The notes below the pieces were generated by a model. The model made no database searches. It was given only the letters and a program-made list of their open reading frames with translations, and was not told where the DNA came from. Shown piece after piece: positions 1-64,000 of a DNA stretch of 64,000 nt. Made by a program: the position numbers and the translations under genes. The stretch is from Pycnococcus provasolii (taxonomy: Eukaryota; Chlorophyta; Pseudoscourfieldiophyceae; Pseudoscourfieldiales; Pycnococcaceae), in the NCBI GenBank assembly GCA_938743325.2, contig OW568902.1:124001-188000 (forward strand), in the 5' to 3' direction. The stretch's first letter is position 1; each line of letters opens with the position of its first letter.

Positions 1-218
1 GCCGACAATAGGGTGGGTTGCATAAAGTGGGGGAAAGAAACCACCCCCCTAGTCCCCTACTAAAAAGTAGGCTGATAATAACCAGTTCCAAATAAATAAA
101 ATAATAACCCCTGGGGGCGTGCGTTTGGGATCCCCCAAGGGGAAATTTAATCACCCGTCCTTTTGATAACTGCGTCGAGGCTCCAATACTCTCCATGAGG
201 CTCAGTTCAGTTTTAGTT

Positions 219-455
219 CTCAATGACCGCCGTTCTCGGTGACCGCCGTTCTCAGGGACCGCTTTTCTCAGTGACCGCTTTTCTCAGTGACCGCTTTTCT
301 CAGTGACCGCTTTTCTCAGTGACCGCTTTTCTCAGGGACCGCTTTTCTCAGTGACCGCTTTTCTCAGGGACCGCTTTTCTCAGTGACCGCAGGTCTCATC
401 GGTGACCGCCGTTCTCAGTGACCGCTTTTCTCAGTGACAGTGACCGCAGGTCTCC
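219..455. repeat. 16-bp tandem repeat array
   Basis: The unit GTGACCGCTTTTCTCA recurs at a strict 16-bp spacing from about 255 to 398. Two variants occur: GGGACCGC in place of GTGACCGC, and CCGTT or CAGGT in place of CTTTT. Degenerate copies flank the array on both sides. Confidence 0.85.
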
Positions 456-738
456 GTTTCCGAGGGGTCCCTTGAAGACCGGTCGGTGTTACTGTATTAC
501 GGGAAACCTTTGTTAGGATTCCCGGCTTTCCCCACCCCCGGGGATCCGGATCCCCCGTTACCCTAGTTATTATGCCCATTGGTGTGTTCTTTGTCAACTT
601 GGCTCGTTGGCTCGCTCTTTGCTCGCTCTTTCTCTTTCTGCGAGGCAAGCTCGTGTGTTTCTTTCCTCGCACTCGCAGCAATAATTTATATCCCAGAGGG
701 ATCAATTTTATGGGCCGACAAAGCATCCATGGAGCTTA

Positions 739-879
739 AGGGCCGTCCTATGCGTTGGGGAAACCCTCCCCGGGGAAACCGGTTTTCGAGGGCTACGCAT
801 AGGAAGGGCCCATCCGCGACGAACGGGGCCGGGAAACCGGTTTTCCCGGGGGTTTTCGGGCAACGCATAGGACGGCCCT
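739..879. mobile_element. Fold-back / MITE-like element
   Basis: A perfect 19-bp inverted repeat (left arm 739-757, right arm 861-879) bounds 141 bp. A degenerate copy of the right arm lies inside near 790-811, so the unit also holds an internal duplication. There is no coding capacity. I could not establish a target-site duplication. Confidence 0.55.
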
Positions 880-1254
880 AAAGCCTGTTCCTTGCAAGTT
901 GCAAGAAACACTCACAGCTTTCGAACGATATACTGTAGGTAATGTACCGGACTACCGGTACTTATCTTACTTCAGTTGCCGAGTTGCGTGCTGAACGCTC
1001 CCGTTCTATATTCTCGGCCGGTGGTGATGCCAGAACGCCCATCAGAAATCAGAGACAACAGGGTCGTCGGATCGACACAACAAGTCTGGTCTTCTCTCGC
1101 CTCCTTAGACTATCGACTATCGACTATCGTAACTTACCGGGTACAGTAGCGATGATATGGAATAGGGCTTCGAGTACATCCCGACTTATTAAAACCCGAC
1201 ACCCGAAAACAACAATGTACAGTACAGTACGCCCATTTCCAACGGGGCGGACCA

Positions 1255-1290
1255 TTAGGGGTTGGAAGTAGGGGTTTCATTAGGGGTTTA
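1255..1290 (+). promoter_or_regulatory. TTAGGGG boxes upstream of COPB1
   Basis: Three TAGGGGTT-type boxes lie within 36 bp, about 220 bp before the proposed first exon of the coatomer gene. Similar boxes precede four other housekeeping genes in the window. They resemble plant telo-boxes, but a regulatory role is inference. Confidence 0.35.
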
Positions 1291-1508
1291 CTCGTAGGAA
1301 AAAACAAAAACAAGTCGAACCAAACCTCTCCATTATGAAATGCTTTTTTAAACCCCCAAGCTCCTTTGTCCCCGTGAACTCGAGGGACCACTCCTCGGGC
1401 GAAACCCTCATTTTTTTCTGAAGAGTTTTCCTCCCTCGCTGGTCTCGCCGCTGCCCATCATCGGCCCCATCTCGCACTCGGCACGGCTCGGCTTAGCTCG
1501 CATTGACA

Positions 1509-1534
1509 ATGGCTGGAATGGTGCGTTCCTTGTG

Positions 1535-1579
<45 letters not shown>

Positions 1580-4500
1580 GCTTGGTGGCTTTATGTCGTC
1601 TTGGTGGCTTTATGTCATCTGTGGCTGACATGGTGGGGCTTGGTGGCTTGGTGGCTTGGTGGGGCTTGGTGTTGTTATCTACCGATCACACTTAGAGTCG
1701 GAGATGTGTGGCGTCTTGTGTTGGTGGCATCGTCGACGGCAACAACTTTCGGAGGGGGATCGGCGATCGGCGCGTGCGCGGTCTGCCTTCTCGCCCTCCC
1801 CACGCGCGCGTCACCTTACTCCAACACATACACGCAACTCTGATATATCTAGAGCTTGCTCATGAACAACCCAACTAACCACACACACACACACACGCAC
1901 ACACGCACACACCATACAACATCAACCAATACCTTATGTATCATCATGCAGGGTGCAAACACGGGCCCGTCCTCGGTCGTCGAACGGTCGTGCACCATGC
2001 TGGTGCACTTCGACAAAGCGTCCGCGGCGTCGGACATCAAGGAGGCGCTCGAAAGTGGGGACAACGAGGCGAAGGTGCTCGCACTCAAAAAGGCGATCAT
2101 GTGCCTCCTGAACGGCGAGACGCTGCCGCAGCTGTTCATCACAGTCGTCCGATACGTCCTTCCCAGCGACGATCACACCGTGCAGAAACTTCTGCTTCTG
2201 TACCTCGAGATCATCGAAAAGACGGACGCAAACGGAAAGGTGCTGCCAGAGATGATTCTCATCTGCCAAAACCTCAGAAACAACCTCCAGCACCCCAACG
2301 AGTACATCCGAGGGTGCACGCTGCGCTTCCTCTGCCGCATCACCGAGGCGGAGCTACTCGAACCGCTCGTGCCGTCCGTGCTCGCAAACCTCGAGCACAG
2401 GCACTCGTTCGTGCGACGCAACGCCGTTCTCGCCGTCGAAGCCATCTACCGTCTCCCGAACGGCGACATGATGCTCGGAGATGCCGCGGAGATTGTCGAG
2501 AAGTTTCTCAGCACCGAAAGCGACCTGAGCGCACGACGCAACGCATTCAAGATGCTCTGCGCACACTTCCAGGATCGCGCGGTCGAGTACCTCATGTCGA
2601 AGCTCGACCAAATGAGCAACTGGGGAGATATTCTGCAGATGCAGGTGCTCGAACTCATCCGCAAGATGTGCCGCGTCGCGCCGGAATCCAAGGGCAAGTA
2701 CATTAAAATCATCCTCACGCTGCTGCAGAGCCAAAGCGCCGGCGTCGTGTACGAGTGCGCAGGAACGCTCATCTCGCTCTCGTCCGCGCCCACGGCGGTG
2801 CGCGCCGCGGCGAACTGCTACACGCAGCTGCTCATCTCGCAAAGCGACAACAACGTCAAGCTCATCGTCCTCGATCGGCTGCAGGACCTCAAGGAGAAGC
2901 ACCGCGACGTCATGCAGGACAGCCTCATGGACGTGCTTCGCGCGATGGCGTCGCCGTCGATGGACGTGCGCGCCAAGACGCTCGAGCTCGCGCTCGACCT
3001 TGTCACGGGCAAGAACATCGACGAGGCGGTGACCCTGCTGAAGCGCGAGGTGGTGAAGACGCACGCCGCGGCAACCGCGGCGGCGGCGACCGAGACCACC
3101 TCCGCCGACAAGGCGATGCTCGAGTACAGGAGCATGCTCGTCAGCGCAATCCACAAGTGCGCGGTGAAGTTCCCCGACGTTGCGGAGAGCGTCGTCTACA
3201 TCATGATGGACTTCCTGTCCACCGACACAAACTCCATCCCCGCCATTATCGCCGCCGTCACGGGCGGAACGGGGTCCACCGCGTCCGCGGCGTCCGCGGC
3301 TCTCGGAGGTGCGGGCTCGCCGCTCGCATCTATCGTCGGGCTCGGATCGAGCACCGCGGCGGTGGCAGCCGCCGCGGACGTTGCGTACTTCATTCGAGAG
3401 ATTGCTCAGACAAATGCCAAGCTGCGATCGGGCATCGTGAAGCGCCTGCTCGACTCCATGGACACCATCCGGGCAGGTCGCGTCGTGTCCACCGTTCTGT
3501 GGATCATCGGCGAGTACGCCGAGAGCAAGGACGAGGTTGGCGCAGCCATCGCCAAGCTGCGCGAAGGCCTCGGACTGCTGCCGCTGTCCGCACCCGCATC
3601 CGCAGGCAGCATGGCGGTGACTGCGGGCACACCGGGTGCCGCCACGGCTCTGTACGACACGAGAGGAGGTGCGCTGCTGCAGAGCCTCGAGCACTACTCG
3701 GCTTCCGTGAGCGCTGATGCGGATGCAGCCGCATCAACAGCATCGGCAAACGGATCGTCGCCTGCGCCATCGCAAACGGCATCAGCCGGCGCATCCACAA
3801 AACCTGTCGTGCTCGCCGACGGCACGTACGCGAGCCAGGCGGCGGTGTCAGAGGGACCTGACGCGTCGTCGCTCAGTGCCAACGCGGGCGGCGTTGTGCT
3901 GCCAGGCGGCGTCATCGCGCCGGCGTGGGCACATCCAAACTGCCCGCATCTGCGAGCACTGCTGCTCAGCGGGGACTTCTACACCGGCGCGATCGTGTGC
4001 GCTACGTGGACGAAGCTGCTGTTCAAGCTCGTCAAGCTCAACGGCGCGGCGAGGAGCCTGAGCGACGAGGAGATGCGCCGCGTGCTTGGCATGTCGCTGC
4101 TGTACTTCGCCGCCATCCTCAGGCTGGGCGAGAGCGCCGCGTGCTCCAGCCCCATGGACGACGACAGCAGGTCGCGCATCGGCGCGTGCGTGCGCGCCGT
4201 GTCGCTTCTCATGGGATCCAAGGGCTCGGACGACGTTTCAAACCTCGAGGCTGTCTGGGTGGACGAGTGCCGAGCATCGTACGCGCAGATGGTGGACGAG
4301 AAGCGCGCGCGTGCGAAGGAGGAGAGCGACAAGGAGACGCTCAAGCAGACGATGTGCCAGCCCGACGACGTGATTGAGCTGTCGACACACCTCAAGTTCA
4401 ACCAGGCGAAGGGCATGTCTCAGATTGAGTACGAGGATCTCGCACAGCAGGATATTTCCAAGGCGACGGGCTACGATGCCGAGAGCCAGCGCCGGTTGGA

Positions 4501-5356
4501 TGACACGAGGCTGAAGCGCGTGCTGCAGTTGACAGGTTTCTCAGATCCCGTGTACGCCGAGGCGTACGTCACCGTGCACCAGTACGACATCGTGCTTGAC
4601 GTGACAGTGCTCAACCGCACGGCTCACACGATGCAGAACCTCAACCTCGAGCTCGCGACGATGGGTGATTTGAAGCTCGTGGAGCGACCGCAGAACCACA
4701 CGCTCGCACCGCGGACGTCGAAGCACATTCGCGCTAACATCAAGGTTTCGTCGACGGAGACGGGCGTGATCTTCGGCAACATCGTGTACGAGACGACGGC
4801 GCCCGGCGCCGCGACCACGGGAGGGGATGGGCGCAACGTGGTGGTGCTGAACGACATTCACATCGATATCATGGACTACATTCACCCGGCATCGTGCGCA
4901 GACGCGGCATTCCGCAATATGTGGGCGGAGTTCGAGTGGGAGAACAAGGTTGCGGTGAACACGTCGATGACAGACGTGCGCCAGTACCTGAATCACATTG
5001 TGAAGTCGACGAACATGCGATGTCTCACGCCGCATCTTGCGCTGGAGGGTGAGTGCGGCTTCCTGGCGGCGAACCTCTACGCAAAGAGCGTGTTCGGCGA
5101 GGATGCACTCGTGAACGTGAGCGTGGAGCGAAGTCCCACGGACGGCAAATTGAGTGGCTACATCCGCATCCGCAGCAAGACGCAAGGCATTGCACTGTCG
5201 CTCGGCGACAAGATCACGCTGAAACAGCGCGGCTCGGACACCCCGTCGGAGTCCGGAACCGCTGGCGCACCTGCACCAGCCGGGTCGGATTCCGCACCCG
5301 TCGTCGCCACAGCCGCGGCTGCCACGACACCCGCCAACGACGAGGCGGAGGAGTGA
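1509..5356 (+). CDS. COPB1: Coatomer subunit beta (beta-COP)
   Basis: Beta subunit of the COPI coat, which drives Golgi-to-ER and intra-Golgi vesicle budding on Golgi membranes. The product starts with the plant-type N terminus (ERSCTMLVHFDK at residues 13-24) and carries adaptin-like helical repeats to about residue 560. The coatomer-beta C-terminal region lies at about 815-940 (QLTGFSDPVYAEAYV) and the appendage platform at about 975-1100 (DIHIDIMDYI, then MWAEFEWENKV). Two Ala/Gly/Ser-rich inserts near 434-484 and 540-654 explain the length of about 1138 residues against the usual 950 or so. My model joins 1509-1520 (Met-Ala-Gly-Met) to 1952-5356. Donor GTGCGT and acceptor TGCAG keep the frame exactly. 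The alternative is an unspliced start at ATG 1946, which is also in frame and differs by only a few residues. The family call is certain; the 5' exon is likely but unproven. Confidence 0.95.
1521..1951 (+). other. Proposed COPB1 intron with GT and CA tracts
   Basis: A 431-bp interval that starts GTGCGT and ends TGCAG, phase 0. It has a (GT)n tract at 1533-1578 next to the donor and a (CA)n tract at about 1880-1913 next to the acceptor. These are complementary in the transcript. There is no long polypyrimidine run before the acceptor. Confidence 0.6.
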
Positions 5357-5597
5357 GCGTGTACGAAAACAAAAAACGCGCGGGCGAGGCTCTCGCACGA
5401 ATGAAAGAAAAATCGCGTGGACAACATCAAGCAGCATTTTTTTTCGTATTTTCGACTGGTGATGTGTGATGTTGCTTTCCGCGTATTTTGTGTTTGAACA
5501 GAAATCATGGAGAGAGACGAAGTGGGTGCGCCCTAGTGGCGAAAAATTTGTGTTGGGTGAAAATAGTAAAATGGCTATATATAACAAGAACGTGATT

Positions 5598-7145
5598 CTA
5601 GAACGTCTCCGCAAGCTCGCGTAGGCGCTTTCCGCTGCCTCCTGCTAGTATTGTCCACTCGCTCGCCAGTGTCTCGGTTGGAGGTGTGTCGAGCAAGCCA
5701 ATGTCACTGTAGTGTCGCAGCAGATCGCGCGTCTCGCTTGGAGTCAGGCGTGGTATGCTCGCCTGCTCCGCGAAATCCGCAATTCCCCTGCGCGCCTCGG
5801 CGTTGCTGATGTGGCTCGCAAGGCGTGCCGTCTGGCTCCACGCCGCAAGATGGAATACGCAAGGTGCGCCACCCTCAGCGGGGGCATCGGATGCGGTGTA
5901 CGGCGGCGGTCCCGCACCCTCGTGCGCGATGCGCAGTGCCCACGTCGCGCGGCACTGCGACGCCCAAATTGCCTTGTTTTTCCTTTCGTCAAGCTCTTCC
6001 GCGTATTCGTTTCGGCTGCGCACCGGCGCCCCCTTCGTCGCGCCTCGCGCTTCACCGGACAAGGATATAGGTGGGAGTTGCGTTCTGTTGTACGACTCCA
6101 ACGTCTTCGCGAAGAGCGCGTTGTACGCATCTACGGCGAAGAGAACGGGCGCCGTGCTGAGTCGCGGGAGCATAACGCGTAGCCTGATGAGCGCGGCGGT
6201 TGCGTCGCCATGTTCCGCGACTCCCCAGCGCACGAGGCTTCCTAGCGTGGCGACGTCGTCCATGCTGGCTCCGGCGGGAAGTTCGTCGAACGACTCGCCA
6301 AGGAACTCGAAGCGTTCCTTGAATGGCCGGTTCGGTATTGGCATGTCGTCCAGCTGTTCGCCGTGCGCCTGCAGCATATTCTTGAGTATGGTGGTTGCGC
6401 CTTTCGGCGTATCGAAGAACGGCGGAATTTTCTCGCCTTCATCTCCGTAGTCGAACGTCTTGATATCCGAGCCGTTCACGACGAGGGCTGCGTCTGGCAC
6501 GTACATGGCGATCCACCCTTGCGACCTTGCGTGTGCGACTGATAGAGCGACGTTGACCGACTTTCCCACGCCTGCGGATCCTCCGAGCATAAGAGCGGGT
6601 TTCATTAAGCCTGTAGTTCCTTGCGTGGCTGCCTGTTGCATGCGCGTCGTGATATCTTTCGCTGACGTGCGCACGAGTACAGCCGCCTTATCTTGTTGTT
6701 TCGCTTTCGATAACGAACCCAATAGGGACACACTCCCTAAGATCGGCGCGAAAACCGACGAGAGACCAGACGGTTGAGATTTCTGTTGTCCCGAAGGCGC
6801 AACTTCCGGCAAAAACGAACCAAGCTTCTTCTCTGGCTCTGGACCAGAAGACGCCTCCTTAGAAACAACAACATCCTCCACAGATGACTTGACCAACTTT
6901 GTTTTCCCAGAAGACCCTGAAGACGACCCTGAAGACGACGACGACGCACCAACGTCCATCAATGATCCAACAGGCACGAACTCTCCCACAACATTAAATT
7001 CAACCAAAGACAATGAAGAAAACGAAGCCAAAGAAAACGACGCCAATGACGAAGAAGCAGACGAAGCACGCAAAGCACACACACTTCCATACATACATGA
7101 ACTGAGCCTGAGCTTCGAGAGAGACACGTTCGCCATGGCTGCCAT
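5598..7145 (-). CDS. DAP3: Mitochondrial small-subunit ribosomal GTPase DAP3 / mS29
   Basis: A GTP-binding protein of the mitochondrial ribosomal small subunit. The P-loop GGSAGVGKS lies near residues 184-192, followed by the family's IAMYVPDA-like strand and, further on, a Walker-B-like LFAVDAYNALF. Length (515 residues) exceeds the animal protein of about 400 because of a Ser/Glu-rich N-terminal stretch. I chose the ATG at 7145. Upstream codons run through telomere-like repeats, and the following sequence (MAAMANVSLSKLRLSSC) has the basic, Ser-rich look of a mitochondrial presequence. ATG 7136 is equally possible. The gene is tail to tail with COPB1, 241 bp apart. TTAGGG boxes lie 68-97 bp upstream. 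Assignment rests on the P-loop context and colinear motifs. Confidence 0.85.
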   Translation of the reverse strand: MAAMANVSLSKLRLSSCMYGSVCALRASSASSSLASFSLASFSSLSLVEFNVVGEFVPVGSLMDVGASSSSSGSSSGSSGKTKLVKSSVEDVVVSKEASSGPEPEKKLGSFLPEVAPSGQQKSQPSGLSSVFAPILGSVSLLGSLSKAKQQDKAAVLVRTSAKDITTRMQQAATQGTTGLMKPALMLGGSAGVGKSVNVALSVAHARSQGWIAMYVPDAALVVNGSDIKTFDYGDEGEKIPPFFDTPKGATTILKNMLQAHGEQLDDMPIPNRPFKERFEFLGESFDELPAGASMDDVATLGSLVRWGVAEHGDATAALIRLRVMLPRLSTAPVLFAVDAYNALFAKTLESYNRTQLPPISLSGEARGATKGAPVRSRNEYAEELDERKNKAIWASQCRATWALRIAHEGAGPPPYTASDAPAEGGAPCVFHLAAWSQTARLASHISNAEARRGIADFAEQASIPRLTPSETRDLLRHYSDIGLLDTPPTETLASEWTILAGGSGKRLRELAETF

Positions 7146-7212
7146 GGCCGCCGGAGTGGGATCCGGAAAAAAGGGGCGGCGGAGGGGCTGGGCCGTATGT
7201 AATAACCCGAGC

Positions 7213-7242
7213 ACTAACCCTATCACTAACCCTAACCCTAAT
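7213..7242 (-). promoter_or_regulatory. TTAGGG (telo-box-like) cluster upstream of DAP3
   Basis: Four CTAACCCTA-type units lie within 30 bp, directly upstream of the DAP3 start. On the gene strand they read TTAGGGTTAGGGTTAG. In land plants such telo-boxes are typical of promoters of translation genes. A short interstitial telomeric remnant is the alternative. Confidence 0.4.
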
Positions 7243-7569
7243 CACAGGGGGGGAATACCCTAATACATACTACTGTATCGTATCATCGTACGTAGGATCG
7301 TACCCTCTCTCTGGACTCTCGTGGCTGGCTGGTACCAGAAGTTGGCTTGTTGGAAACCGCCCCGGGGGTTTCCTACAGGGACCCTTTGGGCTACTTATAA
7401 AAGGGAGGTATAGAGCTTAGTTAGGGTCGTCTTGTCTTAATTAATTAAGGTAAAACACACACAACAGTTGACAATAATAAGAAACTCCGTACGCGGCACT
7501 ACTTCACAACACCGCGTTCCCACCTACCTTCCTATTCTTGCTGCCTGATTGGCTGATTGGCCTCCGCGC

Positions 7570-7963
7570 TTATCTGGCGGTATCCAGATCATGCAATTCG
7601 TTCCATAGATGCCCATGCGGCGCCGCGTGCTTGCCCAAAGCACCGAGCGCCCTCATAGCTGCATGCCTGACATCTTCATTCGCGTGATGGAGTCGTTCGA
7701 CAATAGCCCCCACGTGCGGCGCCGCGTACTTGCCCAGAGCACGGAGCACCAAGCGCCTTCACAGCCGCAGACCTTACCTTTGCCTTCGCGTGCTGGAGTC
7801 GTTCGACAATAGCCGGCGCGTGCGGCGCCGCGTGCTCGCCCAGAGCACCGAGCGCCTTCTCAGCTCTACGCCTCACGATGTAGTCATCACCAGCTTCGTC
7901 GCCGACACGCCGGGGCACAAAGACACGAGAGCGTCGGTGGTGACTGGTGATCGTCACCGGCAT
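7570..7963 (-). pseudogene. Frameshifted HEAT-repeat gene fragment
   Basis: Reading leftwards from an ATG at 7963, one frame gives a HEAT unit (ALGALGEHAAPHAPAIVERL). Near 7735-7752 the frame must shift by one to continue with the next units (LGKYAAPHVGAIVERL, then RALGALGKHAAPH), which end at a stop at 7570. The break coincides with a near-duplication of TGCTCCG/TGCTCTG that adds about 7 bp relative to the neighbouring unit. The repeat type matches the intact HEAT protein at 33.5-35.6 kb, so this is probably a decayed, truncated relative. A sequencing error at the break is the alternative. Confidence 0.65.
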
Positions 7964-7998
7964 CGTCGCGAGGGTCGCGAGGAGGAGGGGTTGTTAAC

Positions 7999-8053
7999 AT
8001 GTATGTGTACATTACAAGAAATATATAGATGTTCTATAGATATTACGACGATA
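7999..8053. repeat. 55-bp direct repeat, copy 1
   Basis: An AT-rich segment that begins ATGTATGTGTACATT. It recurs without visible change at 8442-8496, 443 bp further on. Confidence 0.85.
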
Positions 8054-8441
8054 TGTCGGGGTTCAGGGTGTTACCGGGGTTTGGAAGTGGAGAGGTGAGG
8101 TCAGAGAATTATGTTAGGGTTAGGGTTACAGGAGGTGGGGGTCCCCAAGGAAGAACCTGATCCAAATGGATCTAACGACAGATGGTTTATGGGGCCCCTT
8201 GGGCAATTGCCCCGCTTTCCCTGGTTGTTCCCTTTCCGGGTGTCACGGTGGTTGTCCTTTCACTACGGTTTTTCTTGTTTACGTTGCTTTTAAGCACGTA
8301 GTAACAAGTTAGTAACAAGGTTTAAGTAAGGTTTGAATAAACAAGAAAATAAAACTAGTTACACGCGCTGACCGTAGCAGCGCACAGGGAAGGAAGGAGG
8401 CAAGGCACACATCAGCAGCTCAAGGCTCGCATCAGCAGCTT

Positions 8442-8496
8442 ATGTATGTGTACATTACAAGAAATATATAGATGTTCTATAGATATTACGACGATA
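8442..8496. repeat. 55-bp direct repeat, copy 2
   Basis: Matches 7999-8053. This copy lies 27 bp beyond the stop codon of the polycystin gene and is probably part of its 3' UTR or downstream region. Confidence 0.85.
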
Positions 8497-8522
8497 CTTA
8501 TACTTATAGTTAGTAGTCATAG

Positions 8523-11500
8523 TTACTCTCCACCACGCATGACGTCCAAAAACCTTTGCACATTGCCTCTCGGCGACGACGATGATGCAAACCTCCTCCT
8601 CCTGCTGCTCATTTCCGCGTTCTCATCCCCCCATGCATTGAACGCCGCAAGCTTATCTGCCCCGCCGAGAATGCTCCTCTCATTGTCGGCGCCGTCGCCA
8701 TCATCATCAGATTTTGCGAACGGCACTCGGCCACGCAGAAGATTCAACAGGATCCCAAACATGCGCCATGGGATATGGGAAAGAGTAACGGCCATACCCT
8801 TGCCAAACCTCCAGGCGTGCTCCACCACATCGCTTTTGCCAGTGCGAAGTCTTCTACGCCGAAATAAGGACGAAGGCAAACAGCTGTTGGCGAAACGTTT
8901 AATTTCAAGCATCATCATCGCCGTCGACGTTTTCGTACGACGAAGCAGCTTCTGCGAGTCCCGCTGATGATCCTTCACATATACTGGCAACGGCTCGCTA
9001 AAATGGATCATATCTCTTGAAACCGCTGACATGCCCTTTGCAGTGTCTCGCGCACGATGGAGAACCGCCGACACAAGTGCATCACCGCTGAGTTGGTCGT
9101 ATTCCGAGCCTGTCGGTGAACCGATATCGTGGACTACGCGGTTTGCTATCTGCAAGATCGCGTCACGCACAACCTGCAGCCTCTTGGCCTCCTGCAGGTG
9201 CTCCGTAATGCTAATCATGCGTGTGTAATCCTCGAAACTGGCGAAACTATACAGCACTTCTTCCATCGCCGATAATTTCCGAATTTGCAGTCTTCTTCCA
9301 CCGCGATTCTTATAATGCTGCAAGGTCAAAGAGAGGGGAGAGACGTGGGATGATTCCTGAAGTGCCCTCGCAGCCCAGAAATTGTCGAACAAACTGCGCA
9401 TCACCTCAGCAAGCGCGGTTGGCCCGAGCACTCCCAGAACAGGCGCGACCAGTTCGTAGCGATTCGTCTGATTCATGCGGAGATATCTTGCCGTGTCGCT
9501 GCGCAGACCATCCTTGCGCACGGTGGAACTTCCCATCAGCAGTACCTCCTCCTCCTCCTCCTCCGTACTACTTCTTCTCTTCGCGACTTGGAAACCTTCA
9601 GCATTCACATCGCCGTGTTTGCTCAGTATCTTCTCTAGATTGACTTTCGCACGCTGCGTCGCCACAATCGTGTGATGCACTCGACGCCATCGTCGTAGAG
9701 ATCCTGCAGCATGGCCCAATGTTTTGCGTTGAATATATCCTCGAACATTTGCCTGGATGACCGTCGCCGCCTTGTTGTCCTCTTCGCCGCCATCGTTTAC
9801 TGCTACTGCTGGCTTGCTGGCAGTAGTACTATCATGCGTTGTGGAGGAGGTTGTCACATCAACTTTTATTTCGCTTATCGAAAGCGCTTTGCTCAAAGCG
9901 CGAGTCAGCTCAGCGCACGACGAGAGTGACCTGGAAGTACTAAAAATAAATTGTTGTCCTTCCCCTGAGAGTGATGTCCACAAGCCACCTGAAGCCGTGT
10001 CAGATTCGTGTGCCAATTCAGTGGTAGCACTCTTCAATGTTGTCATGGATTCATCATCTCCACACTTGGCATCCTCATCATGTGAAATGCTGCTAAACAT
10101 GAATGACTGCAAAGCAGGACCATTTGTCGAAATCGGCCCTTCATGTTGCCCAACGGTAATGGACATTGATGATGGTGGTGGAGGTGATGTGAAACCATCC
10201 CATCTATCATCATCACTCTTTGCTGATGATGTAGCTCTAGAAAAACCGTGAAGATTGCGACAGTCCAACCACTTCCTGTTGGACGAGAAGAAAAATGCTG
10301 CCAACGTCTTGAAGCCAACGGCGTACAGCAGTGCGCTTATGGTATCGCGCGTGCGATCCAAAGCCCCGTGTGTACGCAGGACTCGTCGGGCTAGCTTATC
10401 ATGCGACGTCTCATGACGTGTCTCGTGTTGTCTTTTCGCCCGCTGACGCCGGCGTTCTTCCACGAAATTGTTGTGCAGAATAGCTACCAAGAAATTGGCA
10501 AGGACGAAGATGGCAATGAGCGGATAAGTCACGTGCACGATAGCTACCACAAATCTCTCGGCTTGATTCAATATCGTACCCTGTAGCATACTCACTCCAG
10601 GATTGACTCGACGGCTCAAATTGGAAGACGGGTCGCCAATGTAATACACGGCAAGACTTCCGACAGCTCTGTGAAAACGATCGTACAGGCTGATGCGATC
10701 ACCAATGATGATGTGTAGCGAATACGCACAAAGAACTGTACATAACGTGATCACGCCAATCACTGTGGCAAAATCTGAAAGACCGCGATGTAGCGTGCGC
10801 ATGTACGGGTACATCATAGGAAGACCGAAGAAATGACGAGCGATCATCGACGCAATGCCCAGCAAGATGGGAGCCTGAAGCACGAGGTACCACCCGTTAA
10901 GCAAGCTCATGACATCCACCTTCTCTAGCAGAGCCAAGAAGGCGTCGCGTTCAGACGTATCCGTGGGTAACGTGTGTCTCCACGCTCCCATTGGATAACC
11001 CTCAACGGGAGGCTGAGGAGAGGCACGTCGCTTGGGAAGCAGCATGCGTGCACCTGCCGATCCGTCGCCGTCGTACCAGCGGTAATTTCGCTCGTACGTG
11101 AAGTCGCGCACGTATGCAAAATAGTAGACAAAATGGACGATACTTGCGGCGAGCAGGCAGAGTGGAACGGTAAGCTGCAGCGCTTGCACAGCAATCGACC
11201 ACGCATCTACCATAAAGTGCCGATGCACGACGCGCTGCTGAAGGCGCCGAATGATGGAATCGTGCAGCAGATGGACGAAGCGACGAAAATCACCAATGGA
11301 GCTCGCAAACAGCAAGACTCCCACTGCCGCAACGATCACCTCCACGATGAACAAGCCCAGTCTACGCATTGAGCTATCTCTAAAATAGTCAAACAGAGGC
11401 ACTTTGAAAGCCTCGGTGGTGATTGACATCTTGCCATGCGCATGCAAATGCATTCGAACGCGGAAGTCGACGAGGACGTCAAGCGGCTTATTATGAAAAA

Positions 11501-14500
11501 TCGCACGAACATCCACGACTTGAGATTTGCTATCCACGAATCGAGCGAGGTACAGATGAGATATTAGAACCTTGGCGCGCTCTTGCATGAGTGCGCCATC
11601 AAGATAAACATCGAAAAGAGCGTGCTGCATGTCAGTGGAAAGCCGCTTACCACTATCTTCATGATTGCGACTGAAGTATGCATATGCAAGATTATTATCA
11701 GCGATTTCAGATGCGTTAAAATAGGCGTCTCGCTTCTCACGAAGTGCAGATCTGTAAAGTGATCGAAGAGAAGTGGTCGACGACATCTTGCCATCAAAAG
11801 AAGCTTCGATGGCAGTATCCGCTAAGCTGGGTGGAAACTTCAACATTTGGAATGTCGGATCGACTCCAAATGCGCCAACCTCCGTGGTGCGAGAAGACGA
11901 GCACCATTCAGTATTGTAGAAGAAATTCTCGAAACGGCTAGAAAGTCTTTGATTGCGACGACGGCAGCCAGCCTTATGATTGTTGTTGCGTCGCTGCGTG
12001 ATCAGCACGCCACCGATAAGTCTTAACTGACCCATCACTCCAAAGACTCGCGGGCGAGTATAGCCACTATAGTGCACAAATTGTCGCTCTTTCTCATTCT
12101 CGTCGTATCGACGATGACGGGATGCAGTCTCCATAAGTCTGAGAGTGTCGTATCCACCCCACTTCTCTTCTGTAATGTACGGCTTCAGGATTGACGACCG
12201 CGATTTGCCATGAACAAGAAGCTTACGGTGAATAGCACGTCGCTTTAACTTCGTAGTGATATCTGCATGAGAGGTCTTTGTTGCCGTCAAGCCACCAGTT
12301 TTGTTGGTCATTCTGGCGACTGGAGAAGAAATGTTGTAGTATGACAATCGTGATCCAAAATCGCCGCGGCAGAATGACGGCGCGATCAAGTCTTGAGGAA
12401 TAGTGGCGTGCATGCCGTCGCCACGTGCCATTCCTTTTCTTGTGAAGTTTAATTGATTGATCAAGCTGATGATTCGCGCGTTGTCAGAAGATGTCCGCCC
12501 TCCTCCTCCTCCTCCTCTAGTCCGCCTAGTCGATGCAGCGATGGAGCTATCATGCTGCTCCTTCAGGTAAGCTGCGAGGTGATGATCCACATGCGCTTCC
12601 ATTGCCAGATGCTGCGTCAAACTTGCTACGAATGTTTGTTCGTCAAATCCACCCTCAAGAGCATGCGCCGAATTTGTATTGTTTGCCATGACTGAAGCAT
12701 GTTGTGCAGTTAGATTCGTTGCAATGGTCAACTTGTGCGATTGCACGGCATAATCCTCAGCGACAAACGATAGAATTTTGGCCTGCTGATTTGCATACCA
12801 AGACCCACGCGGATCGGCACTGTCTGGTCCAACGCGAAGCAATGTGATACCGGAGCTGTTGTCTTGACGAAGGTTACGTCGATGGCGGTGGTTTTGATAA
12901 CGAAGAGTCGACACCGCGTTGTCATCATCATCATTCTGATCATCGTCGTAGAACGAGTGCACGACGTCAAGGACTATTCGCGCCTTTTCAACACCACTCT
13001 GCGTGGTTTGCCTTTTGCACGATCTGATGCGCACGCGCCCTCTTCGCACAGCTAACGTCCTCGCCACATCCGCACGGACTTCTATACTATCTTCAATGCG
13101 AGGGTTGAGAAAAATCTCACAAGGTCCATCGCGGAATGTCTCGTAACGCTCCTCCCAGCCTTGCACAATTTCGAATGAAAGTGCTACGTTTCCATAGCCT
13201 CTATTACCATCGTGATCGTATGCTGACACATAGAAGTAATGCCTTCCAGGCGGGCACAGACCTTTGGCAAACACAGATGGTGAGCACTCGGTGCCATAAG
13301 TGTAGACACCGATAGTCTCGGTGACGTCACCATCTATTGCATCATGCGCGTAAGCCATACACATTGGATAGAACATATTCCTGACCTCGCCGTCGCAGGC
13401 AGTAACGGGAGAACCGCTGGTAGTGCCACGAAGTTCTTTCCACGGAGTTTGGCCGAACACAAAGCTTAGTGGCATTTCATCAGCCGGTGGTGTGCGCCAC
13501 ACAATGTCCGGACCCGAGTGCGTATAGTCCAAGGCGACGTCTGTGATGAGAAGGGGAGGCTTGCCATCTTCCAGAAGCATTGCATCGACCGTTTCGCACT
13601 TCGCATCCTCACATCGTCCCTTCGGCGAGTTTTCAGGACACCACTTCTGCCCGTCGTTACAAGGCGGGCTAATTGTGACCGTTCTAATACCGGAAACAAG
13701 CACACCGGCGCTGTTGATCACGGTGAACGTTACGTTGAAAACCGTCCCGACTGGTGCCAAAGGGTTGACACAGCTTGCGATGCCTTTCCGCCATAATTCA
13801 TGCCCTGGACATCCATACATAACGCAGAAATCTGGCGGGCAAATGAGCACACCATTTTGCAGGTTGCCATCAACCGAGTCGTATACGTCCGCCCCAAGAT
13901 CGCACGGCAAGTCCTTCGTAGGCATTTGATCTATTTCGCACGTCTCGTAACGTGTAAAGCGCGGCAAATAAATGGAACGATCACCCAATACCGTGATGTT
14001 TGGCGATGGCCGCGGCGTCGGAGGTTCGGCTGCATCCTCGATAGCACTTTCGACGTCTCCCATGCAGGGAATCCCATCCGGCACACACGTCAGGCCATCT
14101 GCGCACCGCACGTCGCCTGCGTCACACTGTACAAGTATCTTAACGGTACGCGTCACACTGGCATTGTTCCCCGCGCTGTCAAGGACGGAGAATGTCACAT
14201 TGTATTCTCCAGGAAAGTTTTCGCCATGAATATTGCATCCTGAGAGCCCATGCTTCATAAAATTCAGGCCACAAACCTTTATGTATGGTGTGAGGTCGCC
14301 ATCAACGTCATCGTACGCAAGCGAACCTTTGTCGCACGTGGCAGTCACCTCCAATTCATTCGTGCAGTGTTGGTAGCCTTGACGGTCAACAATCACGTAA
14401 GCGTCACCGTTGAGTGCGATTGTCGGAGGTTTGTCGAAAGGAACGCCTTTGTCGGGGAATAGAACAACCTCATCTTCAAGATCGGGTTCACTAGAGACGC

Positions 14501-17500
14501 ACAGGCCGTCCATGGAACAAGAGCCGTCAGAACACACAATTTCGCTGTCTGAGCATCGAGCGATTACGGATATCCAGCGCTGCACTTCCACAGCATGATA
14601 ACCAGCTCGGTCTATGCATGTGTAGCGGATCACGTACGGCTCCGCAGTCACGCGACTCGTATCTACATTCGCACTTCCGTATACGCTAACTCGATTTGAA
14701 ATGCCACCATCTGTCTGGTCCGTGCACTGGTATCCAGGTTCCACGTACTTCTCCCCCTGCTCAATTTGCTCACGAAGCACATAGGCTAGTTGTTTCTGCT
14801 CATTGACACCTTCTATTTCTTTTGTCCCAGCCTCGTCCATGGAAGCATTCGGTTTCATGCCCACGAGGTTTATGGTTGGTGGAATAGCGTCGATCGGTGT
14901 TGACGCCGCGGGTAGAGGCGCGTTCTCTGGATCAGGGTCAATGCGCGCTTCGTCCACGCTGCAAATGCCGTACACGCTGCACTCAGGATCCTCGAGAATT
15001 CCCGGCATTTCGAAAGGGTAGATGGACGGGCAAACGTGCTCGCGCATTCCCGTTTGCGCCGAAATGTCTCCGCAAACTTCCTTAAGCACGTGCACACGTC
15101 TCTGCCGCTCTACGCGATTTCCGGCTCGATCGACGCAAACAAACGTGAGTATGATTGGCTCATTCGGCGGAGTGGGCGTCGACGTATCGAGATGTGGTGA
15201 GAGAATCAAAGGAGGCTGCACCTCAAGAGCACCGTCCTCGCTGTCGACGCATGTGGCATTTGCATCCTCATATTTATCATTTTGATTGATTGTCACGTCT
15301 TCCAGTCCAATCAGCGTCAAACGGGGAGGCTGCGTGTCCAGCGGAGGTTGGGGAGGCGGTGACACCACTGCCAAGTCTGGCATCGGCGGCATACTGATCA
15401 AGACCATATCTGAAACATTCACAACGAGATTTGGCACAGGTGGTGGTGGTTGCCCTGGCGGCAACGGGCCTTCTGTGAACGGAGGGGGTGGACTTGGTGG
15501 TGGCGGCGAGTATACAGGTGGCGGTGACTTTGCCTTCGGGGCACGAGGCGGTGGGGGAGGGGAGGGTGGTGGTGGTGGTGATGGGCTCGGCAGTGGTGGA
15601 GTCGGCGGGTTGTTTGGAATGGGTGGTGGACTGTCCTCGAGATCCGGAGGTGGTGCGTGAGGCATAGGTGGGCTCGGAAATTGCGGTGGTGGCGGCATCG
15701 GACTCGGTGGTGGTGGGCTCGGTGGCGGTGGGCTTGGCGGTGGTGGCAAAGGCGGCGGTGGAGAAGGACCCGGTGCACCTGGCGGTGGACTTGGTGGTGG
15801 CGGCTGTGGCGGTGCTGCTGGCGGTGGGTTCGGCGGTGGTGGACTGGGCGGTGGAAACGGGGGGGTTGGCGGCGGCGGGGGAGGTGGGGGTGGTGGCGGC
15901 GGGCTTGGCGGAGGGGGAGGCGGAGGTGGGGGTGGTGGGGGTGGTGGCTCTAGCGTAACTGCGAAGACGCCGAAGCTGCTCACCTGCACCGTTACCAAGC
16001 ATGCCGTTCCGTCGCATCTCGTAGAGACGAGCGGAACTGTCGTGAGCTGCGTCGACCCTTCCCACGGCATCGTGTGCACGACCGGTATTTCGTCGATCGG
16101 CGTGCCTGGAACGCGGCGATATGGAAGCTCGAGTGTTATGACGTCTGGCGCAACTGGAAAGTCGTCAGGTCCTAGCGAAACAACTGGTCCAGCCAACTTG
16201 TCTCCAATAGCCTCACTCGCGGCTGGATTGAGCGCAATGTCGATCATGTACATTGAAGTTAGGATACCCTCGTCGGGCAGTCTCTCTAGGATAGAGCAAG
16301 AAATCGTGGTTCTGGCGTACATCTTTTCTTCAACATTTGGAGCTTGTCTACCGAGTGTGCTCGGCGAATAAGGCGGAGGGCCACCGAATGTTCTTGGCTG
16401 CGAGCAATCATCTTCGTGCATGATCGTTTCGGTGATCGGATTCTGGTAGTAAGGAGGGTCAAGTCCGCAGTAAGGATCTGGCTGATACATTGACGGACGC
16501 ACTATAATCTGCGAGCGTCGCACGGGTATCGCATAATAGTGAGCGCTACTTGACCTTGCCTCCTGCAGGAGACGACGCCGGCCAGTTGCCACTTCCCAAT
16601 CTTTGACGATCACTTTCCCTCGATCTCTATCCACCATGTCATTATTTCTGTCGCTAACAACAAGGCGTTGCCCGTTGCCTGAAAGAGCAACTTGATTTCC
16701 AAAATTATTTGTCACCAGATTAGCCGTAGCCTGGGCTGTCGACTGTACTGAGCCAAGCAGATTCCACGTATTTGTTGCGCTGTCGTACTCATATGTGTAA
16801 GCCCTAGGATCTGCAGTGCCGGGAGCTCCAACGGCCAGTCGGGATGCGTCTGAAGAAAGGGCAATGCTTAGTCCAAATCTATGGCCGTCTGTTGGGGATT
16901 CGATCGTGTTTCCTAGTTGTTGCCAAGTATCGGTGGCACCGTCATAGCTGAAGACGCGCACAATTCCAGCACAATCATTAATGTTTAATCCACAATTCAC
17001 ATGTCCATAGGCTGCATTATGCTGGGCAATTTCAGTTGCAGAGGCGTGATATGGTGATCCGGCTGCCACAGTCAATCCATCTTGCGAAATGGAAACCGAA
17101 TAACCACAATTTTCCTCCGCGCTAGATCCGTATATAGCGTTGCCCATTCTTTGCCACAACCACAATCCCGCCGCCAAACCAGTAGTAATTTCCCGGTACT
17201 CGTAAATGAACACAGCGCCGGCGGCAGAGTCGGTAACCTGGGCGATAGAGCCACCCACAGTATTTCTTGGAGCTCCAATTACGACTCGTTGTCCGTCGCC
17301 CGATAATTTCACGTCCCAGCCGAGCCATTCACCGATAGACGTTCCCGTTATGTCTGCCGAGATCTGATCCCAACCGGTCGTCGTAGAGAGCATATTCAAG
17401 CCGTAAACCTTAACACGCCCCGCTTCGGTATTTGAGCTCACGAAGCCATTGTCCAAGTAAGATCCTACAGCGAGGTACCTGTTGGGATTTGTGTTTGAAG

Positions 17501-19685
17501 TGTCTGAGAGAGACAGTGATTTGCCAAACCGAGCGCCCGCCTGACGTCCGTACAGTGCTTGATTAAAAAGTTGTTGCCAACTTGCCGACGCCGTATCATA
17601 AGAGAATGTGCGCACTTCGCCAGAGTCGGCTCCTTGGGGACCATCATGCTTCCACGCACCGATGACAAGAAAACTTCCGTCATCACTGAGAGCACATGCG
17701 TGACCAGACTCGTCCCTAAAGCCTGTACCATCAATGTCGGCGCCAACCTGCGTCCAGCCTGTGGCTGCTGATGGGTACTCATACACACGAACGTGTCCAG
17801 AAGATTGAAGATTGTCATTATTTGATATCGCTCCGCCAGCCACACGCGACCCATCTCTCGAGATTGCAAGACCCGCGCCCCACTGGTCTCTATTATTTTC
17901 GCCGTCGATCTCGCCACCCGTGGTGGACATCCAATCATAAGGTGGTGGCGGCGGAGGTGGTGGTGAAGGCGGATGAGGGGGAGGAGGCGGCGGTGGTGGC
18001 GGAGGAGGGGGAGGAGGCGGCGGTGGTGGCGGAGGAGGTGGACTGGGTGGTGGTGGTGGAGGAGGAGAAGGTGGTGATGGTGGTGGTGGAGGTGGAGGAG
18101 GAGGTGAAGGTGGAGGTGGAGGAGGAGGTGATGGCGGGGAAGGCGGAGGCGGAGGCGGCGGCGGAGGAGGTGGTGGTGGTGATGGTGGGGGAGGACTGGG
18201 TGGCGGTGGTGGCAGTGGTGGCGGTGGTGGACACGTTCCCGTTGAGGTGCACGGGGCTGGGGGAGGAGATGGCGGCGACGGAGGCGGAGGCGGCGGCGGC
18301 GGAGGTGGTGGTGGTGATGGTGGGGGAGGACTGGGTGGCGGTGGTGGCGGAGGTGGTGGTGGTGATGGTGGAGGAGGGGGTGGCGGCGGCGGCACCGGAA
18401 AAGGAGGAGGCAGTGGGGATGATGGAGGAAGCGGTGGTGGTGGTGGCGGCGAAGGAGGCGGTGGCGGAGGCGGCGGAGGCGGCGGTGGCGGCGATGGCGG
18501 CAGTGGCGGTGGAGGAGGCGGTGGAAGAGGCGGCGGTGACGGCGGCGGTGACGGAGGGGGAGGGGGAGGGGGAGGAGAAGGTGGCGGCGGGGGTGGGTAC
18601 GAGAAGCCAAGGCCGTCAGGTGCTTCGCAGTATGCCAACGCTGCCAGCGTGCATGCCTTCGACGCTGCGTCATTCTGGCAGGGAGTGCACGGACAAGGCA
18701 CGGTTCGAAGATTTGCGGGTGGGCAGGTGAAGTTGCACGCAGCATTCTGCTGCTGGAGGGTTCGACGAAAATGACGACGTTCTTCTCGTCTTCGAGATGA
18801 AGTGCTAGCGGCGCCGGCGCGTAGAGATCGCAAGGTGTTCAGTGTGGCAACAGATGCTGCGGGTGTGTCGCACGTGTCCCAGCGTGTTGAGCTCGCCGCA
18901 AGGCGAACTCGCGCACTGGTTGAGAGATTGGTCAAAAGCGACGGACGCGTCTGCTGAAGTGCTTCCGCGGCGCCTTCCGCTTCCATGAGCTCGGCGTCGA
19001 GCAGAAATCCCTGGGTGCGTCCGGCGTGGTCGTCATCCACCCTCAGGTACCAGTCGCCCGGGCGCAGCGTGATGTCCACCACCTTCAAGTCCCACGGCCG
19101 GTCGGCGGTGTACGACCGTTCGAACGGCTGGCTCTCCGCGTGGTAGCACAGGTCGTCGAGCTTCCCGGCGCGCGCGCGTTCGTCGTCGCGTCGGCACAGG
19201 TTCCAGCGTGCCGGCACTCTCATGACGTTTTCCGCGAGTCGCGTGTGCCTGAAGTCCGAGGCGATACGCATGACTGTTCGCACGGTTTCCGTTTCCGTTT
19301 CCGCGCCGCAGTCTGCAGGACATCCGCCTAGCGCGGCTGAGCCTTGCTTTTCGTACGGCGTTTCGCAGACTCCGTCGCCGCACACGGGATCGCGCCATGC
19401 TTGAGCAACGAACGCGTCGTGGACGAACGTGACGGCGTCTTCCGTGCGGTGCGTCGATGCCCGCTTCACCTTTTGCGCGATCGTTTGGTTGACAGCCCTG
19501 TGTGAGAGGAACGCGCCTTGGTTGTCCATTTGGTTGACGACATAGTACACGTACGTGGCGCCAAGGATGAGCCACGTAAACGCCTTGACGACTTTCAAAG
19601 CCATGGAAAACTCCCCAAAAACATGACGGGAGGCAGCCTGAACCAATAAAGATTGCCTGAACATGGATGATGCTGTCACTGTCAT
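8523..19685 (-). CDS. Giant polycystin-like cation channel with Pro-rich, FG-GAP and HYR/DUF5011-like ectodomain
   Basis: A single 3720-residue ORF from ATG 19685. A membrane segment at about 34-54 precedes a Cys-rich Notch/LNR-like patch (VCGDGVCETPYE, near 98). Then come: a Ser-Pro-rich rod at about 362-582; a beta-propeller of FG-GAP-like blades at about 583-1035; a second Pro-rich rod at about 1244-1459; and five HYR/DUF5011-like Ig modules at about 1455-2180, each ending in a D-x-AGN-type motif or Cys-rich spacer. The C-terminal third looks like a polycystin. An extracellular loop is followed by hydrophobic segments near 2776, 2835, 2925, 2970 and 3045, with a pore-like LAVYYIGD and then ANFLVAILHNNFVEE. 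An IQ motif (TVIQANVRGYIQRK) lies near 3308. It probably acts as a surface or flagellar mechanosensor whose rods project outward. An 11-kb intronless frame is unusual for a eukaryote. The channel call is good; the precise role is inference. Confidence 0.8.
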   Translation of the reverse strand: MTVTASSMFRQSLLVQAASRHVFGEFSMALKVVKAFTWLILGATYVYYVVNQMDNQGAFLSHRAVNQTIAQKVKRASTHRTEDAVTFVHDAFVAQAWRDPVCGDGVCETPYEKQGSAALGGCPADCGAETETETVRTVMRIASDFRHTRLAENVMRVPARWNLCRRDDERARAGKLDDLCYHAESQPFERSYTADRPWDLKVVDITLRPGDWYLRVDDDHAGRTQGFLLDAELMEAEGAAEALQQTRPSLLTNLSTSARVRLAASSTRWDTCDTPAASVATLNTLRSLRAGAASTSSRRREERRHFRRTLQQQNAACNFTCPPANLRTVPCPCTPCQNDAASKACTLAALAYCEAPDGLGFSYPPPPPPSPPPPPPPPSPPPSPPPLPPPPPPPLPPSPPPPPPPPPPPPPSPPPPPPLPPSSPLPPPFPVPPPPPPPPPSPPPPPPPPPPSPPPPSPPPPPPPPPPPPSPPSPPPAPCTSTGTCPPPPPLPPPPPSPPPPSPPPPPPPPPPPPPSPPSPPPPPPPSPPPPPPPPPSPPSPPPPPPPSPPPPPPPPPPPPPPPPPPPPPPHPPSPPPPPPPPYDWMSTTGGEIDGENNRDQWGAGLAISRDGSRVAGGAISNNDNLQSSGHVRVYEYPSAATGWTQVGADIDGTGFRDESGHACALSDDGSFLVIGAWKHDGPQGADSGEVRTFSYDTASASWQQLFNQALYGRQAGARFGKSLSLSDTSNTNPNRYLAVGSYLDNGFVSSNTEAGRVKVYGLNMLSTTTGWDQISADITGTSIGEWLGWDVKLSGDGQRVVIGAPRNTVGGSIAQVTDSAAGAVFIYEYREITTGLAAGLWLWQRMGNAIYGSSAEENCGYSVSISQDGLTVAAGSPYHASATEIAQHNAAYGHVNCGLNINDCAGIVRVFSYDGATDTWQQLGNTIESPTDGHRFGLSIALSSDASRLAVGAPGTADPRAYTYEYDSATNTWNLLGSVQSTAQATANLVTNNFGNQVALSGNGQRLVVSDRNNDMVDRDRGKVIVKDWEVATGRRRLLQEARSSSAHYYAIPVRRSQIIVRPSMYQPDPYCGLDPPYYQNPITETIMHEDDCSQPRTFGGPPPYSPSTLGRQAPNVEEKMYARTTISCSILERLPDEGILTSMYMIDIALNPAASEAIGDKLAGPVVSLGPDDFPVAPDVITLELPYRRVPGTPIDEIPVVHTMPWEGSTQLTTVPLVSTRCDGTACLVTVQVSSFGVFAVTLEPPPPPPPPPPPPPPSPPPPPPPPPPPPTPPFPPPSPPPPNPPPAAPPQPPPPSPPPGAPGPSPPPPLPPPPSPPPPSPPPPSPMPPPPQFPSPPMPHAPPPDLEDSPPPIPNNPPTPPLPSPSPPPPPSPPPPPRAPKAKSPPPVYSPPPPSPPPPFTEGPLPPGQPPPPVPNLVVNVSDMVLISMPPMPDLAVVSPPPQPPLDTQPPRLTLIGLEDVTINQNDKYEDANATCVDSEDGALEVQPPLILSPHLDTSTPTPPNEPIILTFVCVDRAGNRVERQRRVHVLKEVCGDISAQTGMREHVCPSIYPFEMPGILEDPECSVYGICSVDEARIDPDPENAPLPAASTPIDAIPPTINLVGMKPNASMDEAGTKEIEGVNEQKQLAYVLREQIEQGEKYVEPGYQCTDQTDGGISNRVSVYGSANVDTSRVTAEPYVIRYTCIDRAGYHAVEVQRWISVIARCSDSEIVCSDGSCSMDGLCVSSEPDLEDEVVLFPDKGVPFDKPPTIALNGDAYVIVDRQGYQHCTNELEVTATCDKGSLAYDDVDGDLTPYIKVCGLNFMKHGLSGCNIHGENFPGEYNVTFSVLDSAGNNASVTRTVKILVQCDAGDVRCADGLTCVPDGIPCMGDVESAIEDAAEPPTPRPSPNITVLGDRSIYLPRFTRYETCEIDQMPTKDLPCDLGADVYDSVDGNLQNGVLICPPDFCVMYGCPGHELWRKGIASCVNPLAPVGTVFNVTFTVINSAGVLVSGIRTVTISPPCNDGQKWCPENSPKGRCEDAKCETVDAMLLEDGKPPLLITDVALDYTHSGPDIVWRTPPADEMPLSFVFGQTPWKELRGTTSGSPVTACDGEVRNMFYPMCMAYAHDAIDGDVTETIGVYTYGTECSPSVFAKGLCPPGRHYFYVSAYDHDGNRGYGNVALSFEIVQGWEERYETFRDGPCEIFLNPRIEDSIEVRADVARTLAVRRGRVRIRSCKRQTTQSGVEKARIVLDVVHSFYDDDQNDDDDNAVSTLRYQNHRHRRNLRQDNSSGITLLRVGPDSADPRGSWYANQQAKILSFVAEDYAVQSHKLTIATNLTAQHASVMANNTNSAHALEGGFDEQTFVASLTQHLAMEAHVDHHLAAYLKEQHDSSIAASTRRTRGGGGGGRTSSDNARIISLINQLNFTRKGMARGDGMHATIPQDLIAPSFCRGDFGSRLSYYNISSPVARMTNKTGGLTATKTSHADITTKLKRRAIHRKLLVHGKSRSSILKPYITEEKWGGYDTLRLMETASRHRRYDENEKERQFVHYSGYTRPRVFGVMGQLRLIGGVLITQRRNNNHKAGCRRRNQRLSSRFENFFYNTEWCSSSRTTEVGAFGVDPTFQMLKFPPSLADTAIEASFDGKMSSTTSLRSLYRSALREKRDAYFNASEIADNNLAYAYFSRNHEDSGKRLSTDMQHALFDVYLDGALMQERAKVLISHLYLARFVDSKSQVVDVRAIFHNKPLDVLVDFRVRMHLHAHGKMSITTEAFKVPLFDYFRDSSMRRLGLFIVEVIVAAVGVLLFASSIGDFRRFVHLLHDSIIRRLQQRVVHRHFMVDAWSIAVQALQLTVPLCLLAASIVHFVYYFAYVRDFTYERNYRWYDGDGSAGARMLLPKRRASPQPPVEGYPMGAWRHTLPTDTSERDAFLALLEKVDVMSLLNGWYLVLQAPILLGIASMIARHFFGLPMMYPYMRTLHRGLSDFATVIGVITLCTVLCAYSLHIIIGDRISLYDRFHRAVGSLAVYYIGDPSSNLSRRVNPGVSMLQGTILNQAERFVVAIVHVTYPLIAIFVLANFLVAILHNNFVEERRRQRAKRQHETRHETSHDKLARRVLRTHGALDRTRDTISALLYAVGFKTLAAFFFSSNRKWLDCRNLHGFSRATSSAKSDDDRWDGFTSPPPPSSMSITVGQHEGPISTNGPALQSFMFSSISHDEDAKCGDDESMTTLKSATTELAHESDTASGGLWTSLSGEGQQFIFSTSRSLSSCAELTRALSKALSISEIKVDVTTSSTTHDSTTASKPAVAVNDGGEEDNKAATVIQANVRGYIQRKTLGHAAGSLRRWRRVHHTIVATQRAKVNLEKILSKHGDVNAEGFQVAKRRSSTEEEEEEVLLMGSSTVRKDGLRSDTARYLRMNQTNRYELVAPVLGVLGPTALAEVMRSLFDNFWAARALQESSHVSPLSLTLQHYKNRGGRRLQIRKLSAMEEVLYSFASFEDYTRMISITEHLQEAKRLQVVRDAILQIANRVVHDIGSPTGSEYDQLSGDALVSAVLHRARDTAKGMSAVSRDMIHFSEPLPVYVKDHQRDSQKLLRRTKTSTAMMMLEIKRFANSCLPSSLFRRRRLRTGKSDVVEHAWRFGKGMAVTLSHIPWRMFGILLNLLRGRVPFAKSDDDGDGADNERSILGGADKLAAFNAWGDENAEMSSRRRRFASSSSPRGNVQRFLDVMRGGE
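15310..15955 (-). repeat. Low-complexity Pro-rich rod, distal block
   Basis: GGTGG/GGAGG-rich DNA on the + strand encodes Ser-Pro-n on the minus strand. It separates the propeller from the Ig-like modules of the polycystin. The repeats keep several other frames open, which explains the long shadow ORFs here. Confidence 0.8.
17941..18600 (-). repeat. Low-complexity Pro-rich rod, proximal block
   Basis: About 220 residues of SPPPP-type sequence near the membrane-proximal end of the polycystin ectodomain. In green-algal glycoproteins such motifs form hydroxyproline-rich polyproline-II rods. Confidence 0.8.
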
Positions 19686-20637
19686 CGCATGACACGAACG
19701 AACGACGTATCTTCAAGAAAACGGCGTGCTGCGGGCGTGCTATGCTGTTTTGTTCCTGGGAAAACTCCCCCGGGGGGGATATCTCAGGTCAAACGTTTTT
19801 CCCCCCCAGGAACGTTCCCCAGGCAACGCCATGCTCGCCTTGATCGCTCATGCCCGGCCCCTGGGTCCCGGGGGGTCCCTGACATGCACATGCACATGGA
19901 TGCATGCATGACGACACACATCCTGTACTTCTATGTAGTTTCCTTGCCACCTTTTCTTAGACCCAACTACCCTAAAGGTATGGTAGTCTATGTACATTCA
20001 GTACATACTGTACGAGAGATTAGGGTAGGGACGAAGCACAACTCAAAAGTCAAGACTCAGAGGTCAGAGGGTCAGACATGCACATGCACATGCATGCATG
20101 ACGACACGTTTTCCTTTTTTTAGGGTATTGTTCCACGCATGGATCCCCCTTCCCTCCCTTCTACCCTTATGTAAGGGGAGGCATACCTTTTAGGGGCCAT
20201 CGCGAAAGGAAGAAAGTGCCCCAAACCGCCCGAGAGGGACGCATGTAGTGCCCCGGTTCCAGAGTCACACCCAGGATTGCCCAGGGGTTGGGGGTTGGGG
20301 GTTCCATAGACTAAACTTAGCTAAGCCCTTGTTGGGGTCCCGTATGTACTTCCATACTGTCTGTACGTTCGGGGAGGGGAGGTTGCAGGGCCCAGCCCAC
20401 CCAGGGGGAACATGGGCATCCCTCGGTAAAGTTACCACGTGGTATGTACCTACACGAATACCACAGGGTCATGATGGCCGGTGTGGTGTTGGAGCGTGGT
20501 CAACCATCCCCTCCGGCCTCCGGTGTGTGGAAACATGGTCTACTGTACGGTGGGGGAGCCTGACCAGTAAGAAACACACCGCCTTGGTCGCATTGGCGTG
20601 AAGTTGCCTTGCCTGGACCGGGAAAGGGGAACCCACA
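19686..20637. other. Intergenic; no gene seen
   Basis: Contains two copies of a roughly 33-bp segment rich in CATGCACATG (about 19882-19916 and 20076-20107) and short GGGG/CCCC-rich inverted stretches. The only forward ORF of note (20248-20601) has no recognisable motif. Confidence 0.5.
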
Positions 20638-21222
20638 TCACGCAATGCAGGTCCTCACGCCCTGCATTGGACTCTGCACGCCGTGTCCGTGTCCGTGAAC
20701 GTTAACGTTAACGTGATGCACGGAGTCCGCTATGAGCGCTGTCTCCGCCAGCACACGGGCGCGCGTCCCCAGCGGCGGCAGTGATGCCAGCGTCTCCGGA
20801 GACGCCGGCGCCGGTTGGCACGATCTGCGGTGGCGTGCCAGTCCCACCAACGTGAAGATGGCACCGCAGTCACATCGCACGAGTCCCTCGGCTTGCAAGG
20901 CAGCCGCATCCAGCGGCTGTGTACCTGCGAGGTCGTGCGCATTGGCAATGTGTCGCGTTACCTCGGCAGCCGTACTAAAGCGGAGCTCACATGCTGGATG
21001 TGGGCAAAAGCGAGTATGTACGGCAGCGGAGGGCGGGAGCGCAGGCGCATCAACCGCATGTTGCGAAATAGAAGGAGGAGGGAGGAGCGCTGCTTCGACT
21101 CCCTCATAAGCTTGGTGAAATGCCGGCGTTACAGGCGGCGCCACCGGAGGTAGCACCGACCGCGACGGACCGGCCAAAGATACTGCAGTATCATGATGAG
21201 GATGATGAGGATGATTGGGCAT
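20638..21222 (-). CDS. Small C2H2-type zinc-finger protein, possibly retroelement-derived
   Basis: From ATG 21222 the ORF encodes 194 residues. A C2H2-like finger (FCPHPACELRFS followed by TRHIANAH) lies in the middle. About 30 residues later comes a second Cys-x-Cys/His finger (VRCDCGAIF, then LARHRRSC). The rest is Ala/Pro-rich with a His-rich N terminus and a His/Val-rich tail. Fingers of this kind occur in transcription factors and also at the N terminus of non-LTR retroelement proteins; no reverse transcriptase lies nearby. The gene is divergent from the TIR-WD40 gene, with 231 bp between the starts. It may be a real small gene or a relic. Confidence 0.4.
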   Translation of the reverse strand: MPNHPHHPHHDTAVSLAGPSRSVLPPVAPPVTPAFHQAYEGVEAALLPPPSISQHAVDAPALPPSAAVHTRFCPHPACELRFSTAAEVTRHIANAHDLAGTQPLDAAALQAEGLVRCDCGAIFTLVGLARHRRSCQPAPASPETLASLPPLGTRARVLAETALIADSVHHVNVNVHGHGHGVQSPMQGVRTCIA

Positions 21223-21453
21223 GAGCCCATGGATGTCCTGCGCGCTGCGCATGCGCTGCTGAGGGCGCGTCGGTGCCTGCATCGCAGCCTCGCGCGCGAG
21301 GCGTCGATGTGTGGACGCAACCGTCGCTCCAGCCAAGGAGCGCTCGCGCCCAGCCAAGCCGGCGGGCACACCCGTGCGCTTCTCCGCAGCAGCAGCACCA
21401 TGCGCATCAGCCCCCTCGGCGCGGGAAGAAGGCGTGCATATACCGTAGTGAAC

Positions 21454-24400
21454 ATGGTCCGAGGAATCGCCGTGCAAGTGGTCCCGCGCGAAGAAGGCGT
21501 GGCGGCGGAGCCACCAGCCTTCGCTGCGGCCGCGGAACATAACAAAGCTCTCGAGCAGGAGTACCTCGCGCGTCGCGAGTCCATCGCGAAGTTCGACTTC
21601 GACTCATTCAAGATTGAGGAGGTGGAGCGTCGCGAGCAGCTCGGTGCAGGACGTGCGAACGATATATTCTTCAGCCACTGCTGGAGAGGGAAGGATGAGA
21701 AGATCACCAAACGCAAGTGGGCCATCAACGAAAGACTCACGCGGCCGGAGGCGAAAGACGGTCCCAACTACCGCGCGTGGTGCGACTACCTTGACTTGCA
21801 GGCGAAAGGGCCCGTAGCGTGGCGCAAGGAGATCGAGGATGGCATACGTGACGCGGGAAAGATGGTGTGCCTCGTGGACATGCCATACCTTCACTCGTTC
21901 AACTGCCTGCAAGAGGTCGCCATGGCGCAACGCATGGGTAAGCCAATCATCTTCGTGATGCTCGAGAAGACGGCGCTTGACATCATATCGTCAGCAGACC
22001 ACGGCGCAAGACAGCTATGGAGCGACAAACCGCCGCCCGAGACTGGCGACCTTGCCAAGCCTCTAAGCGCGTTCGCCAACGCCAACTGGGGCTCTGCCGA
22101 TGGGACGGACCCGTTCAACAAAGAGAAGCTAAGAAAGTGCTTGGAGCGTATCAGCAACGTCAACTTCTGCATGTGTAAGGATGACGACTATGCGAACAAA
22201 GGCGAGGAGGGTGTGATGGAAATGGTGATTGACTTCGTGAGCGCCGACCTACCGTACCAGAAGGAGCACGCGCGTTTGCTTGCGCTTGCCGCCGATGACT
22301 CGAAGCTTCTCTACGGCAAGGAGCTTAAGGCTGCGCAAAGCTGGCTTGGTGTGGCGGAGAAGGAAGGGCGCGAGCCGCAGCCCACTGAGGAAATGAAGAA
22401 CATGATTGAGCGCTCGGCGCGCGCAAGCAGGCTGAGAGGCTTGGCGATCGGCGCAGTGATGTCCTTATTATTCATCGGAGCACTCATCGGCATGGTGGTT
22501 GCCATCGCGTTTGCGGAGAACGCGCGTGTGGCGGAGAAAACTGCGAATGCCGAGGCGGCGAATGCGCGTTTGGCGAAGACAAATGCAACGAACCAGCTTA
22601 GTCGTGCACTCAATGCAGAGCAACTTGCGAATGAGGAGGCAGCGAATGCGCGTTTGGCGGAGAAAAATGCAACGAACCAGCTTAGTCGTGCACTCAATGC
22701 AGAGAACCTTGCGAATAAGGAAGCGGCAAATGCGAGGGCTGCTGAGGCGCAAGCCCTTGAAGAGGTGAATCGCACACTCGTGCAACTCGCCATTTCATAT
22801 GCGACTGATGATAGAAAGCCATTGTACAACCGCCTCAGGTTTGGCCAGGCGGCAATTCAGATTGCCAGCAATACATATAGTGGCACAGACGACGCTCAGG
22901 TCTACCAAACATTAGCTGAAACTATTGGGCATTATCAAGCTGGTGTTGAGCTCAGCAGGTACGCCACACCTAATATACAGATCTTCAGAGTGGCGTGGAG
23001 TCTGGACGGTCAGCGTCTCGCAGCCGCGAGCTTGGACGGTACGGTTCGCGTATGGTCGGCGTCGTCGGGCGAGACGGAGCGCGTGCTGCAAGCCGATTTG
23101 GTCACCTCAGTTGCGTGGAGTCCGGACGGTCAGCGTCTCGCAGCCGCGAGTGCGGACGGTACCATTCGCATATGGTCGGCGTCGTCGGGCGAGACGGAGC
23201 GCGTGTGGCAAGGACACACCAGCGAGATCTCCTCAGTTGCGTGGAGTCCGGACGGTACGCGTCTCGCATCCGCGAGTGTGGACGCTACGGTTAACATATG
23301 GTCGTCATTGACGGGCGAGACGGAGCGCGTACTGGAAGGACACACCGATCGGGTCTACTCCGTGTCATGGAGTCCGGACGGTACGCGTCTCGCATCCGCG
23401 AGTGTGGACGCTACGGTTCGCATATGGTCGTCATCGACGGGCGAGACGGAGCGCGTACTGGAAGGACACACCTCTTGGGTCTACTCCGTGTCATGGAGTC
23501 CGGACGGTACGCGTCTCGCATCCGCGAGCTGGGACAAGACGGTTCGCATATGGTCGTCATCGACGGGCGAGACGGAGCGCGTGCTGGTAGGACACACCGA
23601 GTTGGTGTTCTCAGTTGCGTGGAGTCCGGACGGTCAGCGCCTCGCATCCGCGAGTGTGGACGCTACGGTTCGCATATGGTCGGCGTCGTCGGGCGAGACG
23701 GAGCGCGTGCTGCAAGGACACACCGATTATGTCACCTCAGTTGCGTGGAGTCCGGACGGTGATCGTCTCGCATCCGCGGGTGCGGACGCTACGGTTCGCA
23801 TATGGTCGGCGTCGTTGGGCGAGACGGAGCGCGTGCTGGAAGGACACACTGACTGGATCAACTCAGTTGCGTGGAGTCCGGACGGTGATCGTCTCGCATC
23901 CGCGAGCTTGGACGGTACGGTTCGCATATGGTCGGCGTCGACGGGCGAGACGGAGCACGTGCTGGAAAAACTATCATACTACGATAATGTCTTATCAGTT
24001 GCGTGGAGTCCGGACGGTCAGCGTCTCGCGTACACAATTAGTGTCGTCGGTATGGTTTTGATTTGGTCTGCGTCGACGGGCGAGCTTGAGCACCGCCTGC
24101 TAGGACAAACCATCTCTAGTTTTTTCTACTTAGTGGCGTGGAGTCCGGACGGTGATCGTCTCGCAGCCGCGAGCAAGGACGGTACCATTCGCATATGGTC
24201 GGCGTCGTCGGGCGAGACGGAGCGCGTGTGGCAAGGACACACTGATTTGGTCACCTCAGTTGCGTGGAGTCCGGACGGTCAGCGTCTCGTATCCGCGAGT
24301 GCGGACGCTACGGTTCGCATAGGGTCGGCGTCGTCGGGCGAGACGGAGCGCGTGCTGCAAGGACACACCAAAGCGGTCTCCTCAGTTGCGTGGAGTCCGG

Positions 24401-24873
24401 ACGGTCAGCGTCTCGCATCCGCGGGTGCGGACGCTACCATTCGCATATGGTCGTCATCGACGGGCGAGACGGAGCGCGTGCTGCAAGGACACAACGGTTA
24501 TGTCTCCTCAGTTGCGTGGAGTCCGGACAGTCAGCGTCTCGCATCCATTTCGGGGATGGACAGCGCGGTTCGCATATGGTTGAAGGGCTCATCAATCTGT
24601 GGCGACGATTCTTCCATTCCGGATTGGAATAGCATAACGGTTATTCAGGATAAGTACATTTTTATGGGATTTGCATTTTCACCCTTAGATTCGACTCTAG
24701 CTATTGGAATTGGTAAAAAGATCCACCTTTATTTGCACATGGGAAAATCGGCTGATAAACTTGTTGAAGATGCCGTTCGTATTGCTGGCCGTGCAAATGT
24801 GACAGCCATCAGGGAAACGCTGTTATCCTCTCCAGGCAGCGGCAGCTCCGCTAGTGCGTGCGCGTCGAAGTAA
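21454..24873 (+). CDS. TIR - transmembrane - WD40 repeat receptor-like protein
   Basis: From ATG 21454 the product has 1139 residues. The TIR-like domain starts at about 70 (DIFFSHCWRGKDE) and includes SFNCLQEVAMA, where Glu154 sits at the place of the catalytic Glu of NAD-cleaving TIR domains. A linker with KLLYGKELKAAQSWLG, typical of bacterial TIR/WD40 proteins, leads to a membrane segment at about 329-354. An Ala/Asn/Glu-rich coiled coil follows at about 355-450. From about 510 to 1070 there are 13-14 WD40 units, most of exactly 42 residues and nearly identical, enough for two seven-bladed propellers. The expected role is a sensor whose propeller recognises a ligand and whose TIR domain signals. 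The architecture is bacterial-like, so ancient or recent horizontal transfer is possible. ATG 21193 in the same frame is an alternative start, but it overlaps the divergent zinc-finger gene. Confidence 0.8.
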   Translation: MVRGIAVQVVPREEGVAAEPPAFAAAAEHNKALEQEYLARRESIAKFDFDSFKIEEVERREQLGAGRANDIFFSHCWRGKDEKITKRKWAINERLTRPEAKDGPNYRAWCDYLDLQAKGPVAWRKEIEDGIRDAGKMVCLVDMPYLHSFNCLQEVAMAQRMGKPIIFVMLEKTALDIISSADHGARQLWSDKPPPETGDLAKPLSAFANANWGSADGTDPFNKEKLRKCLERISNVNFCMCKDDDYANKGEEGVMEMVIDFVSADLPYQKEHARLLALAADDSKLLYGKELKAAQSWLGVAEKEGREPQPTEEMKNMIERSARASRLRGLAIGAVMSLLFIGALIGMVVAIAFAENARVAEKTANAEAANARLAKTNATNQLSRALNAEQLANEEAANARLAEKNATNQLSRALNAENLANKEAANARAAEAQALEEVNRTLVQLAISYATDDRKPLYNRLRFGQAAIQIASNTYSGTDDAQVYQTLAETIGHYQAGVELSRYATPNIQIFRVAWSLDGQRLAAASLDGTVRVWSASSGETERVLQADLVTSVAWSPDGQRLAAASADGTIRIWSASSGETERVWQGHTSEISSVAWSPDGTRLASASVDATVNIWSSLTGETERVLEGHTDRVYSVSWSPDGTRLASASVDATVRIWSSSTGETERVLEGHTSWVYSVSWSPDGTRLASASWDKTVRIWSSSTGETERVLVGHTELVFSVAWSPDGQRLASASVDATVRIWSASSGETERVLQGHTDYVTSVAWSPDGDRLASAGADATVRIWSASLGETERVLEGHTDWINSVAWSPDGDRLASASLDGTVRIWSASTGETEHVLEKLSYYDNVLSVAWSPDGQRLAYTISVVGMVLIWSASTGELEHRLLGQTISSFFYLVAWSPDGDRLAAASKDGTIRIWSASSGETERVWQGHTDLVTSVAWSPDGQRLVSASADATVRIGSASSGETERVLQGHTKAVSSVAWSPDGQRLASAGADATIRIWSSSTGETERVLQGHNGYVSSVAWSPDSQRLASISGMDSAVRIWLKGSSICGDDSSIPDWNSITVIQDKYIFMGFAFSPLDSTLAIGIGKKIHLYLHMGKSADKLVEDAVRIAGRANVTAIRETLLSSPGSGSSASACASK
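22984..24590 (+). repeat. 126-bp WD40 repeat array
   Basis: Units with the core TGGAGTCCGGACGGT recur every 126 bp (for example at 23247, 23373, 23499, 23625 and 23751, measured at TCCG). Differences cluster in two places: just after GHT at the end of each unit, and just before the D-A/G-T of the next. The spacing is a multiple of three, so other frames stay open as shadows. Confidence 0.9.
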
Positions 24874-25587
24874 GTAAGTAAAGTAACGAGAACAGTTCTT
24901 TTACCTAAACTCACGGAGGCCGGCAAGCAAGCCTCCTCGGCATGCCCATCAGGCCGTCAATCATCAAGGCCATGATCCTTCACTCAAAGGTGTATCTCCC
25001 GAGCTCACCACTTATTAGCAGGCAACTTAAGGCGGGGCAAATGGGGCCCACCCACACAAGCAGCTGTTGACGAAAAGTTGAAAACGTGTTCCAAAAAGGA
25101 TTGAGTTTGGGGATTTGTCGTTACATGATCACGGGTCCCACATGTTAAGGTCGATTTCGCGAAAGGCCCTCTTTCACTTTCTAATATAAAAAGGCCCCTT
25201 CACTTCAATGCCTCATCAGGAGCCCCTCAACCTTCAAAAGGCCGCGCGCAAAGGCAAAGGCCGGCCCGTCACCCGTGGGGTTATTACCCCGGGGGTGCAG
25301 CCTGGGGACTAGCCTGGGGGTGGTTGTTTATTCCCGCGGCCGGCCGCTTAAGACGCCTTTTTTGTCAACGGACGGAGTCAGTCAACGTGTCCAATACCCA
25401 ATATCGTGTTTACGCGCCTACCTTTAAGGTCCGCTTAAGGCGTCACAACTCCGTGGTCCGTGGAGTGCACTGGGGTGGGAACGCTTAGCTTAATTAACTA
25501 GGCGTGCTGTGCGTGCTTTGTGTGTGCTTGGTGTGCTTGGTGTGCTTGGTGCTTGGTGTGCTTGGTGTGTGCTTTGTGTGATATTAT
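24874..25587. other. Intergenic; GT-rich run before the channel gene
   Basis: No gene seen. TAATATAAAAAGG near 25181-25193 could be a TATA element. From about 25500 to 25580 the + strand is GT-rich with repeated TGTGCTTGG, followed by TACCCCAG at 25592-25599. That resembles the introns of this genome, so an upstream 5' exon for the channel gene cannot be excluded. Confidence 0.4.
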
Positions 25588-28491
25588 ATGTCTACCCCAG
25601 CAGTTGTTGGTGAGTTCTCAGGAGTTGAACCATTTGTTGGAGGAGGCGAGTCACCTGAGCCTCAATCATCCGTCGACATTAATAATGCTTCGGGGCCCCC
25701 TAGCGGAAGGATGATACCTGCTACCCCTAGAAGGATACACGCGCTGATACCTACCGGTGGTGACGACAGTAGTGGCAATGACAGTGATGATGATGATGAT
25801 GTGGTAGAGGTGTCGTCGTCTCGGGAATCTTCCCCGAACGGGCCTTCGACGTCGACGTCCGCTGGTGGTGGTGGTGGTGGTGGGGGTGGCACTCTCAGAG
25901 AAAACAACCATGTGGTTCAGGCTAGGAACTTGGCTCGAGTCGCACCTCTGCCCGCCGAGGCCGCGGCCGCGGAAGAGGAGGAGAGACACAGACACGAAAG
26001 ACAAGCGCTAACACAGGCCACCACAGCCGCGGCTGTGACGCACGTGCTCAGAGACGTCGCGCACGACGCGGGAGAGAGTCGGCACAAACAAGCCGTACTA
26101 CTCGAACACCAAAGAACGAACGAATTTGGAGGCATCTCGGGAAAGGAGGTGGAAGGCTTCGTCAAAGCAAGTTCCAACAAGAAAAAACTAAATTTCAAAT
26201 TTGATTCCAAGAAATCTGTGCTGTGGATGGGAGCCAAGAAGAAGGTGTCTGGCGAACGCGCCGTGCTCAAAGCCTTCGAACCGAAATCGACGTGGCTCAC
26301 AAGCAAGACCTTCTTCGCGGCTCTCGGACTTGGCGACTGGGACGTCGAACGGCAGATTATCGAGGCACGCGCAGGCGTCGGCGAACTTCTCAGCGACTCG
26401 CCCGCGAGCATGTTCCGCCAGGCGTCGGCGAACATCGTGCTCATGCCCAACTCCACGTTCATGTTTCGCTGGAGCATGCTGACTCTCTTCCTTCTCTTCT
26501 ACGTGTGCATCGTGACGCCGTACGAGGTTGCGTTTTTGAGCCATCACAATTTTCTAGCCCTGCACGCAATCAACGGGTGTGTTGACGCTGTTTTCATGCT
26601 GGACATCGTGCTCAACTTCTTCGTCGCTTACTACGACGACGTCACGCTGCGGTGGATCGTCGAACCGGCGAAGATCCGAATGCGCTACCTCACCGGATGG
26701 TTCATCATCGACGTCATCAGCGGCATTCCGTGGGGCCAGCTGAACGACGTCATGGGATTCAACGCTTCGGCGAGCCTGTTCCGCCTCTTCAAGCTGATGC
26801 GCTTCATCAAACTGCTTCGCATTTTGCGTTTCGGGCGCGTCGTGCAATTCATTGAAAGCAAGCTCGAGCTCGAGTACCAGACGATGACGCTCCTAAAGCT
26901 CGTCTCCGCGGTGGCTATCGTCCTGCACTGGGAGACGTGTATATGGCGCACCATCGCGGGCGATAATTGGAGAACCACAGAAAATTGGATTCATCGCGCG
27001 ACTGAGGGGTGGCACGAAGCAGACACGTTATCCAACGAATACGTCTACATCGTGGGTCTGGAACTCTTGTTCAAGGAAGAGGACTACGTAGTCACCTTCT
27101 ACGAGCGGATTTTCGCGGTGGTGTGCCTGGCAGTCCACACCACAGGGCTATCCTATGTGATTGCGGAGGCGACGAGCGTCGTCATTACGATGACGGCTGA
27201 GAGGAACAAATTCGACGAGATGATGCAACAGTTGAACTCGTTCATGAGGCAGCACGAGCTTGACGTTGGTTTGCGTACGCGGATTTGCGACTACATGCGC
27301 TACCGCAATAATGCTGCGAACTCCACCATTATGGTGACGAAGCAGAATATTATGATGCAGGAACTTTCCCCGAAGCTGCGTCAAGAAGTAGCCCACGCCA
27401 TTTCAGAGAAGTGGACGTCGAAGGTGGAACTGTTCAAGGGCTTGGGCAGGCAGACGCTCGTTGAGCTTGCTCTCGCGCTGAATACGGAGGCTTACACCCC
27501 CAACGAGGTCATATTCGAGTCTGACGATCCTGCAGATCGTATCTTCATCATTCAGCGCGGCGTGGTTCTTCACGACGGCAAGCTATGCATGAAAAATACA
27601 ATGTTCGGCGAGCGGGCGATGCTTGACTACGACGCATTCCGCCTGTCTTCCGCGAAGAGCATGACGTACAGCATCTGCTTCAACATTCGACGAGATCAAG
27701 GTCGCGCAATTATGGCGCGGCACGTTCATGACCAGAGGTTGCTTCGCAAGCGCATCGTGCGTTCGGTTCTCCGACGTCGTGTGATATCGCTTGCGCACCA
27801 GATCAAGCTGTCTCGCGACTTTAAGGACGTGAAGTCGCTAATTCACGACGTTCACATGGATGTCCTATCATCTATGCGCGGACGTTCGATTGGCTTTGGT
27901 AGAATGGCAACGAATGTGGTTTCGCAGAGGACTATATACGAATATCTGACGTGGTTAACGCGTACATCTACGTATGCCGAGCTTGATGCCGCGGCGCTTG
28001 TGATCCAGAGAAGGTGGCGAATGAGGAAGGCTTTCAATACGATCCGTCGTGCGATGGAGCACATCAACGTGAACAAAGTTGCGCGCCGTGGATACTTAGC
28101 ATCGGCATCGCCGCGCACGTTGGAATCAAAGGGCACAAACCTCGTCGAGATCGCTGCGAGAGAAGAGAATGTCGATCCTGGTGTTATTGAGTCACGAATG
28201 ATTGAGGCATTCGGCCGCTCCATCGCCAAAGAGGAGCTGAGAGAGAAAGGAATCGCGGGGGACCGTCGGGGTAAGACGCTGAGAGAGGAGTACTATAAGG
28301 CGCTGATAGATCAGGTTCCCTTGCATAGCTTTGCACCCTTATCCGCCGAGATTCCGCCCGATGCGAGCCCTGAGATGCAGCACCTCATTTTACAAAATAC
28401 TGAGATGATGAAACTGTTGAGTCAGATTGCGCGTCGCCAGGAGGCGTTGGATGTGCGCGTCAGCGACATGATGATGAACAGTCATCCATAG
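25588..28491 (+). CDS. Voltage-sensor / cyclic-nucleotide-binding-domain channel (EAG/CNG superfamily)
   Basis: A 967-residue membrane protein from ATG 25588. The N terminus is disordered (acidic Asp/Ser runs and a poly-Gly stretch). S1 starts near 291 (FRWSMLTLFLLFYVCIV). S4 lies at about 397-425 with regularly spaced basic residues (LFKLMRFIKLLRILRFGR). A pore-like region near 485-505 (VYIVGLELLFKEEDYV) lacks the GYG filter of potassium channels. A C-linker and a CNBD-like fold at about 615-711 (PADRIFIIQRG, then FGERAML) follow, with an IQ-like motif near 805 (ALVIQRRWRMRKAF). The family opens a cation pathway in response to voltage and/or nucleotide. Without a canonical filter the ion selectivity cannot be predicted; non-selective conduction or a silent subunit are options. 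Confidence 0.8.
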   Translation: MSTPAVVGEFSGVEPFVGGGESPEPQSSVDINNASGPPSGRMIPATPRRIHALIPTGGDDSSGNDSDDDDDVVEVSSSRESSPNGPSTSTSAGGGGGGGGGTLRENNHVVQARNLARVAPLPAEAAAAEEEERHRHERQALTQATTAAAVTHVLRDVAHDAGESRHKQAVLLEHQRTNEFGGISGKEVEGFVKASSNKKKLNFKFDSKKSVLWMGAKKKVSGERAVLKAFEPKSTWLTSKTFFAALGLGDWDVERQIIEARAGVGELLSDSPASMFRQASANIVLMPNSTFMFRWSMLTLFLLFYVCIVTPYEVAFLSHHNFLALHAINGCVDAVFMLDIVLNFFVAYYDDVTLRWIVEPAKIRMRYLTGWFIIDVISGIPWGQLNDVMGFNASASLFRLFKLMRFIKLLRILRFGRVVQFIESKLELEYQTMTLLKLVSAVAIVLHWETCIWRTIAGDNWRTTENWIHRATEGWHEADTLSNEYVYIVGLELLFKEEDYVVTFYERIFAVVCLAVHTTGLSYVIAEATSVVITMTAERNKFDEMMQQLNSFMRQHELDVGLRTRICDYMRYRNNAANSTIMVTKQNIMMQELSPKLRQEVAHAISEKWTSKVELFKGLGRQTLVELALALNTEAYTPNEVIFESDDPADRIFIIQRGVVLHDGKLCMKNTMFGERAMLDYDAFRLSSAKSMTYSICFNIRRDQGRAIMARHVHDQRLLRKRIVRSVLRRRVISLAHQIKLSRDFKDVKSLIHDVHMDVLSSMRGRSIGFGRMATNVVSQRTIYEYLTWLTRTSTYAELDAAALVIQRRWRMRKAFNTIRRAMEHINVNKVARRGYLASASPRTLESKGTNLVEIAAREENVDPGVIESRMIEAFGRSIAKEELREKGIAGDRRGKTLREEYYKALIDQVPLHSFAPLSAEIPPDASPEMQHLILQNTEMMKLLSQIARRQEALDVRVSDMMMNSHP

Positions 28492-28888
28492 ACTAACAAA
28501 AAATCAGGTTCCTCTATCGTAATAAAATGTACGTCGTGTATCAATAACAACACAAAAGACAAGACGGATCCGTGGAACCTACTGTATTTGTTTGTTTCTA
28601 CCTTAAGGTGGAATATATTTTTAATCTAAAACTATTTACATACTTGTTGCAGCAACCCTAGTATCCATAACCCTAGACAGCAGCCCTAGTTGCGTTGCGA
28701 ACCCTAAGCTGTCTCTTTAGGCTGCAAGGCTTCGTCGATCTATCTCGGGACGGACTCCTCGAGGAATCCTAACGTAACGGGGTCCCGAATTTCATGGAAT
28801 CCCAATTAAGGTTAGCTTTTTGCCTTTTTCCCGGGACCCTGGAGGTGATGAACTAACCCCCAATCCATTTTTAATCTTCGGCGCAATC
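28492..28888. other. Intergenic; TMA7 promoter region
   Basis: No gene. The last 240 bp before TMA7 hold AACCCTAG/AACCCTAA boxes, listed separately. Confidence 0.5.
28654..28708 (+). promoter_or_regulatory. AACCCTA telo-box-like cluster upstream of TMA7
   Basis: AACCCTAG at 28654 and 28669, GCCCTAG near 28683 and AACCCTAAG at 28700, about 180-235 bp before the start. Plant telo-boxes (AAACCCTA) mark translation-related promoters, which fits TMA7. Confidence 0.4.
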
Positions 28889-29404
28889 ATGCCTCTCGGC
28901 GGCGCGACGAACAAGGCGCAGCGTTCCGTCGTGGACAAGAAGGGCAAGGGCAAGGGCAAAGGCGGCGGCGACGACTTCGACGAAGATAACGCGTTCAAGG
29001 CGAAGCAGAAAGCTGACGCGGCAGCGCTCAAAGCCATGGTATGTTATCTTGAAGTTTGATTTTGGTCGTCTGCTGTTGGTTTGGTTTGGTTTGGTTTGGT
29101 GTGGTGTGGTGTGGTGTGGTGTGGTTTGGTGTGGTGTGTCACTTTGTTTGGTTGGGTTAGGGGTGACGTTTGTTTGGGGTGAATGTTTATGATTCATCCG
29201 CGTCATTTGATCGGCTCGTGTGTTGTTGTGTGTTGTGTTTTGGTTGTTATTTTTGTCTTCAGGAGTGGTACTTGTATGAATGACAAACTGATACGCACAC
29301 ATAATATGCCGTACACTCACATATGTAATACCGCACACTCACAGCAAGAAAAGGCGAAGAACGGCGGACTTGGTGCGGGTTTGAAGAAGTCTGGGAAAAA
29401 ATAA
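28889..29404 (+). CDS. TMA7: Translation machinery-associated protein 7 (two exons)
   Basis: A small conserved ribosome-associated protein; its exact role is poorly known. Exon 1 is 28889-29038 (50 codons), the intron is 29039-29344 (GTATGT...CACAG, 306 bp, phase 0), and exon 2 is 29345-29404. The spliced product has 69 residues: a basic Lys/Gly N terminus, the family's DNAFKAKQKAD helix, and the diagnostic ending GGLGAGLKKSGKK. The usual length is about 64 residues. The intron is full of GGTTT/GGTGT repeats near the donor and is CA-rich near the acceptor. TGTAA follows 42 bp after the stop. The gene is tail to tail with TIM10. Confidence 0.92.
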
Positions 29405-29445
29405 GTACGGGAACGGAACGGATCGACGTCCCGCATACACTGTGA

Positions 29446-29450
29446 TGTAA
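29446..29450 (+). terminator. TGTAA poly(A) signal of TMA7
   Basis: TGTAA lies 42 bp behind the stop codon and is followed by an A run. TGTAA is the usual polyadenylation signal in chlorophyte algae. Confidence 0.5.
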
Positions 29451-29523
29451 AAAAAACGTATGAAAAAGCGGATTTTGATATCGTATTCATTACTATACTA
29501 AATCTTACGACTAGTTATGCAAG

Positions 29524-30045
29524 CTACTGCTGCACGTTTCCGTTCGCGCCAGCGGCGCCGAGCATCTGCCCGACCATTCCCACCACCTGCCAGTACTTTG
29601 ACGAGCACCTGTCGACGCACGACGTCTCTCCAACGTTCAGGTCCGCCTCCTTGTACCTGCGCAATCGATTGTTCACCCACGAGTGTGGCCCAGTGGACCC
29701 GGGTACATAGAGTTAGTGGAAAGCACAAGAAGAAGCAAAAAACAACATAATCTTAAGAGCACACCAAACCACACACACACAAACACACACAAACACAAAC
29801 ACAAACACACACAAACCACACACACACACACACACACACACCGAGCACACCACCAAAACTTCTCACTCATCCTACCTTTTCTCGGAACACTTCTCGAAGC
29901 AAGTTTGCGCGAGTCGATTGAACAGGTCAACTCTGTACTCCATCTCGTTGCGCGCCATCTCCAGAGCCTTCAAGCGCTGCGCATCCGTGATACCGGCACC
30001 ATTGCCGCCATTGCCGCCGCCGCCGAGGGGGCCGAACGCGGACAT
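29524..30045 (-). CDS. TIM10: Mitochondrial import chaperone TIM10 (two exons)
   Basis: A small Tim chaperone of the mitochondrial intermembrane space that escorts hydrophobic carriers to the inner membrane. Exon 1 is 30045-29876 (170 bp), the intron is 29875-29657 (219 bp, GTAGGA...GCGCAG), and exon 2 is 29656-29524. The spliced product is 100 residues. It contains EYRVDLFNRLAQTCFEKC and then ETSCVDRCSSKYWQV, which supply the twin CX3C motif. Around it runs the Tim10-specific pattern Phe-Asn-Arg-x(4)-Cys ... Tyr-Lys-Glu-Ala-Asp-Leu. A Gly/Asn-rich N terminus is extra. The intron has a long GT tract on the coding strand and a CTAAC branch-like site. TTAGGGG boxes sit 62-87 bp upstream. No single open frame covers this gene; the model rests on the exact join at the CX3C region. 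Confidence 0.93.
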
Positions 30046-30652
30046 CTTACTTATGAAGAGACAGGCGATCCAGAAACAAACAAACTCGGGAGTTACCGGG
30101 GGGGCGTAACCCCTAATAACCCCTAGCCCTAATTCTGTAATTCAGGTCCTCCATCCACCGACCAGGCTCTTCTTCGTCTGGCCTCTTCGCTACTACAGTC
30201 TACAGGTGACCAGTGTGTCGTGTGCGGTCCCGCTTGCAAGTGCTCCCTCCAGCACTCACTCGGTGGGTTCGGTTGTTGGAACTTGGAAGGACCTGCCGTC
30301 GACGGAGGAGGACGCACGCATGACGAGGACGCACGCGAGCTCAGTCGAACGCGTGCGGCGTGAGTGCGAACTGTGCGATTTCCCGCGCCCACTCAATACT
30401 CATTGCCTCGACGAATTCGGAATTTCGAAGGAAGTGGTACGCGACGGACGCGGGTACACACGTGAATACATACTTTCGTCGAGTGAGTACTGTGTAAAAA
30501 AATACGCGCCGCGTCGGGCGTCGGCGTTTTGTTGCGGCGGAGGAGGAGGCGCCCGCGTGAATTGGCGTCGGCGGTTGCACGTTTGAGGTAGATGAGATAA
30601 GCTCGAGGATTTGTCACGCCCCACGAGGGCTGATCCTCAGCTCCTCTCTACT
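30046..30652. other. Intergenic, with an unassigned short ORF
   Basis: Apart from the telo-box-like cluster, an ATG at 30320 opens 88 codons with a CELCDFPRP stretch. On the other strand a frame ends at 30341 with a protein-like tail. Neither can be matched to a family, and they are mutually exclusive. Confidence 0.35.
30107..30132 (-). promoter_or_regulatory. TTAGGGG boxes upstream of TIM10
   Basis: The + strand reads TAACCCCTAATAACCCCTAG followed by CCCTAA, 62-87 bp before the TIM10 ATG. This is the same type of box as before DAP3, TMA7, COPB1 and EPSPS. Confidence 0.4.
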
Positions 30653-30878
30653 TGTACTTCGATTACTCTCGCTCCGTGCGCTCCTTCGTCGATTCAAGCA
30701 GCTGCGGTGTGATTGACAACTTTGCAGCAACTTACCTTAACCTCTGTTGGGTTACACGTTCACTCACTCTCACTTCTCTCACGGTATTCACGCCACGCGC
30801 GTAAAAACTCGCCCCGTATGAACGGGCGAACCGGGGCAAGGGCCCTAAGGGAACCCCCGACCTTTCCTTTCTGACTCA
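30653..30878 (-). repeat. LTR (3' copy relative to the element)
   Basis: TG...CA ends. Matches 31845-32070 base for base as far as I can read. It contains the stop codon of the internal ORF. Confidence 0.75.
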
Positions 30879-31791
30879 GGCGTTCCACTTGCCCAACCAT
30901 GCCTTGCCAATAGTATTGGCGAGCGAGCATACCTGCCGTGCGCCTCGCGCCAAAGTGTCCGGTGTCCTCGTGTGCCCTTCGCACCAGTTCTGCCCGCTCC
31001 GCCGGCTTCGGCACCACTCTCCAGCTGCCATCGGTGATGCATCTCTCTACCACTTCCTCGTCCTTGTCCATCCGCATGCGATATGCCTTGCACCTGCGCC
31101 TTGCTCGCGCGAGCGCTTCCGTCGTGGGCAGGTTGGCGTGGCTGCCTTGTCTCAGGTACTCCATCGCGTGAGCATCTTCGTGGATGTCCGTTCGGCCTTG
31201 ACTCCACTCAATGCTTGCCATGGCTAATCCTTGGCTGAACCCGCCCACCTCTGCGCCCTCGCTTGCTTCGGCGGCGCAACCTATCCCTCGCTTATCAGCG
31301 GGGTGACGGTAGCACTCCCACCATGCCTTGGAGGCTTCCCTCAGGTGTTGCTCCTGTTCAAGCCTCCCTTCTCTCTCTTTTGTGTCGGCAGTGCTTCTCA
31401 CGTACTTGCCCTTCCACCACTCGTTGGCATCCCTGTCAGCCATCAGCGCTGCGAGATTATTCATATCGCGCCCGCCCTTGGATGCCGCAATCATCCCTGT
31501 GACGTCAGTCACCTCCTCTCTTTGCATGCACTCCTTGTTGCAATGTTTGCCTATTAGCATGCTGACTCCCAATGCCATGCTGGCATCCGACGCACTCAAT
31601 GTGTTGTGTAGCGCCGTCTCTCTTTCCTCCTCACTCAGCTGGCGCGCCTCCTCCACGAGCCATCCGGCTGTGCTGCCAGCCTTGAGCCCCTTCCTTGACT
31701 CCAGTGTCTTCACCTCCGCCTTGACATCTTGCGTGCCGGTGGCTTGATCATCTCTCTTGGCATCATGCGACTCCTTCGCGTGCGCATCCAT
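30760..31791 (-). CDS. Retroelement ORF with integrase H2C2-like zinc-binding segment
   Basis: 343 residues from ATG 31791. The N-terminal two thirds are polar (Lys/Glu/Ala-rich) and unassigned. Near residues 245-310 the sequence AELVRRAHEDTGHFGARRT plus ARQYYWQGMVGQVERL has the H-x-H and YYWxGM features of the zinc-binding domain that precedes integrase cores in Ty3-type elements. The Cys pair that should follow is missing, because the frame runs straight into the LTR at 30878 and stops at 30760. It is therefore a deletion product that cannot supply a complete integrase. Confidence 0.6.
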   Translation of the reverse strand: MDAHAKESHDAKRDDQATGTQDVKAEVKTLESRKGLKAGSTAGWLVEEARQLSEEERETALHNTLSASDASMALGVSMLIGKHCNKECMQREEVTDVTGMIAASKGGRDMNNLAALMADRDANEWWKGKYVRSTADTKEREGRLEQEQHLREASKAWWECYRHPADKRGIGCAAEASEGAEVGGFSQGLAMASIEWSQGRTDIHEDAHAMEYLRQGSHANLPTTEALARARRRCKAYRMRMDKDEEVVERCITDGSWRVVPKPAERAELVRRAHEDTGHFGARRTAGMLARQYYWQGMVGQVERLSQKGKVGGSLRALAPVRPFIRGEFLRAWREYRERSESE

Positions 31792-31844
31792 CACGCCCTG
31801 CAGTACACCTGTCTCACCTAGGTTCTGCCATCGTAGTTTTTACG

Positions 31845-32070
31845 TGTACTTCGATTACTCTCGCTCCGTGCGCTCCTTCGTCGATTCAAGCAGCTGCGGT
31901 GTGATTGACAACTTTGCAGCAACTTACCTTAACCTCTGTTGGGTTACACGTTCACTCACTCTCACTTCTCTCACGGTATTCACGCCACGCGCGTAAAAAC
32001 TCGCCCCGTATGAACGGGCGAACCGGGGCAAGGGCCCTAAGGGAACCCCCGACCTTTCCTTTCTGACTCA
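31845..32070 (-). repeat. LTR (5' copy relative to the element)
   Basis: The partner of 30653-30878, offset by 1192 bp. Identity suggests a recent insertion or recent gene conversion. Confidence 0.75.
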
Positions 32071-32672
32071 CCCCTCTCCAGCCTGGCGGCCCCTCGTTTG
32101 CGAGTGCCGCCTCCTCCCTCTCCTTCCTCACCTTCCTCCGCGCCGTAGCCGTGGCTGCGCTCACTCGTCACGCGCCCGAGTATGTGCCTGACAGATTGCG
32201 CTGCAACTGCCTGACCGCCCTGACGTGCCGATTTCCACGCGGCATATGATGAATTCATTCGCTTCGCGCGCTACTACTATCTACTACACCGTCTGCACGC
32301 ACGGGTCCCGTTCCACACTCACTAGTCTAGTAAGTGCGAGCCGTCAGACCGTCACGTCACGTCACGGGCGTCACGTGACACGTCACGTGAGTCCTGAACT
32401 GTTCAAAGAAGGCCCCCTTGAGACTTGAGAGGACTGCAGTGGTGAGGAGCCGCGGGAACGTAGTCCCCATCAACGCCTCTCTCCAGGGCCCCCACGCGGC
32501 CACCTAGGCCAACCCCAGATAGGCTCGACGACGGGCTCGGAGGGGGACTGGGGGAGGAAGGGGGAGGTGCCGCGCATCTCCCCCGGGGGTTGAAATTTTA
32601 TATTTTTTGTTTTTGGATTATTCGCATCATTCTCAAATTTAAATTTATTTTATTTACTTTTCTTCTCGAGAG
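32071..32672. other. Intergenic; possible truncated ORF next to the LTR element
   Basis: On the minus strand an ATG at 32258 opens 73 codons that run into the LTR and stop at 32037, so the element may have landed in a pre-existing frame. CGTCACGTCACG repeats lie at about 32350-32390. No family was recognised. Confidence 0.35.
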
Positions 32673-33470
32673 ATGTCTTCCTCAGGACTCGATGTTTCCG
32701 CATCGTTCACGCACGTGTTGTTTTGCTGGGATGTTTTAATGAATCACCTCTCCCTCTCAGAATCAGAATCACAAGGGGGTGTTGGTGGTGCTCCGACTAC
32801 TGTTCCGACAGCGATGTTCGACGACGTGTCCTGTCCGCTGTTTGTGACGTGGATGAAAGGACCGGCTGTGCGTGCTTATGATGATGATAAGAAGAGTACT
32901 TCTAATTCCAACGGGAATGGACGGCAGCTTGTTGGAAATGGAAATGTTGCACATCATCATCATCACGTTGTTTCTCGCACACAGCATTTACCCGGCCTAG
33001 ACCTCAGGGGGTGCATAGGAACGCTCGAGCCGAGAAATTTACACACAGCTCTGAGGGACTACACGCTCAACAGCGCTTTCCGAGACAGCCGATTCGCACC
33101 TATCAGCGTTGACGAAATGGAACAACTCGAGTGCACAGTCTCCCTCCTGACGAACTTCGAAGTCGCAGACACGTACGACGACTGGACGATTGGAACGCAC
33201 GGCATCATCATCGAGTTTGTGGGCGACGGACTCGGAAGGCACGGGAGGCGAGGCGATGGAAGACCCATGTACAGCGCGACGTACTTGCCGGAGATTGCGA
33301 GCAGGCAAGGGTGGACACACCGCCAGACGATTGACAGCTTGGTGCTCAAGGCTGGATATCGGATGCGCGTCGACGACGCGCTGAGAAAGAGCGTACGCGT
33401 GACGCGCTATCAGAGCAGCCTGTGCAGCCTGACGTACGGCGAGTACGCGGCGCTGAAAGCAAACTCATAA
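32673..33470 (+). CDS. AMMECR1: AMMECR1 domain protein
   Basis: 265 residues with the AMMECR1 fold from about residue 50 to the end. It carries the near-invariant LRGCIGTLEPRNLH motif, then LRDYTLNSAFRDSRFAPIS, CTVSLLTNFE, GIIIEF and a YLPEIASRQGW plus TIDSLVLKAGY block. The family is conserved from archaea to humans; its biochemical role is unsettled. The N terminus is Ser-rich, and a Lys/Ser/Asn/His insert (about residues 69-105) interrupts the domain just after CPLFVTWMKG. The ATG at 32673 is the first in frame. A TGTAA lies 6 bp behind the stop. The gene is tail to tail with the HEAT gene, 46 bp apart, so the 3' UTRs probably overlap. Confidence 0.92.
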   Translation: MSSSGLDVSASFTHVLFCWDVLMNHLSLSESESQGGVGGAPTTVPTAMFDDVSCPLFVTWMKGPAVRAYDDDKKSTSNSNGNGRQLVGNGNVAHHHHHVVSRTQHLPGLDLRGCIGTLEPRNLHTALRDYTLNSAFRDSRFAPISVDEMEQLECTVSLLTNFEVADTYDDWTIGTHGIIIEFVGDGLGRHGRRGDGRPMYSATYLPEIASRQGWTHRQTIDSLVLKAGYRMRVDDALRKSVRVTRYQSSLCSLTYGEYAALKANS

Positions 33471-33475
33471 ACACG

Positions 33476-33480
33476 TGTAA
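33476..33480 (+). terminator. TGTAA poly(A) signal of AMMECR1
   Basis: TGTAA begins 6 bp after the AMMECR1 stop codon, unusually close, in the 46-bp gap to the convergent HEAT gene. Confidence 0.4.
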
Positions 33481-33516
33481 ACAAATGCATTGATCGTACA
33501 ATTATTTGACTCTTCG

Positions 33517-35649
33517 TTACCGGCGACGGCGAGCCGCGTCGAGGCACACGTCATTGTTATAATCCAAATCCATGTGTCTGCGAACTACTTGTTCCCCGGC
33601 GTTTTCCCGAATGCTCGTGAAGAGCTCCTCTAGCGCCGCCACAGCCGACAGCCTAACCTGCTCGTTCTCATGACCGAGATGCGCAGCGATAGCCGGCGCA
33701 TGCGGTGTTGCGGCATCAGCACCCAGACATACAAGCGCCTTCATGGCACCTACCATTACCTCGTAATTATTGTCACCGAGCCGCGCTGCAATGACCTCGG
33801 AGTACGGCGCCGCATGTCTGCCTAGATTTCGAAGCACGCTCATGGCCATATCCCTCGCAGTATCGTCAGGATCATCGAGCCGTGCTGCGATCGCCGCTGC
33901 GTGTGGCAGCACGTCCCGCTCAAAGCACTCGTCACTCAGACTGATCTCAAAGAAAAGTCTCAAAGTGGTTATCCTCACTGCGATGTCATCGTCGTCGAGC
34001 CGTGCCGCGATAGCCGCCATGTACGGCGCCACGGCCTGCATGCTATCTGTACTTAAGCAATATAGTACGTGAAGAGCCATTCTCCTCACATCGTCATCTT
34101 CGTCAAGGAGCCGCGCAGCGATTGCCGCCACGTATGGCACAGCATCCTGCTTTAGTAAAAGTAGCGCATGCAAAGCATTATATCTCACGGCATTATCCTC
34201 GTCGTCGAGCCGCGCCGCGATGACAGTGGCGTGCCGCCCCGCATGCTCAGGCACAGATTGAAACACTCGCAGAGCAATAATCCTCACATTCGGATCCTCG
34301 TTGTCGAGCTGTGTGAGGACAGCCGGAACGTGTGACACAACGTGTTCACTTAATGCCTTTGTTGCATGCTCAGCAGACTGTCTCACCTGCTCGTCGTCAT
34401 CCACGAGCAGCGCGAAGATGGCCGGGATGTGCGACACAACGTGCTCGCCCAAATCCTTCAACGTGTCCAAAGCCAATACCATCACTTCTGGTTCCTCATC
34501 GTCGGGCCTGAGCCGCGCTGCGACGGCAGCAACTTGTGACGCTGCGTGCACACCAAGAGCACGTAGCACACGTAATGCCTTACGCCTCACGTTAAAATTG
34601 ACGTGTTCGAGATGTGCTGCGATGGCCGCCGCATGCGAGGCTATGTGCATGTGCAAGTCACACAAAACGTTCATAGCCGTCCACCTCACCTCCTTGTTGT
34701 CATCCCCGAGCCGCGCTACCATACCCGCGGCATGCGACGTGGCGGATTCACCTAGAAGATCAAGCGCCAGCAAACTCGTTCGCCTTACTGTCGGACTCTC
34801 GTGCTCGAGATGCGTTGCGATTTCCGCGACGTGTTGCGCCGCGTCTTGCTCAGAAGCACAGAGTGCCCGCATGAGTGCGTTCGTTACCTCGACGCTCTCG
34901 TGAGCCTCCGAATCCAACTCCGAGGCTGTAGCTGCCGCCTTTGGTATCGCGTACCCACGAAAGCTTTTGAGTGCCACCAAAGCAGACACTCTCACGTGCG
35001 AGGTATCTTCGTTGAGAAGTGGTACGATGTCCGCAATGTACGCCACTGCATGCTCGCGCAGCGCAAGTAGAGCTCGCATCGCATTCTTGCTCACGTTGTA
35101 CTCACTGTGCTTGAGCCGCACGATGATAGCTGGTATATGCGGCACAGCGCATTCGCCCAACGACCTTAGCACGTCGAGTCCGCGCACGACCAAGTCGTCG
35201 TGCTGGTCTTGCGCGATAGCGCGAAGTGCAAGAGCCGCCCGTCCCCCCGCGGCTTGTTGGAACGCCTTGCATGCTTGCGTTGCGGCCGCAAGGTTGCGTA
35301 TGGCTCGCACGCCCGGCTGTGCCGCCACAAGGTGCAGGATATGCTCGGTTATTTCTGGCGACAGCTTGGACGTGATGATGTCATGCTCTGTGTGTGTGTG
35401 TGTGTGTGTGTGTGTCAAGCGTTAGTGGCTGACGTGTTCACAGCTCGAGATCTGGCTTACCAAACCAAACCAAACCAAACCAAACCAAATCAAACCAAAC
35501 CAAACCAAACCAAACCAAACCAAACCAAACCAAACCAAACCAAACCAAACCAAACCAAACCAATGCAGCACACGCACGCACGCACGCAACACCCACACTT
35601 GTCGTCATCACGCACCTCGTCGTTGGCGGTCGCCTTGCCCGGACGCCAT
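33517..35649 (-). CDS. HEAT-repeat protein with F-box-like N terminus (two exons)
   Basis: My model joins exon 1 (35649-35616, ATG then 34 bp) to exon 2 (35387-33517) across an intron of 228 bp (GTGCGT...CACAG), giving 634 residues. The large frame has no ATG of its own near its start, which makes the short 5' exon likely. The N terminus (LSPEITEHILHLVAAQ, then AATQACKAFQQAA) is F-box-like. It is followed by about 14 HEAT-type units of 38-42 residues with the pattern HAAAIAARLDDED-x-VR-x-x-AL. Such alpha-solenoids bind partner proteins. With an F-box they could select substrates for ubiquitination, but that is inference. The broken gene at 7.6-8.0 kb has the same repeat type. Confidence 0.75.
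35388..35615 (-). other. Intron of the HEAT-repeat gene
   Basis: On the coding strand it begins GTGCGTGATG, continues with GTGC repeats and about 20 TTTGG pentamers, and ends in a (CA)n tract that runs directly into the CAG acceptor. There is no polypyrimidine tract. Confidence 0.65.
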
Positions 35650-35876
35650 AGATGATATTATTACTGTATTGGGGGGGGGAGAGGGAGGAACGCCGTCGGG
35701 AAAAGCGAAAAAGCGGGAGGAAGGTCCGGAATTAAAATAGGCATGCGTTTCCAATGCCCGACTTGCGTGACTGAGGTTTTCTACTTTTCTGGACTTAATT
35801 CCACGTTGACTTGGGGACCCGGGGGGGAGCCCCTGCCTGGTTTCGCCGCGGCCCTCCAGCACACTCTCCAGACTCC

Positions 35877-38255
35877 ATGCTGCTTCTGCTGCGCATGTCA
35901 ACGTCAACGTCAACGTCACTGTCGCGGTGGCGTGTACGTGTACTTCACTGGCCTCGCCTGGTTCTTCTCAAGGGTTTCGTTCTTGTCTTTGTCAGCTTCT
36001 CTTATGTTGTCTTGTCAGCAGAAGCACGGTCACGCGCTCTCCCTGACTGGGAAAGTAAATACAACTCGTCCATACAACGTGCCTCAACGGAAGAACCGGT
36101 CATATGGAATAACCAGCCGAACGAACCGCCGACGCCGGCGTACCCGGACGCACCGCCGCAACCGCCCACACCAGATAGGCCGGCGTATCCACCACCGCCT
36201 TCACCGCCACCGCCACCGCCGACGCTACCGCCTGGCCTTGCCGCTCTCAAAAAGAGATACGCGGTCGCTGACGACGACGGGTGTGGTGCGGCCAACGCAC
36301 TGTCGCGACTGTGTGCTGGCACGCCTGGACTTGTTGCAGGTCTCTCAGCGCGACGAAAGTCGTTCGGACATCATCCAGCGTTGGCATGGGCAGCCAGCCA
36401 CGTCCCACAGGTTGAGCAACCCGTCGTCGCCGCCGTGAACGAACTGACGACGCGCAAGGCGCACGACAACGTCGCGGCGAGCGACGCGGTTGTCGTGCGC
36501 ACATTCCCGTCCACACTCGTGCCATACACAGTCGCATGCGGCGTGACGAACCACCCATTCGCACCAAAGAACGTGCGACGCGTACCTCACGGCTGGGAAC
36601 CGCCTCGAAACGGGCCGCACAAAGTTGCGAAAGGAAATCGAGCCATGTTCTTGAAGCGCGCACCGATGCTGCCGCTTCACGTGGTGCTGCTCGGCTCCGA
36701 CTACGCGGCGAAGGTGACAAAATCTCTTCGCGAAGATGCACCGGAGCGCGCCTTCGCAAGCCGGCTTTTCCAACGCGGCGCGTCCGTGCCTGGAAGGGCA
36801 GCGGTTTGCGCGCGGTACGAAGCAGCTATGTTAGACGGCACGCCGCGCCTTCCCGTTTCGCTGCCACTGGTGGACGAGGAGTACGCCGTCTACGCCGCCA
36901 TCGCTCAGGCGGTCCAGCATGCGAGGCATGGCACGTTTCGAATGCTTGAGCTCGGGTCACGAAGTGGACTCTTTAGTGTCTTCGCGGCGCAGGTTGCGTC
37001 GTACGCTCGACGCGACATCAGAGATGTGCACGCAACGGTATATGCACCGAGGCCAGCGTTCTGCGATGCGACAAAGGATGTGGTGAGGCTGAATGGTCTT
37101 GAGCGCACGGTGCACGTTAACTGCACGCTCGACCTGGACCCGAACACGGATGCTAAGGAGAACATGGCTGCGCAGAGGGAATTGGGGTGTCTTTTGCATC
37201 AGGCGTGTGACAACGTCAAGACGGCTGACATCGCCACGATGCTCCTTCAGCTGATGCTGGCAAGTCGTGGCGCGTACATTGATGTTTTGCTGATTGACGT
37301 GAACGAACTGGGTGAAAAGATGACGAGTGCCCTTTTTAACCCGGATGGCATGGGACAGAGACTCGTGAATAGTCATGTCGGCCGCTTGATTGTAATTGGT
37401 GACAGCGGCCGTGGCCAGCTGAAAGGCGATCCAGGCAAACGCGCCAACGGCGACGAAACGCTCGTTCACGAGCTGGGCTGGAGCGACGAGCTGACATCGA
37501 AGCTGAAGTCATTTGTTCCCGCACGTCGGTGGCGTATTCGATACGAAGCCAGACCGAGTGAACGCACTTTGGCTTGTGCATCGACGGTGTCTCGGTTTGA
37601 TTCGAAGATTGCGGACGTCGCATCAGAGCTTCGGGAAAAGCGTGCGTGCATGCCCGCGGATTCCGTTAAGCACACTCCATGGGGCCCCGTCGCCGTCACG
37701 AGTATTGTGTTTATTGCCGATGGCACATTTGAAGTTGTGCAACGCCGTATGACGTTGTTGCCTTGGTTTACGACTGTTGAAAAACGCTGGAGTGCGAATG
37801 CGCCGAATGCGCTAGCATCGTGGTGGTTTGGAATCGACGAGATGCGAATTTGGCAGGCATCTTGCCATAACGGCGGCGTGAATAGTGCTATTATTAAAGG
37901 AGGAAGGAAGCTCGGATGGAGCGTCGTGATGTTTGGTCATGCGGGTCTTGTTTTGCTAGTTGGAACTGCAATATACTGGTTTGCCGTTGGTGCAATATCT
38001 GATGGTGATGGTGGTGGTGGTGATCGCGGCGGCGGCGAGGAGGAGGATCCGCGCAACTTGAGGGAGAAGCGAAAGCATCGTCAAGATTCTGACACTGAGT
38101 CTGGTCGTCGACGAGGCGGCAGTGGCGGTTCGTCAAGGCGTCGCGGCGGCGGCGGCGGTGGCGGCAATTCTTCTTGGTTCTCTTCATTTTCGTGGCTTGG
38201 TGGTAGCTCTTCTACCTCTACTACCCGTGAGGAGGGTGACACGGCCTCGTCATGA
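35877..38255 (+). CDS. Membrane-anchored FkbM/Rossmann-type methyltransferase-like protein
   Basis: 792 residues from ATG 35877. A signal-anchor-like hydrophobic stretch (LVLLKGFVLVFVSFSYVVLS) near residues 24-44 is followed by a short Pro-rich stalk (PPPPSPPPPPP). The SAM-binding motif I, MLELGSRSGLFSVFAA, begins near 356, and an IDVNELG motif with a hydrophobic strand (GRLIVIGD) lies downstream. A second membrane segment at about 685-705 precedes a Gly/Arg/Ser-rich tail. FkbM-type enzymes methylate sugar or lipid hydroxyls. The topology suggests a Golgi or cell-surface enzyme acting on wall glycans, but that is inference. The catalytic domain is divergent. TGTAA overlaps the region just after the stop. 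Confidence 0.6.
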   Translation: MLLLLRMSTSTSTSLSRWRVRVLHWPRLVLLKGFVLVFVSFSYVVLSAEARSRALPDWESKYNSSIQRASTEEPVIWNNQPNEPPTPAYPDAPPQPPTPDRPAYPPPPSPPPPPPTLPPGLAALKKRYAVADDDGCGAANALSRLCAGTPGLVAGLSARRKSFGHHPALAWAASHVPQVEQPVVAAVNELTTRKAHDNVAASDAVVVRTFPSTLVPYTVACGVTNHPFAPKNVRRVPHGWEPPRNGPHKVAKGNRAMFLKRAPMLPLHVVLLGSDYAAKVTKSLREDAPERAFASRLFQRGASVPGRAAVCARYEAAMLDGTPRLPVSLPLVDEEYAVYAAIAQAVQHARHGTFRMLELGSRSGLFSVFAAQVASYARRDIRDVHATVYAPRPAFCDATKDVVRLNGLERTVHVNCTLDLDPNTDAKENMAAQRELGCLLHQACDNVKTADIATMLLQLMLASRGAYIDVLLIDVNELGEKMTSALFNPDGMGQRLVNSHVGRLIVIGDSGRGQLKGDPGKRANGDETLVHELGWSDELTSKLKSFVPARRWRIRYEARPSERTLACASTVSRFDSKIADVASELREKRACMPADSVKHTPWGPVAVTSIVFIADGTFEVVQRRMTLLPWFTTVEKRWSANAPNALASWWFGIDEMRIWQASCHNGGVNSAIIKGGRKLGWSVVMFGHAGLVLLVGTAIYWFAVGAISDGDGGGGDRGGGEEEDPRNLREKRKHRQDSDTESGRRRGGSGGSSRRRGGGGGGGNSSWFSSFSWLGGSSSTSTTREEGDTASS

Positions 38256-38257
38256 AG

Positions 38258-38262
38258 TGTAA
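38258..38262 (+). terminator. TGTAA poly(A) signal
   Basis: TGTAA begins 3 bp after the stop of the FkbM-like gene. Confidence 0.35.
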
Positions 38263-38391
38263 CTCTTTTGTATACGTATCCCATGTAGAATGGACAATCG
38301 CCGGACAGAGTAAAGCACACTTCATTACTGTATGAGCGATCTTAGGTAAATCTCATTCCATTACATTGAACGATCAATTCCAGGTTGGTAC

Positions 38392-40287
38392 TTAGCACGC
38401 AGGAGCCGATGGCACGCGCTTTACAGGCGGTGTTTCCGCCACGGCCATCGTCTTATGGCTGCCGCCGCCGCCGCTTGGCGTCGACGCCGTGAGTTGTTTC
38501 CACCATCTTGATGTCGCGTCACACATCGCCGCAAACACCACGTCGTCGTCACTGACTCGACAGTACACACGCACCGCAATCTCCTCCGACGAAATTGGCG
38601 TCGATGACGGTGCGTACCTCACCGGGTCGATGTACTGTGCTGGCGATTGGCCGGAGCCCGTGAACAGCACGTAGCGCAGCGGATTGTCGTACTCCCCCGT
38701 CTCTGGGTCTCGTTTACCGCCCATCGTGATGCGCACGACGTCAACCCATATGTCGGATGCCTGGAACATTCCTCCGCCGAGTTTGACGATTGCATCTCGA
38801 ACCTTTGCCTGGTTCAGACGCTTTACTGCATCAGGGTAGGGAAACGCGGGGACGAGCGTGTTGACGTTGCGGTAGAACTCGCGACGATGAAGTCGCTCGA
38901 GAAGCGCCTGTGCCTTGGCAACATTCGGATGCGCGTTTGCTGATGGGACGCTCGCCACGCGTTGTAGCACGCTGTCCGTCAGATTGCTGTATGCGACGAG
39001 ATCCGTCGTGGAGAGGGAGATACCCAAGCCAACGCCGTCTTCGCCACGCGTGAGAACGTGCTCATCTGCGAGCACGAGAATGTCCCTGATGAGCTGCTCG
39101 CTTAGTCTCTTCGTGCGATTCATGTAAAACGCGCGATGCATCCGCGTGCGTAAGGCAAATACGTCGAAGAGGTCTCTCTGGACATCCCAATCCCAAGCAA
39201 TCTGGGCTTGGATGACATCTTTGAGCGGACCTTTCGGCGCACCAGGCCCGCGTACAACGCGACATCGCTTGGTGATGGACTGCACCATCAGAGTTTGACC
39301 ACCTTGCACATGCCGTCCATCACGAAGCAGGTAGTCGAGTTTGTCTGTGTCGATGCCATGTCTCGAGTTGGCAACAATCTCGCAGAGAAATCGCTTCGCT
39401 TCTCCTCTTCCCGTTGACGTTGGCATGGGCGCCTCGGGCTTGAGGCCCTTGACCATCATTTCAATGAGAACGAGTTCCTCTTCTCCGATGCCTTCCGTCG
39501 CCAGAGCGTCCCGTACGCCGTGCGCCGTGTCAATAATTCGCCGGAAGAGCTTAACGGACATATCCTCGTGGCAGAAGGGCAAGTTCCTTTCGGACATGAA
39601 TTGCTCAAAGGCGTGTGAGAAAGGCCCGTGACCAAGGTCGTGGATGAGCCCGGCAATACCGACGCAGAGCACTTCTGTGTCTGTGATATCGAAGAGGTTG
39701 TCAACGTCGTTGTGCTGTAGGCTTCTGGCTAGGCGCAGCGACAGGTACGCGACTCCAAGGCTGTGTTCGAATCTCGTGTGTGTTGCGGATGGGTGCATGT
39801 AGTGACATCCACCGAGTTGCTTGAGGTCTCTGAGTCTCTGAAATTCCGGTGTGTCGACGATAAGCTTGCATATGCCAGGCAGGTGGATGTTCCGGTTGAA
39901 CGACTGGTCCCATATGGAAATTTCAGTCAGTCGAGCATGTTGACGACTTGCGGGCATGACGGCAGGCTGCACTTTTCTTCTTCTTTTATTGCTTGCTTGC
40001 GTGTTGTTGTTGTCGTCGTCGTTGTTGTACATCATCACGTGAGAATCACGCGGAGGATCGGCGTCGTCGTCATGGTCGTCGGAAACGTCGTCCCCATGGT
40101 GACCAAAATTACCAAACCCAGCACCCAAACCCCCGTTGCCAGCCCCACAAGGTTGCTTTTGGGACATCAGCATCACACCCTCCGCGACGACTCCACCACC
40201 TTCTTCACCATCATCACGACACAAAACGGAGGAGTCAACATTATCACCACCAAAGAGCGACCGCGAACGACGCTTGGACGACGACAT
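38392..40287 (-). CDS. SAMHD1-like HD-domain dNTP triphosphohydrolase
   Basis: 631 residues from ATG 40287. Family enzymes hydrolyse dNTPs to nucleosides and triphosphate and so limit dNTP pools. The metal-binding H...HD...D set is complete: His175 in THTRFEHSLGV, His216-Asp217 in AGLIHDLGHGPFSHAFE, and Asp315 in GIDTDKLDY, where Tyr319 matches the substrate-contacting Tyr of SAMHD1. There is no SAM domain. Instead the first 115 residues are disordered (Gly/Asp/Asn-rich) and contain KRRRK, a possible nuclear signal. The C-terminal half keeps the family layout (RTRMHRAFYMNRTKRL). The gene is tail to tail with the FkbM-like gene, 136 bp apart. Confidence 0.9.
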   Translation of the reverse strand: MSSSKRRSRSLFGGDNVDSSVLCRDDGEEGGGVVAEGVMLMSQKQPCGAGNGGLGAGFGNFGHHGDDVSDDHDDDADPPRDSHVMMYNNDDDNNNTQASNKRRRKVQPAVMPASRQHARLTEISIWDQSFNRNIHLPGICKLIVDTPEFQRLRDLKQLGGCHYMHPSATHTRFEHSLGVAYLSLRLARSLQHNDVDNLFDITDTEVLCVGIAGLIHDLGHGPFSHAFEQFMSERNLPFCHEDMSVKLFRRIIDTAHGVRDALATEGIGEEELVLIEMMVKGLKPEAPMPTSTGRGEAKRFLCEIVANSRHGIDTDKLDYLLRDGRHVQGGQTLMVQSITKRCRVVRGPGAPKGPLKDVIQAQIAWDWDVQRDLFDVFALRTRMHRAFYMNRTKRLSEQLIRDILVLADEHVLTRGEDGVGLGISLSTTDLVAYSNLTDSVLQRVASVPSANAHPNVAKAQALLERLHRREFYRNVNTLVPAFPYPDAVKRLNQAKVRDAIVKLGGGMFQASDIWVDVVRITMGGKRDPETGEYDNPLRYVLFTGSGQSPAQYIDPVRYAPSSTPISSEEIAVRVYCRVSDDDVVFAAMCDATSRWWKQLTASTPSGGGGSHKTMAVAETPPVKRVPSAPAC

Positions 40288-40798
40288 GTTTGGTTTGGAA
40301 ATATGTCCCCCGTGGAAAAACGACTCTGAAAAAAACCCGTAATTGGGGCCGGGGAAAAGTCGAATTTAGGGAGGGGGGAATCGGCGGCGGCGAATCGAAT
40401 CGAACTTTGGGCAGCTCTCGGGGAAAACCACCTCGTTCTCGACCAAATGCATCGACCATTTCTACAGGCTTGAGTCATTTGGGCGAGGGGTTAGGTCGGG
40501 AACACGTCGGGATTCGCTTGGCTTGGCTTCGTCATTTGGGCGGGGGGTTAGGTCGGGAACACGTCGGTCGGGATTCGCTTGGCTTTCGTCATTTGGGCGA
40601 GGGGTTAGGTCGGGATTCGCTTGGCTTGGCTTTGGTCGGTGGGTTAGGTCGGGAACACTGGTCGGTGGGTTAGGTCGGGATTCGCTTCGCTTTGCTTTGC
40701 TTTTGAGCGGGGGGTTAGCGTCGGCGAGTAGAACGATTTATTATCTGAGCTTTCCCATCCTCCTCCACTGTCCTCCTCTCCTCCACGGCCCCCGGCAG
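40288..40798. other. Intergenic with minisatellite
   Basis: Holds the array of GGGGTTAGGTCGGG units listed separately, and no gene. Confidence 0.5.
40472..40722. repeat. Minisatellite of GTTAGGTCGGG-type units
   Basis: Irregular copies of TTTGGGCGAGGGGTTAGGTC and GGGATTCGCTTGGCTT alternate about five to six times. Confidence 0.8.
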
Positions 40799-40850
40799 CC
40801 CGTGGGCTCAGGGTACATTTCTGAGAGGGGCTCAAAACTCAGATTTTGGG
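40799..40850 (+). repeat. Terminal inverted repeat, left
   Basis: Perfect reverse complement of 44174-44225. Confidence 0.9.
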
Positions 40851-41051
40851 TCCCCCTCATCTGGGGGGATACCTCGAAACTGAGCCGTGGATACCCCTTC
40901 ATCTGAGCAACCCTCCCGCGGCTTTTCTCCGTGGATCTGAGCATCTGTTCAAATGGAAAAGAGGCTCAAAACTCAGTTTTGGACCCTAATTTTGAGCGCG
41001 TCTCGAAAAGTCTCGGTTCTCATTTCTCAGAATTTCGAATTCGTATCGAAT

Positions 41052-41723
41052 ATGAACGACGATGACGAAGAACAAGAAGACAAGAAAATCACACAACGTT
41101 TCAAGCATTTGGTCTGCAAGTATGTTATAGAGAAAATGTCAACGGTAAATCCTGCGACTGGAAACAGAGAGTGGCAGCCGTCGAGGATATCCATTCCGGA
41201 CTTTGAGAAAGCAAACAAGGAGGCCTCTGAAGAGTATTCAAAAGAGAGGGACCTGGTGAAAACTGAGTTTCTATACTGGCAGTTCGCTTCTTTCGACGTA
41301 TTCGCGGGAAAAAATATGAAGTCTAAGTCGAAAGGAGACGCTCTCACGCGATTGGAGAAGGCAGCAAACAATCTGACACAAAAAACTGCCGAACGAGATG
41401 CCCTCAAAGAAAAGGTACAGGAGAAAGGCAGAGGAGAATGGCCGGTGACAATGGCGCATAAAAAGCTCGATCGCGCTGTGCAAGAATTGCAGTGGCAAGT
41501 GGAACTCGGAAGTCACTACAGCGCGTCGAAAACTGGCGGAAACATTGACACAACTCCACAGGGGCTGAAGAGGGGAAAAGCAGTTGCAAGTACTATGGGA
41601 GAACAGATCAACAAGCTACGCGAACAGACGCTCAAGCGAGGTGAAGAAAAAGGTGAAGAATCCTTCACGTTTATGAGAGGCTCGCCGACAAGCGGTTGGA
41701 AAATATTGTTCGCTATCATTTGA
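41052..41723 (+). CDS. Unrecognised charged protein inside the TIR element
   Basis: 223 residues from ATG 41052. An earlier in-frame ATG at 40953 lies in the subterminal repeats and is less likely. The protein is rich in Lys/Glu/Gln, with an acidic start (NDDDEEQEDKK) and long predicted helices (about residues 95-165). I do not recognise the family. PIF/Harbinger elements usually carry a second, DNA-binding (Myb-like) ORF, and this position would fit, though I see no Trp triad. The last 20 or so codons overlap the transposase relic on the other strand. Confidence 0.4.
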   Translation: MNDDDEEQEDKKITQRFKHLVCKYVIEKMSTVNPATGNREWQPSRISIPDFEKANKEASEEYSKERDLVKTEFLYWQFASFDVFAGKNMKSKSKGDALTRLEKAANNLTQKTAERDALKEKVQEKGRGEWPVTMAHKKLDRAVQELQWQVELGSHYSASKTGGNIDTTPQGLKRGKAVASTMGEQINKLREQTLKRGEEKGEESFTFMRGSPTSGWKILFAII

Positions 41724-42110
41724 TCGTTGCAATGCCCAGGTACACCTGAATACACATATAAAATTCTTCCTCTCAAATCACAGATTACGAGGTTTATCAT
41801 CGCCGTGCTGTTGTACTTCTCTTTATTGAACAAGATGTCCTCCAATCGCCATGGCGCGCGACCGACAGCATGCGCCCATCCATCAACTGCTCCGATGACA
41901 TTAGAAAACTTTGATTTTGACATAGAATCTGACATTTTTGCCAATTCATCTTGTTGTAACTCAGTCGGCCATTTCAAAAATTGTGACGGGAGCACATCGT
42001 AAAGGATTGCCAGCACAGTCCAAAAGTCCTCTCTCACAGACTTCTCATCAAGAGTTTCTCTAAGATGCTTTGCAGCTACCTTGAAAGTAGGCGCCTCGTT
42101 GCAAATGTAA
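41690..42110 (-). pseudogene. PIF/Harbinger-type (DDE_Tnp_4) transposase fragment
   Basis: One minus-strand frame gives FSNVIGAVDGWAHAV with the first catalytic Asp, then about 37 residues later a CDLRGRILYVYSGVPGHCND block with the second Asp. This is the diagnostic spacing and wording of Harbinger-type transposases. The N-terminal helix-turn-helix region and the C-terminal part with the last acidic residue are missing. The frame has no credible start and continues into antisense of the neighbouring ORF. The relic cannot encode an active enzyme. Confidence 0.7.
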
Positions 42111-42232
42111 AGCAGTTGTCCAATTCCAGGTCCTGCAATTTGCTTAAAGCAAAATCCACTACTTCCTGATTGAGCCATTCGCCCTCTTTTAGGCAAGGTA
42201 AATCTCCTTCCTGGAGATGATAACGCTGCTCT
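42076..42232 (-). pseudogene. ULP1/C48 protease-like fragment fused to the methyltransferase tail
   Basis: The last 50 or so codons of the methyltransferase frame read LQEGDLPCLKEGEWLNQEVV and onward. This matches the start of the ULP1 cysteine-protease domain (DL-x-x-L-x-x-G-x-WLN-D/Q-E). The catalytic His, Asp and Cys would lie further on and are absent. ULP1 domains are frequent passengers of plant and algal DNA transposons. Confidence 0.45.
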
Positions 42233-43809
42233 GGCTGGGTGTTTGGCGGTGGTGGCGAGGGCTGGCTGGCTGGTGTTGGCGTTGGCAGTGGCGAGGGCTG
42301 GCTGGTTGGTGGTGGCGAGGGCTGGCTGGCTGGTGTTGGCAGTGGCGAGGGCTGGCTGGTTGGTGGTGGTGGCGATGGCTTGGTGTTTGGTGGTGGTGCC
42401 GTGGTGGTGGTGGCGAGGGCTGGCTGGCTGGTGTTGGCAGTGGCGAGGGCTGGCTGGTTGGTGGTGGTGGCAGTGGCGGTGGTGGTGGCTGGCTGCAGGG
42501 TGGGAGTGGTGGCGGCGAGGGTGCCCCGCCGTCGGAAGATGTATGCTGTCATCTTTCGCCCGCTTCCAGCCATGCTTACGGGAATTGTATTCACGAGGAC
42601 CAGTGACCCGAATCCCCATCCGTGCATGCACTGCTCCGGCGACTCTCCGCGCACCGCTGGCTGCACGACAGCCACTCCCTGCACGGCGTCGCTTTTCTGC
42701 ACGAGCCGTCCGAACGCCTCCTTGGCGTCTGGCGGCACGCCCTCCCAGAAACTATAGCAGTGTGTAACGTCGTCTGTGTGCACCGCCTTCGCGTCCGCGA
42801 TGTCTGAGCACACGTAGTCGATGCACGGAGCAAGCTGGCGTCCGTCAATCCTGTTCTTCCTGTCGACGAAACTGACAAGCGCGCGCGCCTTGGCAACCTT
42901 AACATTGTCGAGCTCGATACCCACAGCGCGTTTGATATCGTGCGACACGAGCGCGTGCATGAGAGGTCGCCCGATTCCTCCGCCTACGTCGAGCATGACG
43001 GAGTCGGGTCCTAGCGCCGTCTCGGCGGCGAGTGCGTCGAGGACGCGCGACATGGAGGCTTGTGTGATGGAGCCGTATATGCCCTGCGTGCCCTCGCCTC
43101 CGGCGAGGGCACGCTCGCCGGACTGCATGAGGGAGTAGAGCACCTTGACCTTGACCTTGTCCTTGTCCTCCTCCTCCTCCTCCTCCTCATGGTGGTGGTG
43201 GTGGTGCTGCTCCTGCTGCTGTGGTGGTGGTGCTGCTGCTGCTCCTCCTCCTCCTCCTCCTCCTTCTTGTTGGTGGTGCTGGTGCTGGTGCTGTTGTTGT
43301 TGTTGTTGTTGTTGTTGCTGCTGCTGCTGCTGCTGCTCCTCCTTGTCATTCTCCTCCTCCTTGTCCTCCTCCTCCTCCTGATGGTGCTGTGGTGGTGGCT
43401 GTTGCTGCTGTGGTGGTGGTGGTGATGCTGCTGCTCCTCCTCCTCCTCCTCCTTGTTGTTGTTGTTGTTGGTGGTGCTGGTGCTGTTGTTGTTGTTGTTG
43501 TTGTTGTTGCTGCTGCTGCTGCTCCTCCTCCTTGTCATTCTCCTCTCCCAACTTAAGGCCAAACTTGGCCTTAAGTTGGGCAGACATGTTGTTGTGTTGT
43601 TGTTGTTGGTGGTGGTGGTCGTGGTGGTGCTGCTGCTCCTGCTGCTGGGGTGGTGGCGGTGATGGTGGTTGCTGCTGTGGTGGGAATGGTGGCGGTGGGC
43701 GGTTCTCCTTATCATCTCCTTCGTTCCCCTCCCGGCCGGCTGGAAAAGGAACGTTAAGGTTCTGCACTGCGAGAGCTTGCAGTGCTCGTCCACGTCCACG
43801 TCGAACCAT
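42076..43809 (-). CDS. DOT1-like SAM methyltransferase with poly-Gln/Glu/His N terminus
   Basis: 577 residues from ATG 43809. The first 70 residues are basic/Pro-rich. Residues of about 70-225 are long Gln, Glu and His runs encoded by CTG/TTG/CTC repeats. The catalytic part follows: GIYGSITQASMSRVL, motif I VMLDVGGGIGRPLMHA near 271-286, VGIELDNVKVAKA and a THCYSFWEGVP strand. The order matches DOT1-type (histone H3K79) methyltransferases. The tail (about 425-520) is a Thr/Pro/Ala minisatellite, and the last 50 residues look like the start of a ULP1 protease domain, so the true C terminus may have been replaced. The gene lies inside the 52-bp inverted-repeat element. Confidence 0.65.
   Translation of the reverse strand: MVRRGRGRALQALAVQNLNVPFPAGREGNEGDDKENRPPPPFPPQQQPPSPPPPQQQEQQHHHDHHHQQQQHNNMSAQLKAKFGLKLGEENDKEEEQQQQQQQQQQQQQHQHHQQQQQQGGGGGGAAASPPPPQQQQPPPQHHQEEEEDKEEENDKEEQQQQQQQQQQQQQQQHQHQHHQQEGGGGGGGAAAAPPPQQQEQHHHHHHEEEEEEEDKDKVKVKVLYSLMQSGERALAGGEGTQGIYGSITQASMSRVLDALAAETALGPDSVMLDVGGGIGRPLMHALVSHDIKRAVGIELDNVKVAKARALVSFVDRKNRIDGRQLAPCIDYVCSDIADAKAVHTDDVTHCYSFWEGVPPDAKEAFGRLVQKSDAVQGVAVVQPAVRGESPEQCMHGWGFGSLVLVNTIPVSMAGSGRKMTAYIFRRRGTLAATTPTLQPATTTATATTTNQPALATANTSQPALATTTTAPPPNTKPSPPPPTSQPSPLPTPASQPSPPPTSQPSPLPTPTPASQPSPPPPNTQPEQRYHLQEGDLPCLKEGEWLNQEVVDFALSKLQDLELDNCFTFATRRLLSR
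42235..42500. repeat. Minisatellite coding Gln-Pro-Ala-Leu-Ala-Thr repeats
   Basis: GGCTGGCTGGTGTTGGCAGT-type units recur with irregular spacing in the methyltransferase tail. All forward frames stay open through it. Confidence 0.8.
43150..43530. repeat. Trinucleotide repeats (CTC, GTG, CTG, TTG)
   Basis: Two related blocks of trinucleotide runs encode the Glu, His and Gln tracts of the DOT1-like protein on the minus strand. The two halves resemble each other, which suggests an internal duplication of about 250 bp. Confidence 0.85.
43547..43580. repeat. 34-bp perfect palindrome inside the DOT1-like CDS
   Basis: 16-bp arms (CCCAACTTAAGGCCAA and its reverse complement) around an AC spacer. 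It encodes AQLKAKFGLKLG on the minus strand. Confidence 0.9.
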
Positions 43810-44173
43810 GAATAAGGCAGTCCTATGACTAGTAGTAGGAATAGGTAAGAAGTAAGAACTATTTACTGTAAGTTACCACTGTTTTGTCCTCTTGAAATGA
43901 GAATAACCTTTTTATGATTGGACTAAACGGGCAGTTCAAATTCGAGTTGGGGGGAGGTTGGAATGGACTTAACGGGCAGTACAATTCAAGTTCAAATTCA
44001 AATTGGTGAAATCTGAGCGGGGTCTCAGATTGAGGCATGGAAACTGAGACATTCAAATTGAGCAAGGTCTTAAATCCCTTCCCTCAATCTGAGACCCCGC
44101 GGCTCAATTTGAGACCTGAGATCTGAGCAGGGGGTCTGGACCCCCTTGAGAAAACTCAAAACTCAGATTCGAC

Positions 44174-44225
44174 CCCAAAATCTGAGTTTTGAGCCCCTCT
44201 CAGAAATGTACCCTGAGCCCACGGG
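44174..44225 (-). repeat. Terminal inverted repeat, right
   Basis: Perfect reverse complement of 40799-40850. Confidence 0.9.
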
Positions 44226-44663
44226 ACCTCGGTTTTGACCCGCGGGGTAACAACAACATGCCACCAGGCACCACCTGAGGACGTGTTTCACCTCTGGGTG
44301 GAGCAGCTCGCTCAAGAAGGTTGGGTGTTTGTTGGTGACTTGGTGACGGCCCCTCCGTCACTCCGCTCACCAAAAAAGAAAAAAAAATTAAAAAATGGTG
44401 GGCGGGGCGCGAGGGAGGCGAGCAGGAATAGAGTAGAGTGGTAAAGAGTGGTAAGAAGTAACCTTAGTCTACTTAGAGAGTCCTAGAGACCAATCGCACA
44501 GCAGGACCGGCCCTCCCTCCTCTCCCTAATTAACCCCTAATTGACTGCTCCTTCTCAAGTGCTTGAAACCCGCACCTTCGCTTTTTCTTTCTTTTGCGAC
44601 CTCTCGGGGGGAGGGTTGAGATTTTGCGGCCCGGCCGCAAAACTACTTCCTTTCTATCTCGCA
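44226..44663. other. Intergenic; possible upstream part of the headpiece gene
   Basis: No ATG-started frame joins the villin headpiece that follows. A pyrimidine-rich run (about 44575-44600) could precede a splice acceptor. No 5' exon could be identified. Confidence 0.35.
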
Positions 44664-44771
44664 CTCTCAAGTGCCGACTTCCTGAAAGTGTTTCAGTGCA
44701 CGAAAGAGGAGTTTGCGACCATGCCACCATGGCGGCGTACCATGCTGGAGAAGAAAGTAGACCTGTTCTAA
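44664..44771 (+). CDS. Orphan villin headpiece (actin-binding) C-terminal exon, partial
   Basis: The frame ending at 44771 encodes exactly 35 residues with the villin headpiece pattern: LSSADFLKVFQ, then FATMPPWRR, then the terminal LEKKVDLF. All three core Phe, the Pro-x-Trp and the final Leu-Phe are kept. One basic position of the actin-binding surface is Glu (LEKK instead of LKK). The frame extends leftwards to about 44541 without an ATG before the domain, so this must be either the last exon of a spliced gene or a stranded copy. It is tail to tail with the dioxygenase gene, 42 bp apart. No gelsolin-like repeats are visible nearby. Confidence 0.55.
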   Translation, partial: LSSADFLKVFQCTKEEFATMPPWRRTMLEKKVDLF

Positions 44772-44813
44772 AGCTATGTATGTATGTATTGACACCGTGT
44801 ATCAAAAAACGTT

Positions 44814-46919
44814 TTACTCCGGTTTCTCCTCATTGAACCATTGTTGCATGGGATTGCTCATTGTTGAGTGTTGTGCCTCGTAAATGACGCAAACGGGACC
44901 GCCGCCAGGTGGGCCCTGCGCCTCCGCACCTCCACTAACGTACAGCCTCGTGTCGCCGAACAGCGCGCCGAGTGCGCCACCGACGGCGGCACGCGCATGG
45001 CGCGTCGACGCGATGTCACTGTCAGTATACATGGTCGTACGCTTCCCACGGACCGTCGACGACGGATCAGCCTTGCTCAAGACGGCGACGATGTGTTTGC
45101 GTGCATCGTCGTGCAATGTGCCATTCTCGACGCGCAGGCCGGCGCTGTTGAGGCTTCTCACGACGGACGATGTGTCCAGCGCATCTTTCATGACGGAATT
45201 CACGCACATGAGGTTGCCCGGCGCGCCTGCGCGGTTGCCCAGCACGACAACTTCAACGTTCATCAGCTCGACGCCCGCGGATGCCGATGCGACGCTGGAA
45301 TATTCGCCAGACTCGCCTGTCGCCAGGGCAACTCCCAACGCGGATGCATGCCGGCTCAGTGCCATGGACTCCAGCGTGTCCTTCGTCGCGCACGTCGCGT
45401 TACGCCGTTCTTTTGCCTCATTCACCCGCTCTGTTGTGAGCAGGGGGCACTTCACTTGTACAAATGCCGCGTCGGAGGGACTGAGCTTTGCGTCTGCGCA
45501 CGCTTGCAGCACAGCCTCTTTTGTCGCCTCCACCTGTGCGTCGGCTCCAATCTCCTCCGGCAGCAGCGTGCGTGACGTTGCGGATCCCACCACGAGGCGA
45601 TGTGGGCCCTCGGTTCTTTCTCCGCCGTCTTCTTCGCCACTGTTGCGTCCGAGCACGAGGAAGTGCGGGGTTAACACGCCCTCCGTGCCTCCACTCATGA
45701 CGACAGCCACCCCGTCGTCGAGCCGTCTCTTCTTGAGCGTCTCGTGGATGCAATGGCTCGCATATCCTCGCGTGAAGTCGTTCACGCATCCATTTCCTTC
45801 GGTTTTTCCCACCACGGACAGCACCTTGACGTCTTGCTTTGTATCCAGCCACCGCTCCAAGGCTGCGGTGTCGCCTGGATGTGCCGTGTCGACGACATGT
45901 GCGATAACTGCACCTTTTGCTCGATTGCTGTGATAAGGGTTAAAGCACGTTTGAATCGTCGGCGCCGTCGCGTATGTGACCTCAAAGCCTTGCACGGGCT
46001 CGCCTGGGAACTCAAGCCTGAACAGCAGACGTTCGTGCTTGGTCGCGTCGAATGGCGTGGCGGCGTGGAGCAGGCACCGATTATCCCAAAGCACGAAGTC
46101 GCCCGCCTCCCACTTGTGGTAGTACGCCTCCTCGACGATGAGTTTCCCGAGGTTGTCGATGAGCTTCGACCCGTCGTCTTCTCGCCGCTCGCCGCTGAGC
46201 ACACACCTCGTGTTCTTCGGGTTCACGTACAGCGACGGTTCCCCCGTCGGAGGGTGTACGCGCACGATTGGCCACGTCTGGTCCGGTTTCTTCGCGACGT
46301 CGGCGGCGGTCACCTTCTCCCTTGACGGGTCGCGTCTCTCGAGCAGGCGCATGAACACTTCCCAGCTGTGGACGCTCGACATGAACGCATATTGTTTTTG
46401 CTCTGACTCTGCCAGGCGGCGGTACGCGCGCGTGCAGCTTGCGAACCCCGTGCGTCCTCCCGTGCTGGGCAGAGGGTAGTCTCCCTTGGGCGCGTACAGC
46501 AAGATTGCCTTTTTGGGACTGGCTAGGAACGACCCGTCTGTGTGCCACTCTTCGATTTCCGTGATGGCTGGCTTGTACTCGGCGATGCGGTCACCTGGTT
46601 TGCACCCGACGACGCCTAGGTCGTCCTGCTTGCGTGCCCTGTAGTTCCCGAGCAGGGCGACGCATTCCGCGTCGTCGATTCCCGGCGACTGGCCAGGCCA
46701 CCTGTCGTACTTCAACGGTTCGCCAAGGAAGGGTGCAAACTTCGCCGCCGCCTGTTGGCACTCGCGAGGCGTGAGTGTTTGCCCTTTGACGACGAGGAGT
46801 CCCCCACGCGCCTGCATGGCCCCCCACATGACGGCGACATCTTGTGACGACGCGAGTCTTAAGTCAACATGAGAGACTGTGACGCCCAATGCGCTGGAAG
46901 AGTTGGGACAGATGCGCAT
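44814..46919 (-). CDS. TauD-type dioxygenase fused to a barbiturase / cyanuric-acid-hydrolase domain
   Basis: 701 residues from ATG 46919. Residues of about 1-325 form a 2-oxoglutarate/Fe(II) dioxygenase of the TauD/TfdA type, with His126 and Asp128 in EEWHTDGS, His285 in CLLHAATPFD, and Arg297/Arg301 for the co-substrate. Residues of about 338-682 match ring-opening amidohydrolases (AtzD/barbiturase). Signatures include GKTEGNGCVNDFTRG (371-385), SGGTEG (Ser409), FVQVKCPLLT (Lys490), SRHASALGVA, SVASASAG, a Lys616 region and a final SGGAEAQGPPGGG (Ser662). These supply the Lys/Ser pairs of the three pseudo-symmetric subdomains. A two-step reaction is suggested: oxidation of a pyrimidine-like ring, then hydrolytic ring opening. 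That would make a one-polypeptide oxidative pyrimidine route for nitrogen salvage. Substrate is inference. There is no obvious targeting signal. Confidence 0.85.
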   Translation of the reverse strand: MRICPNSSSALGVTVSHVDLRLASSQDVAVMWGAMQARGGLLVVKGQTLTPRECQQAAAKFAPFLGEPLKYDRWPGQSPGIDDAECVALLGNYRARKQDDLGVVGCKPGDRIAEYKPAITEIEEWHTDGSFLASPKKAILLYAPKGDYPLPSTGGRTGFASCTRAYRRLAESEQKQYAFMSSVHSWEVFMRLLERRDPSREKVTAADVAKKPDQTWPIVRVHPPTGEPSLYVNPKNTRCVLSGERREDDGSKLIDNLGKLIVEEAYYHKWEAGDFVLWDNRCLLHAATPFDATKHERLLFRLEFPGEPVQGFEVTYATAPTIQTCFNPYHSNRAKGAVIAHVVDTAHPGDTAALERWLDTKQDVKVLSVVGKTEGNGCVNDFTRGYASHCIHETLKKRRLDDGVAVVMSGGTEGVLTPHFLVLGRNSGEEDGGERTEGPHRLVVGSATSRTLLPEEIGADAQVEATKEAVLQACADAKLSPSDAAFVQVKCPLLTTERVNEAKERRNATCATKDTLESMALSRHASALGVALATGESGEYSSVASASAGVELMNVEVVVLGNRAGAPGNLMCVNSVMKDALDTSSVVRSLNSAGLRVENGTLHDDARKHIVAVLSKADPSSTVRGKRTTMYTDSDIASTRHARAAVGGALGALFGDTRLYVSGGAEAQGPPGGGPVCVIYEAQHSTMSNPMQQWFNEEKPE

Positions 46920-48552
46920 TGTGATGATATTTCTCTAAAGTAAGGTACCTTAGCAGAGAGACCTGTGATATGCTTCGTTGATAGTGAAACGAACTTAAGG
47001 GGTGACTTGCCTAATTATCGTAGTGTGCGTGTGCGTGTGCGTGTGCGTGCGGGGACTTCCAAACCAAGTCAACACGCCAATGATGCGAATGATGGGGATT
47101 GATTTGATTGTCGGGCGGCGTCGTTTCGTCGGACGCTGGCCAGTTCTTACCTATATAGTACTACGATACGGTTGCACCGTTTCGACGAATAATAATAAGG
47201 GGTCACGCCGAAGAAGTTAAGAGTTAGACTACCTTTAGGGGTTGAGGAAAGACACCGCCGTGCCTGCCCAACGAACTCCTCCCCCTCCTCCTCCTCCTCC
47301 TCCTCCTCCTTCTTCTTCTTCGACCTTAAGTACGTATTCTTACCACCGGTAGAGGTTTATTAGCGCACGCACACACTTTTCAAGCCCGCTTATGACGTTT
47401 ATGTAGAGCACGACGCATCGCAACGCATCGCAACGCATCCGGCAACGCCACGCCTTGCTTTTTTCATGTTTACATAGCCGGTATGTACAAATAACGTACA
47501 TACCGGGTAGGCGGGTAAGTACTGTACTGGACGACAAGTGTGACGTCATGCATGCATGCTAACCCTTGCGTTTAAGGCCTTCAGCACTGCAGCAAGCTCC
47601 GTTCTCACTTCTCTGGGCTCAGGCTCATCAGTCCTGCATCAGTTCTCCCCCCAGGCTGCCAGGTCCCCCCCCCCCCCCCCAGGTCCCCCCCCTTGACAAA
47701 AACAGAAGGCAAGGATGGCCGAAACATAAAAAACCCCTGACCATCCCGAGGCCGAGGGGAGGTCACTCGCCGAGGAGGGCGGGTTCCCGAGGCCCCTTAA
47801 GAGGGAGGCGAGAAGGGAAACCAACCCCCCTCTCCAAGGCAGAAGGGGCGAAGACGTGGACTGTTTGGGTGTTTGGCCATACCGGGTGGTGGGGGGGAAT
47901 ATCTTCGAGGGTTTTCGTGGCCGGGATTCCTTCCTCGAGATGGGGAGAGAGAGAGAGAGAGACACCCTCTTGAGGTAAAATCGGGTAATACGCCGCCCCG
48001 CTCTTCGCAACACAGGCCCCCTCCCCTGGGGGGTGACGTCGTTCTCCAGATTTGTTGATGAGCCTTACTGTAGAGGGCGTGCTACGTGCGCGTGCCCCCT
48101 CCAGGCTCCAAATCCCCACAGGCTCCGGCCCCAGTCCCTCGATTCGGGACACGTCCCCCTGCCCTGTTCTTCTAGGGAGGCTGGGAGGGGTTTCTGTGGT
48201 GAGGCTCTCCCCGCCAACAACTCCTCGGGCTCCCCCACCTCATTGCCGCATTGCCTACTCTGCAAAGCATTTCGTTCCCTCTGGTGAAAGCCGCCACTCT
48301 CCTGCTCGCATACAGTGCTTAGTAGGTGCTTGTAGGTGTCTCAAGACTCGTGTGTCTCATAGGTGTGTTTCTTGTGTTTCGCTTTTCTTTTAGGGTGTGT
48401 GCTGTCTTTTAGTGATCTGCGATTGTTTTTTCTGTGTTTCTTTTCTTTTCACCTCCTAGCTAGGAGTACCTGATTTGATCAACCAACACTCGCTCTTTCT
48501 ACATAAAAAGAAGAGGAAGAAGAAGAAAATAAAAAATACGAAAAACACAACT
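46920..48552. other. Intergenic; simple repeats only
   Basis: GTGTGC repeats lie at 47023-47049, CTC/CTT runs at about 47279-47320, a C homopolymer near 47667-47680 and GA repeats near 47945-47962. A single TTTAGGGG box lies near 47234. No gene was recognised. The segment just before 48553 is the 5' UTR of the Mpv17 gene. Confidence 0.5.
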
Positions 48553-48916
48553 ATGGTGCCTTCTTCTCTGGTCTCGCTCTCTTCGTCGTCGTCGTCATCT
48601 TCGTCGTCTTCCCAGCGTCACAGTCATACACGTCATCAGGGGGGGCCGCGACGAACTACTTTGAAAGCTCAGGCAGCAGCAGCTGGTCATCACCACCGAT
48701 CTTCACACCACTCAGCCGTCGCTCGGCTCACGTCCACCCCAAGCTCATCAAAAACCATCCAGCAGCCATTTATTTCCACCAACAAAAAAGTATACAGGTG
48801 CAAAATATCCGCACAGCAGCAGCAGCGCTCCGGACTATCGCCTCAGGAAGTGCGTGCCGTATCCACGGACGTAGAGGCGGCTCTCGACATTGCGACGGAT
48901 GACGATGACACGTTTC

Positions 48917-48948
<32 letters not shown>

Positions 48949-50085
48949 AAAGCCGCCTCTGAAGATATCAATAACGTCGTCACGCTCTTAGACTCACCTG
49001 ACGCGTGCGCTCTCGTGGAATCGTGCGAGGTGCTCACCGAAGAAAAACCGGATGCCTCCAGCACCACGGACGAATCCATCTCAACGAGGACGCAAACGTC
49101 TTCCGCCGTCGCCGCGGCAGCCACGACGTTCCGCGAGGGTGCGATGCTCGAGGAAGTCGCTCTCTCAAGCTGGGATGAAAGCGCCGAGGCCCTCTCAAGC
49201 TGGGATGAAACGGCAACCGCGACGGCACAGCAGGCTCTGTATGCCACCACGGACCTCTTCGTGAATGCTTTCATCGTATCCTGCGTCGCGGGAACCATCG
49301 TCTTCGCTGGCGCGGAGTTTAACAGCGAACTGCACCGCGGATGGACGCCACTCGAAATTCTCGAGCACATTCCCCAGAACAACTGGCGTATCTACGAAAC
49401 GATGCTCGACACGAACCCCGTGGGCATCAAGAGCTTCATTTCGGGGGTCGTGTACGGTGCTGGTGACTGGCTCGCGCAGGCGTACGAGCGTGCGCAGGAC
49501 GCGTCGTCGGCAGCATCGTCGTCTCCCACCGCGAACCTCGACGTCGACGCATCGTCATCCTCCGCCACCGCAGCCACGTCCACCTCCACCACGAATCCCA
49601 TTGCAGCCACATCGACACCGCTCGAGTCTCTCGTCAGCGCACTCAGCTTCGACCGACCACGCCTTCTTCGCTCCGTCGCCGTTGGTGCACTGCTACAGGC
49701 ACCAATCTACCACTACTACTACGAGATTACCGAGATGATGTTTCCCTCCGAAGTGCAGACGAATGCCATCATCAAGCTCGTGCTTGACCAAACCATCACC
49801 ATCGCATGCTGGAATGCTCTCTACTACGCATTCCTGGGATTCCTCGACGGCGACGAGCCGCGTGATATCTGGAAGAAAATCACCGCCACGGCATGGCCGC
49901 TCATGAAGTCAGGTTGGCGTCTCTGGCCAGCTGCACACATCATCACGTATGGCGTGATTCCGGTACAGCACCGTCTCCTGTGGGTTGACATGGTGGAGGT
50001 TCTCTGGGTGGTCATTCTAAGCTTAACTGGTGCAGCTTACGGCGACAAGGAGGAAAAGACGGAGGACGACCAGCAACTGACATGA
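48553..50085 (+). CDS. Mpv17/PMP22 family membrane protein
   Basis: 510 residues from ATG 48553; an upstream TTG in frame is not a credible start. The C-terminal half carries the family core: a four-helix membrane domain with LLQAPIYHYYYE, DQTITIACWNALYYAFLG, and the signature GWRLWPAAHIITYGVIPVQHR. The first 250 residues are Ser/Ala-rich and low in acidic residues at the very start (MVPSSLVSLSSSSSS), suggesting a plastid or mitochondrial transit peptide plus a disordered linker. Ser/Ala repeats (ASASASASA) are encoded by a GTCGGC microsatellite. Family members form pores or channels in mitochondrial, peroxisomal or plastid inner membranes. TGTAA lies 47 bp past the stop. The gene is tail to tail with EPSPS. 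Confidence 0.85.
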
Positions 50086-50132
50086 CATGACATCGCCACA
50101 TCTCTCCGTGCACGAACAATTTTAGGATGCTA

Positions 50133-50137
50133 TGTAA
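50133..50137 (+). terminator. TGTAA poly(A) signal of the Mpv17 gene
   Basis: TGTAA lies 47 bp beyond the stop codon. Confidence 0.4.
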
Positions 50138-50244
50138 ACAAAAGACAACGTCACCTTTCTTTTTAACTTTCTTCTTCTTTTTCGCGATCTTATGGCAGTA
50201 AATGTTTTTGTTGCTTTCGCTTTTTACTCTTCTATCTTTTTTTT

Positions 50245-51702
50245 TTAAGAACACACACCCTTCAAAACGTCGAAGTAGGTTGGGAACGTCTTCTTCGTGA
50301 CGGTAGGATCGCGAATCACCACGGGCACGCTGCCACATGCAGCGAGCGAGAATGCCATGGCCATTCGGTGGTCGTCGTACGTGTCCACCTCGACGTGGCT
50401 ATCCCACGTCTTGTTCGGAGGTGGTGTGATGACGCAGTAGTCCTGACCCTCCTCAACCGTTGCACCAAACTTGCGGCACTCCGTGCAGATTGCCACCATG
50501 CGCTCCGTCTCCTTCACGCGCCAGCTTTCCACGTCTCGGATAGCCGTCGGTCCTTCTGCGAAAAGCGCGACGACCGCGAGTGTCATAGCCGCGTCAGGAA
50601 TGTCGTTGCAGTTGACGTCGATGCCCTTCAGCTGCTTCGGCCCGGTGAGTGTGATGGTGTTCGCCGTATAGCTCACCTCACAGCCCATCATGCCAAGCAC
50701 CTCCGCGAAGCGAACGTCACCTTGGAGAGATTCCGACCCACACCCTTCGACAGTCACGGTGCCTCCTGTGATGGCGGCACCCGCGAGGAAATAGCTCGCC
50801 GAGCTCGCGTCACCCTCGACGAAGCAGTCCCCTCCCTTTCCGTCGGCACCACGCCACTCGTACGTCTGTCCAGATCGCACGACGAACGATGCGTAGCTGT
50901 CGTCGCGCTCGACGTTAACTCCGAAGCGCTCCATGAGCTTGCACGTCATCTCCGCGTATGGCACGCTGATGAGCTTATCGGTGATGTTGATGGTGAGGTC
51001 CGAAGATGCAAGTGGCGCCGCCATAAGTAGCGCGGAGAGGAACTGGCTGCTTGCGCTTCCCTTGACTCCTATGGATCCGCCTGGCATGCCGTTCGCGACA
51101 ACGCGAACGGGTGGGCATCCCGTTCCGAGCGTGCACTCGGCGTCGACACCTAGCTGTACGAGTCCGTCGACGAGGTCTCCGATGGGTCGTTCCCGCATGC
51201 GCGGCACGCCGTCGAGGACGTACGTTCCCTTTCCCGCGGCGGCGACAGCCGCTGTGAGCGGTCTCATCGCCGTTCCTGCGTTTCCGAGAAACAGGTCGAG
51301 AGGCGCATCGTCCGTGCCACCGTTTGGAAACGCCCCTCCACATCCCTTGACGACAACACGTCCCGTCTCCCAGTCCAAGGATTCGAACTCGACGCCGAGC
51401 GTTTCCAATGCGGAGACGTTGTAGCGTATGTCGTCACTGTCAAGCAAGTTGACAAGCGTCGTCGTGCCTTTGCTCATAGATGCTAATAGAAGCGCTCTAT
51501 TACTGAGCGACTTGGATCCTGGTAATTGCACGTTACCACTAATGAGCGTAATAGGATCAAGCACTAACGAGTCATCCAAACCTACCGATGAAGCTGATGC
51601 CGCCGCACGAGCACGATGATGATGAACACGAGCATGAACACGTCCCGTGTACACGTGGCGGCCGTGTCCCTGAAAGGCTTTAGGCAGGACGGTGGCGGGC
51701 AT
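50245..51702 (-). CDS. EPSPS: EPSP synthase (3-phosphoshikimate 1-carboxyvinyltransferase)
   Basis: The sixth step of the shikimate pathway: it joins shikimate-3-phosphate and phosphoenolpyruvate in the plastid stroma. It has 485 residues from ATG 51702; the TTG five codons earlier is not a start. About 45 residues of Arg/His/Ala-rich sequence look like a transit peptide. The core shows [16 protein letters not shown], the PEP-site [14 protein letters not shown] (about 134-147), [26 protein letters not shown], and near the end WRVKETERM plus [11 protein letters not shown]. The Gly and Pro of the PEP motif are the class I (glyphosate-sensitive) residues. The gene stands alone rather than in the fungal AROM fusion. 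TTAGGGG repeats lie 83-230 bp upstream. Confidence 0.97.
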
Positions 51703-52206
51703 CGTATCCAAAGGCAAAGAGTGGCGGCGGAAATGAAAGCAAAGGGAGGGGGCGGGTATCTTATCCGCAGGGCGCAGGGGAGTTTCAGGTTAGGGGTTCA
51801 CAAATTCCAAACGGATTAGATTAGGGGTTAGGGGTTAGGGGTTCACAAATTCCAAACGGATTAGATTAGGGGTTAGGGGTTAGGGGTTAGGGGTTAGGGG
51901 TTAGGGGTTCACAAATTCCCACATGGTTTAGGGGTTCGTTCTTCCCCCTGTTTGCCCCTCGTGTTTGCCCTCATCTCGTGTTTGCGGCGGCTTAAGGCGG
52001 TTTTGCGGCGGCTTCGTCCCATCCCACGTGCTCTTGCGCGTGCACTTGCTTAAGCGTGCTTAAGCGTGCGGTACTGTACTGGCTTGCCGTCGTTGGTTCG
52101 GGGTGGTGCTGGCCAGCCGTCTGGCCGTGGATTAGTGGTGCTCACATTTGTCAGTACTGGGCGTCTTGTCTTGCTTGTTCGCTTGCAGCTTGCTTGCGAT
52201 TGAGCG
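51703..52206. other. Intergenic; bidirectional upstream region
   Basis: Lies between the divergent EPSPS and acyltransferase genes. It holds the TTAGGGG array and no gene. Confidence 0.5.
51786..51935. repeat. TTAGGGG heptamer array with spacer duplications
   Basis: Runs of two to five TTAGGGG units alternate with the spacer TTCACAAATTCCAAACGGAT. The unit differs from TTTAGGG (plants) and TTAGGG (animals). It may be an interstitial telomere-like array or an expanded promoter box. Confidence 0.8.
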
Positions 52207-53736
52207 ATGATGCCAGTCATACAAGACAGCACAGGATACCCCAGGTTGTGTCAAGCTCCAACAACAATAACAGCTGCACGCTCCTCCTCACCATCGGGCA
52301 CGTCCTTATCCCTTCAGCGGGTTTTTCATCATCACGATTTATCACCTCACGACCGTCTCTGCGCAGGCCGGGCTATACCCATGGTGTGGTTCTTTCAGGC
52401 ACCTTCCGATGCGGAATCACTTGCACACTCCTCTCATCAGTCTCAGCGTGGTGTGGGTGGTGTGAGTGGTGTGGGTAATCTTCTCATCTCCGCTCTCCCG
52501 TCCGTGCTTTCCCACCACCCTGTGCTCTGCGGCCGGTACACCGCCACGAAGAAATGGGAGGCGATTCAGCTCAACAATCAAGGCGTGCAAGTCTATCTCG
52601 CTAAAAGAAACGTCACCTTGCAAGAGGCCGTTTCGCACCTGCCCGGTTCAGAGTTGCACGCCAACTTGAAGCCGATGTTCTTCAAGAGAAACGTGCACGA
52701 AGCGTTCGTGCCGCCAAAGGAGGGCATGGACCCAGACACGGGGAACGCCGAAACGCCACTCATGCGGGTGCAGCTGACGACTCTCAAGGATGGCGGCATC
52801 GCCGTCGGAATTCTCGTGCAACACGCGGTGATGGATGCCGCGGCCATCATGGTATTCATGCGCAACTGGGCGCAAGCTGTGCAAAACCTCCCACTTCATC
52901 CGGAGCCGGTTTATCAGCACCGCGAACTTGAGCACGACGGCGATGACTCCGACGACAAAAATAACGACAACGACAACGACAACGAGGAAGTACGTCATGG
53001 ATTCATGTGCTTCCCAGCTGACGGTCCGACGCCGATGCCACCGTTCGCTGGTTTGATGGAGAAAATCAATGGCCCATGCGTGTGCGTGGCGCCGTTCCCA
53101 CAGCGCGTGCTCCGACAACTTAAGGCGTCAGCTTCCGTCAGTGTGAGTGTCACCCCTGATCAAGAGACATTCGTCTCCACGGACGATTTGGTGACTGCGC
53201 GCGTGTGGAAAGCCCTCTGCGCAATGCGATGCGAGCAGCTTTCGTTGTCGAAGGATGACTCGTCGATCACCACGTGCCAGCGCGCTTGCAACTTTCGCAA
53301 ACGTGTGCAGATGCCACCCACCTACTGCGGGAACGGCGTGGACGAAGTTCGCACCGAGTTATCAGTGCGCGACCTGCTTGCTATGCCGGTGGTGGAGATC
53401 GCACGACGGCTTCGTGCAGATCTACGCGCGCTAACTCCCGACGTGATTATGAGACGATCGCGGTGGATGCAAAAGCAGTACGTGAAACAAGGCAACCTGT
53501 CAAAGAGGACGATGGATGCCAATGCCCTGACATTTATCGTCAGCTCGTGGCGCTTCGACTGGGAGGGCGTCAACCTCATGGGAACTCCCGTGGCATACGA
53601 CCATGGCGCACTTGTGCCTGTGGTGGCTGTGATCACACCTCGACCTCGCGGCGATGGCATACACGTTTACGCATCCGGAAGCCGTCAGCACCTCGAATTT
53701 TTTGCGAACGAGCTCATCAAGGAAATTGACGTGTGA
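52207..53736 (+). CDS. BAHD-type (HxxxD) acyltransferase-like protein
   Basis: 509 residues from ATG 52207. The catalytic HxxxD is present as QHAVMDAAA (His206, Asp210), preceded by a substrate-channel region with LISALPSVLSHHPVLCGRY. The usual DFGWG structural motif is changed to FDWEGVNLMGTP near residues 447-458. An acidic Asp/Asn run (about 240-258) forms a loop insert. The family transfers acyl groups from acyl-CoA to alcohols or amines in secondary metabolism and in cutin or suberin synthesis. The substrate cannot be read from sequence. The N-terminal 60 residues are low in conserved features, and the start may be further downstream (for example at Met59). It is divergent from EPSPS and tail to tail with the antiporter. 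Confidence 0.75.
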   Translation: MMPVIQDSTGYPRLCQAPTTITAARSSSPSGTSLSLQRVFHHHDLSPHDRLCAGRAIPMVWFFQAPSDAESLAHSSHQSQRGVGGVSGVGNLLISALPSVLSHHPVLCGRYTATKKWEAIQLNNQGVQVYLAKRNVTLQEAVSHLPGSELHANLKPMFFKRNVHEAFVPPKEGMDPDTGNAETPLMRVQLTTLKDGGIAVGILVQHAVMDAAAIMVFMRNWAQAVQNLPLHPEPVYQHRELEHDGDDSDDKNNDNDNDNEEVRHGFMCFPADGPTPMPPFAGLMEKINGPCVCVAPFPQRVLRQLKASASVSVSVTPDQETFVSTDDLVTARVWKALCAMRCEQLSLSKDDSSITTCQRACNFRKRVQMPPTYCGNGVDEVRTELSVRDLLAMPVVEIARRLRADLRALTPDVIMRRSRWMQKQYVKQGNLSKRTMDANALTFIVSSWRFDWEGVNLMGTPVAYDHGALVPVVAVITPRPRGDGIHVYASGSRQHLEFFANELIKEIDV

Positions 53737-53805
53737 GAGAACACGTGTATATATATATACGTTTTTGTGCATTTCAAAAAAATTTCAAGCATAAATTTTA
53801 TTTAC

Positions 53806-53815
53806 TGTAATGTAA
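53806..53815 (+). terminator. Double TGTAA behind the acyltransferase gene
   Basis: Two adjacent TGTAA motifs 69-79 bp after the acyltransferase stop, in the gap to the convergent antiporter gene. Confidence 0.4.
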
Positions 53816-53855
53816 ACTACACTTCCATGTATTATAATAAATACGATTAAGTTAA

Positions 53856-55520
53856 TCATGCCGTCACAGTCACACCGTCTGGCGCTGCTGACTCGTCGCC
53901 ACTCGACGAGCCGGATGCTGGCGTCGCAGATTTGTCGACATGAAGCAGTCCGGCGTGGCTCTCGCCGCTTCGAACAATTGCGTGCTTGAAGAGCAGAGGG
54001 CCAATCACCTGGTTGGCCACCACCACAGCTGTTGACAACGCGGCGAACTCGCCTCCCCAGCTCGGGAAGGCATTCACGGCAAGCTTGATGAGACCCATCG
54101 CCACACCAGCCTGAGTGACGTACGCCATCCACGCGTACCCGCTCGTTGCGACGAGATATCCTCCGCCGGCGTTCGTCGACTCGGGAAATCCGCGGGTAAG
54201 CACGATCGCCGCAACGGCTGTCGATCCAACCAGCGCAAACATACGTGTGGCAAAGATGATACTCGCATGAGCCGTCGATCCGAGCAGGTCGCGTGGGCGG
54301 ATGTACGTTCCTGCGAGCGAGAAGAACACGACGTTCACAACGGGCATAAGCAGTGCAAAGTGCCTATGAGCCTCGGCACGTCGTGCTTCCGCCTCGTTAT
54401 CACTTTCGCCGTGGTGTGCCATTATATTGCTTGTCATGAGGCCGGTGGACTCGCGTTGCATGCGCAGCACACGGCGCATGGAACTAACGCAAGTGCGTAC
54501 CGGCGTTGGCAGCGGGTTTGCAATCACCATGCCTGCGACGAGACATGTGAGGAGTGGTTCTCCGCCAGTATTTTTTGCGACAAAGTACAGAATGCCCGCG
54601 ACGGCGGCGATCATCGCCGGCCTTGCGGCGCCCGAGCTGAGCCTGATGACATTATGACGTCCTCTTGCGTACGTCATAAGTAATATCCCACTCGCTCGTT
54701 TGATCGACGGCGTAGTGGGCAGTGCTGGAGCTGGCACGGAGGGCGCCATGGGCCCTGTCGCCAGCGCCAAGCCGCCAAGCAGGCCCAGTATTCCGCTCCA
54801 CATGACGTGCACAAACGGCGCCAAGAGGGTGTAAAGTGTCACTGTAGCGTTTTCTCCAAAGACAAAGTGCACGTACTCGAGATTAAGGCTGTACATGAGC
54901 ACGGTAACGACGTCTTTGACGACAACCACCGCGAGCGTGGTTGTGCAGAACGGCCCTCTTCCGTCGGTGTCTCTGAGCACGGCGAGTGCGGATGCGGGCG
55001 ATCGTGCAACCATCAGCGTACCAATCAAGCTCGTTATGGCCCAGACGCGTGACGGCCCGTTCGCCTGTTTCGCCATGTCTACGAGAAACGGGACGTTCGG
55101 CGCGACGAAAAAGTGCACGACGGGCGTCACGAGCAGCCACGTGCCTGCGGTGATTGCGAGCGTGTAGACCCACACAATGCTTAGGTGCGGCGCGAGCTCC
55201 TGGAAGGAGACTTCCGTGCCTGCGCAGAGCCCAATCATGCAGAGACACGTACCATCCATGAGCTTGAGCCACTCCAGGGAGTCGCGGTTGACCATGTTGA
55301 ACGAGTGTGGTCCGAGCAGGAGTCCGACGAGGAAGTACGCTGTGATGGCTGGGAGGGAGAGGCGCTTGAAGACGTGGCCGGCGTAGTACGCACCGATGAA
55401 GAGAACGAACGCGGTAAGCAGTATGAGCACACCCGACGATACGTCCACCTCCATGCGTGTGAGGAGAGAGGGAGGGGCGGCGGCATCGGCGTCGGCGGCG
55501 TCGGCAGCGGCGGCGTCCAT
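53856..55520 (-). CDS. CPA2-type cation/proton antiporter
   Basis: 554 residues from ATG 55520 with about 11-12 membrane helices. A typical opening (GHVFKRLSLPAITAYFLVGLLLGP) follows a short Asp/Ala-rich start. The ion-binding helices are recognisable as VARSPASALAVL and then LAVVVVKDVVTV with the conserved Asp. There is no C-terminal TrkA/RCK domain, so the protein is shorter than plant KEA or CHX proteins. Such antiporters exchange K+ or Na+ for H+ across plastid, vacuolar or plasma membranes. Ion and membrane are not decided by the sequence. The 3' ends of this gene and the acyltransferase lie 119 bp apart, with TGTAA pairs in the gap. Confidence 0.82.
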   Translation of the reverse strand: MDAAAADAADADAAAPPSLLTRMEVDVSSGVLILLTAFVLFIGAYYAGHVFKRLSLPAITAYFLVGLLLGPHSFNMVNRDSLEWLKLMDGTCLCMIGLCAGTEVSFQELAPHLSIVWVYTLAITAGTWLLVTPVVHFFVAPNVPFLVDMAKQANGPSRVWAITSLIGTLMVARSPASALAVLRDTDGRGPFCTTTLAVVVVKDVVTVLMYSLNLEYVHFVFGENATVTLYTLLAPFVHVMWSGILGLLGGLALATGPMAPSVPAPALPTTPSIKRASGILLMTYARGRHNVIRLSSGAARPAMIAAVAGILYFVAKNTGGEPLLTCLVAGMVIANPLPTPVRTCVSSMRRVLRMQRESTGLMTSNIMAHHGESDNEAEARRAEAHRHFALLMPVVNVVFFSLAGTYIRPRDLLGSTAHASIIFATRMFALVGSTAVAAIVLTRGFPESTNAGGGYLVATSGYAWMAYVTQAGVAMGLIKLAVNAFPSWGGEFAALSTAVVVANQVIGPLLFKHAIVRSGESHAGLLHVDKSATPASGSSSGDESAAPDGVTVTA

Positions 55521-56241
55521 GGATTGCCGCCAACTTTAGAAATGTCGCGCGCGCGGCAAAATCGCAATCCAACTCTCATCATGCGCCTTTTGTCTCTCGA
55601 TTGTTGCCTGGGGATACGTCCTTGGGTGTTTTTCCTCGTGCAGTGAGATTGAGTGAGGGGAGGTTTTTTGACTTTTTGGGATACCGGTCGAGGTCGGGCA
55701 CTTTTCATCGGTCGGGGAAGCAATTCGTCCTAAGTACTACTATGTCGGCGGCGGCGCTTCGCGGCGTGTCGTATGATCCGTAGTACTATGTATCGTCCTC
55801 GCTCGCCGCCGATGCGCTTTCGGCGGCGGGCCGGCGGCGGCGGCGGCGGCGCACGTTTTGTCGTTTTCTCCTTCTTGATATATAGATTGACGTGTAAACT
55901 GTAAATATACCGATATATTATACTTTGGTTGGTATAGGAACTGTTGCAGTGTGTGACGCGGAGGTGTTTGGTTTTTTTGGGAATAATCAAGAGGTGCGGT
56001 ACAACGATGCTACTCGCGTCGTGAACGTCAAGTGGCAACGCCCAGACAAGACGACGGTGACCCGTGGTGGTGGAGTTGATGGAACGAGCCACTGCCTGTA
56101 GGTTGTGGTGTGTGTTCTTGGTGTGTGCCCCCGGCACCGGTGTCACCTTCAGACGCCATAGGTTGTGGTCGAGTGAAAGTAAGTAAAAAGTCAAGAATGA
56201 GTTACAATGTAAAGAAAAGAAAGAGCGCGCCGCCAGCGCGC

Positions 56242-56488
56242 CGCCAGCGCGCCGCCAGCGAAGCGCGTCAGGCGATCGTGATCACACGATCGCTATCTTT
56301 ACATCGATGGAAACCGTCTTGAGTTGTTTATTCCAAAAGGGGAGATTATAGTGGGCTGTCTGTCTCCCACTATAAACATATCACGTCCTGAAAGTCAAGA
56401 CGGTTTTCTCCCAAATCAAACCCACAAATCAAATCTCCAGTGGGGGTTTCACCAAAACAAACCCCCAATCGATTCGCCCCTCTCAGCA
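56242..56488. repeat. 247-bp structured unit, copy 1
   Basis: Contains a 9-bp hairpin (56272-56280 with 56285-56293), an outer inverted repeat AAACCGTCTTGA (56311-56322 with 56395-56406), and nested in it a 10-bp hairpin TTATAGTGGG (56346-56355 with 56366-56375). Confidence 0.85.
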
Positions 56489-56735
56489 CTCCAGCGCGCC
56501 GCCAGCGAAGCGCGTCAGGCGATCGTGATCACACGATCGCTATCTTTACATCGATGGAAACCGTCTTGAGTTGTTTATTCCAAAAGGGGAGATTATAGTG
56601 GGCTGTCTGTCTCCCACTATAAACATATCACGTCCTGAAAGTCAAGACGGTTTTCTCCCAAATCAAACCCACAAATCAAATCTCCAGTGGGGGTTTCACC
56701 AAAACAAACCCCCAATCGATTCGCCCCTCTCAGCA
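56489..56735. repeat. 247-bp structured unit, copy 2
   Basis: Direct tandem copy of 56242-56488. It appears identical apart from the first few bases at the junction. Confidence 0.85.
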
Positions 56736-57119
56736 GGAGTGTTGTAGGAGAGGGAGACCTTAAGTAGAAAGTGCTTAAGGTAGTGTTTAGTTACTAGAAT
56801 GAAAGTAAAAGGCAGAGGTAGAGAAAAGGAGAAGGCCTAGGAGGCCTCCAAGAAGGCTAGAGGGCAAAGCATGAGGTTCCATGCTTTGCAACATGAGCCA
56901 ATCAAATGAGTAGAATCCAAAGAGGAACGGTCGAATGCCATGTCAAACTTTAACAGATCTGAAAACTTTTTTTTTCGGTACATATTTCGCGTCTGAAAAA
57001 GAAAGCACGCTCCTAGCCTGATTAATTTACCTCAATTTGCTTTTATTAGGGTACTATTAGGGTATTAGGGTATTAGCGATATTATTACAAATTTCCTTAA
57101 AACCCTAAGCAATGAAACG

Positions 57120-57205
57120 CGTCACGGGATTTCAGGGGGGCGTCATGACGCGTCATGACATTACGCATTACGCGCGTAATGATTACGCGCGTCATGACGC
57201 AGGGC
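57120..57205. repeat. Cluster of GCGTCATGACGC / ATTACGCGCGTAAT palindromes
   Basis: Overlapping perfect palindromes in 86 bp: CGCGTCATGACGCG, ATTACGCGCGTAAT and a final GCGTCATGACGC. They could extrude a cruciform or act as repeated binding sites. Confidence 0.7.
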
Positions 57206-58183
57206 AACCCTAATCATGTTCCACTTACCGCTGACACCACGAGGCAACAGAGGCGAGCTCCCGTCGATTGGAAAACGGCGCAGCGTACTGAATGCAATTC
57301 ATAATTGCACGACAAAAACAGCTACAGCGACCATAGCTAAATTGGACGAAAAATTCAATCACACAGCTACGTCGAACAACCGCAATCTGATTGCAATGCA
57401 AATTGGCCAGATGCGCAATAACTTCTCGAGTTCGTCTTCAAATTGAACGAGGTTTGGCGTAGACTTCATCGTTTACATCCAACTTAAACACCCATCCAGC
57501 CCCTTCGACGGTAAAGCTCACTATTACACTATTACACTCGACTCGCCACAACGTGGTGTCCGGACACCAGAAACTGGTGTCCGGACACCAGCCCTCGAAG
57601 TCCTCCACGGATGCTATGATAGTTGCGACGACGTGGGACCGCAGAGTATCGATTATGCGTTCATGCACGCGAGCACCCGTATTTCCCGGACGTGGTGATC
57701 GGCTGATCGCCGCAGCTATAGCCAAGGAACTTGACAAGGGGTGGTGAGTGGTGACGCTGAGTCGATCGAAGTCATTGTGCACGGGGCTTTGCGTGCGGGC
57801 TGTTGTGTGCACGCGCACGACCTCATGGCTCATGCAGTCGTGCGCGCGTGCACAACCTACAAGAACGAACCGTCTGTCTTAGAGGACGTTATTTCCTGCC
57901 TTGATGTTATGGCTGGACCGGACGTAGGCGACAGTGCGACGACGCGTCGGTCCTTCGAGGATTCTTCGTCGGCTTGAAAATATTTATAAAAAAAGGCCCC
58001 CTATGTCAGGAGCGGTCGATTTATTTACACCTAAAGACTAAACAAGCAGTTCTCTGGTTCAGAGCTGCGAAAAGTAAAAAGATCCACGTGGAAAGAAAAA
58101 AAAAATCCAGAAGACACGACCACTCACTCAAAAGTAAAAAAAAAAAAGCCAACAAGTCCTACGCACAGAGTGTTGCGACAGCC

Positions 58184-61100
58184 TTAAAGAAGGCGCTTCT
58201 CCGACGTTTCCTGCTGCTTCGCATGCGTCGTCGCCGTCGGCGCTGGATCAGGCACAGCGACCGTAGGCGGCAGAGTCACCCTAGCCTCCGTAAAAGCCTT
58301 CGCGCGTTGCTTCTTGCCCTCGAGCCTTTTCTCGGCAATCTGGGCGCGTGCGCTCGCGTGCGCTGCCTCCAGCTCGGCCATCTCCGCCGCCTTCTGCTCC
58401 GCCGTTTTCTCGACCGAAGTAGTCGTCGTCGGCACTGGCGCTGGATCAGGCACAACGACCGTAGGCGGCAGAGTCACCCTAGCCTCCGCAAACGCCTTCG
58501 CGCGTTGCTTCTTGTCCTCAAGCCTTTTTTCGGCAATCTGCGCCGCCAAAAAATCTTTGTGACGGATCGACTGAATCTCGTTGCGCGCCTTGACGTACGC
58601 CGCGTTATCAGCTTGCGCCATCGCCACGCCGGCCGCCGCGAATGCCTTTGGTTTCGCTACCTGCCTACGGATCGATTGGATCTCCTGGCGAGCATCTGCG
58701 AATGCCTGAACATTGTTCTGAGCAAATGCGACTCCAGCGGCAACGTATGCACCCTCCTTGGCAGCGAGCCATGCCTGGCGGCGCTCCTCCTCCGCCTGCT
58801 GCTTCTTCGCAGCAATCTGGGCGCGTGCGCTCGCGTGCGCTGCCTCCAGCTCGGCCATCTCCGCCGCCTTCTGCTCCGCCGTTTTCTCGACCGAAGTAGT
58901 CGTCGTCGACGCTGGCGCTGGATCGGGCACAGCCACCGTAATCGGCAGAGTCACCCTAGCCTCCGTAAAAGCCTTCGCGCGTTGCTTCTTGTCCTCGAGC
59001 CTTTTCTCGGCAATCTGGGCGCGTGCGCTCGCGTGCGCTGCCTCCAGCTCGGCCATCTCCGCCGCCTTCTGCTCCGCCGTTTTCTCGACCGAAGTAGTCG
59101 TCGTCGACACTGGCGCTGGATCGGGCACAGCCACCGTAGTCGGCAGAGTCACCCTAGCCTCCGTAAAAGCCTTCGCGCGTTGCTTCTTGTCCTCGAGCCT
59201 TTTCTCGGCAATCTGGGCGCGTGCACTCGCGTGCGCTGCCTCCAGCTCGGCCATCTCCGCCGCCTTCTGCTCCGCCGTTTTCTCGACCGAAGTAGTCGTC
59301 GTCGACGCTGGCGCTGGATCGGGCACAGCCACCGTAGTCGGCAGAGTCACCCTAGCCTCCGTAAAAGCCTTCGCGCGTTGCTTCTTGTCCTCGAGCCTTT
59401 TTTCGGCAATCTGGGCGCGTGCACTCGCGTGCGCTGCCTCCAGCTCGGCCATCTCCGCCGCCTTCTGCTCCGCCGTTTTCTCGACCGAAGTAGTCGTCGT
59501 CGACGCTGGCGCTGGATCGGGCACAGCCACCGTAATCGGCAGAGTCACCCTAGCCTCCGTAAAAGCCTTCGCGCGTTGCTTCTTGTCCTCGAGCCTTTTT
59601 TCGGCAATCTGGGCGCGTGCACTCGCGTGCGCTGCCTCCAGCTCGGCCATCTCCGCCGCCTTCTGCTCCGCCGTTTTCTCGACCGAAGTAGTCGTCGTCG
59701 ACGCTGGCGCTGGATCGGGCACAGCCACCGTAATCGGCAGAGTCACCCTAGCCTCCGTAAAAGCCTTCGCACGTTGCTTCTTGTCCTCGAGCCTTTTCTC
59801 GGCAATCTGGGCGCGTGCACTCGCGTGCGCTGCCTCCAGCTCGGCCATCTCCGCCGCCTTCTGCTCCGCCGTCATCTTGACAGGGACAGGCTCGATAATT
59901 GGAGTACTGTTTAGCATCGCGTACGTGGAAGTATCGCGTTCTTTCTCGCCGACGGAGTTGTCTGGACAATCGTCAAGTTCGTGGCTTTTCGGAACCATCT
60001 TCGCCTGCGCGAACGCTTTGGCACGCTCCGCCGCGTCATTTGCCTTGGCTTCCTGCAGCTTCGCGCGAGCCTTGGCATGGTCTGCCGCAAGGATGGCAGC
60101 GGTAGCAGCGCTCTCCTCTGGGGTATCATCCACCAAAAACTTGGCAAAATCCAGTTCCTGCTTGAACTCTGCAAACGCCTTGGCGCGCTCATCCAAGTCC
60201 TTCTGACGGATCGCCTGCAGCTCAGCGAGGGAAGTGCGCTGGCTTTTCACAGGACTAGTGGCTGGCGATTCTGTCTCCATGTGCGGGACGTCGGCGAGTC
60301 GCTCCTTAGCATCCGCGAAAGCCTTAGCACGCTCGCGAGCCTCCTGGACCTTGGCTGCCTGGAGCTGATTGCGAGCTTTGGCATTCTCGGCCGCCAGAGC
60401 AGCCGCCTCAATCTCCTTCTGCTGCTGCTGAGACGACTTAACGGCAATCTGAGTTATGATAGACTGGGCACGACTTTCCGCTTCCTTCACTTTGACCGCC
60501 TCTAGCTGGGCACGAGCCTGGAAGGTGGCGAATCCGAGCCGAGCTGCATCAGCGACCTCTTTCGGCGGCGTTGTGTCCACCACAATGGCGTCACGTTTCT
60601 TCGTAGGCAGAGCGGCAGTCGGCTTCACTGCTGTCGGCTTCACTGCTGTCGGCTTCACCCCCGTGGCAAACGGCGCTCCCGCAGCCTGGAAAGCATCGAA
60701 CGCCTTGGAACGCTGTTTCGCTTCCCTCTCACGGTCCTTCTGCTCAGTTGGCTTCACAGCAATGGCAGCACGCGAGCGCGTCTTCGCGACAGCCGCGGGA
60801 TGGTATGCACCTGGAAATTCCACGTTCGGCTTCTTTCCGTCGTCGACCGCGCGCATGGCGTCGCGCTCTCCCGCCTGAAATACGGCGAACGCCTTTGCTC
60901 GAATCTCAGCCTGCTTCTGCTGTTTAGCATAGGCGACGAGATTCATGTGCGTGAGTCGTTTCTTCGCCTGCATATTTCGGCTCGCGAGAAGCTCGGCTTT
61001 TTCTTTGGCATTCTCAGCTGCAAGGGTGGCGGTGTCCACGTGCACCGTCGGCTTGGGCACACCGAACTCGACGATGGCCTTGGCGAGTATGGCGACTTTC

Positions 61101-61843
61101 TCCTGAATAGCCTTGCAGAATGCCGAGGGTCGCGTGACCTTGGCGTCAACCTCGCTGGCGTGTGCATACTCCGCGGTGCGTGCTTCCTCCAGATTCTGTC
61201 GAAGGATGCGCAGCTTCGCACGAGCATCCTCAGCATCCTTTTCCTCCTGCTTCGCCGCTTCCCCGACAACACCCACGGCGGTGATGGTAGGCTGCCTGAG
61301 CTTCACTGTGTGAAGGTGCGCTTGAGTCGGAGTCGGACTCTCCTCCTCATGCTTGTCTTTTACGACATCAGCGGCAGCGTTACTCTCCAGCTCTTGCTTG
61401 TTGGTGGTCTCGTGGTGCTGGTCCACCTCCTCCTCCTCCTCCACCACCTCCTCCGTCACGGCGTCGTTGCGTTCCCCTTCAAGAGTGCTCACCTTATCCT
61501 CCGTGTCCGTGTCCGCGTCAACATCGCTACTGGTCGGCACCAGCGCACTTTCCTTGATGGCGATGGCGTTATTCGACGCGTCAATTTCCAGCACGTGTTT
61601 CTTGGCGTGCTTCTGAGGCGTGAATGCGCGTTCGTCACCACCTCCTGAGCCTCCTGAAACATGCGAGCTGTTCTCTCGATGAGGCGACTTCGAAACATGC
61701 GAGTTCGAGTGCGTAGAAGCAGATGCACACACCTTCTTACGCGGCGTCAAGGAGGTATTATTCAGTCCATGGTCATGGTTACTGCGCTTTGCAACAGGGC
61801 TATTGGCAGACACTACCACTGACCGAACCACGCATGAGGCCAT
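58184..61843 (-). CDS. Large Ala/Lys/Glu-rich 66-residue-repeat protein, unknown function
   Basis: 1219 residues from ATG 61843. The first 25 residues (MASCVVRSVVVSANSPVAKR) lack acids and resemble a plastid transit peptide. A disordered Ser/His/Glu region runs to about 215. Then come many degenerate helical units with the motif RAKAFAEF/RAKAFTEAR. Near 660-1000 there are about five almost identical 66-residue repeats. Each consists of a charged helix (AEMAELEAAHASARAQIAEK) and a Pro/Thr/Val-rich flexible linker (VAVPDPAPASTTTTSVEK). I recognise no catalytic domain and no known family. The alternation of one helix and one linker is that of multivalent scaffold proteins such as pyrenoid Rubisco linkers; cytoskeletal coiled coil is the alternative. 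It is a close relative of the neighbouring 315-residue protein. Confidence 0.7.
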   Translation of the reverse strand: MASCVVRSVVVSANSPVAKRSNHDHGLNNTSLTPRKKVCASASTHSNSHVSKSPHRENSSHVSGGSGGGDERAFTPQKHAKKHVLEIDASNNAIAIKESALVPTSSDVDADTDTEDKVSTLEGERNDAVTEEVVEEEEEVDQHHETTNKQELESNAAADVVKDKHEEESPTPTQAHLHTVKLRQPTITAVGVVGEAAKQEEKDAEDARAKLRILRQNLEEARTAEYAHASEVDAKVTRPSAFCKAIQEKVAILAKAIVEFGVPKPTVHVDTATLAAENAKEKAELLASRNMQAKKRLTHMNLVAYAKQQKQAEIRAKAFAVFQAGERDAMRAVDDGKKPNVEFPGAYHPAAVAKTRSRAAIAVKPTEQKDREREAKQRSKAFDAFQAAGAPFATGVKPTAVKPTAVKPTAALPTKKRDAIVVDTTPPKEVADAARLGFATFQARAQLEAVKVKEAESRAQSIITQIAVKSSQQQQKEIEAAALAAENAKARNQLQAAKVQEARERAKAFADAKERLADVPHMETESPATSPVKSQRTSLAELQAIRQKDLDERAKAFAEFKQELDFAKFLVDDTPEESAATAAILAADHAKARAKLQEAKANDAAERAKAFAQAKMVPKSHELDDCPDNSVGEKERDTSTYAMLNSTPIIEPVPVKMTAEQKAAEMAELEAAHASARAQIAEKRLEDKKQRAKAFTEARVTLPITVAVPDPAPASTTTTSVEKTAEQKAAEMAELEAAHASARAQIAEKRLEDKKQRAKAFTEARVTLPITVAVPDPAPASTTTTSVEKTAEQKAAEMAELEAAHASARAQIAEKRLEDKKQRAKAFTEARVTLPTTVAVPDPAPASTTTTSVEKTAEQKAAEMAELEAAHASARAQIAEKRLEDKKQRAKAFTEARVTLPTTVAVPDPAPVSTTTTSVEKTAEQKAAEMAELEAAHASARAQIAEKRLEDKKQRAKAFTEARVTLPITVAVPDPAPASTTTTSVEKTAEQKAAEMAELEAAHASARAQIAAKKQQAEEERRQAWLAAKEGAYVAAGVAFAQNNVQAFADARQEIQSIRRQVAKPKAFAAAGVAMAQADNAAYVKARNEIQSIRHKDFLAAQIAEKRLEDKKQRAKAFAEARVTLPPTVVVPDPAPVPTTTTSVEKTAEQKAAEMAELEAAHASARAQIAEKRLEGKKQRAKAFTEARVTLPPTVAVPDPAPTATTHAKQQETSEKRLL
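58850..59870 (-). repeat. 198-bp tandem repeats in the scaffold-like gene
   Basis: The marker ACCCTAGCCTCCGT recurs exactly every 198 bp (58953, 59151, 59349 and onward). Copies differ by only a few bases (for example Ile/Thr and Ala/Val switches). The period is a multiple of three, so long forward shadow frames stay open. Confidence 0.9.
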
Positions 61844-62607
61844 TATCGTAAATACTCTCAATACTGAAGAGTGAGGAGGCGAAAAAGAACAGGGAGGGCA
61901 CTTTTTATTATCTGAGCTGTCGTCTGTCCGCGGGGGGGCAGTCCAGTCGGGTCGGGTCTGCTCGAGTCTCGAAATCGGTTTAAAAACTGACCAAGGGTAA
62001 CAATGCGAACTTGGTCGGGCTCCCCTGATGGCGGGCGGTTTCCCCTAGATCAACCAATTGAAAAATTCCCCTTGATCGAATAAACGACTCCCGACTCCGC
62101 ATCGGTCCAAAGAGTCTGTCGGGATATTTCGGTCGCCTTGGTTTCAAATCGTACCACCCGAAATATCCCAAAGTTAACACCGACGGGGGAAGGGGTCTGT
62201 TTTCGGGTTGGAAAACAACAAGACGGATGGATCACGAGCAGCTGAGCTGAGCTGGAGCTGCTCGGGACCCAATAAATGCAAAGAAAGTCTCGGCATAAAA
62301 TTTGAATCCAGGCAGCACCTTGCGAGTTGCGGCGTAACCAGGCGTAACCCTGAAATGGAAACGTCGTCACACATGAGTCACCATGGCCCATGGGGGCATC
62401 TCGACCATATTTAAGAATGGCCTTTTTTAGTTTTGTTTTGGTTTTGGTTTTCCACGACGTTTTTGTTTTTCTCAAGACTTTCTCACACACTCAAAGTAAG
62501 TAAGTTTATGTGTGGTTGTCACTTTAACTAGAAGTAGAATGGGACAAACCACGCAACGAGCAAGCACAAGCAAGTGTTTTTAAAAAAAACATTTAGTAAC
62601 TTAGAAG
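61844..62607. other. Intergenic; no supported gene
   Basis: A minus-strand frame at 62050-62490 starts at GTG and shows no domain. The region probably holds the promoter of the large repeat gene and the 3' flank of its relative. Confidence 0.45.
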
Positions 62608-63555
62608 TCAGCACCACGCATCCACCCTGATTGGTCGGATGGTACGACCTGCCGCCTGCGACCTTCGCTCGCTGCACGACTGCACGAACGCGTGCGCGCG
62701 CTGCTCCGCCGCCTTCTGACGCGCAACCTCCAGCTCGGCACGAGCCTTCGCCGCTGCCGCAGCTCGTGCCGCGGCGGCCGGGATCTGCACCCTCTGGACA
62801 CGCGAGGGTGCGCTAAAGTCACGAGGAGGCGGCGTGGGCGGCGTTGCAAAGCCCGTCCCCTGCTTCGCCTCCTGGAACGCCCTCGTGCGAGCATCCGCAT
62901 CCTTCTGTCGTATCGCCTGAATGTCCGCGCGAGCCTTGGCATAAGCCGCGTTATCAGCTTTCGCCTTCGCCGCACCGGCAGCCGCAAACGCCTTAGGCTT
63001 CGCCTCCATTCTTCGAACGGACTTGATCTGCTCCCGAGCTTGCGTGTACGCCTGCGTGTCCGCCTGCGCGTGCGCATCTCCGGCGGCAGCGTATGCACCC
63101 TCCCTGGCCGCAAGCCACGCCTGGCGCCGTTGTTCCGCTTCTTTCTGCCTCCTCGCGGCGATGTCTGCGCGTGCCTTTGCAACTTCCGCCATCTTTGCCG
63201 CCTTCTCTGCATCATTTTGCGTTTTTGGTACATGTTTTGTTTGTTTTGCGACCCTTTGAAGGGTAGGCGCGTTGAAGTCGAAGTTCGCCGGCGGTGCTGG
63301 CGCACGTGCAGCGGGTGTGCCACCTCCCCCCTTGGCATCGAGATACGCCTGGTGGCGAATCTCTGCGTCTCTTCGTTTCTTCGCTTCAATCTCCGCCATC
63401 AAACGCGCACGCTGCTGCTCCGACGCGTCGTGCTGCCCGTTCCCAGGATTACCCAATCTCCTGTGTGCTGCATGTGTGCGCACCACACAGCGCACATTAC
63501 GATTACGGGATCCCAGTGTTTGTTGCAAAGGAGCCAAGGACTTTAAGGACGCCAT
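62608..63555 (-). CDS. Ala/Lys-rich repeat protein, relative of the 1219-residue neighbour
   Basis: 315 residues from ATG 63555. The N terminus (MASLKSLAPLQQTLGSRNRN, then VRCVVRTHAAHRR) is basic and Ser/Leu-rich, as in plastid transit peptides. The body has the units seen in the larger neighbour: RRQAWLAAREGAYAAAGDAH corresponds to RRQAWLAAKEGAYVAAGVAF, and KPKAFAAAGAAKAKADNAAY to KPKAFAAAGVAMAQADNAAY. It lacks the 66-residue Pro/Thr-linked array. The two genes run in the same direction, 764 bp apart, and arose by duplication. The family is unknown to me. Repeated Ala-Arg-Lys helices suggest RNA, Rubisco or filament binding, without evidence for any one. Confidence 0.7.
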   Translation of the reverse strand: MASLKSLAPLQQTLGSRNRNVRCVVRTHAAHRRLGNPGNGQHDASEQQRARLMAEIEAKKRRDAEIRHQAYLDAKGGGGTPAARAPAPPANFDFNAPTLQRVAKQTKHVPKTQNDAEKAAKMAEVAKARADIAARRQKEAEQRRQAWLAAREGAYAAAGDAHAQADTQAYTQAREQIKSVRRMEAKPKAFAAAGAAKAKADNAAYAKARADIQAIRQKDADARTRAFQEAKQGTGFATPPTPPPRDFSAPSRVQRVQIPAAAARAAAAAKARAELEVARQKAAEQRAHAFVQSCSERRSQAAGRTIRPIRVDAWC

Positions 63556-64000
63556 GGAGCCTTCTTCTACCTATAATAAGAATAAGAATAATATGTGCAG
63601 ACACAGACACAGGTGGAAATCACTAAAATATATATCAGATAAGATAGGACTATATCCGCCGGGGTTTCCCCTTCGACCGTGGAGAACAGCTGTACGACGG
63701 ATCCCCAAATAAACGCGAGAGTTTGCAGAGGCAGAGTGGACAGTGGTGCGATCCCATCGCCAACAGCGGATCCCCCAACAACGCGAGAGGATTACAGTGG
63801 AGTGAATCAGGAGTGAATGAGAAACAGGTGTATGTTATTCAACTAAACTATACGACGGATCCCCCAAGAAGAGAGTTTTTCCAGTGGCAGAGGCAGAGTG
63901 GACAACAGCGGATCCCCCAAGCAGCCAAGATCGCCTAATAAAAGACTGAAGAGGTGGCACATAATTGAAATTCGGGGTTTGAAATTATTCGGGGTTTGAA
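63556..64000. other. Intergenic; GGATCCCC-containing repeats
   Basis: The motif CGGATCCCC recurs near 63699, 63768, 63855 and 63909 with similar flanks (CAGAGGCAGAGTGGACA twice), a loosely repeated unit of 70-100 bp. No gene seen up to the window end. Confidence 0.5.

What the first reader, a model, noticed from the sequence alone, without database searches (positions are those of the whole stretch)
21454..24873. TIR - membrane - WD40 protein of bacterial architecture in an algal genome
Seen: a TIR-like domain with a candidate catalytic Glu154, the KLLYGKELKAAQSWL linker, a membrane helix, an Ala-rich coiled coil and 13-14 WD40 units. Known: this order is common in bacterial signalling and defence proteins, and TIR domains can cleave NAD. 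Inference: a horizontally acquired or retained immune or allorecognition receptor.
Basis: partly seen in the sequence, partly recalled or inferred. Interest (0 to 1): 0.8.

Follow-up and report, generated by a model that had tools for sequence, protein, structure and literature searches.

The report
Bacterial-type TIR-WD40 membrane receptor in alga
An alga carries a small family of membrane proteins built like uncharacterised bacterial TIR receptors, and in two of them the recognition surface of the sensor part looks reshuffled, which makes them testable candidates for self/non-self or pathogen receptors.

Summary
Window 21454-24873 (+) is an intronless 1139-aa frame: TIR (Pfam TIR_2, E 1.6e-8), linker, one membrane helix, Ala-rich coiled coil, 13 WD40 repeats plus a degenerate 14th. 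Glu154 sits in S-x-x-C-x-x-E and is invariant in the window protein and 15 bacterial relatives. The linker is decisive: a bacterial linker profile finds three algal paralogs (E 2.6e-9 to 1.7e-7) and none of 15 other algal TIR loci. Cyanobacteriota, Chloroflexota and Poribacteria have the same order. TIR-only trees do not settle origin; the stem is long and no donor is identified. New here: in two paralogs the repeats are alike but vary most at columns that include the four diversifying positions of fungal HET-E-type allorecognition receptors, and repeat-by-repeat correspondence between the paralogs is lost. Positive selection is clear in one paralog only. Best reading: a bacterial-type TIR receptor with a diversifying WD40 sensor. 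NADase activity, topology and immune role are inferred; horizontal acquisition is plausible but undated.

The parts
21454..24873 (+). whole gene, 1139 aa, no intron; three relatives elsewhere in the genome (contigs C15, C30, C25)
21664..21972 (+). TIR domain, residues 71-173
   Evidence: Pfam TIR_2 E=1.6e-8 over cut-off; the 4 Foldseek PDB matches at E<=0.001 are plant TIR-domain chains or a TIR-type NLR chain, RPP1
21913..21915 (+). codon of Glu154, candidate catalytic residue in S-x-x-C-x-x-E
   Evidence: invariant in 16 aligned proteins; its column faces a Glu of Cat1 in the profile alignment (that this Glu is catalytic is recalled); Gln in the C25 relative
21973..22218 (+). region with extra stretches in the algal copies between TIR core and linker, about residues 174-255
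   Evidence: much longer than in the 15 bacterial rows, of which L058 also has some extra residues; low model confidence
22267..22437 (+). bacterial-type linker, residues 272-328; profile core 281-325
22453..22515 (+). membrane helix, residues 334-354
   Evidence: hydropathy 2.59; 4 basic and 1 acidic residue in the 15 on the N side, 2 basic and 3 acidic on the C side
22516..22833 (+). Ala-rich coiled coil (boundaries by eye)
   Evidence: sequence; similar stretches in several bacterial relatives
22984..24633 (+). 13 WD40 repeats, mostly 42 aa, about 70% mean amino-acid identity among the first 12; most variable columns 41, 42, 1, 18
24634..24768 (+). degenerate 14th WD40 repeat (boundaries by eye)
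   Evidence: sequence; strands in the model, low confidence

Best explanation
The gene encodes a single-pass membrane receptor of a bacterial kind (TIR, linker, membrane helix, coiled coil, WD40). The TIR lies in the cytosol; the coiled coil and a 14-blade, probably double, WD40 propeller lie on the other side of the membrane, likely the cell surface. Ligands touch the top face of the propellers, whose hypervariable residues set specificity. Repeat exchange and loss within the array, and perhaps between the C42 and C15 genes, keep renewing that face. Binding or clustering brings TIR domains together through the coiled coil; the TIR then consumes NAD or makes a nucleotide signal through Glu154, giving a defence or cell-death response. 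Shown: domain order, linker homology, conserved Glu, three relatives, repeat likeness, hypervariable columns, lost positional correspondence. Inferred: topology, ligand, clustering, catalysis, outcome, and acquisition from bacteria at an unknown, probably old, date.
For: Linker profile: hits C42 (2.6e-9), C15 (9e-9) and C30 (1.7e-7), 0 of 15 other algal TIR frames, and one chance hit at 0.31 among 528 sequences. Algal-only profile: matches in 10 of 11 bacterial genomes chosen because they hold the bacterial family; 24 of 33 matches lie in the linker half, best of these E 2.4e-7. Same order in bacteria: of 73 bacterial frames with the domain (some genes counted twice, many cut at 1.5-kb flanks), 61 have a membrane helix after it and 34 a helix plus 3 or more WD40; a cyanobacterial plasmid example. 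Repeats: columns 42 and 1 flank a mostly Val/Ile column at the d-a loop, and 18 and 20 flank the Asp of the b-c turn. By spacing and loops these match the four Podospora codons (PMC1805685, passages). At these four, dN/dS is 5.84 in C42 against 0.74 elsewhere; random sets of four columns reach that pN in 4 of 20000 draws (C42) and 10 of 20000 (C15). Same-ordinal repeats of C42 and C15 are no more alike (78.0%) than others (77.8%), P=0.32, although the parts from N-terminus to helix are 88.5% identical with dS 0.19. C42 repeats 4 and 5 are the ones most like C15 repeats (83-92%), as exchange would give. Columns 1 and 18 also lead in Nostoc/Tolypothrix relatives L045, L050 and L051, with 41 close behind. 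Basic residues on the N side of the helix. The C15 relative ends in a proline-rich and a Cys-rich stretch, of cell-surface look (recalled).
Against: No activity, ligand, location or expression data. Positive selection is clear only in C42: in C15 the four columns have dN/dS 1.71, and their pN-pS excess is reached by 1598 of 20000 random sets. Column 20 is less variable than 41, 42, 1 and 18, and some other columns vary too; column 10, in the other (a-b) loop, ranks third by pN in C42. I saw the variable columns before reading the Podospora positions. Repeats are not independent, so dN/dS is rough. The C30 relative has ordinary diverged repeats; of two other bacterial relatives with 5 or more usable repeats, L054 and L060, neither shows the pattern clearly. 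Glycosylation motifs (0 before the helix, 4 after) say little: bacterial relatives have up to 17 after the helix. tblastn of the algal TIR half found nothing in plasmids at E<=0.01. TIR trees do not resolve origin. TIR model mean pLDDT 67.7.
Confidence: 0.5

Rival explanations
1. The repeats are alike only because the propeller was recently amplified from a single blade, a common process; the protein is a bacterial-type membrane sensor with no immune or recognition role.
For: Highly repetitive propellers are widespread, about 70% of those collected being bacterial (PMC9218822, passages); the best structural match is a highly repetitive propeller, 2ymu, 37% identity.
Against: Substitutions concentrate at overlapping columns (1, 18, with 41 or 42) in C42, C15, three bacterial relatives and an algal WD40-TIR-kinase; dN/dS at the four positions is well above 1 in C42.
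Confidence: 0.25
2. A TIR inherited vertically in this algal lineage was joined independently to membrane helix and WD40, so that likeness to bacteria is convergence.
For: The TIR-only tree does not reject grouping with the other algal TIRs (p-AU 0.508) or plant TIRs (p-AU 0.314); other TIRs of this alga sit with WD40, Ank, Arm, kinase or GTPase domains.
Against: The linker between TIR and helix is homologous to the bacterial one and was not found in the 15 other algal TIR frames.
Confidence: 0.08
3. Membrane TIR signalling protein in a non-immune role, for example mating, stress or sensing of bacterial partners; the WD40 part binds diverse host or partner proteins.
For: Among ten other window frames scanned with Pfam none looks like a defence gene: an ion channel with a cyclic-nucleotide domain, DAP3, HEAT repeats, an exchanger, enzymes.
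Against: Loss of repeat correspondence and the hypervariable columns fit non-self recognition better.
Confidence: 0.2
4. Bacterial contamination in the assembly.
For: Intronless, bacterial domain order.
Against: Lies in a 321-kb contig with eukaryotic genes such as DAP3; relatives on three other contigs; codon use correlates 0.77 with eight pooled window genes, a Nostoc relative -0.28; the genome has 51 chlorophyll-binding matches.
Confidence: 0.02

Closest known systems
Bacterial TIR-linker-membrane-WD40 proteins, e.g. Tolypothrix sp. PCC 7712 plasmid protein WP_264267989.1 (annotated 'TIR domain-containing protein')
   Same: order of parts, linker, membrane helix, much-alike WD40 repeats in which columns 1, 18 and 41 vary most
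   Different: the algal copies have extra stretches before the linker and a shortened linker start; 23-28% identity over TIR and linker to 15 bacterial relatives; no function for the bacterial ones in anything I read
Fungal HNWD allorecognition NLRs (Podospora HET-E, HET-D, HET-R; PMC1805685 and PMC12222747, passages)
   Same: WD40 repeats kept alike, four hypervariable top-face positions, probable double propeller
   Different: they have NACHT and HET domains; this has a TIR and a membrane helix and no NACHT match
Plant TIR-NB-LRR receptors (RPP1, RPS4, Roq1)
   Same: TIR fold, conserved Glu motif
   Different: no NB-ARC or LRR found; not grouped in the TIR tree, though grouping is not rejected
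Red-alga (Chondrus crispus) NB-WD40 proteins with TIR (PMC7145615, passages)
   Same: TIR and WD40 together in an alga, with a transmembrane-type domain reported
   Different: those have an NB domain; none found here
Dictyostelium TirC (PMC13142454, abstract, passages, section 5)
   Same: eukaryotic TIR of bacterial origin with a predicted membrane helix
   Different: the passages I saw describe no linker or WD40 in it; it is closest to bacterial TIR-STING; NADase activity is shown there, not here

Membership tests
TIR domain | profile match over the curated cut-off | tested here: met
   TIR_2 35.5 bits against 28
TIR domain | TIR fold | tested here: met
   the 4 Foldseek PDB matches at E<=0.001 are plant TIR domains or a TIR-type NLR, though model mean pLDDT is 67.7 and further hits are mixed
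TIR NADase | conserved Glu in S-x-x-C-x-x-E | tested here: met
TIR NADase | Glu154 lines a nucleotide pocket | tested here: inconclusive
   helix and motif right; coordinates not available
TIR NADase | NAD turnover | not testable with these tools
   needs an assay
bacterial TIR-linker-membrane-WD40 proteins | homologous linker | tested here: met
   E 2.6e-9; reverse test with an algal-only profile
bacterial TIR-linker-membrane-WD40 proteins | helix, coiled coil and WD40 in that order | tested here: met
   coiled coil by eye
bacterial TIR-linker-membrane-WD40 proteins | placed inside the bacterial clade | tested here: inconclusive
   52/64 placement, long stem; one clade with 24 picked bacterial TIRs not rejected, p-AU 0.139
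fungal HNWD receptors | NACHT domain | tested here: not met
   none of 16 NACHT matches in the genome lies in this gene; none in its first 596 aa counted from 21193
fungal HNWD receptors | WD40 repeats kept alike with four hypervariable top-face positions | tested here: met
   selection clear in C42 only; top face inferred from loops, not measured
plant TNL receptors | NB-ARC and LRR | tested here: not met
   not among the 4 families listed for the first 596 aa at E<=10; the rest is WD40 repeats; the whole-protein list was cut at 25 of 55
Toll-like receptors | LRR ectodomain before and TIR after the helix | tested here: not met
   TIR is first, WD40 last
known anti-phage TIR systems (PADLOC, NCBIfam) | match beyond the TIR segment | tested here: inconclusive
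   only N-terminal parts of 3 algal and 3 bacterial proteins were scanned; mostly TIR-segment or coiled-coil matches, with two Aga_TIR matches of L054 reaching past the TIR

The most novel reading that the evidence does not exclude
A unicellular alga displays a recombination-diversified WD40 recognition surface on its cell surface, coupled through one membrane helix to a cytosolic TIR enzyme of bacterial descent: a eukaryotic self/non-self or virus receptor that unites a bacterial signalling chassis with the repeat-shuffling logic of fungal allorecognition, in a genome that also holds NACHT-WD40 candidates with similar repeats.
Probability: 0.3. Interest if true: 0.88.

Novelty: new variant of a known kind. 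Interest (0 to 1): 0.63.

Why it matters
Immune and allorecognition receptors of single-celled algae are little known (recalled). This family gives a concrete candidate with a named residue to test, a named recognition surface, two copies with reshuffled arrays, one copy with ordinary repeats (C30) and one whose Glu is replaced (C25) as natural controls. It links an uncharacterised bacterial receptor family to a eukaryote and shows overlapping hypervariable WD40 positions in bacteria, alga and, by published positions, fungi. Resequencing strains would test it directly.

Tried and rejected
Plasmid tblastn with the algal TIR half: no match at E<=0.01, three weak ones at E<=10. Viral contigs: none for the algal profile or the bacterial one; each scan used only two short peptide patterns. 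PDB phmmer with the algal TIR: no TIR; with another algal TIR: none. NCBIfam, PADLOC and PHROGs on the algal half: nothing convincing. TIR-only tree: does not resolve origin. A first dN/dS script stopped with an error after its main rows and used columns chosen from the same data; replaced. Script one search failed on a file name; redone. Paper searches on TIR with WD40, algae or repeat propellers; in the listings and passages that I saw I found no TIR-membrane-WD40 protein of an alga without an NB domain. That library is open-access only. Dropped before counts: L044 left out of the TIR-only tree; bacterial TIRs there were 24 of 79 segments, picked by hand; repeat 13 and the degenerate 14th left out of repeat statistics; 3 of 79 bacterial segments removed as 90% or more alike before the first tree. 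In the phylum scans only up to six candidates a genome were scored, and G002, which matched, shows no match, so those counts are lower bounds.
Full report
What is there. The window lies in contig C42 of an unnamed 32.3-Mb genome in 46 contigs. That genome has 51 matches to the chlorophyll a/b-binding family, so it is a photosynthetic eukaryote; I did not test whether it is a green alga. The gene at 21454-24873 (+) is one open frame. Window genes near it include a mitochondrial-ribosome DAP3 gene, a 3720-aa proline-rich frame and an ion channel with a cyclic-nucleotide domain. Codon use agrees with eight pooled window genes (correlation 0.77); that of a Nostoc relative does not (-0.28).

Anatomy. 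TIR 71-173. Glu154 in S-x-x-C-x-x-E, with Trp109 and Asp111, is invariant over 16 aligned proteins, the window's and 15 bacterial ones. Then come extra stretches seen in the algal copies, a linker, a membrane helix at 334-354 with four basic residues on its N side, an Ala-rich coiled coil (by eye), 13 WD40 repeats and a degenerate 14th. The WD40 model has 55 strands and a mean pLDDT of 68.8, mostly 75-92 within the array. Its best PDB match is 2ymu, a highly repetitive propeller, at 37% identity. The TIR model is weaker (mean pLDDT 67.7). Its 4 PDB matches at E<=0.001 are plant TIR domains or the TIR-type NLR RPP1. That is a match of fold, not of descent.

Relatives in the same genome. A search with the N-terminal half found four places: itself, C15 (88%), C30 (65%) and C25 (30%, E 4.9e-7). 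C25 has Gln where Glu154 stands and Gly for Cys151. TIR_2 matches 18 places in the genome, 16 over the cut-off; 3 belong to this subfamily. Of the 15 others, 9 were scanned with Pfam: 6 carry Ank, Arm, kinase, GTPase or WD40 partners, and 3 show a TIR alone (sequences). Similarity to C15 runs from 21463 to 24821, inside the coding part.

Bacterial counterparts. One, from Tolypothrix, is TIR-linker-helix-WD40. The other, from Kovacikia, has three TIR-linker units and no WD40 found. A profile of these two found 16 loci in the genome collection, several with helix, coiled coil and WD40. Tests with the algal sequences alone: an algal-only profile matched 10 of 11 genomes chosen because they hold the family (12 loci named, one not held), with 24 of 33 matches in the linker half. 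It matched 13 of 386 genomes in the phylum of G002, a Nostoc genome, and 10 of 400 in the phylum of G008, an Anaerolineae genome, G008 included. In the opposite direction a bacterial linker profile found C42, C15 and C30, none of the 15 other algal TIR frames, not C25, and one chance hit at E=0.31, in 528 sequences. Among 73 bacterial frames with the domain, 61 have a helix after it and 34 a helix plus at least three WD40. Some genes are counted twice because two searches fetched them, and many frames are cut.

Origin. In a TIR-plus-linker tree of 79 rows the three algal proteins are one clade with a stem of 2.4 changes per column, placed with 52/64 support beside two proteins found in the scan of the phylum of G008. 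In a TIR-only tree of 48 rows (24 bacterial ones picked by hand) they stand apart from 14 other algal TIRs and from three plant TIRs. Yet neither grouping is rejected (p-AU 0.508 and 0.314), nor is one with the bacterial set (0.139) or with its single-TIR members (0.264). Hence: bacterial kind, yes; donor, date and direction, open.

Sensor. The first 12 repeats average 69.7% amino-acid identity within C42 and 80.5% within C15. Many columns are invariant or nearly so; columns 41, 42, 1 and 18 vary most in both genes. Column 20 and some others, such as 37 in both and 10 in C42, also vary. In the model, 41 and 42 lie in the d-a loop, 1 in the first residues of strand a, and 18 and 20 in the b-c turn. 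Podospora HET-E-type receptors have four diversifying codons, 7, 9, 25 and 27, in the d-a loop and the b-c turn, each pair around a conserved residue (PMC1805685, passages). Counting residues, 42/1 around column 43 (mostly Val or Ile) and 18/20 around Asp19 have the same spacing. At these four, dN/dS is 5.84 in C42 (rest 0.74) and 1.71 in C15 (rest 0.61). The amino-acid-changing rate is reached by 4 and 10 of 20000 random sets, but the excess over the silent rate is strong only in C42 (5 of 20000; C15 1598 of 20000). I had seen the variable columns before reading the paper. Of 18 bacterial frames examined, 6 had five or more usable repeats. In L045, L050, L051 and L070 (a cut copy of the L050 gene) columns 1 and 18 lead, with 40, 41 or 42 close behind; L054 and L060, with less alike repeats, show no clear lead. 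The algal WD40-TIR-kinase L040 shows columns 1, 18, 20, 41 and 42. Between C42 and C15, repeats in the same place are no more alike (78.0%) than repeats in different places (77.8%), while C42 repeats 4 and 5 are unusually like C15 repeats. The parts from N-terminus to helix are 88.5% identical with dS 0.19. The arrays look reshuffled since the genes split. C30 has ordinary repeats.

How it may work. Basic residues on the N side of the helix put the TIR in the cytosol, and C15 ends in a proline-rich and Cys-rich tail. Together these suggest that the WD40 half faces outward; this is inference. Glycosylation motifs (none before the helix, four after) do not help, since bacterial relatives have many. 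Ligand binding at the top face, clustering through the coiled coil and TIR catalysis at Glu154 follow known TIR biology (recalled; TirC in PMC13142454 is a eukaryotic example). None of it is shown here.

Known work. The TIR atlas preprint (PMC13142454; abstract, passages, section 5) mentions SARM1-like TIRs of green algae and has no occurrence of WD40 in its main text. Chondrus NB-WD40-TIR proteins (PMC7145615, passages) and Chlamydomonas NACHT-WD40 (PMC4773052, passages) show that TIR or NACHT with WD40 is not new in algae. Fast WD40 amplification and its possible immune role in cyanobacteria are published (PMC9218822, passages). New here, as far as my searches tell, are the bacterial TIR-linker-membrane chassis in an alga and the hypervariable WD40 columns on it.

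Noticed in passing
own genome G000: C7, C21, C30, C23 (two), C44, C41, C12, C6, C3, C32 (places): Eleven frames of 1431-1593 aa carry both a NACHT match and a WD40 array roughly 43-57% identical to the window's: NACHT-WD40, NLR-like candidates. Only 3 of the 11 NACHT matches are over the cut-off, and weak NACHT matches also occur in all 14 control genomes.
   Followed up: partly
L030-L044 (own genome): Fifteen further TIR loci; of 9 scanned, Ank-TIR (2), TIR-GTPase-Ank, TIR-Arm, WD40-TIR-kinase, Ank-kinase-TIR, and 3 with a TIR alone.
   Followed up: partly
L007:785-4477: The C25 relative keeps TIR-like and membrane parts but has Gln at the place of Glu154 and, by eye, a linker start of bacterial length; possibly an inactive copy.
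   Followed up: partly
window 44817-46919 (-): One frame matches TauD dioxygenase followed by the AtzD/TrzD ring-opening amidohydrolase family, a fusion that looked unusual to me.
   Followed up: no
L005:4932-5726 (-): C-terminal tail of the C15 relative: proline-rich stretch followed by a Cys-rich part, no Pfam match at E<=0.001.
   Followed up: partly
L062, L046, L093: Bacterial proteins with several TIR-linker units in a row: three in L046 (Kovacikia) and L093, six over 40 bits in L062 (Parabeggiatoa).
   Followed up: no
own genome C31:133072-142609 and C31:360395-366434: Two clusters of six chlorophyll-binding matches each, all with identical scores, on one contig.
   Followed up: no
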